Below are positions 1 to 40,353 of a stretch of DNA of 40,353 nt, piece after piece; the stretch's first letter is position 1; each line of letters opens with the position of its first letter. This DNA is from a virus. Under the pieces are notes generated by a model that was not told the DNA's origin, did not search any database, and saw only the letters and a program-made list of their open reading frames with translations. A program made the translations under genes and the position numbers. The stretch spans positions 1 through 40,353 of the IMG/VR virus record IMGVR_UViG_3300046777_000444. One strand, written 5' to 3'.

Positions 1-1
1 A

Positions 2-55
2 ATGGAAATGAAAAAGGGTATGAAGAAGATGGCTGCAAAGAAGAAGAAGAAATAG
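2..55 (+). CDS. C-terminal fragment of small Lys-rich protein
   Basis: This is the last 17 codons of the 52-residue gene seen complete at 39891-40049; its start lies off the left edge. The fragment is almost all Lys, Met and Ala and ends in five lysines. It stops two bases before the next start. It belongs to a run of tiny basic proteins between the capsid and the head-tail adaptor. Function unknown. Confidence 0.75.
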   Translation: MEMKKGMKKMAAKKKKK

Positions 56-57
56 TT

Positions 58-285
58 ATGGCTACCCGTATTGGTTCATTATCTAGATATGGAAAAAATC
101 TAGGTAAAGAGGCAGGTGAGTTTGGTAGAGCCTGGCTGAAAGCATTTAATGATTCTGCAGATATTAACCCTGGAGCAAATGCTAGAGCAGCACAATCAAA
201 CTCTAAACAAAGAGAAGCACAGGGACAATTGATTGGTGCTCTATTTGGTAGAGAATATGACAAGAAGGGTCGTCGTACAAAATGA
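58..285 (+). CDS. Small hypothetical protein, 75 aa
   Basis: I do not recognise this protein. It is basic at both ends (the C terminus is KKGRR) with a central stretch rich in Ala, Asn and Gln. It begins two bases after the preceding stop and its TGA overlaps the next ATG (ATGA), so it is part of a tightly coupled run. A second copy lies at 40052-40279 with three silent and one missense difference, which indicates purifying selection and therefore a real gene. Its place between capsid and neck genes suggests a minor virion or packaging-related role, which is inference. Confidence 0.8.
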   Translation: MATRIGSLSRYGKNLGKEAGEFGRAWLKAFNDSADINPGANARAAQSNSKQREAQGQLIGALFGREYDKKGRRTK

Positions 286-464
286 AGAAGACTGCCAAAC
301 AAAAGAAGGTTGCCAAAGTAATGCGCGAGTTTAAGGCTGGCACATTACATTCAGGTAAGAATCCTAAGGGTCCTAAGAAGGCTCCAGTAGTAAAGAACCG
401 CAAACAAGCAATTGCCATTGCCTTATCTGAGGCTGGAATGGCTAAAAAGAAAGGCAAGAAATAA
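282..464 (+). CDS. DUF6496-like small basic protein
   Basis: A 60-residue protein with the pattern KVMREFKAGTLHSG, then GPKKAPVV, then KNRKQAIAIALSEAG, which I associate with the DUF6496 family found in phages and some bacteria. Function is unknown. About one third of the residues are Lys or Arg and it ends in AKKKGKK, so nucleic acid binding is plausible. It overlaps the previous stop (ATGA) and its own stop overlaps the next start (TAATG). A partial second copy lies at the right edge (40276 onward). Confidence 0.8.
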   Translation: MKKTAKQKKVAKVMREFKAGTLHSGKNPKGPKKAPVVKNRKQAIAIALSEAGMAKKKGKK

Positions 465-724
465 TGGCAAAGATTCGCAGAATGAGTGGCTATAAGCCTG
501 AAGGAGTTCAGCCTGAAGATTACATCTATGCCCGTGAAGTGGCTGGACAGAAGGCAGTAACTTCATCAGAAAAAGAAATGCAGAAAAAGGCTCAAGCGGA
601 TGTAAAGTATCTAGAGGCTAAGTATCCAAGCATTGCTAGTAATTTTAAATTATTTGGAGATAGACTTGAACAACCTTCTCACGGAGGTTTGAGAAAGAAG
701 TCTAATATCAAGAAGGCTCAATAG
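464..724 (+). CDS. Hypothetical protein, 86 aa
   Basis: Starts within the TAATG overlap with the preceding gene. The protein is charged (MAKIRRMSGYKPEGVQ at the N terminus, a Lys/Glu-rich middle, KKSNIKKAQ at the end) with no transmembrane segment or cysteine motif. I do not recognise a family. The continuous one- to four-base overlaps on both sides support translation. A virion or morphogenesis role is inferred from position only. Confidence 0.75.
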   Translation: MAKIRRMSGYKPEGVQPEDYIYAREVAGQKAVTSSEKEMQKKAQADVKYLEAKYPSIASNFKLFGDRLEQPSHGGLRKKSNIKKAQ

Positions 725-873
725 TGTCTTCTGGTAAATACAAAGTTCACAGGGGATTTAACCCAATCCAAATTAAGGACGGTATGGTTGTGAGACTTCG
801 TAAGAATGGAACCGTCAAAACAGTTCTAGGAAAGTATGGCGAGTATGGCAAACAAAGCGGACCCAAGGCTTAA
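724..873 (+). CDS. Small hypothetical protein, 49 aa, GTG start
   Basis: Reading from the GTG that overlaps the preceding TAG by one base gives 49 codons to a TAA at 871-873. The product starts MSSGKYKVHRGFNPIQIKDG and has a compact, beta-rich look (VVRLRKNGTVKTVLG). It overlaps the next gene by 29 bases if that gene starts at 845. Without this gene there would be a gap in an otherwise contiguous array, and the sequence has no stop in frame. Not a family I recognise. Confidence 0.65.
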   Translation: MSSGKYKVHRGFNPIQIKDGMVVRLRKNGTVKTVLGKYGEYGKQSGPKA

Positions 874-1111
874 GAAGGCTGGAGTATCAGGCTACAACAA
901 GCCTAAACGCACACCGAATCATCCGACTAAATCACACGTTGTTGTGGCTAAAGAAGGAAGTCAAGTAAAGACTATTCGATTTGGTCAGCAAGGTGTTACT
1001 GGCGATAAAAAGCCAACAGCAAGACAAAAATCATTTAAGGCTCGTCACGCTAAGAATATTGCTAAAGGCAAAATGAGTGCAGCCTATTGGGCAGATAAGG
1101 TGAAGTGGTGA
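845..1111 (+). CDS. Small basic phage protein, DUF6321-like
   Basis: An 88-residue protein whose middle reads KSHVVVAKEG, then TIRFGQQGVTG, and whose end is MSAAYWADKVKW. This strongly patterned sequence is widespread in phages; I associate it with DUF6321, without being able to search. Two in-frame ATGs lie at 836 and 845; I prefer 845, which gives the MANKADPR start. The TGA overlaps the following GTG. The protein is rich in Lys and Arg, and a DNA- or capsid-associated role is inferred only from position. Confidence 0.75.
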   Translation: MANKADPRLKKAGVSGYNKPKRTPNHPTKSHVVVAKEGSQVKTIRFGQQGVTGDKKPTARQKSFKARHAKNIAKGKMSAAYWADKVKW

Positions 1112-1266
1112 AGAAAGCATTCTGGGACAAGAAGAACCCTAAGAAAACTTCTAAGAAACTGACACCAGCACAAAAAGCAGCAGCAAAGAAAAGGGCTAAG
1201 GCAGCGGGACGTCCTTACCCAAATTTAGTAGATAACGCAGCAGTAGCCAAGAAGAAAGGCAAGTAA
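1108..1266 (+). CDS. Small Lys-rich protein, 52 aa, GTG start
   Basis: GTG at 1108 overlaps the preceding TGA (GTGA) and the TAA overlaps the next ATG (TAATG). The product reads MKKAFWDKKNPKK and then LTPAQKAAAKKRAKAAGRPY, with NLVDN before a KKKGK tail. It resembles the other small basic proteins of this run in its Lys/Ala tail. It could be a nucleic-acid-binding peptide; I do not recognise a named family. Confidence 0.8.
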   Translation: MKKAFWDKKNPKKTSKKLTPAQKAAAKKRAKAAGRPYPNLVDNAAVAKKKGK

Positions 1267-1541
1267 TGGCAACAGGCACAGCAGGTAGTTCTTTCACTAG
1301 CGAATTAAATCGCTTGGCTAACGGTGGGACATATCCAGCCATATCAGCGTATAAGGCACCGACTGCTGCTGCTAATGCTTATGCTGGAACCACAGGTTTG
1401 GCTTTAATTGCTGCACTCAATAAAAAAGCAGATGCTAACCGCCAACCATCAGCCTATAAAGCCTTAGGCGGAATATGCAATGAACTTGCAGGAACAACAA
1501 ATTTATCACCGACTGATGCCTTAAGGAGTATTAACCTGTGA
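1266..1541 (+). CDS. Conserved-looking Ala-rich protein, 91 aa
   Basis: The product (MATGTAGSSFTSELNRLANG, then GTTGLALIAALNKKAD, then GGICNELAGT) has the look of a family common in actinophages upstream of neck proteins; I know no function. Ala, Asn and Thr dominate and there is no charged tail, unlike its neighbours to the left. It starts in a TAATG overlap and ends in GTGA with the adaptor candidate, so it is probably translationally coupled to that gene. Confidence 0.75.
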   Translation: MATGTAGSSFTSELNRLANGGTYPAISAYKAPTAAANAYAGTTGLALIAALNKKADANRQPSAYKALGGICNELAGTTNLSPTDALRSINL

Positions 1542-2455
1542 CAACTCTTTCAGAAATGATTGATGAGGTTTTAATTAACCTCTCTGGATATACCTACCAG
1601 CAGGACCGCTCCACATACTTGACTGCTGCAGTAACAACATTAACTTCCCCGAGTTCTTCCCCAACTATTCTTAGCCTTGGTTCTACTCAAGATGTAGGCA
1701 AAGGTGTTCTAGAAGTAGATGAAGAACTTATGTGGATTGACTCATTTGACCGTGTTGCTAACACCGCAACTATTGCTCCTTATGGTCGAGGATATCTAGG
1801 TACTACTGCAACAACTCACGCAGTTGATGCAAAGGTAACAGTATCTCCTATCTTCCCACGCAGTTCAATTAAGAAGGCTATTAACGACACTATCCGTGCA
1901 ATGGGCACACAGTTGATGGTGGTCAAGCAAACAACCTTTACTTTTAATGCTGCTCAAAATACATATGACTTAGGTGGATTAAACATTGAATCTATCCTTA
2001 CGGTTATGTGGCAAGACACAGGTCCATCTCAAGAATGGATTCGAGTTAATCGTTATGACTTTGACCCACAGGCAGATGTAGCAACCTGGGGTGCTGGTGG
2101 ACAGACAATTACAATTTATGACTACATAACTGCAGGTCGTACTGTCAAGATTATGTACATCACACAACCAACTGCTTTTACTTCTAACAGCCAAGACTTT
2201 ACAACTCAGACAGGATATCCAGCAACAGCAAAAGATGTAGTAATTCTTGGTGCTGCATACCGACTATTAACTTATCTTGACCCTGCTCGTGCTAGCCAAA
2301 TTAGCCCACAGGCTGATGAGGTCGATGCAAAGCGTCCATTTGGTTCTGCCAATAATGCTGTGCGTCAAATTTTTGCTCTATATACACAGAGACTACGGGA
2401 AGAGATTTCTGCTTTCCAAGGTCAATTCCCTCCCCGCATTCGCTTCAACCGATAG
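1538..2455 (+). CDS. Probable head-tail adaptor or neck protein, 305 aa
   Basis: A 305-residue protein with an N-terminal helix (TLSEMIDEVLINLSGY), a beta-rich segment (about 40-110: SPTILSLGS, VLEVDEELMWIDSF, GYLGTTATTHAVDAKVTVSP), and then helices (SSIKKAINDTIRAMG). The C-terminal third has two more helices (KDVVILGAAYRLL, AVRQIFALYTQRLREEISAFQG). This order and the place between capsid genes and tail fibres fit an adaptor that joins portal to tail. The family assignment is inference; a tail-tube-like or virion accessory protein is the alternative. GTG start overlapping the preceding stop. Confidence 0.55.
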   Translation: MTTLSEMIDEVLINLSGYTYQQDRSTYLTAAVTTLTSPSSSPTILSLGSTQDVGKGVLEVDEELMWIDSFDRVANTATIAPYGRGYLGTTATTHAVDAKVTVSPIFPRSSIKKAINDTIRAMGTQLMVVKQTTFTFNAAQNTYDLGGLNIESILTVMWQDTGPSQEWIRVNRYDFDPQADVATWGAGGQTITIYDYITAGRTVKIMYITQPTAFTSNSQDFTTQTGYPATAKDVVILGAAYRLLTYLDPARASQISPQADEVDAKRPFGSANNAVRQIFALYTQRLREEISAFQGQFPPRIRFNR

Positions 2456-2463
2456 GAACCTGA

Positions 2464-4257
2464 ATGACAACTCGCCAATACTCATCTCGTTCTCAACAGA
2501 GTACGTTAACTAGCGCGATTACTGCTGGCGCAACCTCAATGGTTGTCGTAAGCGGAACTGGCTTACTTGGTGGTGTAACGATTCCATCGGGTAGAACATT
2601 TACTTTAGTTATTGACCCAGATACAGCAATTGAAGAAATTGTAGATGCCACGGCGGTATCTACTAATACATTTACGATTACTCGAGCCATTGATGGCTCA
2701 ACAGCACAAAGTCACTCAGCAGGTGCAGTAGTCCGACATATGGCAATCGGTAGAGATTACCGTGACGCTAATTTGCACGCTGAAGCATCTGCTTATTATA
2801 ACGATGGTAGTGGTACTGGTCACGCAATGCACGGCATTGCATCTGGCGAAGGTGATGTAGTAGGTACACTTAAGACGCAGACACTTACTAACAAAACTCT
2901 TACCTCTCCTACGATTACCAACCCAAGCATATCGGGTGCTGGTGTTGATGCAAGCATTGTCTTTGAGGGTGCTACTGCCGATGCTTATGAAACAACTCTT
3001 ACAGTAGTCGACCCAACACAAGACAACACAATTACCCTACCTAATACAACAGGTACAGTAGTAATTGCTAACGCAGTCCAGACTTTAACTAACAAGACAA
3101 TGGGCGACGCCCTAAATGCTGGTGGCTTTAGAATCACAAATATTGCTACACCAGTAGATGCCAACGATGCAGTCAATAAAACCTTCGCAGACGCTCAGGT
3201 TGCTGCTGCAGCCACAAGTGCTGCCAGTGCTGCTACAAGTGCCTCTAGCGCCTCTACAAGCGCTTCTAGCGCCCTTACTAGCGCCAACAGTGCATCTACC
3301 TCAGCCTCATCTGCTTTAACCTCTGCAAACTCAGCAGCCACTTCAGCATCATCTGCTGCAGCCTCTACATCTGCTGCTGCAGTATCTGCAAGTTCTGCTG
3401 CTGCTAGTGCTACGGCTGCTTCTACTAGTGCAACCAGTGCTGCTGCTTCTGCTACTGCTGCTGCAACCAGTGCATCATCGGCTAGCACTTCAGCATCAAG
3501 TGCTTTAACATCAGCCAACTCTGCTTCTACTTCTGCCTCATCGGCAGCAACAAGTGCATCTGCTGCATCTACATCAGCATCTAGTGCAAGCACATCAGCA
3601 TCATCTGCTTTGACTAGTGCCACTAGTGCAGCAACATCTGCTTCATCTGCATCAACTAGCGCATCTAGTGCATTGACTTCTGCTAACTCTGCAGCGACAA
3701 GCGCTGCCAGTGCAGCAGCATCCTTTGATGCCTTTGATGATGAATACCTAGGACCTAAATCATCTGACCCGACTGTAGATAATGATGGCAATCCTTTAAC
3801 TGCTGGTACTTTGTACTACAACACAGTACTTCCAGGTATGAAGGCTTATACAGGAAGTGCTTGGCAAGTAGTAGCACCTGATACATCTAACTTCGTAGAC
3901 AAATCACTTTGGTCTGCTAAAGGTGTAATTGTCTCAGCGACATCTGCTTCTACACCAACAGCATTTACTGTAGCCTCAACTAACGGTTGGATTCTTAGCG
4001 CCGATAGCGCTGAAGCAACTGGACTAAAATGGATAGCACCTAATCCTGGTGACATTACTGGAGTCACAGCAGGCACAGGACTTACTGGCGGTGGCACTTC
4101 AGGCACCGTAACACTAGCCCTAGATACAACTGGGGTAACTACAGGAACATATACTCTTTCTACCATAACAGTTGACGCGTATGGTAGAATTACCTCTGCA
4201 TCTACAGGAACGGCGCAGGGAGAAACCTTTAACCCTCTATTCCTAATGGGAGCATAA
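2464..4257 (+). CDS. Tail fibre with Ser/Ala heptad repeat shaft
   Basis: A 597-residue fibre. The N-terminal 120 residues are beta-rich (likely the virion-attachment end). Residues 140-215 carry the fibre-type repeats LTNKTLTSPTI and QTLTNKTM. Residues about 250-420 are a shaft of Ser, Ala and Thr with a seven-residue period of the type SASSALT. A knob follows, with LYYNTVLPGMKAYTGSAW, and the C terminus has GVTAGTGLTGGGTSG and DAYGRITSAS, both common in phage fibres. No catalytic motif is seen. It is the first of six virion genes in a row and probably makes a trimeric host-contact fibre. Confidence 0.85.
   Translation: MTTRQYSSRSQQSTLTSAITAGATSMVVVSGTGLLGGVTIPSGRTFTLVIDPDTAIEEIVDATAVSTNTFTITRAIDGSTAQSHSAGAVVRHMAIGRDYRDANLHAEASAYYNDGSGTGHAMHGIASGEGDVVGTLKTQTLTNKTLTSPTITNPSISGAGVDASIVFEGATADAYETTLTVVDPTQDNTITLPNTTGTVVIANAVQTLTNKTMGDALNAGGFRITNIATPVDANDAVNKTFADAQVAAAATSAASAATSASSASTSASSALTSANSASTSASSALTSANSAATSASSAAASTSAAAVSASSAAASATAASTSATSAAASATAAATSASSASTSASSALTSANSASTSASSAATSASAASTSASSASTSASSALTSATSAATSASSASTSASSALTSANSAATSAASAAASFDAFDDEYLGPKSSDPTVDNDGNPLTAGTLYYNTVLPGMKAYTGSAWQVVAPDTSNFVDKSLWSAKGVIVSATSASTPTAFTVASTNGWILSADSAEATGLKWIAPNPGDITGVTAGTGLTGGGTSGTVTLALDTTGVTTGTYTLSTITVDAYGRITSASTGTAQGETFNPLFLMGA
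3211..3727 (+). repeat. Degenerate 21-base tandem repeat encoding SASSALT-type heptads
   Basis: This stretch of the fibre gene encodes more than twenty consecutive seven-residue units built of Ser, Ala and Thr with an occasional Leu or Asn, for example SASSALT followed by SANSAST. Codons vary (agc, agt, tct, tca for Ser), so the protein repeat is kept while the DNA repeat has decayed. A 198-codon open frame on the opposite strand here is a by-product of the composition. Confidence 0.85.
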
Positions 4258-4260
4258 TAA

Positions 4261-4590
4261 ATGGCAACAACATATAAGGTGCTGGGTCAGGTTAATCCCA
4301 GCGCAACAACAGCGACTACGGCATATACCGTACCGTCTGCTACCGAAACTGTTATATCAACTATAACGGTTTGTAATGCAGGTTCTGCACCTGCTTCTTA
4401 CCGAATTGCAGTAAGACCAAATGGAGAATCTTTGGCTACAAAGCACTATATTACTTATGATGCCAGCATTGCTCCACAAGAAACACAAACTTTAACTATA
4501 GGTATAACCTTAGATGCAACAGATGTCGTGACTGTTTATGCAAGCACGGCAAATTTTGCATTTAATCTATTTGGAAGCGAGATAGCATAA
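4261..4590 (+). CDS. Small beta-rich virion protein, 109 aa
   Basis: The protein is almost entirely beta-strand-prone (YTVPSATETVISTITVCNAG, PASYRIAVRPNG, TLTIGITLDATDVVTVYAS) and resembles short tail-fibre-associated or decoration proteins. There is no signal peptide or catalytic motif. It starts three bases after the fibre stop and its stop overlaps the next start (TAATGG). A shorter relative in style lies at 6452-6754. The role as a fibre-associated or receptor-contact module is inferred. Confidence 0.65.
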   Translation: MATTYKVLGQVNPSATTATTAYTVPSATETVISTITVCNAGSAPASYRIAVRPNGESLATKHYITYDASIAPQETQTLTIGITLDATDVVTVYASTANFAFNLFGSEIA

Positions 4591-5747
4591 TGGCGACAAA
4601 TAATATTAGAAGTGGTAAGCGTAATTACGCTAGACCTACATCTCCTACAACTGGTAGCGCAACTACAAGTTCAGCAACTGCAAGTGTTGCATACTCATTT
4701 ACGCCAAGTACTCTTGGTCCAGCAGCAACAAGTTATTTACTGACAGCAGCAACGACTGCTGGCGCAACAAGAAATACTGCTACCGTAAATACTACATCTG
4801 GTAACTTTATTGCTCTCGGTGGGGGTACTCTTAATATTCAAGCACAATCCATTAACTATAATGGAGCAGGTCCAGTTGCAACAATTGCATCTGCATTGCC
4901 AATTCCACAAACATATTCATTAGTTTCTACATATAATGCTAGCGCTACATATACAATTCCTTCAGGAATTACAAAACTTGCTGCATATGTAATCGGAGCA
5001 GGTGGTGGTGGAGGAGCAGGTGGAGATAGGGCTGGAACTAACAACATAAGTCCTGCTGGAGGCGGTGGTGCTGGTAGCGGAGGAATTGTTGGCTTTAAAG
5101 ATTATGCCGTTACAAGTGGTGATGTAGTTACTATTACTGTAGGTACTGGTGGTACTGGTGGTACTGGTAGTTGGAATCGTCAAGGAAATCAGGCTGCTAA
5201 TGGTGGTAATGGTGGAACATCAAATATTACTGTAGGTAATACTTCTATTGCAACAGCCAATGGTGGTGGCGCTGGACAAGGCGGTGGTGGTGTTATTTCA
5301 AACAGCGGTGAAGGAAACTCATTCCAAGGTAATGGCGGAGGTGGAGGTAGCGGTTCAAGCAATGTTTCTGGCGCTATAACAATTTCTGGTGTTACTGGAG
5401 GTAAAGGTGCAGGATATGCTCAAAACACTAACGCTGCTTCTGAGTCTGGCTCACTGCAAACATCTAATTCAAATATAACTGGTGCTTCCAATATAGCAGC
5501 AATTAATCCATCTAACACCGCTTATGGAAGCGGTGGCGGTGGTGGAAAGTCTGGAGTTACTAATGGTTCCGCTGGTGCAGGCGGTGGTGGCGCTGGTGGT
5601 AATCCTGGTGTAGCAGGTTCTGCTGCAACTGGCGCTGGTGCAGGTGGAGGTGGCGGTGGAGGCAGTGTTTCTGGCACTACCAACGGAGATGGTTGGGCTG
5701 GTGGCGCTGGTGCTGCTGGTCAAGTTCTTCTTTACATATCAGAATAA
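4590..5747 (+). CDS. Glycine-rich tail adhesin, 385 aa
   Basis: The N terminus (about 1-110) is Thr/Ser/Ala-rich. The middle has the segment TYTIPSGITKLAAYVIGAGG, a hallmark of glycine-rich adhesin domains, and the rest to about residue 375 is dominated by runs of four to seven glycines (AGGGGAGSGG, SGGGGGKSG, AGAGGGGGGGS) ending in QVLLYISE. Poly-glycine loops of this kind form the receptor-binding surface in phage adhesins such as T-even gp38. It probably determines host specificity, and its glycine blocks may be hypervariable between relatives. Confidence 0.8.
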   Translation: MATNNIRSGKRNYARPTSPTTGSATTSSATASVAYSFTPSTLGPAATSYLLTAATTAGATRNTATVNTTSGNFIALGGGTLNIQAQSINYNGAGPVATIASALPIPQTYSLVSTYNASATYTIPSGITKLAAYVIGAGGGGGAGGDRAGTNNISPAGGGGAGSGGIVGFKDYAVTSGDVVTITVGTGGTGGTGSWNRQGNQAANGGNGGTSNITVGNTSIATANGGGAGQGGGGVISNSGEGNSFQGNGGGGGSGSSNVSGAITISGVTGGKGAGYAQNTNAASESGSLQTSNSNITGASNIAAINPSNTAYGSGGGGGKSGVTNGSAGAGGGGAGGNPGVAGSAATGAGAGGGGGGGSVSGTTNGDGWAGGAGAAGQVLLYISE

Positions 5748-5765
5748 TAAACGATAGGGGACAAA

Positions 5766-6452
5766 ATGAAAGAGATAAAGTTTACCAATGTGCTTGGGTT
5801 GGATTTTTTTCCGCCCAAGCCAGCGGTAAAAGAAGTGCCTGATTGGTATAGAAAAACACCAGAATATGTAGGAGAGCAAGGTAAATTAATTACCGATAAA
5901 GGAACTCCTCATACAGTCAAAAAATGTATACCAGTATTTGACGCTATGACTGCTGGATATATTCTTTATACTCAGGTAGATGTTCAGGTAACACAGCAAG
6001 ATGGCTTACCTTATTATCATTGGTCTGACCAAGGTGCAATATCTTTTCATCCAATAGAACAGGCTCCATTACATCCTGGTGTAAATGGTGCTCCATTTCC
6101 TAAATGGAATAATCCTTATGCAATTAAAACTGTACCAGGATATTCAACATTGTTCATACCACCGATGCATAACTCAAATGGTATATTCACAGTCTTGCCT
6201 GGACTGGTAGATACAGATACATATAAGGCACCAGTAAATTTCCCATTCACTTTAAATGATGTGAAGTGGGAAGGTTTAATCCCAGCAGGAACCCCTATGG
6301 TTCAGGTAATCCCAATCAAACGGGATGTATGGGAGCACAAAATAGGAGATGACTCTGACCGCAGGGAGCAGAGTCTAGTTACTTCTAAACTTAAAACCCT
6401 GTTTTTTAACTCATATAAAAGACAATTCTGGCACCGAAAGGAATATAGATAG
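5766..6452 (+). CDS. Uncharacterised protein, 228 aa, in the fibre module
   Basis: The sequence is rich in Pro, Trp and Tyr, unlike the surrounding Thr/Gly-rich fibres: FFPPKPAVKEVPDWYRKTPE at the start, HWSDQGAISFHP, then YSTLFIPPMHN and DTDTYKAPVNFPFTL. Several His, Asp and Pro positions suggest a compact, possibly metal-binding or cupin-like fold, perhaps an enzyme. It recalls an uncharacterised family (possibly DUF6065) but I cannot confirm this. It has its own binding site, AGGGGACAAAATG. The next gene starts with GTG overlapping its stop. It may modify or assist the fibres. Confidence 0.6.
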   Translation: MKEIKFTNVLGLDFFPPKPAVKEVPDWYRKTPEYVGEQGKLITDKGTPHTVKKCIPVFDAMTAGYILYTQVDVQVTQQDGLPYYHWSDQGAISFHPIEQAPLHPGVNGAPFPKWNNPYAIKTVPGYSTLFIPPMHNSNGIFTVLPGLVDTDTYKAPVNFPFTLNDVKWEGLIPAGTPMVQVIPIKRDVWEHKIGDDSDRREQSLVTSKLKTLFFNSYKRQFWHRKEYR

Positions 6453-6754
6453 TGGCAGATACATCAATTACGCTGTACAGAGGCGCAGCAGCAACCTCTA
6501 ATACAACACTATACACATCACCATCCAGCGTAGCGGTAGCAGTTACTAACATTGCTATTACCAATACGACTACATCTGCTGCTACGGCTACAGTTAACCT
6601 AGCAACAGTTGCTTTGGTGTCTAGCATTTCGGTGGCTGCTAATACAACCCAGTTCATAGACCTAGAGCAGATTATTTATAACGCTGAAACTATTACTGGT
6701 TCTGCATCTACGACTGGAGTTAACTTCCACATTGCTGGATATGAGGTTTACTAA
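6452..6754 (+). CDS. Small Thr/Ala-rich virion protein, 100 aa
   Basis: Starts with GTG overlapping the preceding TAG by one base. The product is a repeat-free beta-rich chain (SITLYRGAAATSNTTLYTS, VAVTNIAITNTTTSAATATV) ending FHIAGYEVY. It resembles the 109-residue protein at 4261 in length and composition, and both lie between larger fibre components. Probably a fibre-associated or tail-surface protein. Confidence 0.6.
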   Translation: MADTSITLYRGAAATSNTTLYTSPSSVAVAVTNIAITNTTTSAATATVNLATVALVSSISVAANTTQFIDLEQIIYNAETITGSASTTGVNFHIAGYEVY

Positions 6755-7359
6755 TGGCTATTAAACAATCACCTCAAGCATTAGTTCCTGCAGACCTTCA
6801 AAGACCATTTTTACTTCCTAAAACAACTGGTTATTATTATGGAACACCAATGTCGTATGGTGCTGCACAAACTGGTAGAACAATGGCGGTAAATACTACT
6901 TATTATGTTCCAATCTATTTTGATGGAAATATTACCTATGACAGAATTGCTATAAAGTCCTTTTCTTCTTGGGCTACAGGTCCAGCAACAGTTCGTTTGG
7001 GTATATATAATGCTTCATTAACTACTGGTAGACCAGATACGGTTTACTTAGATGCAGGAACAATATCAGTTACTGCTGCTAATACCGACCAATTAATAAC
7101 TATTTCAACTACCCCTCCTGCTGGTTATTATTATCTAGCAATGAATAGCCAGGTAGCAGCAAGCACAAATAATTATGAAGGACCAGGCAATAACGCTGCA
7201 TCATTCATAAATGGCTTTGCCAGTGATACCATAGCAAATCTAGGTTTACGCGCTGCTTTTGAAGAATCAAAAACAGTAACTTCAGGATTTACTACTGCGG
7301 GAACTTTAACCCCTGCAAACATAGCAGGCATTCCATTCATAAAGGTTAGGGCAGTATAA
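6754..7359 (+). CDS. Probable tail surface protein, 201 aa
   Basis: A beta-rich protein with many Tyr residues (TTGYYYGTPMSYG, TTYYVPIYFDGNITYDRIAI, PPAGYYYLAMNSQ) and a jelly-roll-like alternation of strands. The composition matches carbohydrate-binding and fibre-tip proteins rather than enzymes. It starts and ends in one-base overlaps (TAATG) with its neighbours and so is co-translated with the fibre set. The role is inferred from context. Confidence 0.6.
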   Translation: MAIKQSPQALVPADLQRPFLLPKTTGYYYGTPMSYGAAQTGRTMAVNTTYYVPIYFDGNITYDRIAIKSFSSWATGPATVRLGIYNASLTTGRPDTVYLDAGTISVTAANTDQLITISTTPPAGYYYLAMNSQVAASTNNYEGPGNNAASFINGFASDTIANLGLRAAFEESKTVTSGFTTAGTLTPANIAGIPFIKVRAV

Positions 7360-7589
7360 TGACAGATAAAATTAAATCAGTTACTTATGGTTTAGGTGGC
7401 TATGATGAATCTAAACCAGATAACAATATAGTAGAAATTTTATATTATACTGAAGAAGAATTAGCGAAACTTCAAGCAGATGAAGAAGCCAAGGCAGAAG
7501 CCGAAGCAGCCGAGCAACAGAAGTTTAATGATGCTGTAGCCCAAGCAGTTGCTGCAGCCCTTGCTGCATTACAGGCACCACAAGAGTAA
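7359..7589 (+). CDS. Small protein with C-terminal coiled coil, 76 aa
   Basis: The first 30 residues look like a strand-forming cap (KSVTYGLGGYDESKPDNNIVEILYY split by charged turns). The remainder is a Glu/Ala/Lys helix (EELAKLQADEEAKAEAEAAEQ and then AVAQAVAAALAALQ) that should form a coiled coil. This could trimerise with a fibre or act as a fibre chaperone. I do not recognise a family. The gene follows the fibre set by a TAATG overlap. Confidence 0.6.
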   Translation: MTDKIKSVTYGLGGYDESKPDNNIVEILYYTEEELAKLQADEEAKAEAEAAEQQKFNDAVAQAVAAALAALQAPQE

Positions 7590-7607
7590 CTAAACTAGGG
7601 GACAATA

Positions 7608-8342
7608 ATGGTAGGAAAGAATGACACAGTAGCCCTCGGTTGGTGCGACAATGGCACCACCGATGGTAAGTTTACTGAAGGACTAACAACAGCAATCATT
7701 GCTGGACCAGCCAACGGTATGATGATTAATACCAGTATCAGAGTCCAAGGCAATCAGATTGGCAGACAACGCCAAGTACTCTTTGACCATTGGGCAGATA
7801 ACCTTAAGACTGACTGGCTACTTTGGGTTGACTCAGACATTGTATTAAACCTAGAGGCTATGAAGTTACTATGGCAGACAGCAGATAAGATTAATCGTCC
7901 TGTTGTTAGCGGTGTCTACTTCATATCTAAAGAGAATGAGGGCACATTGATGCGCCCATTCCCAGTCTTATTTGACAATGTAGATGAGTACCAGATTAAG
8001 TATCATCACCCATTACCAGAAAATCAAGTCATTAAGGTTGACTGTGCTGGCTTTGGTTTTGTCTTAATGCATAAGTCAATAGTTCCTAAGATGCGTGAGG
8101 CTAACCCTGGCAAGGGTATGTTTATGGAAACTGGCGATGGACAAGATGACCATTTCATTGGTGAAGATATTATCTTCTTCCGTAGAATGCAGAAGGCAGG
8201 CATTCCACTACACGCCCATACTGGTGCATTAGTTAAACATATGAAGCGATTCAGTCTTGATTATGACTACTATGCAATGTATTGGGCTATGCAAGAAATT
8301 AAAGAGAGAGCCAAGAAGGCTAAAGAAGAACAACAAGGCTAG
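7608..8342 (+). CDS. Glycosyltransferase, GT-A fold (family 2-like)
   Basis: Probable enzyme that transfers a sugar from a nucleotide sugar. The DxD metal motif is visible at residues 75-77 in DWLLWVDSDIVL, followed by SGVYF at about 104, and the acceptor-side motif GEDIIFFRRMQKAG near 187-200 with a late His/Lys pair (HTGALVKHMKR). At 244 residues it is a minimal catalytic domain without membrane segments. It lies inside the tail module with its own AGGGGACAATAATG start, so its substrate may be virion protein or cell-surface glycan; host receptor masking is another possibility. Fold assignment is solid, substrate unknown. Confidence 0.85.
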   Translation: MVGKNDTVALGWCDNGTTDGKFTEGLTTAIIAGPANGMMINTSIRVQGNQIGRQRQVLFDHWADNLKTDWLLWVDSDIVLNLEAMKLLWQTADKINRPVVSGVYFISKENEGTLMRPFPVLFDNVDEYQIKYHHPLPENQVIKVDCAGFGFVLMHKSIVPKMREANPGKGMFMETGDGQDDHFIGEDIIFFRRMQKAGIPLHAHTGALVKHMKRFSLDYDYYAMYWAMQEIKERAKKAKEEQQG

Positions 8343-8350
8343 GAGAATAA

Positions 8351-10573
8351 GTGGCTGGTCGTGATATTACCGAAGGTCGTGCAACGCGTGCGGTAGCCGT
8401 TGATGTTGGTGTACTTTCTGATGCATCTATTTGGCAAAATACTGATGTTGCCTATGATGTTGCTTTAGGTGGCGAACCTTTTATCTACGCTATTAGCGAT
8501 GGACGTCCTTATATTCGACAGACTGCTCCATTCCGTAAAGAACAATTTGATAATCAAACTGAACCTGGAGAGCAAAGCCTCACAGGCTGGTGGATTAGAA
8601 GCCAATCCTCGTTCCATAACGGAGCGGGGATTACTTTTTTTGACCCCGCTTTAGTATCCAACGAAGGCGCATATCGCTTTGCCGATAGCCGTAACATAGA
8701 TGTTTGGACTCAGGGGCAGGCAACTCTTCTTAATAGTGTAAGTCAAGAGCATATAATTACTGGCGCTATTGCGTCCAATGGAAGAAGCAATCAAAAACTA
8801 CGCTCAATCAAATGGAATAATACCGAAGGTGTATTATTAAAGGATGAGTATGACGTTGATAAAGTCGATAATACTGGGACTGTTACGCACTTTATTGACT
8901 ACAACGCTGGCAGCGATTATCCTGTTTATGATATATGTGATGATGGTTCTACTGCCTATTGGGTTACTAGAATACTTGACACGGGTGTAGACAAAACTGC
9001 TGTATACAAAAAACCATTAACTGGAAGTTCTGCTTCAACCGCTGACGTATCTCTTATGTTTAGTAGTAACAGTATTGTTGTTAGTAATGCAGTAATGGAA
9101 TTTGTAAAAGAGCGTATTGTTATGTGTGTCAATAACAAAGTTTATGAGTTTGCAACAAATGCTTCTGCTTTACCTACCGCTTTATATACTCACCCATCTT
9201 CGTCTCATACATATACTAGCATTGCAGCGTCAGGTGCTGCTATTTATGTATCTGGTTATAATAATATCCAGTCAACAATCTTAAAGTTTACTCTTGCGTC
9301 TAATGGAACTATGCCGACTCTTACTCAGGCTCAGGTTGCAGCCGAATTCCCAGTTGGTGAGATAGTCCACAAGATTCACTATTACCTAGGTTATATGATT
9401 ATCGGAACCAACAAAGGCATTCGCGTTGCTACTGTGTCAGATGTTGATGGTTCAATTAATTACGGTCCATTGATTCTTGAGACCAACCAACCAGTATATG
9501 ACTTCTGCTCAAGAGACCACTATGTCTGGGCAACAACTGGTGTTGATGGATTTCCAGGACTTACCCGTCTTGACCTAACACAGCAATTAGAAAACTTAGT
9601 ATTTGCCTATGCGAATGATGTTTATTATGGTGATTCATTAGGTCACGTAACCACATCTTGTTCATTTGCCAATGGAACTGACCAACTATTATTCACATCT
9701 TCAGCCAATAGTGTCGGTGGTACTATTACTAACAAAGAACTAACAAGTAATGTGGCTACCTTAACTACTGCTACAGCACACGGATTAGTTGAGGGTGACC
9801 AGGTATGGATTCAAGGCGTTGATACAACCTTTGATTCATCAACATCAAGATATACAATTACTGCTGCTACAACTACAACTTTTTCATATACAAAGGCAGC
9901 AACTAACGTAGCATCCACAGCGGTTACATCAGCAACTGCGCTCGCCAATGTTACAGGTAATTTATATCTAGAAAGTGCAACTGAAAAAGCAGCAAGTGGT
10001 TATATAACTACTGGTTATATTAGATTTAATACCCTTGAACCTAAGAACTTTAAGAGGTTACTTGGACGAGGTGACTTTACTTATGGGTCTATGACCCTTG
10101 AAACAGTTACTGCAGATGGTACTGAGTATGACCTTATTTCTTACGACGCAACTGTTGCGCCTGTCGAGGTAACAACTAATCAGCCACCTTCATCTCAAGA
10201 ATATCTTGCTTATAAATTTATTCTTTATAGAGATGGAACTGATGCAACTAAGGGTCCTACATTCCAGGGTTATCAGATTAAAGCAACTATCGCTACACCA
10301 CGTCAGCGAGTTATGAGGTTTCCTGTCTATTGTTTCGATGTAGAGACTGATAGATACAACGTCCTAGTTGGATACGAAGGCAGGGCATTCGAACGTCTTG
10401 GTGCATTAGAGACAATCGAAGAAAATGGTGACGTCGTTACTTGGCAAGACCTAACTACAGGTGAGTCGCGTCAATGTGTCATCGAACAAATTTCATTTAC
10501 CCGTACAACGCCACCCGACAGAGGCTTCTCTGGATATGGTGGCATAATTGAGATAACTATAAGGACCGTATAA
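8351..10573 (+). CDS. Large tail or structural protein, 740 aa
   Basis: A 740-residue beta-rich protein with repeated blade-like segments (IYAISDGRPY, DYPVYDICDDGSTAYWVTRI, HYYLGYMIIGTNKGIRVATV, PVYDFCSRDHYVWATTGVDG) that suggest a beta-propeller across about residues 40-420. A module at about 455-540 (LTTATAHGLVEGDQVWIQGV, then TITAATTTTFSY) is typical of phage structural proteins. The C-terminal 150 residues (TPRQRVMRFPVYCFDVETD, FERLGALETI) resemble minor tail proteins of actinophages. GTG start after AGGAGAATAA. Probably a main part of the tail or tail hub; propeller assignment is by eye. Confidence 0.65.
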   Translation: MAGRDITEGRATRAVAVDVGVLSDASIWQNTDVAYDVALGGEPFIYAISDGRPYIRQTAPFRKEQFDNQTEPGEQSLTGWWIRSQSSFHNGAGITFFDPALVSNEGAYRFADSRNIDVWTQGQATLLNSVSQEHIITGAIASNGRSNQKLRSIKWNNTEGVLLKDEYDVDKVDNTGTVTHFIDYNAGSDYPVYDICDDGSTAYWVTRILDTGVDKTAVYKKPLTGSSASTADVSLMFSSNSIVVSNAVMEFVKERIVMCVNNKVYEFATNASALPTALYTHPSSSHTYTSIAASGAAIYVSGYNNIQSTILKFTLASNGTMPTLTQAQVAAEFPVGEIVHKIHYYLGYMIIGTNKGIRVATVSDVDGSINYGPLILETNQPVYDFCSRDHYVWATTGVDGFPGLTRLDLTQQLENLVFAYANDVYYGDSLGHVTTSCSFANGTDQLLFTSSANSVGGTITNKELTSNVATLTTATAHGLVEGDQVWIQGVDTTFDSSTSRYTITAATTTTFSYTKAATNVASTAVTSATALANVTGNLYLESATEKAASGYITTGYIRFNTLEPKNFKRLLGRGDFTYGSMTLETVTADGTEYDLISYDATVAPVEVTTNQPPSSQEYLAYKFILYRDGTDATKGPTFQGYQIKATIATPRQRVMRFPVYCFDVETDRYNVLVGYEGRAFERLGALETIEENGDVVTWQDLTTGESRQCVIEQISFTRTTPPDRGFSGYGGIIEITIRTV

Positions 10574-10776
10574 TGACACCTGCTGACTGGGCTGGATTAG
10601 CCGTTGCCGTAACAACTATCGTCGCTGCATTTGCAACAGCAGTACGATGGCTAGTAAAACATTATCTTTATGAATTAAGACCCAATGGTGGGGGAAGTTT
10701 AAAAGATAAGGTTGATAAACTAGAGAACAAAGTTGAATTGCTAACTGACCTAGTAAAGCAGGCGCTTTCCAAATGA
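10573..10776 (+). CDS. Holin-like small membrane protein, 67 aa
   Basis: One transmembrane helix near the N terminus (ADWAGLAVAVTTIVAAFATA) is followed by a short basic linker, the turn YELRPNGGGS, and a charged helix (LKDKVDKLENKVELL). This layout recurs in lysis cassettes of actinophages, where the protein is usually annotated as a holin or membrane accessory. It lies four genes before the terminator and next to the endolysin. It starts in a TAATG overlap and ends in ATGA. Confidence 0.7.
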   Translation: MTPADWAGLAVAVTTIVAAFATAVRWLVKHYLYELRPNGGGSLKDKVDKLENKVELLTDLVKQALSK

Positions 10777-10961
10777 CTCATTGCATCCACGTATATCAAT
10801 ACGTTGGTGCTGAAGTATGTCCTCATTGTGGTAGAGATACCCACGAAGCAGACTTTGAAACTACTGCAGAGATAATTAGAAATCACTATAAGAATGGGGA
10901 TGATGCCCCCTATATATGTGGAGAATGTAATGGAACAATCAGAATCTGGTGGAGTATATGA
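10773..10961 (+). CDS. Zinc-ribbon protein in lysis cassette, 62 aa
   Basis: Two Cys pairs are visible: CPHCG near residue 16 and CGECNG near residue 49, the spacing of a zinc ribbon, with TIRIWWSI at the end. The function is unknown. Starts in the ATGA overlap with the holin-like gene, and its TGA overlaps the ATG of the endolysin. Position between two lysis genes is unusual for a zinc ribbon and may only reflect operon packing. Confidence 0.75.
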   Translation: MTHCIHVYQYVGAEVCPHCGRDTHEADFETTAEIIRNHYKNGDDAPYICGECNGTIRIWWSI

Positions 10962-11440
10962 AAGTAACTGTTGTCAAGAAAGCCACACCTGCTGCAATTG
11001 CTGTGCTTCGTCAAGCGACAGCATTGTTTCCGAAACGCAACAAGGCAAGCGATGGTCTACTTCCATCTGCTGCTCATATCAAAGCCAGTCCTAACTCTGA
11101 CCACAATACTGGGTTGGCAGTTGATTTAACTCACGACCCTAAGAATGGAATTGATTGCGATGTCATCTTTGATGAACTTAAGAAGGATGAACGCGTTGCG
11201 TACCTTATCTTCAAAGGAAAAATCTGGTCAAGAGACCGCAAGGCAGAGGGTGAAAGAAAGTACACGGGTAGCAATCCTCACAATAAGCACCTTCATATTT
11301 CTATTAGGAGTAGTCATAGTAATGACACTTCAAACTGGTTTGGGTTCATAGATAAACAACCTAATGTCTTAAGACAGACAAAGGCTAAGTTATCTAGGAA
11401 GCCGAAGAAGAAAGACATTCCAAGCCCTAAGGAGGCGTAA
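10958..11440 (+). CDS. Endolysin, M15 (VanY/LAS-type) peptidase
   Basis: Zinc peptidase that should cut peptidoglycan stem or cross-link peptides at the end of infection. The signature SDHNTGLAVD is at residues 47-56 (ligands His49 and Asp56) and the second motif NPHNKHLHIS is at 107-116. There is no signal peptide, so release would depend on a holin. The C-terminal 35 residues are Lys/Pro-rich (RKPKKKDIPSPKEA) and may bind the wall. An in-frame GTG lies at 10949; I prefer ATG 10958, which overlaps the preceding TGA. Length 160 fits single-domain members. Confidence 0.9.
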   Translation: MKVTVVKKATPAAIAVLRQATALFPKRNKASDGLLPSAAHIKASPNSDHNTGLAVDLTHDPKNGIDCDVIFDELKKDERVAYLIFKGKIWSRDRKAEGERKYTGSNPHNKHLHISIRSSHSNDTSNWFGFIDKQPNVLRQTKAKLSRKPKKKDIPSPKEA

Positions 11441-11646
11441 TGGATAAACTAATCAAGAAACTGCAGAGCAAAGAGTTCAAGGCTGCATTCAAGTCCTACC
11501 TGCGTGCCGTGCTGGCATCGGCTGTGACAATGGGAATCGCCTTCGCAACTGAGATGGCTCCTGAGTATGCCATTCTAATCGGTGGCTTAACTGCCCCATT
11601 AGTAAAGTGGGCTGACAGAGCCGAGCAAGAGTTCGGTTTGAAATAG
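11440..11646 (+). CDS. Probable holin, 68 aa
   Basis: Two hydrophobic segments, AVLASAVTMGIAFATEMAP (about 23-41) and EYAILIGGLTAPLVKW (about 42-57), lie between a basic N terminus (KKLQSKEFKAAFKSYLR) and a charged C terminus. This is a class II holin-like layout. It has a perfect binding site (AAGGAGG) and overlaps the endolysin stop. It is the last gene of the virion/lysis transcription unit, immediately before the terminator. Together with the protein at 10573 there are two holin candidates; one may be an antiholin or spanin-like partner. Confidence 0.75.
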   Translation: MDKLIKKLQSKEFKAAFKSYLRAVLASAVTMGIAFATEMAPEYAILIGGLTAPLVKWADRAEQEFGLK

Positions 11647-11684
11647 CCCTTTAAACGCCTTGTAAGGCGGTTTAGAGAGTCTTT

Positions 11685-11729
11685 GACCCCCAACCTAGGG
11701 TAATACCCCTGGGAAGGGGGTCTTTTTTT
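11685..11729 (+). terminator. Strong intrinsic terminator after lysis cassette
   Basis: GACCCCC (11685-11691) pairs with GGGGGTC (11716-11722), and CCTAGGG (11694-11700) pairs with CCCTGGG (11707-11713) with one G-U pair. A symmetric AA/AA internal loop separates the two stems and the apical loop is TAATAC. Seven T follow (11723-11729). It stops transcription of the virion module before the convergent methyltransferase. A weaker stem (CGCCTT/AAGGCG) precedes it at 11656-11669. Confidence 0.93.
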
Positions 11730-11730
11730 A

Positions 11731-12324
11731 TTACCCTTTTATAATCCAGACTTGCCAACCTTTATGAATAACTCGGTATTGTCCTTGGTGTCTGGCTAAG
11801 AATGTGTTGATTCCAGGTCCAGGGTTGAACTCATCACCGTTGCCAGCGTTCCATTCGTAATCATCGAAGGCGAGCAAACCTCCGTGCCTTAGTAAGTCCC
11901 AAGATAACTCAGCATCAAGCAAGGTACCTACCGCTGTGTGGTCAGCGTCTATGTAAATAAAATCATAAACAAAATCATCAGGATGGAACCTTAGATACTG
12001 CCAAGTAGTCAGCCTATGGTGATAGCAGTTATCATATTTTTTAGTTCTATCTTGATAAAAATTATATACCTGATTGAAATCAATTGACTCGTGGGCTACC
12101 TCGTTGCTGCCTTCCCAAGTATCTATATCGGTAAGAGTTGAGGTGCTATCGGTAAGGATATTATCCATCAGCCATACCGAAGCATCACCTGTGTAGGCAC
12201 CTAGTTGAAGGAAGTTCAGGTTAGGTCGACCTTTAAATGAGGCTAATATATTGGTAAAATTTTCTTGAGCAGGAGTAGAGGCAAACCAGTTTGGAAACTC
12301 TACGACACGCTGATTGTCTTTCAA
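11731..12324 (-). CDS. Class I SAM-dependent methyltransferase
   Basis: Motif I is FLQLGAYTGDASVWL at residues 38-52, the acidic motif is DIDTW (66-70), and IYIDADH (123-129) with HGGLLAFDDYEW (147-158) matches the Methyltransf_24 type, which often methylates sugars or small molecules. The start is TTG with an excellent site (AGGAGG six bases upstream). The gene stands alone, convergent to the lysis cassette and divergent from the replication module. Target unknown; partnership with the glycosyltransferase at 7608 in modifying a surface glycan is a guess. Confidence 0.85.
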   Translation of the reverse strand: MKDNQRVVEFPNWFASTPAQENFTNILASFKGRPNLNFLQLGAYTGDASVWLMDNILTDSTSTLTDIDTWEGSNEVAHESIDFNQVYNFYQDRTKKYDNCYHHRLTTWQYLRFHPDDFVYDFIYIDADHTAVGTLLDAELSWDLLRHGGLLAFDDYEWNAGNGDEFNPGPGINTFLARHQGQYRVIHKGWQVWIIKG

Positions 12325-12343
12325 CTTGCACCTCCTAAAACAT

Positions 12344-12373
12344 TTGACTATAATTGATATATTAATATATAAT
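12344..12373 (+). promoter_or_regulatory. Near-consensus promoter for the replication module
   Basis: TTGACT (12344-12349), an 18-base AT-only-like spacer, and TATAAT (12368-12373) form a near-perfect housekeeping promoter facing the plus-strand genes that start at 12514. Predicted transcription begins around 12380, so the transcript would open with the GGGGC-GGA-GCCCC hairpin. The region is so AT-rich that further -10 boxes in both directions are possible. Confidence 0.6.
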
Positions 12374-12444
12374 ATACTATATAGGGGCGGAGCCCCTTAT
12401 AATATATAATTAATATATATTATATAATACAACTGAATATTCCA

Positions 12445-12509
12445 TAGCCCGATTGTCAAGTACTCTCCTGTCCTTCTTTCGGGCTACGGAACCATTATCT
12501 GACAGGAGA
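12445..12509 (+). promoter_or_regulatory. Leader hairpin with loop complementary to the ribosome binding site
   Basis: TAGCCCGA (12445-12452) pairs perfectly with TCGGGCTA (12479-12486). The 26-base loop contains TCTCCTGTC (12464-12472), the exact reverse complement of GACAGGAGA (12501-12509), which is the binding site of the gene at 12514. A pseudoknot could therefore hide the start. The same complement fits the shared leader of many genes in the minus-strand cluster, so a trans effect is also conceivable. Pairing is seen; regulation is inferred. Confidence 0.6.
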
Positions 12510-12513
12510 TAAA

Positions 12514-12702
12514 ATGATAGAACTCAAGGGGTATCAACTACCTCCACATATTTCATACTCAGCATTCACAACTTACCTGACCTGTGGTTATCAGTATTAC
12601 CTAGGTCGATTACTTCAAGTACCAGAAGAGCCAAGCATTTGGTCTGCAGGTGGCAGAGCATTTCACGCAGCAACGGAAGAGTGGGACTTGAATAATGACT
12701 AA
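12514..12702 (+). CDS. RecB/Cas4-like nuclease, N-terminal part
   Basis: The 62-residue product (SYSAFTTYLTCGYQYYL, then WSAGGRAFHAATEEWD) matches the N-terminal part of PD-(D/E)XK nucleases of the RecB/Cas4 family, including the first Cys and the GxxxH segment. It stops eight bases after the start of the next gene, which supplies the rest of the domain. The reading frames differ by +1. It is either one enzyme made from two coupled chains, a frameshifted protein, or a gene broken by a single-base error. Confidence 0.75.
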   Translation: MIELKGYQLPPHISYSAFTTYLTCGYQYYLGRLLQVPEEPSIWSAGGRAFHAATEEWDLNND

Positions 12703-13297
12703 TGAATTTTGGACAAAGGCTTGGGCTAAAGAAACCAAGGACTTAGACTTTACTAAAGCAAGAGTTGCAGGTCGTGCGACTAAGGCTAACCCGAACAAAG
12801 AAGATGCTACTTGGTGGAATGAACAAGGTCCGATATGGGTAGACCAATACATTCAATGGCGTAAGTCAAATCCTAATTGGAAGATTTGGAAAACACCTCA
12901 AGGTGCCAAAGCAATCGAACTAGAACTCAATCCCAAAATCGCAGACGTGCCTGTGAAGATGGTGATTGACCGTGTCTTTGAGGTTGATGGCGAACTCGTC
13001 ATTGTTGACCTTAAGACATCAACACGTAGACCAGTATCTGATTTGCAACTTGGCTTTTATAAAGTCGGGCTTGAGCAGATGCTTGGTGTGAAAGTCAATC
13101 TCGGAAACTACTGGATGTCCCGCGACGCGGGGACAGGAGAGATGATTGACCTATCGAGATATACCCTGGATATGCTTGAGTATCTCGTGTCGGGATTCGA
13201 TAAAGCAAGACAGGCTGGTATATTTCTCCCCAACCTATCCAGTTGCAGTTACTGTGGACTCACAGAACACTGCACATTTACGAAAGAGAAGCAATGA
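12695..13297 (+). CDS. RecB/Cas4-like nuclease, catalytic part
   Basis: Contains the nuclease core of the PD-(D/E)XK fold: VKMVIDRVFEVDGELVIVDLKTST (Asp, then Asp-x-Lys, residues about 87-110), then QLGFYKVGLEQM. The C terminus has CSYCGLTEHC (residues about 183-192), the cysteine cluster that in Cas4/AddB-type enzymes binds an iron-sulfur cluster with an N-terminal Cys, here in the preceding gene. Likely role: 5'-3' DNA end processing in replication or recombination. Starts inside the end of the previous gene (ATGACTAA overlap). Confidence 0.8.
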   Translation: MTNEFWTKAWAKETKDLDFTKARVAGRATKANPNKEDATWWNEQGPIWVDQYIQWRKSNPNWKIWKTPQGAKAIELELNPKIADVPVKMVIDRVFEVDGELVIVDLKTSTRRPVSDLQLGFYKVGLEQMLGVKVNLGNYWMSRDAGTGEMIDLSRYTLDMLEYLVSGFDKARQAGIFLPNLSSCSYCGLTEHCTFTKEKQ

Positions 13298-13668
13298 ATA
13301 ATGATGACTGGAAACTACAAGTTTCCTACAAAACTCCTAGCGGAGATATGATTAACGTTCGTGCTAATACTGCTGATGAACTTAGCGTATTGCTCGAAGG
13401 TATTGGTGATTACTCACCACAGATTGCAAGCGTTCAGAAACTATTGACAGGAGCGTATAACGTCGCCCCTTTATCGACGCCGTCTTCAACTCCCGCCACA
13501 ACGCCCAAAGCCTCCTCCGTACCAGACCAGGCAAAAACAGCATCCCCTACCTGTATTCACGGACCGCGAGTATTTCGAAGTGGCATAAGTAAGAAGAACG
13601 GACAACCATATGCGTTCTGGTCTTGCTCTCAACCGCAGGGTGCAGACCAGTGCAAGCCAGTTAACTAA
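13294..13668 (+). CDS. Zinc-binding protein of the replication module, 124 aa
   Basis: The first 55 residues look like a small folded domain (LQVSYKTPSGDMINVRAN, DELSVLLEGIG). A Pro/Thr/Ser linker (about 65-90) leads to a C-terminal motif CIHGPRVFRSG, KKNGQPYAFWSC, DQC, the pattern of a DNA-binding zinc finger found at the end of several phage single-strand-binding or annealing proteins. ATGA overlap with the nuclease suggests they act together. Possibly an SSB-like accessory; I am not certain. Confidence 0.65.
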   Translation: MNNDDWKLQVSYKTPSGDMINVRANTADELSVLLEGIGDYSPQIASVQKLLTGAYNVAPLSTPSSTPATTPKASSVPDQAKTASPTCIHGPRVFRSGISKKNGQPYAFWSCSQPQGADQCKPVN

Positions 13669-13687
13669 CTACTGGGGACATCGAGGG

Positions 13688-13738
13688 ACCACCTACCGAC
13701 GGGGAAGCGGTGGGTGGTTTCTTACCTTAAGACAGGAG
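13688..13738 (+). promoter_or_regulatory. Hairpin plus CTTAAGACAGGAG leader of the ATPase gene
   Basis: ACCACCTACCG (13688-13698) pairs with CGGTGGGTGGT (13708-13718), eleven pairs with one G-U and a nine-base loop. It is followed after seven bases by CTTAAGACAGGAG (13726-13738), the same leader used by many minus-strand genes, ending four bases before the ATG at 13743. This copy shows that the hairpin-leader module is used on both strands. The hairpin may also slow or end transcription from the upstream genes (TTTCTT follows). Confidence 0.7.
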
Positions 13739-13742
13739 TCAA

Positions 13743-14525
13743 ATGAAAACATTAGCAAGAAGTATCGGTAGAGCCGACATCGGTGGAGAACCGTTGCCAC
13801 ATATCTTTAAATCTTTTGAATCAAATAAAATTATATTTCGTAGAGCAGAAGTATCTATGCTCGCAGGAACTCCTGGTGTTGGTAAATCAACGCTAGCCCT
13901 TGCGCTCGCACTAAAGATGAAAGTTCCAACGCTTTACATCTCAGCAGATACCAATGCACACACTATGGCTATGCGCCTAGCGTCTATGATTTCAGGCAAG
14001 AATCAGACTGATGTAGAACATCTATTGCAAAATGATTTAGGTTGGACAAGGGCAACTCTTGCCAGAGGAAGTCATATTGTTTGGTCTTTTGAATCAAGTC
14101 CTAGCCTTCAAGATATTGACGAAGAAGTCCAAGCATTTGAAGAACTATGGGGATGTCCGCCCGTTGCTATCTTCGTAGATAATTTAATGGACATTGCCAC
14201 TGATGGTGGCGAAGAGTTTGCATCAATGAGAGCAATTATGAAGGAGTTGAAGTTCCTTGCTAGAGCGACTAATACTGCGATTATCGTATTACATCATACA
14301 TCGGAGGCTGTGGAAGGCAAACCTTGCCAACCAAGGTCGGCACTCCAAGGAAAGGTGGCTCAACTCCCAGCGCTTATCTGCACTCTCGGAGTTGTCGGAA
14401 CTGCTATGGCAATTGCACCAGTTAAAAATAGGTATGGTCGAGCGGATGCTAACGCGAATCTTACGGCGTGGCTAGCGTTCAACCCTGAGTTTATGTACAT
14501 AGAAGACATACCAGAAAGCGCGTGA
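13743..14525 (+). CDS. RecA/DnaB-fold ATPase, probable replicative helicase
   Basis: Walker A GTPGVGKST at residues 42-50, Walker B VAIFVDN at 141-147, then a conserved His-rich strand (AIIVLHHTS, about 186-194) typical of RecA-like motor cores such as DnaB-type helicases and RepA. At 260 residues it is only the motor domain; the N-terminal domain of DnaB is missing. Because the primase genes lie a few genes downstream and no other helicase is seen, a replicative helicase role is the best guess; a recombinase or loader is the alternative. Confidence 0.8.
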   Translation: MKTLARSIGRADIGGEPLPHIFKSFESNKIIFRRAEVSMLAGTPGVGKSTLALALALKMKVPTLYISADTNAHTMAMRLASMISGKNQTDVEHLLQNDLGWTRATLARGSHIVWSFESSPSLQDIDEEVQAFEELWGCPPVAIFVDNLMDIATDGGEEFASMRAIMKELKFLARATNTAIIVLHHTSEAVEGKPCQPRSALQGKVAQLPALICTLGVVGTAMAIAPVKNRYGRADANANLTAWLAFNPEFMYIEDIPESA

Positions 14526-14529
14526 AAAT

Positions 14530-14727
14530 ATGTTAAGAGAAGAAGAAGATGACCTTACCCAAGAGATGCGTCAATTGGTTATGGCTAAAGTTACTGAAGA
14601 GATATCAGTCTTTATATCTAAAATAGAAGATGCTAAACCACCAGTTACTGACGAATGGACTGAAGGTGTCAATGTCGGTATGGACTGGGCAATACGTATT
14701 CTTAAAAAAGATAAGTCTGCCTACTAA
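14530..14727 (+). CDS. Small acidic helical protein, 65 aa
   Basis: Charged and helical throughout (LREEEDDLTQEMRQLVMAKV, then GVNVGMDWAIRILKKD) with no cysteine or membrane motif. It starts five bases after the ATPase stop and overlaps the next gene by one base. Not a family I recognise. The WTEGVNVGMDWAIRIL segment looks like a packed helix, so it is probably a genuine folded protein acting with its neighbours. Confidence 0.65.
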   Translation: MLREEEDDLTQEMRQLVMAKVTEEISVFISKIEDAKPPVTDEWTEGVNVGMDWAIRILKKDKSAY

Positions 14728-15215
14728 TGGAAGTTGTCTTAAGTCAGGAAGAAATTGACGAAGCCTTAGACTTTGTTAATCGTATGCGCGATGACAAGGT
14801 TGAGCATAGAGTTGTCGATAAGAAGTTTGATGCCAAGAATACATCTTGGGCTGTGAATCTTATGGGCTATCTAGGCGAGAAGGCTGTAGCCAAGGCATAT
14901 CAAGTGCCCGTTGATAGGAGAGTTCTTACTGGTGGAGATGAAGGTCACGACCTAGTTATTAATAATAAAAAGATTCAGGTTAAGACATCAACTCTTGACA
15001 AACTAATATTCAACGCATTGGAATTATTTACTGCTGACTATGCCATATTGGTTACACTAATTGGTGATAGACAACAACCACATATAAATTCTAAATTTAA
15101 AATATGGGGCGCAATATCTAAAGAAGATTTTATGCGTGTCTGTTATCAAAAAGATTATGGGTATGGCGTAAGATTTGTATGCGATACCGAACATATAGGA
15201 GCGAGCATTGGCTAA
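14727..15215 (+). CDS. PD-(D/E)XK-like nuclease, 162 aa
   Basis: The pattern YLGEKAVAKAY (Glu at about 51), GDEGHDLVINNKKIQVKTST (Asp near 76, then Gln-x-Lys near 86) fits the restriction-endonuclease fold, with QVK in the position of the (D/E)XK catalytic pair. Such small nucleases in phages process branched or host DNA. It is the first of three unrelated-looking nucleases of this fold between here and 17536. Not assigned to a named family. Confidence 0.65.
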   Translation: MEVVLSQEEIDEALDFVNRMRDDKVEHRVVDKKFDAKNTSWAVNLMGYLGEKAVAKAYQVPVDRRVLTGGDEGHDLVINNKKIQVKTSTLDKLIFNALELFTADYAILVTLIGDRQQPHINSKFKIWGAISKEDFMRVCYQKDYGYGVRFVCDTEHIGASIG

Positions 15216-15558
15216 TCCCAACGGACGCAAAGGTGCACAGTTTGAGACTGATGTTATGAAATGGCTGAGGTCTATGGGTGTGGTAGCCGAGCGTTTGACA
15301 AAGGCTGGAGCCAAGGACGAGGGTGACCTTGTCGCCATAATCGCAGGTCAGACCTATATTTTAGAACTTAAGAATAGAAAGAAGTTAGACCTTCCTGAGT
15401 TTTGGGAAGAGGCACAAGTCGAGGCAGACAACTACACAAAGGCTAGAGGATTGTCATATACTCCACCTGCGTTTGTAGTAGTCAAGCGTCGCAATCACGG
15501 GGTGAATAAAGCGTGGGTTATACAGGACTTGGAACAATGGCTAGAAGAGAGAAAGTAA
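15208..15558 (+). CDS. Small PD-(D/E)XK nuclease, resolvase-like
   Basis: The protein (NGRKGAQFETDVMKWLRSMG, KDEGDLVAII, then YILELKNRKKLDLPEFWEEA) shows the Glu-Asp-(Glu-x-Lys) order of Holliday junction resolvase Hjc-like and VRR-NUC-like enzymes. At 116 residues it matches single-domain resolvases. A role in resolving replication intermediates before packaging is likely. The start is TTG at 15208 with AGGAG seven bases upstream, overlapping the preceding gene by eight bases. Confidence 0.75.
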   Translation: MANPNGRKGAQFETDVMKWLRSMGVVAERLTKAGAKDEGDLVAIIAGQTYILELKNRKKLDLPEFWEEAQVEADNYTKARGLSYTPPAFVVVKRRNHGVNKAWVIQDLEQWLEERK

Positions 15559-15923
15559 ATGGAGACTTACCAAATATCGCGGACGTGCTCCGTCACTACG
15601 GTGCAAACATTCGAAGCACACACGGGCAAGTTAATCTCAGATGCCCGTTCCACTCGGACACTCATCAAAGTGGTACAGCCAACCTCGACAAAAACATCTT
15701 CATTTGTTTTGCCTGCGGAGTTCAAGGAAACAGTTTACAATTAATAGCCAGTCAGGAGAATGTGAGTATCAATGAAGCAAAGCGTTTTGCAGAAAGAATT
15801 ACTGGGCAAGGCAGCGGAGAAGTACGCGGAAAGTATTCATCTGGCGGAAGATTACCTCAAGCAAAGAGGAATTCCTCTAGAGATAGCACGGCTGGCGCGA
15901 TTAGGCGTAGTAGAAAATCCTGA
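15537..15923 (+). CDS. DNA primase, zinc-binding half
   Basis: A CHC2-type zinc domain is clear: Cys36 and His39 in RCPFHSDTH and Cys57 and Cys60 in FICFACGVQG, with the surrounding sequence (LPNIADVLRHYG, NSLQLIA) typical of bacterial and phage primases. This domain recognises template for primer synthesis. After about residue 85 the frame gives a basic, unpatterned tail, while the continuation of a primase is found in the +1 frame (next gene). I chose ATG 15537, which overlaps the resolvase end by 22 bases. Confidence 0.85.
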   Translation: MARREKVNGDLPNIADVLRHYGANIRSTHGQVNLRCPFHSDTHQSGTANLDKNIFICFACGVQGNSLQLIASQENVSINEAKRFAERITGQGSGEVRGKYSSGGRLPQAKRNSSRDSTAGAIRRSRKS

Positions 15924-16392
15924 GATTGGACACGAGCAATACGTAGGAAGGTTAAGTATCCCTTATGTTACTAAGACTGGCGTTGTTGACTTGCGTTTCC
16001 GCAGTCTCAATCCTGCTGTTGAGCCTAAATATATGGGGCTTACAGGGGCGGATACAAAGATGTATAACGTTCTTGATGTCGAGCGTGCTGGTGATTTCAT
16101 TGGTGTTTGTGAAGGTGAGTTGGATACTCTTACTATGTCTGCTTGCGTTGGCATTCCTTGTGTCGGTGTTCCAGGTGCGAATAGTTGGAAGAAGCACTAC
16201 ACCAGATTACTTGCTGACTTTGAGAGAGTCTTTGTCTTTGCAGATGGAGACCAACCAGGAAAAGAATTTGCCTCTAGTCTTGCCCGCGAATTACCAGTTA
16301 CGGTTGTTCAATTCCCCGACGGAGAAGATGTTAACTCTTATTACTTGTCACACGGAACAGAGGCGATTCTCCAAAAAGCAGGGTTCAGATAA
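15772..16392 (+). CDS. DNA primase, TOPRIM half
   Basis: TOPRIM catalytic motifs are present: EGE at residues 114-116 (GVCEGELDTLTMS) and DGD at 158-160 (VFVFADGDQPGKEF). The N terminus (HLAEDYLKQRGIPLEIARLA, then IGHEQYVGRLSIPYVT) matches the RNA-polymerase part of DnaG-like primases. It lacks the zinc domain, which is encoded by the overlapping upstream gene; the two overlap by 152 bases. Either two chains form one primase or a +1 frameshift joins them. It should make RNA primers for replication. Confidence 0.88.
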   Translation: MKQSVLQKELLGKAAEKYAESIHLAEDYLKQRGIPLEIARLARLGVVENPEIGHEQYVGRLSIPYVTKTGVVDLRFRSLNPAVEPKYMGLTGADTKMYNVLDVERAGDFIGVCEGELDTLTMSACVGIPCVGVPGANSWKKHYTRLLADFERVFVFADGDQPGKEFASSLARELPVTVVQFPDGEDVNSYYLSHGTEAILQKAGFR

Positions 16393-16760
16393 TGGAAGAG
16401 ATAGAACATTATTGTGATGGATGTGGCGAACACTTTGACAATTCATTTGAATATGTCGACCATTTCATAGAAGAGGCAGACGAGGGAGAGTTCGACCCAG
16501 TATTAGTTTTGCCCAATGGAGTCAGACTTATGATTGGTTCTTTACTAAGATTTATTTTTGAACACGCCGACAATCCTGACGAAATCAGACAAATAACACA
16601 ATCTACATATGTTACACTTTTCGCTGCAGAGGTAGGTTCTGAGTACTTCGACGATATGGTTGAGGATTTGATAGTCTCCAATGAGATGTTGGAGTTTGAC
16701 GATTCATTGAAACAACTACTAGAAGGAAAGAAACCGAATGACGACGAGAGCGGAGCGTGA
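16392..16760 (+). CDS. Acidic protein with N-terminal zinc finger, 122 aa
   Basis: The first 27 residues contain YCDGCGEHFDNSFEYVDHF, a C2H2-like finger (Cys-x2-Cys-x10-12-His). The remainder is very acidic and helical (MIGSLLRFIFEHADNPDE, EVGSEYFDDMVEDLIVSNE). It could be a transcription or replication accessory, but no family is recognised. It overlaps the primase stop by one base (TAATG) and is followed six bases later by the next gene. Confidence 0.7.
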   Translation: MEEIEHYCDGCGEHFDNSFEYVDHFIEEADEGEFDPVLVLPNGVRLMIGSLLRFIFEHADNPDEIRQITQSTYVTLFAAEVGSEYFDDMVEDLIVSNEMLEFDDSLKQLLEGKKPNDDESGA

Positions 16761-16766
16761 AGAGAT

Positions 16767-17138
16767 ATGGCAGATTACAACCCATCTCGCAGGAATGGGG
16801 TACCAGATTACCTCAACGAGATTAGAGGACGGGATGCTTACGGTCACCCTATCAATCCCGATTCTTTCGTCAAGAATGTAGAGGATACCTTCGATGAATT
16901 ACAAGAACTTCTCATCAGGAAGCATCTTGATTATGGTCCAAAGAACATATCGGAATCACCAGGTGGTCCTATCAATGGACTGCGGGTACGTATGCACGAC
17001 AAATTGGCGCGGATTAATAACCTCATCGATAAAGAGTTGTCCAATCCACAGTTCGAATCGCTCGAAGATACCTTTAAAGATATGGCGAACTATGCCATCA
17101 TAGGTCTTTTAGTCTTAAGAAATAAATGGGATAAGTAA
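16767..17138 (+). CDS. DUF1599 / nucleotide-modification-associated protein
   Basis: The pattern HLDYGPKNISESPGGPINGL, VRMHDKLARINNLI, SLEDTFKDMANYAIIG matches the DUF1599 (Nmad1) family, which is related in style to MazG-like nucleotide pyrophosphohydrolases and is associated with modified-nucleotide metabolism. At 123 residues it is a full-length domain. It may adjust nucleotide pools for the phage; I see no partner genes for base hypermodification in the window, so a simple pool-cleaning role is as likely. Confidence 0.8.
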   Translation: MADYNPSRRNGVPDYLNEIRGRDAYGHPINPDSFVKNVEDTFDELQELLIRKHLDYGPKNISESPGGPINGLRVRMHDKLARINNLIDKELSNPQFESLEDTFKDMANYAIIGLLVLRNKWDK

Positions 17139-17536
17139 TGAATGAACAACAACTATTTGATTGGCTAAAGACAAATCATTACCCCGACCTTTTCAGGTCT
17201 GAGTCTGAGTTTGATGGCTTTGATTGTCAGTCAGATAACGGAAAGTTATTTATAGAACTTAAGTCACGAAAGACACACTACGACGAACTGATTATTGAGA
17301 AATATAAATATGATTTCTTAATAACGGAAGCGGGGAAGTTATCCTACACTCCCTGCTACATAAACTACACTCCGCAAGGGGTCTATTTTTTTGACCTAGA
17401 ATCCATACTTAAGAATGAATTGGATATGAAGTGGCAGGACAAGTGGCTACCTACAACTACTGAGTTTGCTAATACAAGTAATCGCGTTAAGAAGATTGGT
17501 CTATTGAATGTGGAATGGGGGACAAAACTATTATGA
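17138..17536 (+). CDS. Small PD-(D/E)XK nuclease-like protein, 132 aa
   Basis: The pattern SEFDGFDCQSDNGKLFIELKSRKTHYDEL shows Asp, then Glu-x-Lys-Ser (IELKSR, about residues 39-44), followed by a helix with YKYDFLI, as in the restriction-endonuclease-like fold. It is similar in size but not obviously in sequence to the two nucleases upstream. Substrate unknown. ATGA overlap with the sigma-like gene downstream. It may take part in host DNA degradation or repair. Confidence 0.7.
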   Translation: MNEQQLFDWLKTNHYPDLFRSESEFDGFDCQSDNGKLFIELKSRKTHYDELIIEKYKYDFLITEAGKLSYTPCYINYTPQGVYFFDLESILKNELDMKWQDKWLPTTTEFANTSNRVKKIGLLNVEWGTKLL

Positions 17537-18183
17537 ACTGGGATGAAGTAAAGAAGTGGGATTATGTAGTAGATACAGTCGCCCTTGAATACTCACGTAA
17601 GTTTGAGATGGTTGAGATTGAAGACTTAAGACAGTCATTGTGGATGTGGTTTGCTGAACATCCTAATAAGTTAAAAGAGTGGGAAGCCAAGGGCGAAAGA
17701 GATGCTAAGAATTTAATCTATCGTAGCCTTCGCAATCAGGCTCTTGACTATTGTCAGAAGTGGAAGGCAAAGACAATTGGTTATGATGTCGGTGACCTTT
17801 ACTACTATGCACCAGAAGTTGTTGAAGCATTGCTACCTGCTGTCTTAAGAAGTGAATACAACACCGCTCATAAGTTAAACCTTGGAAGAGTTGGTCGCCC
17901 GTCGGCTCCAGCAGAGGGCGGTAATCTAGTTGCTATGATGATTGAGATTGACTATGCGTATTGGAAACTAGGTAAGGAAGATAGAAAGATTCTCTTTATG
18001 CGTCACGCTGAGGCAATGGACTTTAAAGAGATGGCTAACTTCTTAAGTCTTGGAACTGAAGACGCTAGTCGTATGCGACATAAGCGTGCTGTCAATAGAT
18101 TGATTAGAAAACTTGGTGGCTTTAAACCAGTATCTGATACTGATTATGAAGATAAATCTGAAGGGGAAGAACAAGAAGACTAA
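17533..18183 (+). CDS. Sigma-factor-like protein, 216 aa
   Basis: The C terminus has a sigma region 4-type helix-turn-helix (YWKLGKEDRKILFMRHAEA, DFKEMANFL, ASRMRHKRAVNRLIRKLGG, about residues 142-191). The N terminus (EIEDLRQSLWMWFAEHP, then IYRSLRNQALDYCQKWK) resembles sigma region 2. An acidic tail of about 20 residues follows. It could redirect host RNA polymerase to phage promoters. I chose ATG 17533 (ATGA overlap); an ATG at 17515 is in frame. Its stop overlaps the stop of the opposing gene at 18180. No terminator is visible between them. Confidence 0.75.
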   Translation: MNWDEVKKWDYVVDTVALEYSRKFEMVEIEDLRQSLWMWFAEHPNKLKEWEAKGERDAKNLIYRSLRNQALDYCQKWKAKTIGYDVGDLYYYAPEVVEALLPAVLRSEYNTAHKLNLGRVGRPSAPAEGGNLVAMMIEIDYAYWKLGKEDRKILFMRHAEAMDFKEMANFLSLGTEDASRMRHKRAVNRLIRKLGGFKPVSDTDYEDKSEGEEQED

Positions 18184-18350
18184 CGATTGTCTGTCTTGTA
18201 AAATCCTGAACCTTTAAACTGCACCGCAGGTGCTGTCCATTCACGTCTCATATTTCTGCCACAATGAAAGCACTCGGGTCCGAATTCATATCGTTCCTTT
18301 ACTTCAATATGTGTCTTACAATTGTCACATCTGTATTCGTATGTTGGCAT
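18180..18350 (-). CDS. FmdB-like zinc-ribbon protein, 56 aa
   Basis: The protein begins MPTYEYRCDNC and continues CFHCG to FKGSGFYKTDNR, the exact layout of the FmdB / Zn_ribbon_8 family (two CxxC pairs and the GSGFYxTD end). These are small putative regulators of unknown function common in actinobacteria and phages. It is the last gene of the minus-strand cluster, and its TAG overlaps the TAA of the sigma-like gene coming from the other side. Starts in a TAATG overlap. Confidence 0.88.
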   Translation of the reverse strand: MPTYEYRCDNCKTHIEVKERYEFGPECFHCGRNMRREWTAPAVQFKGSGFYKTDNR

Positions 18351-18604
18351 TACATTAACTCCTTTTCAATAGCCTGAATAGTTGGGCAGGGATAATCTGT
18401 GTTGTTTATTTCATCATCCATACAATGATTACAAAAGTGTAGTTGCTGTCCTCTGTAATTTGTGTAAGGGTAAGATTTATGCAATTCAACTACCGCACGA
18501 AGGGCTTTAGCAATACGCGGGTCATTGCCATCACCACAAGCAGACTCAAACTCTGCCATCTCCACTTCTTTATCCATCTTTGCCAGCAATTCATCGTGTG
18601 TCAT
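18350..18604 (-). CDS. Hypothetical protein, 84 aa
   Basis: Helical N terminus (THDELLAKMDKEVEMAEFES), the segment ALRAVVELHKSYPY, and a Cys pair in FCNHCMDD followed by YPCPTIQAIEKEL. This looks like a family frequent in actinophage early regions; no function known to me. A longer frame extends upstream to 18655, but ATG 18604 lies two bases after the neighbour's stop and fits the packing. Possibly binds zinc through CxxC and the later Cys. Confidence 0.75.
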   Translation of the reverse strand: MTHDELLAKMDKEVEMAEFESACGDGNDPRIAKALRAVVELHKSYPYTNYRGQQLHFCNHCMDDEINNTDYPCPTIQAIEKELM

Positions 18605-18606
18605 AA

Positions 18607-18774
18607 TTAATCTATCTCGGTCGGGGCGGTGGCTATTGCACCGCATTGTTTGCATTCCTGTCTTAAGTCATACCATCCAACTGTGCGGGTCTCTTCGTCC
18701 CACATAACTGTGATGTTCCACATCTGACAACCGCAGACGCAGACTGTGATTGGGTCACCTCTTAAGTCTAACAT
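18607..18774 (-). CDS. Zinc-ribbon protein, 55 aa
   Basis: Two Cys clusters (VCVCGCQMW near residue 11 and CKQCGA near 43) suggest a zinc ribbon. The start MLDLRGD at 18774 overlaps the upstream stop (TAATG); a longer frame to 18816 exists. The coding sequence includes TTAAGACAGGAA (peptide LRQE), the shared leader string of this cluster, here inside the gene and eighteen bases before an ATG. Function unknown. Confidence 0.72.
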   Translation of the reverse strand: MLDLRGDPITVCVCGCQMWNITVMWDEETRTVGWYDLRQECKQCGAIATAPTEID

Positions 18775-19187
18775 TAGTAGTGGTTGTTCCGTAGATGAAA
18801 CTTCATAGCACGGCAAGGTGTTTCGTAGCGATGAACTATGTATTTGTAGGTATGTAGAATCTGAGTCAATGGGTCTGTGCTCTTCTCATTAAGACGCTGA
18901 CCTATGCCGAAGGCAGAAGAACCCTGCTGATTCTTTGCTAGGTGGTCGTATCTGCTTTCCTTTGTGAGGATGTAATCAAGACATCTCCACTCCATTTTAC
19001 GCCATCCATAACCCGCCCAGGCTACACGTTTAGCCAGTCTTTTGTTTGCTTTCTTTTCTTCCCACGTTGCGTGTCTTTGTTTTATTACTGGCTTTTCTTT
19101 CTGACTTAAGACTGGAGATAGGGTATGTGGCATTGATAGAACAAGAAGAACACCAACCCCCACACCCACAATCGTTTTGCGCTTCAT
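18774..19187 (-). CDS. Secreted lytic-transglycosylase-like protein, 137 aa
   Basis: The N terminus is a signal or anchor (MKRKTIVGVGVGVLLVLSMP). The C-terminal 75 residues read EWRCLDYILTKESRYD, SSAFGIGQRL, DPLTQILHTYKYIVHRYETP, matching the small transglycosylase-like domain of actinobacterial secreted wall proteins, with Glu77 in KES as likely catalytic acid. It probably acts outside the membrane on peptidoglycan. It sits next to whiB in the early cluster and not with the lysis genes. ATGA overlap with whiB sets the start. Confidence 0.8.
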   Translation of the reverse strand: MKRKTIVGVGVGVLLVLSMPHTLSPVLSQKEKPVIKQRHATWEEKKANKRLAKRVAWAGYGWRKMEWRCLDYILTKESRYDHLAKNQQGSSAFGIGQRLNEKSTDPLTQILHTYKYIVHRYETPCRAMKFHLRNNHY

Positions 19188-19537
19188 CGTTTGACACCCT
19201 TGTTTAGTATCTTTCTGACTCTGCGAATGAGAATCCATTCGTTCTTGTATGAATGTATGTTCTTATGTTTGAGCAACTTGATTCGCTCGTATGTAAATAA
19301 CCCACCCCAAATGATACCAGGAACTAGGTTCTCGCGTTCTAGCCCCTGCTGTAAGCATTCGTTCTTGACTGGACAGTCTCGGCAATACTCCAATGCCTCT
19401 ACTAGTCTTAAGACTTGATGAGTCCTAGCGTCTGGATTATCGTGCCCTTTGTATGACCAGAGGTCAGGGTCTGGATGCGCTTGACACAATGCCTGCTCGT
19501 GCCACGTTGGCACGTGCTTGACATTCTCTATCTTCAC
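19184..19537 (-). CDS. whiB: WhiB-family iron-sulfur transcription factor
   Basis: The four cysteines are at 18, 52, 55 and 61 (ALCQ, YCRDC, NEC), followed by GIIWGG at 74-79 and a basic tail (RRVRKILNKGVKR): the complete WhiB signature. The protein should bind a [4Fe-4S] cluster and host sigma factor to alter transcription. WhiB proteins are restricted to Actinobacteria and their phages, which fixes the host phylum. Start is GTG overlapping the preceding stop (GTGA). Phage WhiBs can block host WhiB2 and septation; whether this one does is unknown. Confidence 0.95.
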   Translation of the reverse strand: MKIENVKHVPTWHEQALCQAHPDPDLWSYKGHDNPDARTHQVLRLVEALEYCRDCPVKNECLQQGLERENLVPGIIWGGLFTYERIKLLKHKNIHSYKNEWILIRRVRKILNKGVKR

Positions 19538-19755
19538 GAGACAGTCCTTAAGTTTCTACGCAACTTGATAATAGATGAGGCTTTGCCATAATCTAAATCT
19601 TGTGTCTTAAGAACTGAGAAGTATTGGTGTTCGTATAACCATTCGTCTTGCTCTTGTAATGTAAGACTCTCCCAGTTATCTGGTAGTGGTGCTTTAGTTG
19701 TCACATCAATAATGCGAACACCTTTAACCTCGTAAGAAATTCTAAACGTTTCCAT
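19534..19755 (-). CDS. Hypothetical protein, 73 aa
   Basis: A mixed alpha/beta sequence (FRISYEVKGVRIIDVTT, WESLTLQEQDEWLYEHQ) with a basic end (IIKLRRNLRTVS). No family recognised. The segment resembles small phage proteins of unknown function that lie beside whiB. It overlaps the upstream gene by 14 bases and the whiB start by four, consistent with coupling. Confidence 0.68.
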   Translation of the reverse strand: METFRISYEVKGVRIIDVTTKAPLPDNWESLTLQEQDEWLYEHQYFSVLKTQDLDYGKASSIIKLRRNLRTVS

Positions 19756-20041
19756 TCTCTAGTTCCTTTTCTGCTAGGTCGTGCAAGTATGTATCTATTG
19801 CTAACTCTGCTCGCTCCGCTTCTTCTTGTTTCTTCTCGAAGTAAATCTCGGCGTCTGTGATTACGTCTTGAATGTAGTCTGACATTTGATAGCGATTATT
19901 TTCGCTGTCAAAAATTTCAACTGCTTTCTGCCACACCTCAGGACTTTGTTCGAAGTTCTCACCACCCCACCAAGTAATCATTAGTTCGGTCTCTGATGAG
20001 TAGTTGTCCTGTAGTTTCTTTATTATCTCTGACACTTTCAT
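19742..20041 (-). CDS. Hypothetical protein, 99 aa, paralogue of 21326 gene
   Basis: The N-terminal 45 residues (VSEIIKKLQDNYSSETELMI, TWWGGENFEQ) align with the 72-residue protein at 21326-21544 (VSEVIARLQENYKPSDIIAV, NWWSAEDFEQ), so the two are diverged copies. This one has an extra Glu-rich helix of about 35 residues at the end. Binding site is GACAGGAG, eight bases before ATG. The overlap with the next gene upstream is ATGA. Function unknown. Confidence 0.75.
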   Translation of the reverse strand: MKVSEIIKKLQDNYSSETELMITWWGGENFEQSPEVWQKAVEIFDSENNRYQMSDYIQDVITDAEIYFEKKQEEAERAELAIDTYLHDLAEKELENGNV

Positions 20042-20202
20042 TGCCTTGCTCCTGTCTGTAGTTGTTGGATTTGTTCTGCCTTTTCTAGCATTAAGTTATC
20101 GTATCTGTCGAAGTCATCATTAGTCAAGGAACTATTACGCAATTCCCTTGCCTCTTTGTATTCCTTCTGAAGTTTTTTAATCTGTTGCCCCCGAGTAATC
20201 AT
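20038..20202 (-). CDS. Small helical protein, 54 aa
   Basis: Too short for the usual length cut but firmly placed: ATG overlaps the upstream stop (TAATG) and TGA overlaps the next ATG. The product (ITRGQQIKKLQKEYKEAREL, then YDNLMLEKAEQIQQLQTGAR) is a two-helix, coiled-coil-like protein. The leader string CTTAAGACAGGA lies ten bases upstream inside the end of the neighbouring gene. Function unknown. Confidence 0.7.
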   Translation of the reverse strand: MITRGQQIKKLQKEYKEARELRNSSLTNDDFDRYDNLMLEKAEQIQQLQTGARQ

Positions 20203-20357
20203 TACTTTATTCCTGTCTTAAGACGTTTGAATAAGTCAGTAATTACAATCGATAGCCACCACACTAGAACTGCTAGTGCGAATAGAATAAACATTCTTGC
20301 TACCATTTGGATTAAGGCTAGTAGCCAGTTTGCTTGGAACTCTAGTAGAAAGTTCAT
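20202..20357 (-). CDS. Small membrane protein, 51 aa
   Basis: A single strong transmembrane stretch (ALIQMVARMFILFALAVLV, continuing WWLSIVI) is flanked by FLLEFQANWLL and a basic end (FKRLKTGIK). I prefer the ATG at 20357, which follows AAGGAG and lies one base after a tiny upstream gene; an in-frame ATG exists at 20399. A membrane role early in infection, such as exclusion or a lysis accessory, is possible. Confidence 0.68.
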   Translation of the reverse strand: MNFLLEFQANWLLALIQMVARMFILFALAVLVWWLSIVITDLFKRLKTGIK

Positions 20358-20358
20358 C

Positions 20359-20433
20359 TCATTTCTCCTTTCTTGTTGTTGCTCCGTGAGCGCATTCATT
20401 AATTGGCACTAAACAATCTCCGCACATTGGCAT
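20359..20433 (-). CDS. Possible 24-aa zinc-binding peptide
   Basis: ATG directly follows the upstream TAA and the TGA ends one base before the next ATG, so it fills the gap exactly. The product (MPMCGDCLVPINECAHGATT plus RKEK) has CGDC and CAH, which could coordinate zinc like its neighbours. Very short, so real translation is uncertain. Confidence 0.45.
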   Translation of the reverse strand: MPMCGDCLVPINECAHGATTRKEK

Positions 20434-20664
20434 TTAATCGTCCGCCCTTTCTGTAGTTGGTTGCCCGCAATCTGAACACGCCCAGAAACCTTCTTCGGTT
20501 GCTGATTCATAGGTAATTTTTCTTCCACATTTTATACACTTACTCATTTCATTCTCCTGTCTTAAGTGTTGAATTGGTTTTGCTTTTACATCGTCATCGC
20601 ATAGTTCGGCGTGAGGCACCACCGTTAGCGCAATGCCTCCGCCACATACTCCGCACCTAGGCAT
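20434..20664 (-). CDS. Zinc-ribbon protein(s), 76 aa with internal start for 37 aa
   Basis: The frame opens at ATG 20664 (overlapping the upstream gene by eight bases) and gives MPRCGVCGGG with HAELC, then LRQENEM, then MSKCIKCGRK and CSDCG. The LRQEN peptide is the translation of the shared leader TTAAGACAGGAG, and the ATG at 20547 lies six bases after it. So a 37-residue zinc ribbon probably starts at 20547, and the longer frame may make a two-ribbon protein. Which is made is open. Confidence 0.65.
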   Translation of the reverse strand: MPRCGVCGGGIALTVVPHAELCDDDVKAKPIQHLRQENEMSKCIKCGRKITYESATEEGFWACSDCGQPTTERADD

Positions 20665-20752
20665 AAGGGCATCGTTTCTTGTGATGTTCCATTATGTCAC
20701 GCTCGCAAGAGCAACACACTAGTCTTCCGCTTTTGTTTTTTGTGTAGTTCAT
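20657..20752 (-). CDS. Small zinc-binding protein, 31 aa
   Basis: ATG 20752 lies a few bases after the leader TTTAAGACAGGAG. The product (MNYTKNKSGRLVCCSCERDI, then MEHHKKRCPYA) has a CCSC and HH plus a late Cys, a plausible one-zinc finger. The longer upstream frame runs through the leader and the previous stop region and is less likely. Overlaps the following gene by eight bases. Confidence 0.6.
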   Translation of the reverse strand: MNYTKNKSGRLVCCSCERDIMEHHKKRCPYA

Positions 20753-20766
20753 TTTGTTCTCCTGTC

Positions 20767-21153
20767 TTAAACCGTAAGTTTTGCTGGCAGTATGTGCCAA
20801 GTGTTGTAGATAGATAACCAAGACCATTGATAGCGTTCGTGCCAGTCTTTCTGATAGAGATAAAGATACTCGCACCCACAATCGCTCGCCCATTCTTTCC
20901 ACTCTTCTAAGTTGTTGAATGTTCTTGCGTCTGTTCCGCTCTCGCCTCGGCTCTTGTAAGATTCAATCTCTGAGATGTTCTCTTTTATGCTTGAGAAATC
21001 TCCAAGGTTTAGAAGTTCCTCCACCTTGTCCAGTTCTTGATAGTGCTCGGCAAGGATTGCTCCGACGCCCTCTGGATACCCGTCCCAATGGCAGTAAATC
21101 GCCTTAATTGTTCCGTCGTCCTGCATTTTTCCGATGTTGCTACGTGTTCCCAT
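20767..21153 (-). CDS. Conserved-looking phage protein, 128 aa
   Basis: The start MGTRSNIGKMQDDGTIKAIY with CHWDGYPEGVGAILAEHY is characteristic of a protein family widely found in phages and plasmids, with no known function to me. The C-terminal half is rich in Trp and Tyr (EWKEWASDCGCEYLYLYQKD, YQWSWLSIYNTW). It carries the leader CTTAAGACAGGAG (21161-21173) eight bases before ATG. Its stop TAA is embedded in the leader of the next gene. Confidence 0.8.
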   Translation of the reverse strand: MGTRSNIGKMQDDGTIKAIYCHWDGYPEGVGAILAEHYQELDKVEELLNLGDFSSIKENISEIESYKSRGESGTDARTFNNLEEWKEWASDCGCEYLYLYQKDWHERYQWSWLSIYNTWHILPAKLTV

Positions 21154-21182
21154 TTTATTTCTCCTGTCTTAAGTAGTTAGTT

Positions 21183-21326
21183 TTAGTTTCTTTCTTCGTC
21201 GCAAGGTTTGCAGACCTGATACTCCACAACCTCGCCTCCTGCTTGTTCTGCTACGTAGTTTGTCTGCGCTGTTTCATTACACCACGCACACAATCCTTCG
21301 CTTGTGCCCCATACTTTGTCTAGCAT
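21183..21326 (-). CDS. Zinc-ribbon protein, 47 aa
   Basis: ATG 21326 overlaps the upstream stop (TAATG). The product (MLDKVWGTSEGLCAWCNETA to YQVCKPCDEERN) has CAWC and CKPC separated by about 25 residues, a clear zinc ribbon. It is one of at least seven tiny cysteine-rich proteins in this cluster. Function unknown. Confidence 0.72.
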   Translation of the reverse strand: MLDKVWGTSEGLCAWCNETAQTNYVAEQAGGEVVEYQVCKPCDEERN

Positions 21327-21544
21327 TAGTCTTGCTCCCTTTGTAGTTCTATAAATACGTAGTCGGTTAGTTCGGGGTTTATATGGTCGAGGAATTGTTG
21401 AGCCAGTTCTAAAGCCTTCTCAGTATCTGAATACTGTTCGAAGTCTTCCGCGCTCCACCAATTCACCGCGATGATGTCGCTCGGTTTGTAGTTCTCTTGA
21501 AGTCTTGCTATGACCTCGCTTACTGTGTATCTATTCGCGCTCAC
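21326..21544 (-). CDS. Hypothetical protein, 72 aa, paralogue of 19742 gene
   Basis: Shares VSEVIARLQENY and NWWSAEDFEQ with the protein at 19742-20041, so these are duplicated genes that have diverged. The remainder (KALELAQQFLDHINPELTDY) is helical. GTG start at 21544 preceded by AAGGAG; it overlaps the upstream gene by 14 bases. Function unknown. Confidence 0.72.
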   Translation of the reverse strand: MSANRYTVSEVIARLQENYKPSDIIAVNWWSAEDFEQYSDTEKALELAQQFLDHINPELTDYVFIELQREQD

Positions 21545-21680
21545 TTTTGACTCCTTGTCCTTCTTTGTATCCGTCTAGCCATACATTGGCGAGCAGTTCT
21601 TGAATTCGCTCCTCACTCCACGCGTCGGCGGTTAGGAATCCTGATAGTTCCTCTAACCAGTTTTTTATTTCTGTGTTCAT
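21531..21680 (-). CDS. Small helical protein, 49 aa
   Basis: The product (NTEIKNWLEELSGFLTADA, then SEERIQELLANVWLDGYKEG) is an amphipathic, acidic helical protein. It has the leader CTTAAGACAGGAG (21689-21701) eight bases before ATG and follows the folded RNA element at 21704-21795. The gene was below the usual length cut but the leader and the overlap with the next gene support it. Confidence 0.72.
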   Translation of the reverse strand: MNTEIKNWLEELSGFLTADAWSEERIQELLANVWLDGYKEGQGVKSERE

Positions 21681-21688
21681 TCTGTTTT

Positions 21689-21728
21689 CTCCTGTCTTAA
21701 GAAGTAAGCCGAGACTTTCTCGCCTTAC
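21689..21728 (-). promoter_or_regulatory. Leader CTTAAGACAGGAG with upstream hairpin
   Basis: On the minus strand a hairpin, GTAAG-G-CGAGA / TCTCG-G-CTTAC with AAG loop (21704-21728; ten pairs around one G-G mismatch), stands two bases before CTTAAGACAGGAG (21689-21701). The ATG of the 49-residue gene is eight bases further on. The hairpin has no T-run, so it is more likely a stabiliser or processing signal than a terminator. Confidence 0.7.
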
Positions 21729-21732
21729 TAGT

Positions 21733-21780
21733 GTCCCGCTATTGTCTCGAACAATGCGCCCTCTGTAAAGGGTGCGGGAC
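21733..21780 (-). ncRNA. tRNA-like minihelix (acceptor plus T-arm), element A
   Basis: On the minus strand GTCCCGC and GCGGGAC close a 48-base element. Its 3' half is a textbook T-arm: stem ATTG/CAAT, loop TTCGAGA (T54-T55-C56-R57-A58 pattern), directly stacked on the 3' acceptor strand. The space for D and anticodon arms holds only CCCT-TTACAG-AGGG. It cannot be a working tRNA. A similar element lies at 22380. An RNase P or processing substrate, or a protein-binding RNA, are possible. Confidence 0.55.
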
Positions 21781-21781
21781 T

Positions 21782-21803
21782 GTGAGTTTGCTCACTTGTT
21801 CCG
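21782..21803 (-). other. Short hairpin after the 58-aa gene
   Basis: GTGAG (21782-21786), TTTG loop and CTCAC (21791-21795) form a five-pair hairpin between the stop of the 58-residue gene and element A. No T-run follows on the minus strand. It may protect the 3' end of the upstream message. Confidence 0.5.
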
Positions 21804-21980
21804 TTATGCGCTCGCTTTCTCGTCTGCTATTTCGAGAAGATGTCCGAGGACTTGCATTAGTGCCCCTGCTCGTCCTGCTTGATAAGTTCGCTCCTGCATT
21901 GGCAAATCTTTATTTGCTGACATTGTTGAACTGTAGTTAAAACCCTCGGCAACGGTCTCGCGTAGTTGTTCTATTGTCAT
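21804..21980 (-). CDS. Hypothetical protein, 58 aa
   Basis: The product (MTIEQLRETVAEGFNYSSTM, then AGRAGALMQVLGHLLEIADE) is helical with a Gly-rich turn. The leader CTTAAGACAGGAG (21989-22001) precedes the ATG by eight bases. It lies between the 108-residue gene and element A. No family recognised. Confidence 0.7.
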   Translation of the reverse strand: MTIEQLRETVAEGFNYSSTMSANKDLPMQERTYQAGRAGALMQVLGHLLEIADEKASA

Positions 21981-22008
21981 TTTGTTTTCTCCTGTCTTAA
22001 GTCGTTAG

Positions 22009-22335
22009 TTATTTGACTAGTTCGATGAGGTGACGGGCGATGATGTCGAAAGGTAGTGAGCCCTGACCTCCGAGGACTTGCCCGATTATTTCGCACGCCT
22101 CGGGGCTAATGTTTGAGGAGATTAAATCCTTAACCTGCTCTACTAGGTCTGTCCATTCTTCGCGCAGGGTGTCGCTAAGTTCTGCCACGCCTTCGGCGTT
22201 GCGAGCCTTCTCCGTTAGTTCTTGCCACATTCCGAAATCATTTTCGGTAATGAGTAAGTAATCTTCGGCGAATTGGTCGGCGATAACCGCTCGGCGGATT
22301 TCTTCGCTAATTGCTTGCTCTGCTGTCGTGCTCAT
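22009..22335 (-). CDS. Hypothetical acidic helical protein, 108 aa
   Basis: All-helical and acidic (STTAEQAISEEIRRAVIADQ, DTLREEWTDLVEQVKDLIS, FDIIARHLIELVK). No cysteines in a metal pattern and no membrane segment. Leader CTTAAGACAGGAG (22341-22353) lies five bases before ATG, itself preceded by a nine-pair hairpin and element B. Function unknown. Confidence 0.75.
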   Translation of the reverse strand: MSTTAEQAISEEIRRAVIADQFAEDYLLITENDFGMWQELTEKARNAEGVAELSDTLREEWTDLVEQVKDLISSNISPEACEIIGQVLGGQGSLPFDIIARHLIELVK

Positions 22336-22340
22336 TGTTT

Positions 22341-22376
22341 CTCCTGTCTTAAGTAATAGAGGAACTTTTCCCCTAT
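22341..22376 (-). promoter_or_regulatory. Leader CTTAAGACAGGAG with upstream hairpin
   Basis: The minus-strand hairpin ATAGGGGAA-AAG-TTCCTCTAT (22356-22376; nine pairs with one G-U) is followed two bases later by CTTAAGACAGGAG (22341-22353). The AAG triloop and the two-base spacing are the same as in the copy at 21689-21728, which argues for a shared device and not a chance hairpin. Confidence 0.72.
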
Positions 22377-22379
22377 CGT

Positions 22380-22425
22380 GCCCCCGCTAGGTCTTGAACC
22401 TGCGCCCGCTGTCGAGTGCGGGGGC
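22380..22425 (-). ncRNA. tRNA-like minihelix (acceptor plus T-arm), element B
   Basis: On the minus strand GCCCCCGC pairs with GCGGGGGC (eight pairs). Inside, AGG/CCT closes a loop TTCAAGA with the canonical T-loop pattern, and the string GGGCGC precedes it just as in element A. Total length is 46 bases, so D and anticodon arms are missing. The first GCGGG inside the element could compete for CCCGC, giving two alternative folds. It follows the stop of the coiled-coil gene by eight bases. Confidence 0.55.
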
Positions 22426-22432
22426 TATTTTG

Positions 22433-22660
22433 CTAGGCGGTGACTACCTGACGTAATTCGCGCCTGTCTTCTTCTATGTTCTGTATCGCTGTTTCGTATT
22501 TCTCAAAATCTGAAATCAATTGACGAATCCTCAAGAGTTGTAAGGCTTGTAGTTCAATCCCTAGAACTCTGTTGATTTCTTTCTCTATCTCGTCTCTTTT
22601 TGAGTAGAAAAGCGATTCGCGCTCGTTCAGTTTTGCAATTCTTTCTTCTACGGTTTTCAC
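22433..22660 (-). CDS. Coiled-coil protein, 75 aa, GTG start
   Basis: Continuous charged helix (VEERIAKLNERESLFYSKRD, LQLLRIRQLISDFEKYETAI, EDRRELRQVV) with heptad-like spacing, so probably an oligomeric coiled coil. Start is GTG at 22660, eight bases after the leader CTTAAGACAGGAG (22669-22681). The candidate hammerhead lies directly upstream. Function unknown. Confidence 0.72.
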   Translation of the reverse strand: MKTVEERIAKLNERESLFYSKRDEIEKEINRVLGIELQALQLLRIRQLISDFEKYETAIQNIEEDRRELRQVVTA

Positions 22661-22685
22661 TTACGTTTCTCCTGTCTTAAGTCTG

Positions 22686-22731
22686 AAAAGTTTCGAGGCT
22701 CATCAGTTCCGACGTTTATCGGAAGACCGTC
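22686..22731 (-). ncRNA. Candidate minimal hammerhead ribozyme (type III layout)
   Basis: On the minus strand: GTC (22727-22725), a perfect six-pair stem TTCCGA/TCGGAA with loop TAAACG (22707-22724), CTGATGA (22706-22700), G-CCT-C as a one-pair stem II (22699-22695), and GAAA (22694-22691). All core bases of a hammerhead are present in order and in register. Cleavage would fall between 22725 and 22724. Weak points are the one-pair stem II and a stem III of about three pairs (A-U, C-G, U-G). A GNRA hairpin stands just upstream. Confidence 0.5.
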
Positions 22732-22747
22732 GCCCCCTTGCGGGGGC
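22732..22747 (-). other. GNRA-capped hairpin after the SprT-like gene
   Basis: Minus strand GCCCCC-GCAA-GGGGGC, six G-C pairs with a GCAA tetraloop, eleven bases after the SprT-like stop. It lacks a T-run, so it is not a classical terminator. A matching hairpin with GAAA loop precedes the second hammerhead-like element at 23440-23455. Confidence 0.75.
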
Positions 22748-22758
22748 TAGGTTTCGCC

Positions 22759-23388
22759 TTATGCTCGGGCTATGAATCGCGTCCCGCAATTTTGACACAT
22801 TGGCTGGCACAATTCAAGAGTCTTGGCAGATAATCTGATTTTTTCTCCACATCGGCATTCCGCCACTTTAAGATTCTTGTTGCGTCCTGCGCCTTTTTTG
22901 ATTTGCTCGGCGTCTGCCATTAGAACTAACGCAGATTCGATAAGTTCGAGTGCGTCCGCCCATCGTGTCGCGCAATCGTCGCTTACCTCGGTCACGCTCC
23001 ACCCGATACCCTTGCCTTGTGTAATTGTGAGACCTAACGCCTCGGCGGTTTCCTTAAATTTCTTGTTGTGATACCCGTCCCCCGTCACGCCTTGGATTCC
23101 ATTTTGGAGGTCTAGGGAATGCGCGGTCTCGTGTAGAAGAGTGCCGAGGACGGCACGTGCGCCTCTTTCGAAATAGTTCGCAGAAATCATTATCTCGTGG
23201 AATTGGTCTTCTCCCGCTTTCCAAATCTTGGCGTGCGTGAAATGTCCCATAGTTCGCCCCGTCTTGCGGGTGACTAGAATCGTGGCGCGGGGTGCGCCCG
23301 TTTCCTTGCGGATAATTGCGTGAGCGTCTTCTAGTGCCTTAGTAATCACCGATAGATTCTCGGTTTTTTGGATTGTTTCGGTGTTCAT
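22759..23388 (-). CDS. SprT-like zinc metallopeptidase
   Basis: The active site HETAH is at residues 86-90 (LLHETAHSLD) with a likely third ligand in GYHNKKF (His107). The C-terminal 40 residues have CRCGEK and CQNCGTRF, the zinc ribbon of SprT/Spartan-type proteins. In cells such proteases remove proteins crosslinked to DNA; here it may clear host proteins from phage DNA or act on another target. The start follows GACGGGAGAAGAA. It is flanked by folded RNA on both sides. Confidence 0.85.
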   Translation of the reverse strand: MNTETIQKTENLSVITKALEDAHAIIRKETGAPRATILVTRKTGRTMGHFTHAKIWKAGEDQFHEIMISANYFERGARAVLGTLLHETAHSLDLQNGIQGVTGDGYHNKKFKETAEALGLTITQGKGIGWSVTEVSDDCATRWADALELIESALVLMADAEQIKKGAGRNKNLKVAECRCGEKIRLSAKTLELCQPMCQNCGTRFIARA

Positions 23389-23390
23389 TT

Positions 23391-23401
23391 CTTCTCCCGT
23401 C
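23391..23401 (-). promoter_or_regulatory. Variant leader AGACGGGAGAAG
   Basis: Before the SprT-like gene the leader reads CTAGACGGGAG, a variant of CTTAAGACAGGAG with CGGGAG as ribosome binding site. The same variant (AGAAAGACGGGAG) precedes the 72-residue gene at 23680. The two most upstream genes of the cluster therefore use one version and the rest the other. Confidence 0.55.
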
Positions 23402-23441
23402 TAGTTTTCTGACCTCGTCAGGTGACGCCTTACGCCACGAC
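23402..23441 (-). ncRNA. Hammerhead-like element, degenerate
   Basis: Minus strand: GTC (23441-23439), stem GTGGCG/CGTCAC with loop TAAGG (23422-23438; one G-U), CTGACGA (23421-23415), GGTCA (23414-23410), GAAA (23409-23406). The order is the same as at 22686-22731, but the stem II closing pair is G-A, not G-C. CTGAC-GAG-GTCAG can form an ordinary hairpin instead (23409-23421). It may be a decayed or alternative ribozyme, or only a hairpin. Confidence 0.35.
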
Positions 23442-23455
23442 CGCCTTTCGGCGGT
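23440..23455 (-). other. GNRA-capped hairpin after the 72-aa gene
   Basis: Minus strand ACCGCC-GAAA-GGCGGT, six pairs with GAAA tetraloop, seven bases after the stop of the zinc-ribbon gene. No T-run follows. It runs directly into the GTC of the hammerhead-like element, as the GCAA hairpin nearly does in the other spacer. Confidence 0.75.
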
Positions 23456-23461
23456 TTCGGT

Positions 23462-23680
23462 CTAGTTTTGGATTCTAGTCAATACGGCGGGGTCAAATTG
23501 TTTTGCACATTCCGAGCCGACCGCCCAAAATCCTTGGGATTCTTTTGAATCCGATTCAATCGGCAGGATTTCTGCGCCAATTGTTAGATGAACATAAAAC
23601 GGATTTTTTCCGACCTTTCGACCGCATTCGCAACAAGCGTCATCATTCAAACCTTTTACCTGATAACCGATGCTTTTCAT
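23462..23680 (-). CDS. Zinc-ribbon protein, 72 aa, first gene of minus cluster
   Basis: The product (MKSIGYQVKGLNDDACCECG, then FYVHLTIGAE, FWAVGSECAKQF) has CCECGRK and a later GSECAK, a pattern common in phage proteins of unknown function. I prefer ATG 23680, four bases after GACGGGAGAA; a longer frame to 23749 runs through a hairpin and lacks a good site. As the first gene after the control region it may be expressed earliest. Confidence 0.72.
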   Translation of the reverse strand: MKSIGYQVKGLNDDACCECGRKVGKNPFYVHLTIGAEILPIESDSKESQGFWAVGSECAKQFDPAVLTRIQN

Positions 23681-23696
23681 TTTCTCCCGTCTTTCT

Positions 23697-23713
23697 TGGC
23701 GATACTTTCGCCA
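23697..23713 (-). promoter_or_regulatory. Leader hairpin of the minus cluster
   Basis: Minus strand TGGCGA-AAGTA-TCGCCA (23697-23713) is a perfect six-pair hairpin just before the leader AGAAAGACGGGAG and the ATG at 23680. A partial leader copy (CTTAAGACACGA) lies further upstream near 23741, without the ribosome binding site. Confidence 0.6.
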
Positions 23714-23754
23714 TAAGAGAATCTTCTCATTTCGTGTCTTAAGTTTCAACTTTT

Positions 23755-23796
23755 GGCGGTGTTAGATAGGTCACATTTTCACTCGAACAATTGTTC
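23755..23796 (-). promoter_or_regulatory. Possible minus-strand promoter with palindromic operator
   Basis: The perfect 12-base palindrome GAACAATTGTTC lies at 23785-23796. On the minus strand its TTGTTC half, 16 bases before TATCTA, could be the -35 of a promoter for the minus cluster, giving a start near 23755. Overlap of a palindrome with a -35 is typical of repressor operators. No DNA-binding repressor gene was identified, so WhiB or a host factor would be needed. Confidence 0.45.
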
Positions 23797-24105
23797 TATG
23801 AATTCCCCCCTCGTATTGGTTGAACATTCAATTAATTTGGATTCAATTCCTGAGCCCGCGATACCTGCGGGGGGGATAGTCCTCTCTCACTTACACGTCA
23901 ATTAAATGCTCATTTCTGATTTAAGTATGAGAATCCGAGATTTAAATAACTCTCAATCACTACTTAAGACCTAAGGAACTCTCACCATCTGCCAGAGGTC
24001 TAGAGTCTGCCTAGGGTGTCACCGCTCAAGGCGGTTTGACCCCACGCTTATTAAACTTCGCCTATTATATAATATATACTCACCCTAAATATTTCTGTTA
24101 TATAG

Positions 24106-24204
24106 GGGCTCTATATATGTATAAATCGGACATATTGGAGCCCAAAGGGCGACTTTTTAAAATATTTACCGAAAACCTGTTCGGTTTTCCGATTTGAACA
24201 GGTT
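24106..24204 (+). promoter_or_regulatory. Stacked alternative hairpins, possible attenuator of the virion operon
   Basis: GGGCTC (24106-24111) pairs with GAGCCC (24138-24143), but the same CCC can pair in GCCC-AAA-GGGC (24140-24150), which is followed by GACTTTTT as in a small terminator. Downstream GAAAACC/GGTTTTC (24171-24189) and AACCTGTTC/GAACAGGTT (24174-24182 with 24196-24204, nine pairs) exclude each other. Two successive either-or folds before the largest operon suggest attenuation or antitermination. Confidence 0.5.
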
Positions 24205-24238
24205 ATCTTATATGTATAGATATTTTATATATCTATAC

Positions 24239-24275
24239 GGAGCGTCGCTCCGCCTCTTGCGGGCTACGCGACGTA
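24239..24275 (+). other. GC-rich hairpin in the terminase leader
   Basis: CGGAGC-GTC-GCTCCG is a perfect six-pair hairpin with triloop (24239-24253). Its CGTCGC half can also pair with GCGACG at 24267-24272. It interrupts long AT tracts on both sides and lies about 100 bases before the terminase start. Confidence 0.6.
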
Positions 24276-24368
24276 ATATAATATATATAAATATTATATA
24301 GATATCAGGTGCCCATATTCTGACCGTTTATCTGGGGCGTTTATGTTAAGTTTTAACGGGGGTATTTG

Positions 24369-26234
24369 ATGGGACGTAAATCGGGTAAAATCGATATCCC
24401 AAAGGGCGAGGCTATGGAGCGAGTGCTCGAGCAACTTCGCCAAGGTAGCACCATAAAAGGGGCTATGGAGTCGGTTAACCGAAACGAGGTTACCTTCCGA
24501 CAATGGGTTATGGCTGACCCTGACTTTAAAGAGCGAAGCGATAAAGCCCGTCTAGAGGGCAAAGGGGTCAAGGCTGACCTAAAGAACCTAAAGGATATCT
24601 CCTTTGAGGAATTCTCTGAACAGTTTCTAGATACCAAGATTTTTCCACACCAAAGAACCTGGGTCGACCTGATTGAGGGTCGTGAACCTTCTTGGGTCCA
24701 CCCAGCGATGACCTTTGAACAAGGGGCGCATAACCGAGTTCTGATTAACGTTCCCCCTGAACACGCCAAGTCCACGGTACTGACCATCAACTACGTCACC
24801 TACCGAATTGCCACAAACCCAAATATCAGAATCATCTTGGTCTCCAAGACCCAGGGTATGGCACGAAAGTTTTTATCTGCGATTAAGACCCGCTTAAGCC
24901 ATCCGTCTTGGATTAAACTCCAAATGGCTTTCGGTCCTAACGGTGGATATAAGGCGGACTCTCCTACGTGGTCCGCCGATATGATTTACCTAGGTACAGG
25001 TCGTGATTCTGGCGAGAAAGACCCTACGGTGCAAGCCTTGGGTTTTGGTTCTCAAATTTACGGTGCACGTGCCGACCTGATTATCCTAGACGATGTCGTG
25101 ATGAACTCCAATGCCCACGAGTGGGAGAAGCAAATTGAATGGCTTCAGAAAGAAGTTATCACGCGTTTGGGTCGACACGGGAAACTACTTATCGTAGGCA
25201 CCCGTGTTGCACCCGTTGACCTTTACAAACAAATAAGGGACGGCTCTAACTGGACTGGTGGTAAATCGCCATTCACTTATATGGCAATGCCTGCAGTCCT
25301 CGAGTTTGATGAGAAGCCTGCTAACTGGAAAACGTTGTGGGCAAAGACGGACCGCCCTGAGGGCGAGAATGATGAACCTGATGAGCAAGGACTATATCCA
25401 AAATGGGACGGACCCGCTCTCTTCACTAGAAGAAGCGAAGTGGCACCTTCTGTCTGGGCAATGGTCTATCAACAAGAAGATGTCACCGAGGACGCGATAT
25501 TCCCGCCAGCAGCAGTTGCAGGATGTGTCAACGGTATGCGAAAGCGTGGACCGCTTAAACCTGGTGCTGCAGGGCATCCAAAACAAATCGAGGGTTATAC
25601 CGTTATAGGTCTTGACCCAGCAATGACGGGTAACACCGCTGCTGTGGTTACAACATACAACAAAGTTGACGGAATGATTTATGTGCTTGACTGCATAAAT
25701 ATGACAGACCCAACTCCAACAAAGATTAGAGACCTGATTGAAGATTGGGTCCAAAGATATAGACCACAAGAATTACGAATCGAAATCAATGCCCACCAGA
25801 AAGCCTACGCACTCGACGATGACTTGCGAAACTGGCTCTCAATGTACGGCTGCCAACTCAACTCTCACTTTACTGGTAAAAATAAGTGGGATACTTCTTT
25901 CGGTGTGGCTTCTATGTCGAGCCTTTTTGGTTCTCTTCGAGATGGAAGATTTCAAGACAACAATTTAATAGAACTACCAAGCAATGAAGGTAGCGAAGGT
26001 CTTAAGGCGCTAGTTCAACAATTGATTACTTGGAAGCCCGAGACCAGAAATGCAACCGACTGCGTGATGGCTCTCTGGTTTGCTGTGATTCGTTTACGTG
26101 AACTTATGCAAACAGGAACTCAGAAACAACGCTGGGTTCAAAATCGTTGGGCTACAAGAGCACAAACTCAACGTCGAATGTCAGTAAACATTGATGAAGC
26201 CATTGCAGAACAATGGCAAGGAATATACGGATAG
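24369..26234 (+). CDS. terL: Terminase large subunit with N-terminal helix-turn-helix
   Basis: DNA-packaging motor and nuclease. The ATPase has the variant Walker A VPPEHAKST (128-136) and Walker B LIILDD (237-242). The RNase H-like nuclease has GLDPAMTG (Asp416), RIEINAHQ and NATDCVMALW as acidic positions. Residues 12-62 (RVLEQLRQGSTIKGAMESVN, TFRQWVMADPDF) look like a helix-turn-helix normally found in small terminases. I see no separate small subunit beside it, so this fusion may supply DNA recognition. TTG at 24366 is an alternative start. Confidence 0.93.
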   Translation: MGRKSGKIDIPKGEAMERVLEQLRQGSTIKGAMESVNRNEVTFRQWVMADPDFKERSDKARLEGKGVKADLKNLKDISFEEFSEQFLDTKIFPHQRTWVDLIEGREPSWVHPAMTFEQGAHNRVLINVPPEHAKSTVLTINYVTYRIATNPNIRIILVSKTQGMARKFLSAIKTRLSHPSWIKLQMAFGPNGGYKADSPTWSADMIYLGTGRDSGEKDPTVQALGFGSQIYGARADLIILDDVVMNSNAHEWEKQIEWLQKEVITRLGRHGKLLIVGTRVAPVDLYKQIRDGSNWTGGKSPFTYMAMPAVLEFDEKPANWKTLWAKTDRPEGENDEPDEQGLYPKWDGPALFTRRSEVAPSVWAMVYQQEDVTEDAIFPPAAVAGCVNGMRKRGPLKPGAAGHPKQIEGYTVIGLDPAMTGNTAAVVTTYNKVDGMIYVLDCINMTDPTPTKIRDLIEDWVQRYRPQELRIEINAHQKAYALDDDLRNWLSMYGCQLNSHFTGKNKWDTSFGVASMSSLFGSLRDGRFQDNNLIELPSNEGSEGLKALVQQLITWKPETRNATDCVMALWFAVIRLRELMQTGTQKQRWVQNRWATRAQTQRRMSVNIDEAIAEQWQGIYG

Positions 26235-26240
26235 GAAACT

Positions 26241-28025
26241 ATGGCACTATCGATTGAGCAGATTGCTGCGCGAGTTACTTCTCTGCGCTATCGCGCTGCA
26301 GACAGGGACCAACGCAACCTAGATGTACTTGCTGTACGCAAAGGTCAAATCTCTACTGTCTATCCTGATTTCTTTCCAGACGGAGTAGATGCAAATGTCG
26401 TTGCAAACTTTGTTGATATTGTGGCAAGAGACCTTTCAGAGGTTATGGCACCACTACCAGCGGTTAACTGTAATGCCGCGAATTCGGTTTCTGACCGCTC
26501 TCGTAAGTTCGCTGATACTCGCACTCGCATTGCCTCTAACTATTTTGCTCATTCAGATTTATCTGTACAGATGTATCAAGGGGCGGACTGGTACATAACC
26601 TATGGATTCCTCCCGTTCATTATTGAACTGGATGAAGAAGCAAAACTGCCTCGCATACGCGTAGAAAACCCAATAGGTGCTTACCCTGAGTTTGACCGCT
26701 ACGGACGTTGCGTTGCTTTTGCAAAACGCTACACAATGACACTAGGTGAATTGGTCTCACTATTCCCTGAATTCGAGTATGAGTTGCTTGGCAAACTACG
26801 CTATGAGCAAGACTTAACTCAACAGGTTGAGATGATTCGCTACTACGACAAAGACCAGTCGGTGGTTTATTTGCCTACAAAAGAAAACTTAGTTCTTTCT
26901 AAGGCTAAGAATCCATTGGGCAAGATGATGATTGTTGTTGCTCGTAAGCCGTCTGTCGATAATGAAATGCGTGGTCAGTTTGACGACATTATCGGTATTC
27001 AGTTGCTTCGCAACCGTTTTGCTTTACTTGCTATGGAAGCAGCAGAAAAGTCTGTTCAGGCTCCTATTGTTCTTCCATCCGATGTACAAGAACTTATGCT
27101 TGGTGGAGATGCGGTTATCCGCACAAACAATCCAGGTGGAGTTCGCCGTGTAGAACTTACATTGCCACAAGGCGCATTTACAGAGCAGACATTACTCAAT
27201 CAAGAAATGCGTGTCGGTGCACGTTATCCAGAAGGACGTACTGGAAACGTTGATGCATCAATTGTTACAGGACAAGGCGTACAGGCTCTTATGGGAGCAT
27301 TTGATACGCAAGTTAAGAGCGCTCAAGCAATCTTTGCGAGCGCCCTGCGCGATGTTATTTCTGTATGTTTTGAGATTGATGAAAGAATTTTCCCTGAGCA
27401 AAAGACCATTCGTGGTGTTGACTCTGGTAGCCCATATGAAATTACATATAATCCTCGCAAGGATATCAAGGGTGACTACTCAGCAGATGTCCGCTACGGA
27501 ATGCTCGCTGGTCTAAATCCAGCACAAGGTCTAATCTTTATGCTCCAGGCTCTCGGTGGTGGATTAATTTCTAAAGATTTGGCTATGCGCGAACTTCCCT
27601 TCACAGTCAACGTCACACAAGAACTTGAAAAGATTGAAGTTGAAAGTATGCGTGCTGCGCTGCTTGGCTCACTTACTGCCTATACGCAGGCAATCCCTGC
27701 GATGGCAACTCAAGGTGGCGATGCATCTGACGTAGTACGTAAAATTGCTTCAGTAATCAAGTCTCGCCAAAAGGGTAAGGCGCTAGAAGATGCGATTGAG
27801 GAAGTATTTGCTCCTCAAGCACAGGTTCCTTCTGCTGGAGCCGTCCCTGAAATGGTTGAGCAACCGTCCCCTGCTCCCTTGGGTGCTCCAGTAGAAGGCT
27901 CTCCTTCACCAGAGATACCAACTCCAGCACCAGCAGCAGGCGCACCAGACATTTTAAGTCTTCTATCATCCATATCTGGAGCAGGAGAAGCGAACGCAAG
28001 CGTAAGAACTATTCGACGAAGATAA
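26241..28025 (+). CDS. Portal protein, 594 aa
   Basis: Follows the terminase by six bases, with AGGAAACT before ATG. The sequence pattern (GADWYITYGFLPFIIELDEE, RVENPIGAYPEFDRYGRCVA, then QFDDIIGIQLLRNRFALLAM) and length match phage portal proteins. The C-terminal 70 residues are Pro/Ala-rich and probably disordered. It forms the dodecameric ring for DNA entry and attaches the tail. Confidence 0.88.
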   Translation: MALSIEQIAARVTSLRYRAADRDQRNLDVLAVRKGQISTVYPDFFPDGVDANVVANFVDIVARDLSEVMAPLPAVNCNAANSVSDRSRKFADTRTRIASNYFAHSDLSVQMYQGADWYITYGFLPFIIELDEEAKLPRIRVENPIGAYPEFDRYGRCVAFAKRYTMTLGELVSLFPEFEYELLGKLRYEQDLTQQVEMIRYYDKDQSVVYLPTKENLVLSKAKNPLGKMMIVVARKPSVDNEMRGQFDDIIGIQLLRNRFALLAMEAAEKSVQAPIVLPSDVQELMLGGDAVIRTNNPGGVRRVELTLPQGAFTEQTLLNQEMRVGARYPEGRTGNVDASIVTGQGVQALMGAFDTQVKSAQAIFASALRDVISVCFEIDERIFPEQKTIRGVDSGSPYEITYNPRKDIKGDYSADVRYGMLAGLNPAQGLIFMLQALGGGLISKDLAMRELPFTVNVTQELEKIEVESMRAALLGSLTAYTQAIPAMATQGGDASDVVRKIASVIKSRQKGKALEDAIEEVFAPQAQVPSAGAVPEMVEQPSPAPLGAPVEGSPSPEIPTPAPAAGAPDILSLLSSISGAGEANASVRTIRRR

Positions 28026-28038
28026 TTTAGGAGGGGAC

Positions 28039-28575
28039 GTGACAACAATTATTGGAATCGAATATGATGATAAAAGCGTCATCGTTGCCGATAGCAGAGT
28101 AGTAGATGATTCTGGAAGAGTTTACGCACACAAGGTAATGAAGAAGATTGCCGAGCGTGGAGCAATACTGATTGCAGGAGCAGGAGAAGTTGCTCCTTGC
28201 GATATAGCCCAGAATATCTGGAATCCACCAGCATTTACTGCCAAGGATAAAAAAGACCCTTACAAGTTTATGATTGTAAAGGCTATGCCTTCTCTGCGTA
28301 AATGCTTAACCGATAACGGTTATAATTTTGATGAAGATAAAAAAGACGGTATGCGCTTTCAGTTCTTAATGTCTGTAGGCGGAGAACTTTTTGATGTAGA
28401 TGAAGACTTGTCTGTTATGAAAAATGAAGACAACTTCTATGCTATTGGCTCAGGTGGTCCATTTGCATTGGGCGCATTATATGCAGGAGCAGAGCCTATG
28501 CAGGCTATGGAGATAGCATCAAAAGTTAGTGCATATTCAGCAGCACCGTTTTATACTGAAGAACAATATAAATGA
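28039..28575 (+). CDS. Proteasome/HslV-like Ntn hydrolase, candidate capsid protease
   Basis: After removal of Met the protein would start TTIIGIEYDDKSVIVADSR. Thr1 with Asp17 (ADSR) is exactly the spacing of proteasome beta subunits and HslV, a KK pair near 33-35 (VMKKI) fits Lys33, AGAGEV fits the Gly47 region, and YAIGSGGPFALGAL matches HslV AIGSGGNYA. So the catalytic set looks intact in 178 residues. Position right after the portal is that of prohead proteases. GTG start with AGGAGGGGAC. Alternatives are interference with the host proteasome or another peptidase role. Confidence 0.85.
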   Translation: MTTIIGIEYDDKSVIVADSRVVDDSGRVYAHKVMKKIAERGAILIAGAGEVAPCDIAQNIWNPPAFTAKDKKDPYKFMIVKAMPSLRKCLTDNGYNFDEDKKDGMRFQFLMSVGGELFDVDEDLSVMKNEDNFYAIGSGGPFALGALYAGAEPMQAMEIASKVSAYSAAPFYTEEQYK

Positions 28576-28799
28576 GCAGGTTTAATGACGCCATAAACAA
28601 CGCAATGCGTGTATTGGCTGAAGAACTAGAAGACTCTGAGAACCAAATCTGCACAGGATGGGTTCTTGTAAGCGAATGGTCAGATTTTGAGGGAACTCGA
28701 TATCTAATGACCGATGTAAGCGACAATATGAATCCTTGGCTTGCCAAAGGAATGCTATTGAGCGCAGAAGAATATTCATACTCACCAGAGGAGAAGTAA
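28572..28799 (+). CDS. Hypothetical protein, 75 aa
   Basis: An acidic protein (FNDAINNAMRVLAEELEDSE, QICTGWVLVSEWSDFEG, YLMTDVSDNMNPWLAKGML) that looks folded, with ATGA overlap to the protease gene and TAATG overlap to the next. The type is common in actinophage head modules; function unknown. Could be a partner or inhibitor of the protease, which is speculation. Confidence 0.72.
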   Translation: MSRFNDAINNAMRVLAEELEDSENQICTGWVLVSEWSDFEGTRYLMTDVSDNMNPWLAKGMLLSAEEYSYSPEEK

Positions 28800-29305
28800 T
28801 GGTTAGCGGAGGATTTCGTCCTAAAGCAAAGCAGAACAATCCTATGAGCGTTTCTGGTACTGGTGGAGACGGACAATCAGGAAAGTTCGTGGCTGAAAAA
28901 GTTGCTAAAGCAACTCAACTTCGTCCATCTGGATTTCCTCAAGGAGAAAACAAGGCTATGGCACAAACAATTTCAGAAGGTGGCAACGTAAAGACAACAG
29001 CATCTGCTGCTAATCCAGCATCAAATGTTCCAGCCCCAAGTGCAAGCCTTTCAAGTTTAATGTCAGCAATAACTCCACTAGATGCGGAGCCAACAGAATA
29101 TCTTCCAATCTCTGATGGTGTTGATTTTGGCAAAGGTCGTGGTAGCGAAGTTCTTCCTAGAAGTTTAAATCCTGACGCACGTCAGATTGAGAATGTAACT
29201 TTAATCAAGAAGTATGCACCAGACCTTCTGAACGCAGCGCGTATGCCAGGAGCACCTGATTCATACAAGAGAATGGTTAATGCCCTTCTACGAGAGACGT
29301 TCTAA
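28799..29305 (+). CDS. Disordered head-module protein, 168 aa
   Basis: The first 110 residues are low-complexity, rich in Gly, Ala, Ser and Pro (SGGFRPKAKQNNPMSVSGTG, NPASNVPAPSASLSSLM). The C-terminal 60 form a folded-looking helical part (RQIENVTLIKKYAPDLLNAA, YKRMVNALLRETF). I chose ATG 28799 at the TAATG overlap; an in-frame ATG further upstream (28736) lies inside the previous gene. Possibly a minor head protein. Confidence 0.7.
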   Translation: MVSGGFRPKAKQNNPMSVSGTGGDGQSGKFVAEKVAKATQLRPSGFPQGENKAMAQTISEGGNVKTTASAANPASNVPAPSASLSSLMSAITPLDAEPTEYLPISDGVDFGKGRGSEVLPRSLNPDARQIENVTLIKKYAPDLLNAARMPGAPDSYKRMVNALLRETF

Positions 29306-29307
29306 CT

Positions 29308-29511
29308 GTGTGGTTGGAGAATACATTCTTTGACCATTTAGACAAATTCGGTAACTCCCTAGGTTACGAAAACTTTGGGATTGCTTTTATGCTGTCTATG
29401 GTTCCCTGGGAAAGTCCAACTGATAGAGATAACTTTATTAGAGACATAACAGGTCAAGATGTTAAGGGCGGAGAGCCATCTAACTTTAATCCAGAGATTT
29501 TGGAGTTCTAA
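29308..29511 (+). CDS. Hypothetical protein, 67 aa, GTG start
   Basis: GTG two bases after the previous stop. The product (WLENTFFDHLDKFGNSLGYE, FGIAFMLSMVPWESPTDRDN) is compact and hydrophobic but without a clear membrane helix. Its TAA overlaps the start of the 1,758-residue protein. Small partner of that protein is possible; no family recognised. Confidence 0.65.
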   Translation: MWLENTFFDHLDKFGNSLGYENFGIAFMLSMVPWESPTDRDNFIRDITGQDVKGGEPSNFNPEILEF

Positions 29512-32500
29512 TGTCATTTTGGGATACCTTCAAGAAGTCTCTAGGTGGCGACAAAGATGCTATGCAGAAAATTGTCGACACTCTTTCACCTTGGAATATT
29601 GCTAAAAGAAATATCCAAAACAATACTAAGCGCGTTCTTGGTGCTGCAAAAGAAGTTGCAGAAATAGCGCAACCAATTACAAAGCCAGTTGGTCAGGCTT
29701 TAGGATATCTTGGCAAAGGAGCACTTGCTCCATTTCAGGCATTTGGTATTCAACCAGGCGCATCTCCAGCAGGCGGTATTCTAAAAGCAGGAGCACAGAT
29801 TGGCGCTTCTCGCGCTGCTGCTCAACTTGAAACTAATTATGGCATCAAGTTAAATGATTCTTTACGTGACGGTATGGCTGAGTATGCTGCTCAAACTGCA
29901 GCAGAGGCTGCTATCCCATTTGACCCAATGTTATGGGTTTCAGCACAGGCTGAAGAAAAAGTATTTAGTCCATTAATAAAGCGTCCAATATCTACAGCAG
30001 CACTTTTAACTGACCCAAACAGCCCTCTCTATGAGAATGATGCTTATGGAAAAGGTTTACAACTTAGTGATTTACAGACCGCTTATCAACGTACTGGAAA
30101 TCAATACGAAATTATTGATGGAAAAGAAGTTCTTGTAAGTCCAGGAGTATCTCTTGGTGTAGCCCTTACAAAGTCTTATCTAAATCCATTCCACGTAACT
30201 GGTATATCTGATGCCATCCTTGAAGATGGCGGTATTGATATTGACCGAGTTAATCTATGGGATGACCAAGATGTACAAAGTAACTTTACAGATAATACAA
30301 CTGGTCGATGGATGACTGGCTTTACAGATGCGTTAGTAGGAAACGTTGCAATTGTTGGTGCTGTAAATAAATCTATCTCTGCTATGAAAGCAGCAGCAAG
30401 AGCAGCAGGCTTTAATACAAAACTTAATGTTTATGATGGCGATGCTATCAACAAACTTGAGAAGTTGGCTGACGACCACCTAAGTGGTCAATCGCAAACT
30501 GTATTTGGTCAGGATATTGTTAATCTTGCTGGCACTAAAGATATTGTTTTAATTAATAAGATTCTTAAACCACATTCAAATAACCCTCGTCTAGCATCTT
30601 TAATCAAAGAAACTGAAGACCCAGCATTCGTAAGAGACTTACTATTGGCTGATAAGGGCTACGCCCCAGCAATTAATCGTCTTATGACAGCCCAGAAGGC
30701 TGATGATTTGTGGTATTTATCTAATGCATCTGATGAGATATTTGCTGACTTTGCAAAAAATGGCAAGTATCGTTCATACAATGCACAGGCTAAAGAGCGT
30801 TGGAGCCAAGCATTTGATGATGCTATTGCTAAGAATCCTGAATCTCAGCGTATCTTTGATGCGTTTATGCGTGACCAATTTGACGCACAAACAGGTAAAT
30901 TTATACCAGAGCCTAGAGTTCTAGGTACAACTTATAAGCCAGCAGAACCAATTGTTGGTAAAGATGTATTTATCAAAGGGCGAGAATTCAAGCAACGCTT
31001 TGGTGCTGCTACTGAAGTTCGTGACTATAGCAATATCGGTGGAGTTGCCCAGACTCTTATCGGTGGTGGACGTCGTGGAGATGCAGTAACTGCATTAATT
31101 AAGTTTACTGGTGGCAAACTTCCTAGAGGAATTATCAGCCATTCAGGTCTTCGCCCTCAAGATATGGTTGAAGAATTAAATGCTTGGTTAGATGATATTC
31201 CTTTGTTTTCAAAAGGAACTAATACAATAAACCTTGCAGATGGAACAGTAGTCAAGGCTGCAGACTATCGCCGTAACATTATTGATAAGGCTTTAATGCT
31301 TAAGACTGATGGCGAGCGCGAAGTATTCTTTAAGGCTATGACTAAAGAAGTTGGCGTAGATGTTATGGGCACAATGGGCGTAGGCAGAGTCCGTGCACAA
31401 CAATTCGTAGATGACTTTATGGATGACCTAAATAAGTATCACGGGGACCTTAAGCGTGACTCTTATGCTATGGACCCAAGTGGTGTTCGTACAGTTATTG
31501 ACCCACAAACACAGCGTCAGTTGGTAAATGCTACTCCACTTTTACCTCTTGGCAAGATTGTCCGTGAGGCTAAAAGAATTCAGGGTTCATTTGACCCAAC
31601 TAATAATACATTTACTGATGCTGGTAGAACTATATTTGAACTTGGAAATAAGACGTTCTCATTTGCACAGTTAGTACGTCCAGCATATGTTCCAAAGAAC
31701 TCTATCTTCGAACCATTAAATGCTGCAATTATGTCTCAAGGCTCAAAGGTTCTATTTGATGGTGCTGAGACATTTGCTAAGAATACAATCTTTAATAATA
31801 AGAATCGTTTTAATCAGGTTGTTAATAAGGCTAATATCAAGAGTGCAGCCAGACGTAGAGCATTAAAACAAGAATATGCTCAGTACTCTGAACAGTACGA
31901 GAAGGCAGTTGACCTAGTTGATAGGTCTACAGCAGAGTGGGTTGAGTTCTTTATCAATCCAAGTTCTCGTTCTCCAGTAGTTAAAGCAGAATATGCTGAC
32001 ATTGTAAAGAGTGAACTAAGCGCAGCGGAACGCCTTATCGATAAACTTGAAACAAAAATGCGTAATAGGGCTAGAGAGTTTGGCGTAGAAAGAGAACAAG
32101 TTCCGACTCTTTATGGTTTAGTTCGCCGAACTCAATATCTTAAGACATTAAATGACCCAAGAATTGCTGGCGATATCAGGGCTGCAGAGTTGGCTATCAC
32201 AAAGGCTGCAGGAGATATAAATACTTTAGCGCCTGATTTGAATAATCTTAATAAGAATATCAAGACTGCCTATGATGATATCGATAAACTTCTTGTTGAT
32301 ATGGGTCCAACCCGTAAGAAGTTAGCAGATGAATTCTCTGTTGTTGATAACGCAAGAATCCGTCGTCGTGGTCGTCAAGAGCCTGATGGCTACGTAATGA
32401 GCAATGGTCAAGTAATAAAGATTCCTCGCCTCGAAAGCGAAAATAATCTAGGTACTTCCTATAAGGCTGAAATATCTAACAGACATACCCGCGAAATGGA

Positions 32501-34787
32501 AATCCTTGGAGATAAGACATTCGCAAAGGGTATTCAGATGTTGGGTCGTAGAAGCCCTAATCGTATTACCGATGTTACTGACCCTCTTTATTTTGACGAG
32601 TTAGCATATACAGTAAATAACTTTATGCGAGGCGATGTACTTGTTGACCAGATTCTTGCTGGTCGTACTCGTAATGAAATCATTGAAAACTGGGGATTAA
32701 AGCGTGGCGGTAGGTCATACGCTGAAGAATTCGGTAGAGATGCATCTGACATCATCGATATGATTGATGACCAAATTTCATATGTCAATCGATATCTACC
32801 AACACTTGAGGCAAAGGCTGCAGCAGCAGCGGGCGAAGTTCGTGGAAACCAACTTGCCCAATTACTAGGAGATAAACTAGATAGATTAACTCCTATCAAT
32901 CCTCTTGAAAACAAATATGCAACACCTATTGAGCAGTCTAAAGATTTCTTAGATGCAATTGATAGAGCCTCAAGCAAGGCTTGGACGCTATTAGGTGCTC
33001 CTGAAAATGCTATTCGCTGGGCTTGGGGTAGCGTTGAGTTGAAAGCAAGAACTGTTGAGAAGTTAGAAATGCTTGCTGCTCAAGGTTATTCAATAGATGT
33101 ATCAACTATTAACTCAGTCCGTCAGGCTGCAGCAGTAGAGATGGTTAAAGAAGCAGAAAAAACTTTCTACTCTATTCGCCGTCAGAATCGTGGATTGTAT
33201 GCAGCACGTACAGTTCTATCGTTCCCAGCAGCATCTGCTAGCGGTATATATCGTTATACCCGATTTGCTGCTAAAGCGCCTCAGCGCATTGCAGGATTCT
33301 TAAACTCTTATTATGGTTTATTTAATACTTTTGGCGTAGACAAGTATGGTAATCCAGTAGAAGACCCATTCGATGCTGAGTATTTATTAGTACCAGGAAC
33401 TAAAGAACTTGGTCTAAATAAGGGTCGCGGGGTTATGGTTGGTACTAGGGCTGCTAACTTTATTGCTAACTTTGCTGGTCCTTCATATCTAATGCCAAGT
33501 TCACTTGGAGCCGTAGTAGCCCTTAAACCTGGTAATGATAAAATTATAAGAGATGCTATTAATACTTTCTTTGGAAAAGTTCCTGGATATTCATATGAAG
33601 AACTATTCCCATATGGACTAGAGCCTGATTTAGCAAAACAGGCTAAACAAACATTTACTCCAGCCTGGTTAAGAAACTTTATGCTTTATGTTGCTGGAGA
33701 TGACTCAAAGAAAGACTGGGTAGATTCATATACCTCTGAGTGGAATTACCAGATGGCTCTTTATGAAATGGGAATTGGTAAGGCTCCAACAGAAGAAATG
33801 ATTGTCAAGCAAACTAAAAAGAAATTCAGAGAGAAGTTCTTATGGCAGTTTGCTTCTCCACTTGGAACTGCAGCAGTAGTTGATAATAGACCAGATAGCA
33901 TTTTCTCGACTTACTTTAGGGCTGCTGTTGATAAGTATAAAGGTATGGGACTTAGCGATAGAGAGGCTAAGAAGCGGGCAGAAGATGACCTTAATGCCAG
34001 AGTATCTGTTACTGGTAAGAAGGTTGAGTTCCCAATGGACCGCTTGTATTTTGGTTCTAAGCGTAAGCCAAAGGCTGCTTATATAACTCCAACAGTTGAA
34101 GGTTATAAGCGAGTATGGGAAGAATTCTCTGGTCTTGCTAAAGACCTTGCTGTAAAAGATAAGAACCTAGTTGGCTTGATTACTGCAGACCTAAGAGGCG
34201 CAGATACTGATGCCAATATAGCAAGAGTTTTAAATCGACCTGGCACAACTTTGCCTGATGGAACTGTTTTAAACTTACCACTTAAGTCGGTAGCCGATGT
34301 TGAAAAAGACATTGAAGTATCTCGAGTATGGAAAGCATATGGAGATTATAAGAGACAACTTAATGAATTGGCTAAAAAACAGCAGTATGCAAGTTACTCA
34401 TCAGTTCCTGAACTAAGAGATGCTCTTAAGGCTTACGCTCTACAACTTGGTCAGTTTAGTGAAAATTGGCTATTTGAATACAATCAAAGAGAGTCAAAGG
34501 ATATATCTTATCAATATGCCTGGGGCTTAACTAAGATTGTTAAAGATAATAAGTTTATGGAAAAGCACGGCAATACTCAGTTCTGGACTCACGCAGAAGC
34601 CATTATGAGATACCGTGATGATTATGTGAAGTTATATAAAGATGCTCCAACGGGTACAAAGGGCATAGTTCAAAATGCCTGGAGAGATTATGTTAACTCC
34701 GTACTTGATGTAGTCGACCCTAAGTTGGCTGACATCCTAGATAGATACTTTGAAAACGACAATCTAACAGAGGTGAACATTGACTAG
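29511..34787 (+). CDS. Giant internal or structural virion protein, 1,758 aa
   Basis: The largest gene of the phage. It begins with MSFWDTFKKSLGGDKDAMQK and has a 230-residue helical front, long charged helices at about 760-1000 (for example SAARRRALKQEYAQYSEQYE), and hydrophobic segments near 1290-1350 (NFIANFAGPSYLMPSSLGAV). No tape-measure repeats or catalytic motif were recognised. Length and position between portal and scaffold fit an ejected internal virion protein of a short-tailed phage. Membrane-active segments would be consistent with DNA ejection. Inference from context. Confidence 0.65.
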   Translation: MSFWDTFKKSLGGDKDAMQKIVDTLSPWNIAKRNIQNNTKRVLGAAKEVAEIAQPITKPVGQALGYLGKGALAPFQAFGIQPGASPAGGILKAGAQIGASRAAAQLETNYGIKLNDSLRDGMAEYAAQTAAEAAIPFDPMLWVSAQAEEKVFSPLIKRPISTAALLTDPNSPLYENDAYGKGLQLSDLQTAYQRTGNQYEIIDGKEVLVSPGVSLGVALTKSYLNPFHVTGISDAILEDGGIDIDRVNLWDDQDVQSNFTDNTTGRWMTGFTDALVGNVAIVGAVNKSISAMKAAARAAGFNTKLNVYDGDAINKLEKLADDHLSGQSQTVFGQDIVNLAGTKDIVLINKILKPHSNNPRLASLIKETEDPAFVRDLLLADKGYAPAINRLMTAQKADDLWYLSNASDEIFADFAKNGKYRSYNAQAKERWSQAFDDAIAKNPESQRIFDAFMRDQFDAQTGKFIPEPRVLGTTYKPAEPIVGKDVFIKGREFKQRFGAATEVRDYSNIGGVAQTLIGGGRRGDAVTALIKFTGGKLPRGIISHSGLRPQDMVEELNAWLDDIPLFSKGTNTINLADGTVVKAADYRRNIIDKALMLKTDGEREVFFKAMTKEVGVDVMGTMGVGRVRAQQFVDDFMDDLNKYHGDLKRDSYAMDPSGVRTVIDPQTQRQLVNATPLLPLGKIVREAKRIQGSFDPTNNTFTDAGRTIFELGNKTFSFAQLVRPAYVPKNSIFEPLNAAIMSQGSKVLFDGAETFAKNTIFNNKNRFNQVVNKANIKSAARRRALKQEYAQYSEQYEKAVDLVDRSTAEWVEFFINPSSRSPVVKAEYADIVKSELSAAERLIDKLETKMRNRAREFGVEREQVPTLYGLVRRTQYLKTLNDPRIAGDIRAAELAITKAAGDINTLAPDLNNLNKNIKTAYDDIDKLLVDMGPTRKKLADEFSVVDNARIRRRGRQEPDGYVMSNGQVIKIPRLESENNLGTSYKAEISNRHTREMEILGDKTFAKGIQMLGRRSPNRITDVTDPLYFDELAYTVNNFMRGDVLVDQILAGRTRNEIIENWGLKRGGRSYAEEFGRDASDIIDMIDDQISYVNRYLPTLEAKAAAAAGEVRGNQLAQLLGDKLDRLTPINPLENKYATPIEQSKDFLDAIDRASSKAWTLLGAPENAIRWAWGSVELKARTVEKLEMLAAQGYSIDVSTINSVRQAAAVEMVKEAEKTFYSIRRQNRGLYAARTVLSFPAASASGIYRYTRFAAKAPQRIAGFLNSYYGLFNTFGVDKYGNPVEDPFDAEYLLVPGTKELGLNKGRGVMVGTRAANFIANFAGPSYLMPSSLGAVVALKPGNDKIIRDAINTFFGKVPGYSYEELFPYGLEPDLAKQAKQTFTPAWLRNFMLYVAGDDSKKDWVDSYTSEWNYQMALYEMGIGKAPTEEMIVKQTKKKFREKFLWQFASPLGTAAVVDNRPDSIFSTYFRAAVDKYKGMGLSDREAKKRAEDDLNARVSVTGKKVEFPMDRLYFGSKRKPKAAYITPTVEGYKRVWEEFSGLAKDLAVKDKNLVGLITADLRGADTDANIARVLNRPGTTLPDGTVLNLPLKSVADVEKDIEVSRVWKAYGDYKRQLNELAKKQQYASYSSVPELRDALKAYALQLGQFSENWLFEYNQRESKDISYQYAWGLTKIVKDNKFMEKHGNTQFWTHAEAIMRYRDDYVKLYKDAPTGTKGIVQNAWRDYVNSVLDVVDPKLADILDRYFENDNLTEVNID

Positions 34788-35889
34788 GTATAGAAAAAGT
34801 ATGTTACCACCTGCCCCACAGTTACCAACTATCAGTGGTAAAGGTAGCAAGAAGACCATTAACTATATCTGGATGCCAGATAAGAATGGCGTTCTAGTCA
34901 AGAAAGACTCTGCTTTTGTAAAGAAGAACTTTGCCAAGTTATCTGCATCAGCGCAGAATGCGCTCGCAGAGTATGTCATTGGAGTTCAGAATCGTCAGCC
35001 TACTGATGCAGCCCGCAAGACTGTATATAACAGCATCATTGATGCAGCAGTTGCTGCCTACAAAGAAGGCAAGAAGCAGACTCCTTGGGATGTATTAGAA
35101 GTTCAACTTGCCAATACTCCACCGATTCTTAATAAGAGTATTGCCTATACAAACTACGATAAGTTCTCTACAGATGCACTTCTTCGTAAGATGGCTAAAG
35201 ACCTTGGATTCCCTCCAGCAGCCATCACAGATGCTGACCTATCCGACTTCTTTAGCAAGGTAACAGAATCAACAAAAGCGGGAGCAAAGCAGACTCAAGT
35301 TATTATTGGACCTGACGGAACTCAAGAGACAATCACAACTCCTGCTCAATTTGATATCAATACATTTGCACAGAACTATCTATGGTCAAAGGTAAATCTA
35401 GGTGATGCTAAGTCTTTACCTACTAGCGTAATCAATCAGGCTAATGCCTTAAGAAACATACTTAAAGATAATGGTCTACAACTTAGTGACAAAGAAGTAA
35501 CTAAATATAGTTATGACATTGCTAAAGGTGATAAGACAATAGCAGATTTACAAAGAGACTTTAGTGAAATGGCAGCAAAGTTGTATCCACTTTACGCTGA
35601 CCGTCTTCGCGCAACCCCTGGTCTTACTGTAAGAGAAGCAGCATCTTCAATCTTAAATCCAATTGCTGCTGCTTGGGAAATAGACCCAAATGAATTAGAT
35701 ATAACTGACCCAAACATTGACCAGTTCATCAGACCAGATGGAGTAATTGGTAAGGCTCAACCTAAATCTGCTGCGGAGGTTTCTATGTGGGCTATGAATC
35801 ACCCTAACCGCGAGAAGACAAAGGCTGAAATTTCTAGAGCACAAGATGCAGCAGTTCAGTTCGCACGAGTAATGGGATTTGGAGTATAA
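34780..35889 (+). CDS. Structural protein, 369 aa
   Basis: Mostly helical, with Ala- and Lys-rich segments (KKNFAKLSASAQNALAEYVI, LLRKMAKDLGFPPAAITDAD) and a QVIIGPDGTQETITTP strand pair. I use TTG 34780, which lies a few bases after GAGGTG and overlaps the previous stop; ATG 34801 is the alternative. The segment DLRQAG-like of its neighbour is absent. Probably a virion or internal protein acting with the giant protein. Confidence 0.65.
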   Translation: MTRYRKSMLPPAPQLPTISGKGSKKTINYIWMPDKNGVLVKKDSAFVKKNFAKLSASAQNALAEYVIGVQNRQPTDAARKTVYNSIIDAAVAAYKEGKKQTPWDVLEVQLANTPPILNKSIAYTNYDKFSTDALLRKMAKDLGFPPAAITDADLSDFFSKVTESTKAGAKQTQVIIGPDGTQETITTPAQFDINTFAQNYLWSKVNLGDAKSLPTSVINQANALRNILKDNGLQLSDKEVTKYSYDIAKGDKTIADLQRDFSEMAAKLYPLYADRLRATPGLTVREAASSILNPIAAAWEIDPNELDITDPNIDQFIRPDGVIGKAQPKSAAEVSMWAMNHPNREKTKAEISRAQDAAVQFARVMGFGV

Positions 35890-37410
35890 ATGGCAACCGA
35901 CCCTAGAGAAGATAGAGTAATCCCATCTGCTGCAAATAATTGGGGTGCCAAGACTAAAGACGTAACAGTCAATGGTGTTACATATAAAGGTGCTATTGAT
36001 GTAGGTTCAGGTAAGCCACCTGCTGCTACTAAAGTAGGAATGGTTTCGCCTTCTTCAGGTTTAACAATTACTGGCACTGAGCGCAATATGGCTAAAGAGC
36101 GCGAGGCAATGAACATTGGCTATACTAAAGAATACATAGCATCTCGTGGTGGTATCAACTCTCAAGGTTATTTTAATGACACCCCAATATCTGGTCAGTT
36201 AACTGCCGAAGAACAGCGTCGAGTAACTCTTCCAAATGGCACAGTTAATACTGGCGCTATGGCTGAAATTCTTCAAAGAAAACAAATAGCAGAATTAATA
36301 TCTCAAGGTGTAAGTGAAGAAGAGGCTTACCGTAGAGTTACCAGTCAATATGGTGACTTTGGAATTTCCTACACACCATCAGGCACAGGCGGAACTGATA
36401 TGGGTGGAATGGGTGGTGGAACCTTTGGAACTGGCACAGGTACTGGAACTGGAATGGGAACATCTGGAACCCCAACAGCGCCATTTACGGCACCAGGAAC
36501 TTTACTAGCAAAAGATGTTTTTAAAAATACTCTAGCAACACTTCTTGGAGCAACTGAAGCAGCAAAACCTTGGGTAGATGCTTTATATGATGTTGTTTCT
36601 AAAACATATAAATCAGGTATGGATATTGGAAATGCAATCAATATCTCACTTCAAGAAGCAAGAAATAATCCAGCCTTGCAATCATTTACTGACCGATTCA
36701 AAGGTTGGTATTCAATTCAAGACTTAAGACAGGCTGGCAAGCCTATTCAGGTTCCTACTCTTGCTGAGTTCGTGGCATCTCAGGCTGCACTAGGTGACAT
36801 ATTCCGTAGAGCAAACCTTGAAGACTTAGCAACTGAAACATTTACTGGAGATATTTTAGGTACTGGAAAGTCAGTAAGTACCATTACTTCAGCAATTGCA
36901 AATGCTTTCAATAGAATTGACCAAGCGCCTCAGGCGATTAAAGATACTTTGAGCCGATACTACCCAACAGTAGATAGAACAACTTTGGCTAGAACATTGC
37001 TTCTTGGAACAAAGGGCGTAGAACAACTTGTTGATGAACTCGGTAAGTATGAAGTTCTAGCAGCAGCAGAGCAACAAGGTATTGCAGCAACTGGAGCAAA
37101 GCCTATTACTGGCGGAGTAACTGAAGAGCGTGCAGGAGAATTTGCACGTATGGGTGGAACTTATGCTTCATTAATGCCCAAGTTTGCAGCAGTTAGAGAA
37201 GTAACTCCTGTTGTTTCTAAACTTGCTGGAATTTCTAGAAGAGGAGATATCGGTCAAGTTGGTGTAGAGCAAGCACTTATTAGTGGACTTGCACAACCGT
37301 TGGAAGATATCAGACTTCTTGGTGAAGAAGAAATAAGCCGATTCTCTGGAAAAGCAGGACGAGCAGAGGTTGGACTTGCATCACAGCGCAGAGCAAATCG
37401 CGCCTACTAA
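35890..37410 (+). CDS. Structural protein with Gly/Thr-rich linker, 506 aa
   Basis: Starts immediately after the preceding stop. Residues about 165-205 are a Gly/Thr/Met linker (GGMGGGTFGTGTGTGTGMG) between an N-terminal part (VNGVTYKGAIDVGSG) and a helical C-terminal half (LAEFVASQAALGDIFRRANL, EVLAAAEQQGIAATGAKP). It likely completes the internal or head structure with the two genes before it. No family recognised. Confidence 0.65.
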   Translation: MATDPREDRVIPSAANNWGAKTKDVTVNGVTYKGAIDVGSGKPPAATKVGMVSPSSGLTITGTERNMAKEREAMNIGYTKEYIASRGGINSQGYFNDTPISGQLTAEEQRRVTLPNGTVNTGAMAEILQRKQIAELISQGVSEEEAYRRVTSQYGDFGISYTPSGTGGTDMGGMGGGTFGTGTGTGTGMGTSGTPTAPFTAPGTLLAKDVFKNTLATLLGATEAAKPWVDALYDVVSKTYKSGMDIGNAINISLQEARNNPALQSFTDRFKGWYSIQDLRQAGKPIQVPTLAEFVASQAALGDIFRRANLEDLATETFTGDILGTGKSVSTITSAIANAFNRIDQAPQAIKDTLSRYYPTVDRTTLARTLLLGTKGVEQLVDELGKYEVLAAAEQQGIAATGAKPITGGVTEERAGEFARMGGTYASLMPKFAAVREVTPVVSKLAGISRRGDIGQVGVEQALISGLAQPLEDIRLLGEEEISRFSGKAGRAEVGLASQRRANRAY

Positions 37411-37534
37411 ATAGAATCCTGAGCGGACCGACCAGCCCCGCCAGCGTAACAGACTGGTAGTAAGAGCCAGCCCATTTCCCCGAGTGGTAACTGAGGCTTA
37501 CGACTAACTACGAATAGAAGGGTGGAACGTTGCT
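37411..37534 (+). other. Structured leader before the scaffold gene
   Basis: A 124-base gene-free spacer, the longest in the virion module apart from the ends. CCAG/CTGG (37441-37457) and GTAA-(GA)-GCC with GGC-TTAC (37460-37468 and 37495-37501) can form hairpins. A promoter with good -35 and -10 is not evident. It may hold a leader controlling scaffold and capsid amounts. Confidence 0.5.
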
Positions 37535-38005
37535 ATGAGCAACAACTACTGGGATGAAGAAGACGACGACCTAGATATGCCAGAGGCTCTCGAGGGCAAT
37601 GACTTAATTAAGAAATTAAGAAAAGCCAAGAGGTCTGATGAGAAACGTATCAAGGAACTTTCAGAACAACTAGAGGGATTCCTCAAGGAAAAGAAAGAAC
37701 AAACAGTTCGTCAAGTCCTAGAAAAGAAGGGCGTAAACGCAAAGGCTGCACGCCTAATTATGAAAGACTTGGATGATGTTAACGAAGAGGCAGTTAATAC
37801 CTGGCTCGATGATAATGCAGACTTGTTTGGCATAAAGGTGTCAGACGCCCCCGCAGTAGATAAGAATGATTTGGCTGCGTTACGTAACCAAGATGTTCTT
37901 ACTCAGGGAGCGGTTACTCCCGACAGGGCAGAAGACTTTGAAATGCGTCTTAACAACGCAGGTTCAGCAGAAGAAATTCTGAGTCTTCTCCGTTCACAAG
38001 AATAA
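37535..38005 (+). CDS. Probable scaffolding protein, 156 aa
   Basis: Very acidic N terminus (WDEEDDDLDMPEALEGNDL), a central charged coiled coil (KKLRKAKRSDEKRIKELSEQ, FLKEKKEQTVRQVLEKKG), and a short C-terminal helix (AEEILSLLRSQ), right before the major capsid gene. This is the classic layout of scaffold proteins that shape the procapsid. It may be removed by the Ntn hydrolase at 28039. Confidence 0.8.
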   Translation: MSNNYWDEEDDDLDMPEALEGNDLIKKLRKAKRSDEKRIKELSEQLEGFLKEKKEQTVRQVLEKKGVNAKAARLIMKDLDDVNEEAVNTWLDDNADLFGIKVSDAPAVDKNDLAALRNQDVLTQGAVTPDRAEDFEMRLNNAGSAEEILSLLRSQE

Positions 38006-38035
38006 TCCGTTCATAGTCAAGGAGACTAAAAACTA

Positions 38036-39238
38036 ATGTCAAACCAATATACATCAACCGCGAGTACATCACTCGGTGGTTCCGTTGGTGGCGCAGGTCT
38101 CGTACAGAAGGCGTATGACCGTCTTCTCGAGTTCGCTCTCCGTTCCGAACCCCTAATCCGTTCGGTCGCAGATAAGCGTCCTGCTCGCCAAGCATTTCCT
38201 GGTGCAACAGTAGTTCTACAGAAGTATGTAGACCTAGACCAGGCAACAACTGCTCTAACTGAAACAACAGACCCAGATGCAGTTTCGTTGTCAACACCAA
38301 CATCTGTAACCATTACTCTTAACGAGTATGGTAATGCAGTTCTAGTAACCCGTGCTCTTGAGTTGTTCTCATTGGCAGACGTAGACCCAGCGATTGCAAA
38401 CATCATTGCTTACAACCTCGCTGACTCTATCGATACTGTTGCAATGAACACCTTGAAGTCAGGTTCAAACGTACTATACGGCGGAAGCCGTACTTCAACC
38501 GCTACCCTTACTGCTTCTGACACAATTGACTCAGCAGACATCCGCAAGGCTGTTGCTAAGTTACGTGCTAACAAGGCTAAGGCTCGTCGCGGTAGCGAAT
38601 ACTGGACAGGTATCCACCCAGAAGTTTCACACGACCTTCGTGCAGAATCTGGTAACCTCGGCTGGAACTTCGTTCACGCTCAAACAACTCCATCTGTTAA
38701 CAACATCTGGGCAGGCGAAATCGGAACATACGAAGGTGCATTCTTCGTTGAGTCCCCACGTTTGTACAATGCTAAAGATGGTGCTGACCAGACCGCTCTT
38801 GCTACAACCGCTGTAACCGTTGCAGGTACTTCAGCAGGCTTCACCTTCGGTGTTGCTTCTTCTTCCGTCATTGCTTCTCGTGCAGAAGTTGGCGACAAGA
38901 TTGCTGGAACAGGTATCGCTTCAGGTGCAAAGATTTCTGCAATCGCAACATCTGGTTCAACCACAACAATTACTGTTGATACTGCTAACACTGGTGCAGT
39001 TTCTGCTACAACTACTGTAACTGTAACTCCAGTAACACGTACATTCGATACAATCGTTTGCGGTGCACAGGCAATGGCAGAAGCCGTTGCTGAAGAGCCA
39101 CACGTAGTTATCGGTAACGTAACTGATAAGTTGATGCGTTTCCGCCCAATGGGTTGGTACGGCGTACTCGGCTTCGCAGTTTACCGTGACGAGGCTCTAT
39201 ACAGAATCGAAACTGGTTCTTCAATCGCTGCTCTCTAG
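38036..39238 (+). CDS. Major capsid protein, N4-gp56-like, with inserted beta domain
   Basis: The N-terminal 250 residues (VQKAYDRLLEFALRSEPLIR, VDLDQATTALTETTDPD, PTSVTITLNEYGNAVLVTRA) match the HK97-fold N4-gp56 family. The fold resumes at FDTIVCGAQAMAEAVAEEPH to the end. Between them, residues about 255-330 (GTSAGFTFGVASSSVIASRA, TTITVDTANTGAVSATTTV) read like a separate beta-sandwich domain, probably displayed on the capsid. The start follows AAGGAG with a rather long gap. Expected to be the most abundant virion protein. Confidence 0.88.
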   Translation: MSNQYTSTASTSLGGSVGGAGLVQKAYDRLLEFALRSEPLIRSVADKRPARQAFPGATVVLQKYVDLDQATTALTETTDPDAVSLSTPTSVTITLNEYGNAVLVTRALELFSLADVDPAIANIIAYNLADSIDTVAMNTLKSGSNVLYGGSRTSTATLTASDTIDSADIRKAVAKLRANKAKARRGSEYWTGIHPEVSHDLRAESGNLGWNFVHAQTTPSVNNIWAGEIGTYEGAFFVESPRLYNAKDGADQTALATTAVTVAGTSAGFTFGVASSSVIASRAEVGDKIAGTGIASGAKISAIATSGSTTTITVDTANTGAVSATTTVTVTPVTRTFDTIVCGAQAMAEAVAEEPHVVIGNVTDKLMRFRPMGWYGVLGFAVYRDEALYRIETGSSIAAL

Positions 39239-39253
39239 TTGATTGACTCTGCA

Positions 39254-39277
39254 GGGTAGACCCTTGAAAGTCTACCC
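39254..39277 (+). terminator. Hairpin after the major capsid gene
   Basis: GGGTAGAC (39254-39261) and GTCTACCC (39270-39277) form a perfect eight-pair stem with loop CCTTGAAA. TTCGGGG follows, so there is no strong T-run; it may be a partial terminator or an mRNA stabiliser that raises capsid message over downstream genes. Confidence 0.6.
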
Positions 39278-39304
39278 TTCGGGGTGAGTTCATTAGGAGG
39301 ACTT

Positions 39305-39580
39305 ATGACTGAATGGAAATTCTTACCACCGACGGTGGATGAAGGATTTACGGGAGTCCAGCGGTTATTTCAGTTCTACAGACTGGCTCGAGGAATTACA
39401 ATTGTTATGAACCCAACTACGGGTTCTTATCAACAAATAAGATATCCATTGGATTCTGACTTAAGTAGTTATCCTCAGGTATATCGGGGCGGATATGAGT
39501 ATGAAGTTGATGATTCAACTAAGGCTGCTCTTATCGCTGCAAATGTCGGCGTAACAGAAAGTAACTTTACTGAACTATGA
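39305..39580 (+). CDS. Small head-module protein, 91 aa
   Basis: ATG 39305 lies four bases after AGGAGGACTT, a strong site, so I reject the longer in-frame GTG. The product (TEWKFLPPTVDEGFTGVQRL, FQFYRLARGITIVMNPTTG, GYEYEVDDSTKAALIAANV) looks folded with strands and a final helix. Conserved-looking in actinophages after the capsid gene; function unknown. Confidence 0.75.
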   Translation: MTEWKFLPPTVDEGFTGVQRLFQFYRLARGITIVMNPTTGSYQQIRYPLDSDLSSYPQVYRGGYEYEVDDSTKAALIAANVGVTESNFTEL

Positions 39581-39888
39581 AGCATTGGGAACATCATCCA
39601 GAACCAATTGATGGTTGTTTTGGATGTAAGGGACTTAGCATCCAGATGAATGCTGGGGATGCTGATAGCCGAAGGGCTATGCCAAACAAAGCATTTAATA
39701 AAGAATTGGATGCCTACAAGCAGGCTAGAGCCCAAGGTATCCAGCCCGCTGGAACTTCTATGAAGAAGATTCAGGAGGCAGTAAGGGCTAGTGAGACATT
39801 AGGTAAAGCGTATAACGCAGAGAAGATGCCTCCAGCAAAACATATCAACAAAAAATCAGCAGCGGTAATGAAAGAACTAGGAGTATAG
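39577..39888 (+). CDS. Conserved-looking actinophage protein, 103 aa
   Basis: The start MKHWEHHPEPIDGCFGCKGL, then QMNAGDADSRRAMPNK and AQGIQPAGTSMKKIQEA, is a highly patterned sequence frequently found in actinophage genomes downstream of the capsid gene. CFGC plus His residues could bind zinc. ATGA overlap with the preceding gene; the next starts two bases after its stop. Function unknown. Confidence 0.8.
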   Translation: MKHWEHHPEPIDGCFGCKGLSIQMNAGDADSRRAMPNKAFNKELDAYKQARAQGIQPAGTSMKKIQEAVRASETLGKAYNAEKMPPAKHINKKSAAVMKELGV

Positions 39889-39890
39889 AT

Positions 39891-40049
39891 ATGCCAATGG
39901 TAAACGGAAAGAAGTTCCCATATACAGCCAAGGGTAAGAAAATGGCTAAGGCTTATGCAGCAGCCGAAAAGATGGAATCTAAGGCTGAAAAGAAAATGGA
40001 AATGAAAAAGGGTATGAAGAAGATGGCTGCAAAGAAGAAGAAGAAATAG
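39891..40049 (+). CDS. Small Lys-rich protein, 52 aa
   Basis: The complete version of the gene cut by the left edge (2-55). The start MPMVNGKKFPYTAKGKK is followed by alternating Met, Lys, Glu and Ala to a five-lysine end. The K/A-rich tail resembles those of the proteins at 282 and 1108 and suggests nucleic acid binding. Confidence 0.75.
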   Translation: MPMVNGKKFPYTAKGKKMAKAYAAAEKMESKAEKKMEMKKGMKKMAAKKKKK

Positions 40050-40051
40050 TT

Positions 40052-40279
40052 ATGGCTACCCGTATTGGTTCATTATCTAGATATGGAAAAAATCTAGGTA
40101 AAGAGGCAGGCGAGTTTGGTAGAGCCTGGCTGAAAGCATTTAATGATTCTGCAGATATTAACCCTGGAGCAAATGCTAGAGCAGCACAATCAAACTCTAA
40201 ACAAAGAGAAGCACAGGGACAATTAATTGGTGCTTTATTTGGTAGAGAATATGACAAGAAGGGTCGTCGTATAAAATGA
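40052..40279 (+). CDS. Small hypothetical protein, 75 aa (second copy)
   Basis: Second copy of the gene at 58-285. The only protein difference is Ile in place of Thr two residues before the end (GRRIK against GRRTK); three further base changes are silent. Same overlaps with both neighbours. Confidence 0.8.
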   Translation: MATRIGSLSRYGKNLGKEAGEFGRAWLKAFNDSADINPGANARAAQSNSKQREAQGQLIGALFGREYDKKGRRIK

Positions 40280-40353
40280 AGAAGACTGCCAAACAAAAGA
40301 AGGTTGCCAAAGTAATGCGTGAGTTTAAGGCTGGCACATTACATTCAGGTAAG
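40276..40353 (+). CDS. DUF6496-like protein, N-terminal fragment (second copy)
   Basis: The first 26 codons of the gene that is complete at 282-464 (MKKTAKQKKVAKVMREFKAG and on), cut by the right edge of the window. One silent difference in the Arg codon at 40318-40320. Confidence 0.8.
   Translation, partial: MKKTAKQKKVAKVMREFKAGTLHSGK

Follow-up and report, generated by a model that had tools for sequence, protein, structure and literature searches.

Proteasome-like genes are widespread in phages, and phage proteasome homologues as such are already known: PPH and AAH were described in 2021 by Fuchs, Alva & Lupas (PMC8665760), who had few clues to the function of these proteins and did not find AAH in any phage specific to actinobacteria. 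A literature search on the function of phage HslV-like genes returned only that survey, in which no function is given (PMC12345140, considered as a further source, was irrelevant). The gene analysed here lies at 28039..28575 on the plus strand of the window, i.e. the whole 40,353-nucleotide stretch of IMG/VR record IMGVR_UViG_3300046777_000444, and encodes a 178-amino acid Ntn hydrolase of the proteasome type (hereafter Ntn). Like PPH, AAH and the members of phrog_1040, Ntn is encoded by a tailed phage, has a Thr right after the initiator Met and carries the same catalytic triad; it differs from PPH and AAH in occupying a portal-adjacent slot in an actinophage and in grouping apart from the AAH-like and PPH-like sequences sampled. 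PPH, at about 140 residues, is also shorter and has no second helix (H2). The closest solved fold is that of BPH (5ovs, 5ovt, 5ovu), a bacterial and not a phage protein, which is 24% identical to Ntn. HslV shares with Ntn the fold (Z about 18), Thr1, Asp17, Lys33 and the GSGG segment, but no HslU was seen beside the window gene. The Planktophila phages LanE43-AprE7 and AprF5 (PMC10202952) carry a related enzyme, designated type B, in the same slot. In Sinorhizobium phage phiM5, a podovirus unrelated to the window phage, a proteasome-like gene annotated as 'putative peptidase' also lies beside the portal gene; it is, however, of the PPH type, without the second-helix region, and is located between the terminase and portal genes (L070, 2090-2611), an independent portal-side placement.

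The assignment of the window gene draws on Pfam, PHROG, AlphaFold and alignment. Its ORF opens with a GTG at 28039, the first start past the upstream stop and 13 bases after the portal stop, preceded by a strong ribosome-binding site, AGGAGGGG (28029..28036), that is kept in relatives. The product reaches 30.9 bits with Pfam Proteasome (PF00227), where the cut-off is 22.4, and 102 bits (E = 7.9e-29) with phrog_1040, 'peptidase HslV family'; on sequence grounds, both matches are far above chance. The initiator Met is immediately followed by Thr, with no propeptide, so that removal of the Met would expose Thr1 (codon 28042-28044). The first-pass annotation had claimed this Thr1, an Asp17 at exact spacing, a Lys pair near position 33, an AGAGEV loop and the IGSGG segment of HslV. 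Thr1, Asp17 (28090-28092) and the Lys33 equivalent proved identical in 75 of 75 aligned homologues (four phage lineages, an AAH-like set, a PPH-like set and Escherichia coli HslV), and the AGAGEV loop and the GSGG segment, with S137 (28450-28452), are both present. The Lys pair stood only in part: the loop ahead of the catalytic Lys exceeds that of HslV by two residues, so the counterpart of HslV K33 in the alignment is K35 (28144-28146), the invariant one, whereas K31 and K34 vary among the aligned homologues. Among 299 complete phage copies, Thr1 is kept in all and Asp17 in 298, although the former count is partly by construction, as these copies were chosen by a Thr-Thr-Ile start. The position of the proteasome Asp166 is occupied by S, T, D or N among homologues and by Ser163 (28528-28530) in the window; since it is not conserved, activity could be low or altered. 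Values of dN/dS among relatives range from 0.034 to 0.131, with synonymous sites near saturation in several pairs, and purifying selection on the gene is by this measure strong. In two relatives (L007:2542 and L008:2190), the Ntn start codon is ATT instead of ATG or GTG, with a good AGGAGG site ahead of it.

An AlphaFold2 model of Ntn, computed from 39 aligned proteins of the window and of viral contigs, has a mean pLDDT of 93.8 and shows the four-layer Ntn fold. Among solved structures, the model matches BPH best (Z = 19.1, 159 residues aligned, Thr1 superimposed on Thr1) and next 20S and HslV (Z = 17-18.5). Together with the catalytic residues, these matches uphold the fold originally proposed, and there is hardly any doubt that the product of 28039..28575 is a proteasome-like hydrolase. 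Membership of HslV was rejected (25.0 bits against TIGR03692, whose equivalog cut-off is 157.75), as was that of the actinobacterial 20S beta subunits (14.4 bits against TIGR03690, cut-off 191.9); the suggestion of an actinobacterial proteasome mimic is not supported, with 14 bits against the 192 set for the bacterial 20S beta model. PPH membership was rejected on account of the length of 178 residues, the helices at 51-60 and 74-92 and a position outside the PPH-like clade. BPH is the best profile match of Ntn (E = 2e-10), the tree being built without BPH sequences. In that tree, in which several branches are long and the deep joins unsure, the window type (A) and type B group together in a clade (100/99) that excludes the sampled AAH-like and PPH-like sets; types C and D, with DSL-LC01, make up a second actinophage lineage, also apart from these sets. 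The 16 AAH-like sequences, which were picked by taxonomic spread and motif and not taken from the alignment of the authors of PMC8665760, likewise form a clade of their own (100/99) without the window protein. A profile scan of genome contigs with the phage Ntn alignment found no cellular relatives; with an AAH-like bait, the AAH-like proteins found were mostly from Azospirillum and rhizobia.

The window phage, a freshwater actinobacterial one, is a member of the same family as the cultured 'Ca. Planktophila' phages E7 and F5, its nearest annotated records being OX376640 (LanE43-AprE7, whose description matches E7) and OX376641 (presumably F5). E7 shares the gene order terminase-portal-Ntn-...-scaffold-capsid; its portal protein is 81% identical to that of the window, its Ntn only 44%. 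All head genes are on the plus strand: the terminase large subunit (24366..26234) is followed by the portal gene (26241..28025; 594 amino acids, phrog_104), which forms the left boundary of the slot, by Ntn and by g75 (28572..28799), a small acidic companion ORF that stands alone after the portal gene in three relatives (L391, L400 and L468). The right boundary is a g189 homologue (28799..29305; phrog_8200) which is kept in phages without Ntn; its ATG at 28799 is our reading, the ORF list placing the start at a TTG at 28736. Farther on lie a variable island (29511..37410) with ORFs of 1758, 369 and 506 codons, possibly for internal or ejection proteins, the gene for a scaffold-like protein (37535..38005; 156 amino acids) and that for the major capsid protein of the N4-gp56 family (38036..39238; TIGR04387). 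From this gene set, the window phage would have a podovirus-like morphology. Ntn had been placed between portal and scaffold; it does lie directly behind the portal gene, but the scaffold gene is about 9 kb downstream, beyond the island with its 1758-codon ORF. The island, noted previously as an 8-kb segment (PMC10202952), varies from phage to phage with no link to the Ntn allele; its genes are often without detectable similarity, TerL, portal and capsid proteins being about 75-90% identical.

Portal-based scans of viral contigs, pooled with loci found earlier, provided 345 usable loci, which are not independent counts as some come from the same contig. The slot holds Ntn of type A at 184 loci, type B at 72, type D at 22 and type C at 10, and a partial or untyped copy at 7. 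At 46 loci, it contains instead an unrelated ORF of 73-89 codons (L225:5791-6060, L278:5786-6013, L261:3996-4235 and 43 others), and at 4 loci neither, g75 alone being found behind the portal gene. The small ORF and Ntn never occur together (0 loci). When portals more than 96% identical and with the same allele were merged, 16 of 142 loci were without Ntn. The product of the small ORF has a basic N-terminus and an acidic C-terminus and gave no Pfam match. The portal-adjacent position is kept in hundreds of loci, where Ntn mostly starts 13-18 bp behind the portal gene, but its occupant is swapped, replaced or absent in others. Between the Ntn lineages found there, the measured pairs share only 31-45% identity, and the head genes around them stay constant. 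When the six slot states were mapped on a portal tree, which came from a quick search and has SH-aLRT as its sole support measure, 25 changes were required; the minimum is 5, and shuffled states required 52 on average. The literature search returned no report of an exchangeable portal-adjacent slot or of the mutual exclusion of Ntn and a small ORF in it; both features appear to be new.

The clearest case of exchange is provided by two loci, L436 (type A) and L417 (type D). Their DNA is 94.4% identical through the portal gene to the start region of Ntn, cannot be aligned inside the Ntn ORF, where the proteins are 31% identical, and is again 89.7% identical over 980 bases just downstream. As read from these alignments, the difference is a gene-exact exchange of the Ntn ORF. 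Replacement of the enzyme within a conserved gene order, at the same spacing and behind the same ribosome-binding site, suggests selection for having an enzyme of this kind expressed at this stage, and also that its target is other than the adjacent head proteins. This phage lineage offers a natural experiment: near-identical phages with different proteasome homologues or with none. Unrelated phages also have homologues of type A, 53-60% identical to the window Ntn and so closer to it than E7's own; their neighbour is a lysin-like gene, or they stand isolated among genes of the opposite strand. One of the isolated copies (L128:8001-8531) looks like a recent insertion. Distant homologues have as neighbours thyX and tRNA genes (Pumpernickel), WhiB (DSL-LC01) or PhoH (ESCO5), or lie ahead of the terminase gene (LeeroyJenkins).

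Since the slot is swapped, replaced or empty in close relatives, Ntn is an accessory and not an essential capsid-maturation enzyme; and since the head genes are unchanged in all these situations, its target most likely lies outside the conserved head machinery. The reading that we favour, with a probability of about 0.5, is that Ntn is a retained, catalytically plausible and exchangeable accessory hydrolase which acts on the host, as far as can be judged from sequences and a structural model. The initiator Met would be removed to leave Thr1 exposed, the subunits would assemble into a ring like that of BPH or HslV, and the enzyme would cut or trim some protein during infection. Its substrate could be a host regulatory or defence protein, degraded or processed by Ntn; variation of this target between hosts could drive the turnover of Ntn alleles. 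For the host- or defence-directed role taken separately, the odds are, in our estimate, slightly below even, and against it stands the late-operon, portal-side position, which fits a role in the virion equally well. A more specific version, speculative and in our opinion rather unlikely, is that phages of Nanopelagicales use the slot behind the portal gene as an allelic counter-host locus, in which gene-exact recombination would match the phage to the targets or defences of its hosts by exchanging divergent proteasome-like proteases and the small acidic replacement protein. If true, this would make a proteasome-type enzyme a phage counter-defence tool. With cultured relatives (E7 and F5) and a cultured host, the function of Ntn is directly testable.

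The strongest competitor, though we consider it improbable at roughly half the weight of the favoured reading, is an optional processing of the virion, in which Ntn would trim the portal, scaffold or large island (ejection) proteins of a head that also forms without it. The constant distance to the portal gene over hundreds of loci, a likely late co-transcription and the location of the related phiM5 peptidase between terminase and portal genes are all consistent with it. However, exact swaps to enzymes only 31% identical occur between portal and downstream genes whose DNA is 90-94% identical, and close homologues of Ntn are found outside head modules. In addition, the phiM5 record flags portal, scaffold and capsid proteins as detected in the particle proteome and does not flag the peptidase. 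The same family of large island ORFs occurs with allele A (L002), with allele B (L132 and L142) and with no Ntn (L225). Co-evolution of Ntn with island proteins as its substrates was rejected for the same reason, the g1758 family being found with either allele and with none. A general contribution to late-infection proteostasis, in which an HslV-like chamber would act by itself or together with an AAA+ unfoldase of the host, is less probable still. The fold and the similarity to HslV and BPH speak for it, but no unfoldase was found among the scanned ORFs, the sole AAA match being a DnaB-like replication ATPase, and it is not obvious why a housekeeping function should promote a rapid exchange between four lineages. 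The late position of the gene is compatible with the host-directed, virion-processing and proteostasis readings alike.

It had been proposed at first pass that Ntn matures the capsid as an obligatory prohead protease with a fold new to this class, a reading that we now regard as very improbable. The gene does lie behind the portal gene, and the accompanying claim that the head module has no other protease candidate was borne out by Pfam, PHROG and TIGRFAM-type profiles. However, Ntn is missing from relatives that have these portal, scaffold and capsid genes, and no substitute protease was seen in them. Their portals are 78-82%, scaffold proteins 61-72% and capsid proteins 69-83% identical to those of the window; a 26-kb record (G001) has values of 82, 72 and 83%, respectively, and a 37-kb record (G007) of 79, 61 and 69%. 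Eight such records, 27-40 kb in length, gave no Ntn match at any position in a profile search in which two positive controls did match. These contigs are linear according to IMG/VR, so that a fragment with Ntn could be missing from one of them, but it would have to be missing from all. A hidden replacement protease was rejected, as nine ORFs near the slot in Ntn-less phages gave no Pfam protease match. Conservation of the head genes in these relatives indicates that Ntn is dispensable for a head built from such proteins. Furthermore, two phages whose Ntn homologue lies outside the head module, Psychrobacter phage D'Alembert and LeeroyJenkins, have another gene annotated as a head or capsid maturation protease. 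Ntn is thus, with high confidence, not an obligatory prohead protease: the gene sits beside that of the portal but does not go with the head module wherever the latter occurs, a warning that gene position alone is a poor ground for assigning a head-protease function. Least probable of all is that Ntn is a protein ligase or transamidase like connectase, a proteasome-like relative that acts as a ligase (PMC8665760), for the two-helix insertion that connectase has between strands 3 and 4 is not seen in the model of Ntn, where strands 37-40 and 43-49 are adjacent.

Elsewhere in the window, on the minus strand, a candidate SprT-like zinc metalloprotease is encoded at 22759-23388, in a non-structural region (25.3 bits, Pfam cut-off 25.6), and a WhiB-like Cys pattern at 19184-19537 agrees with a host among the actinobacteria, like that of the Planktophila phages.
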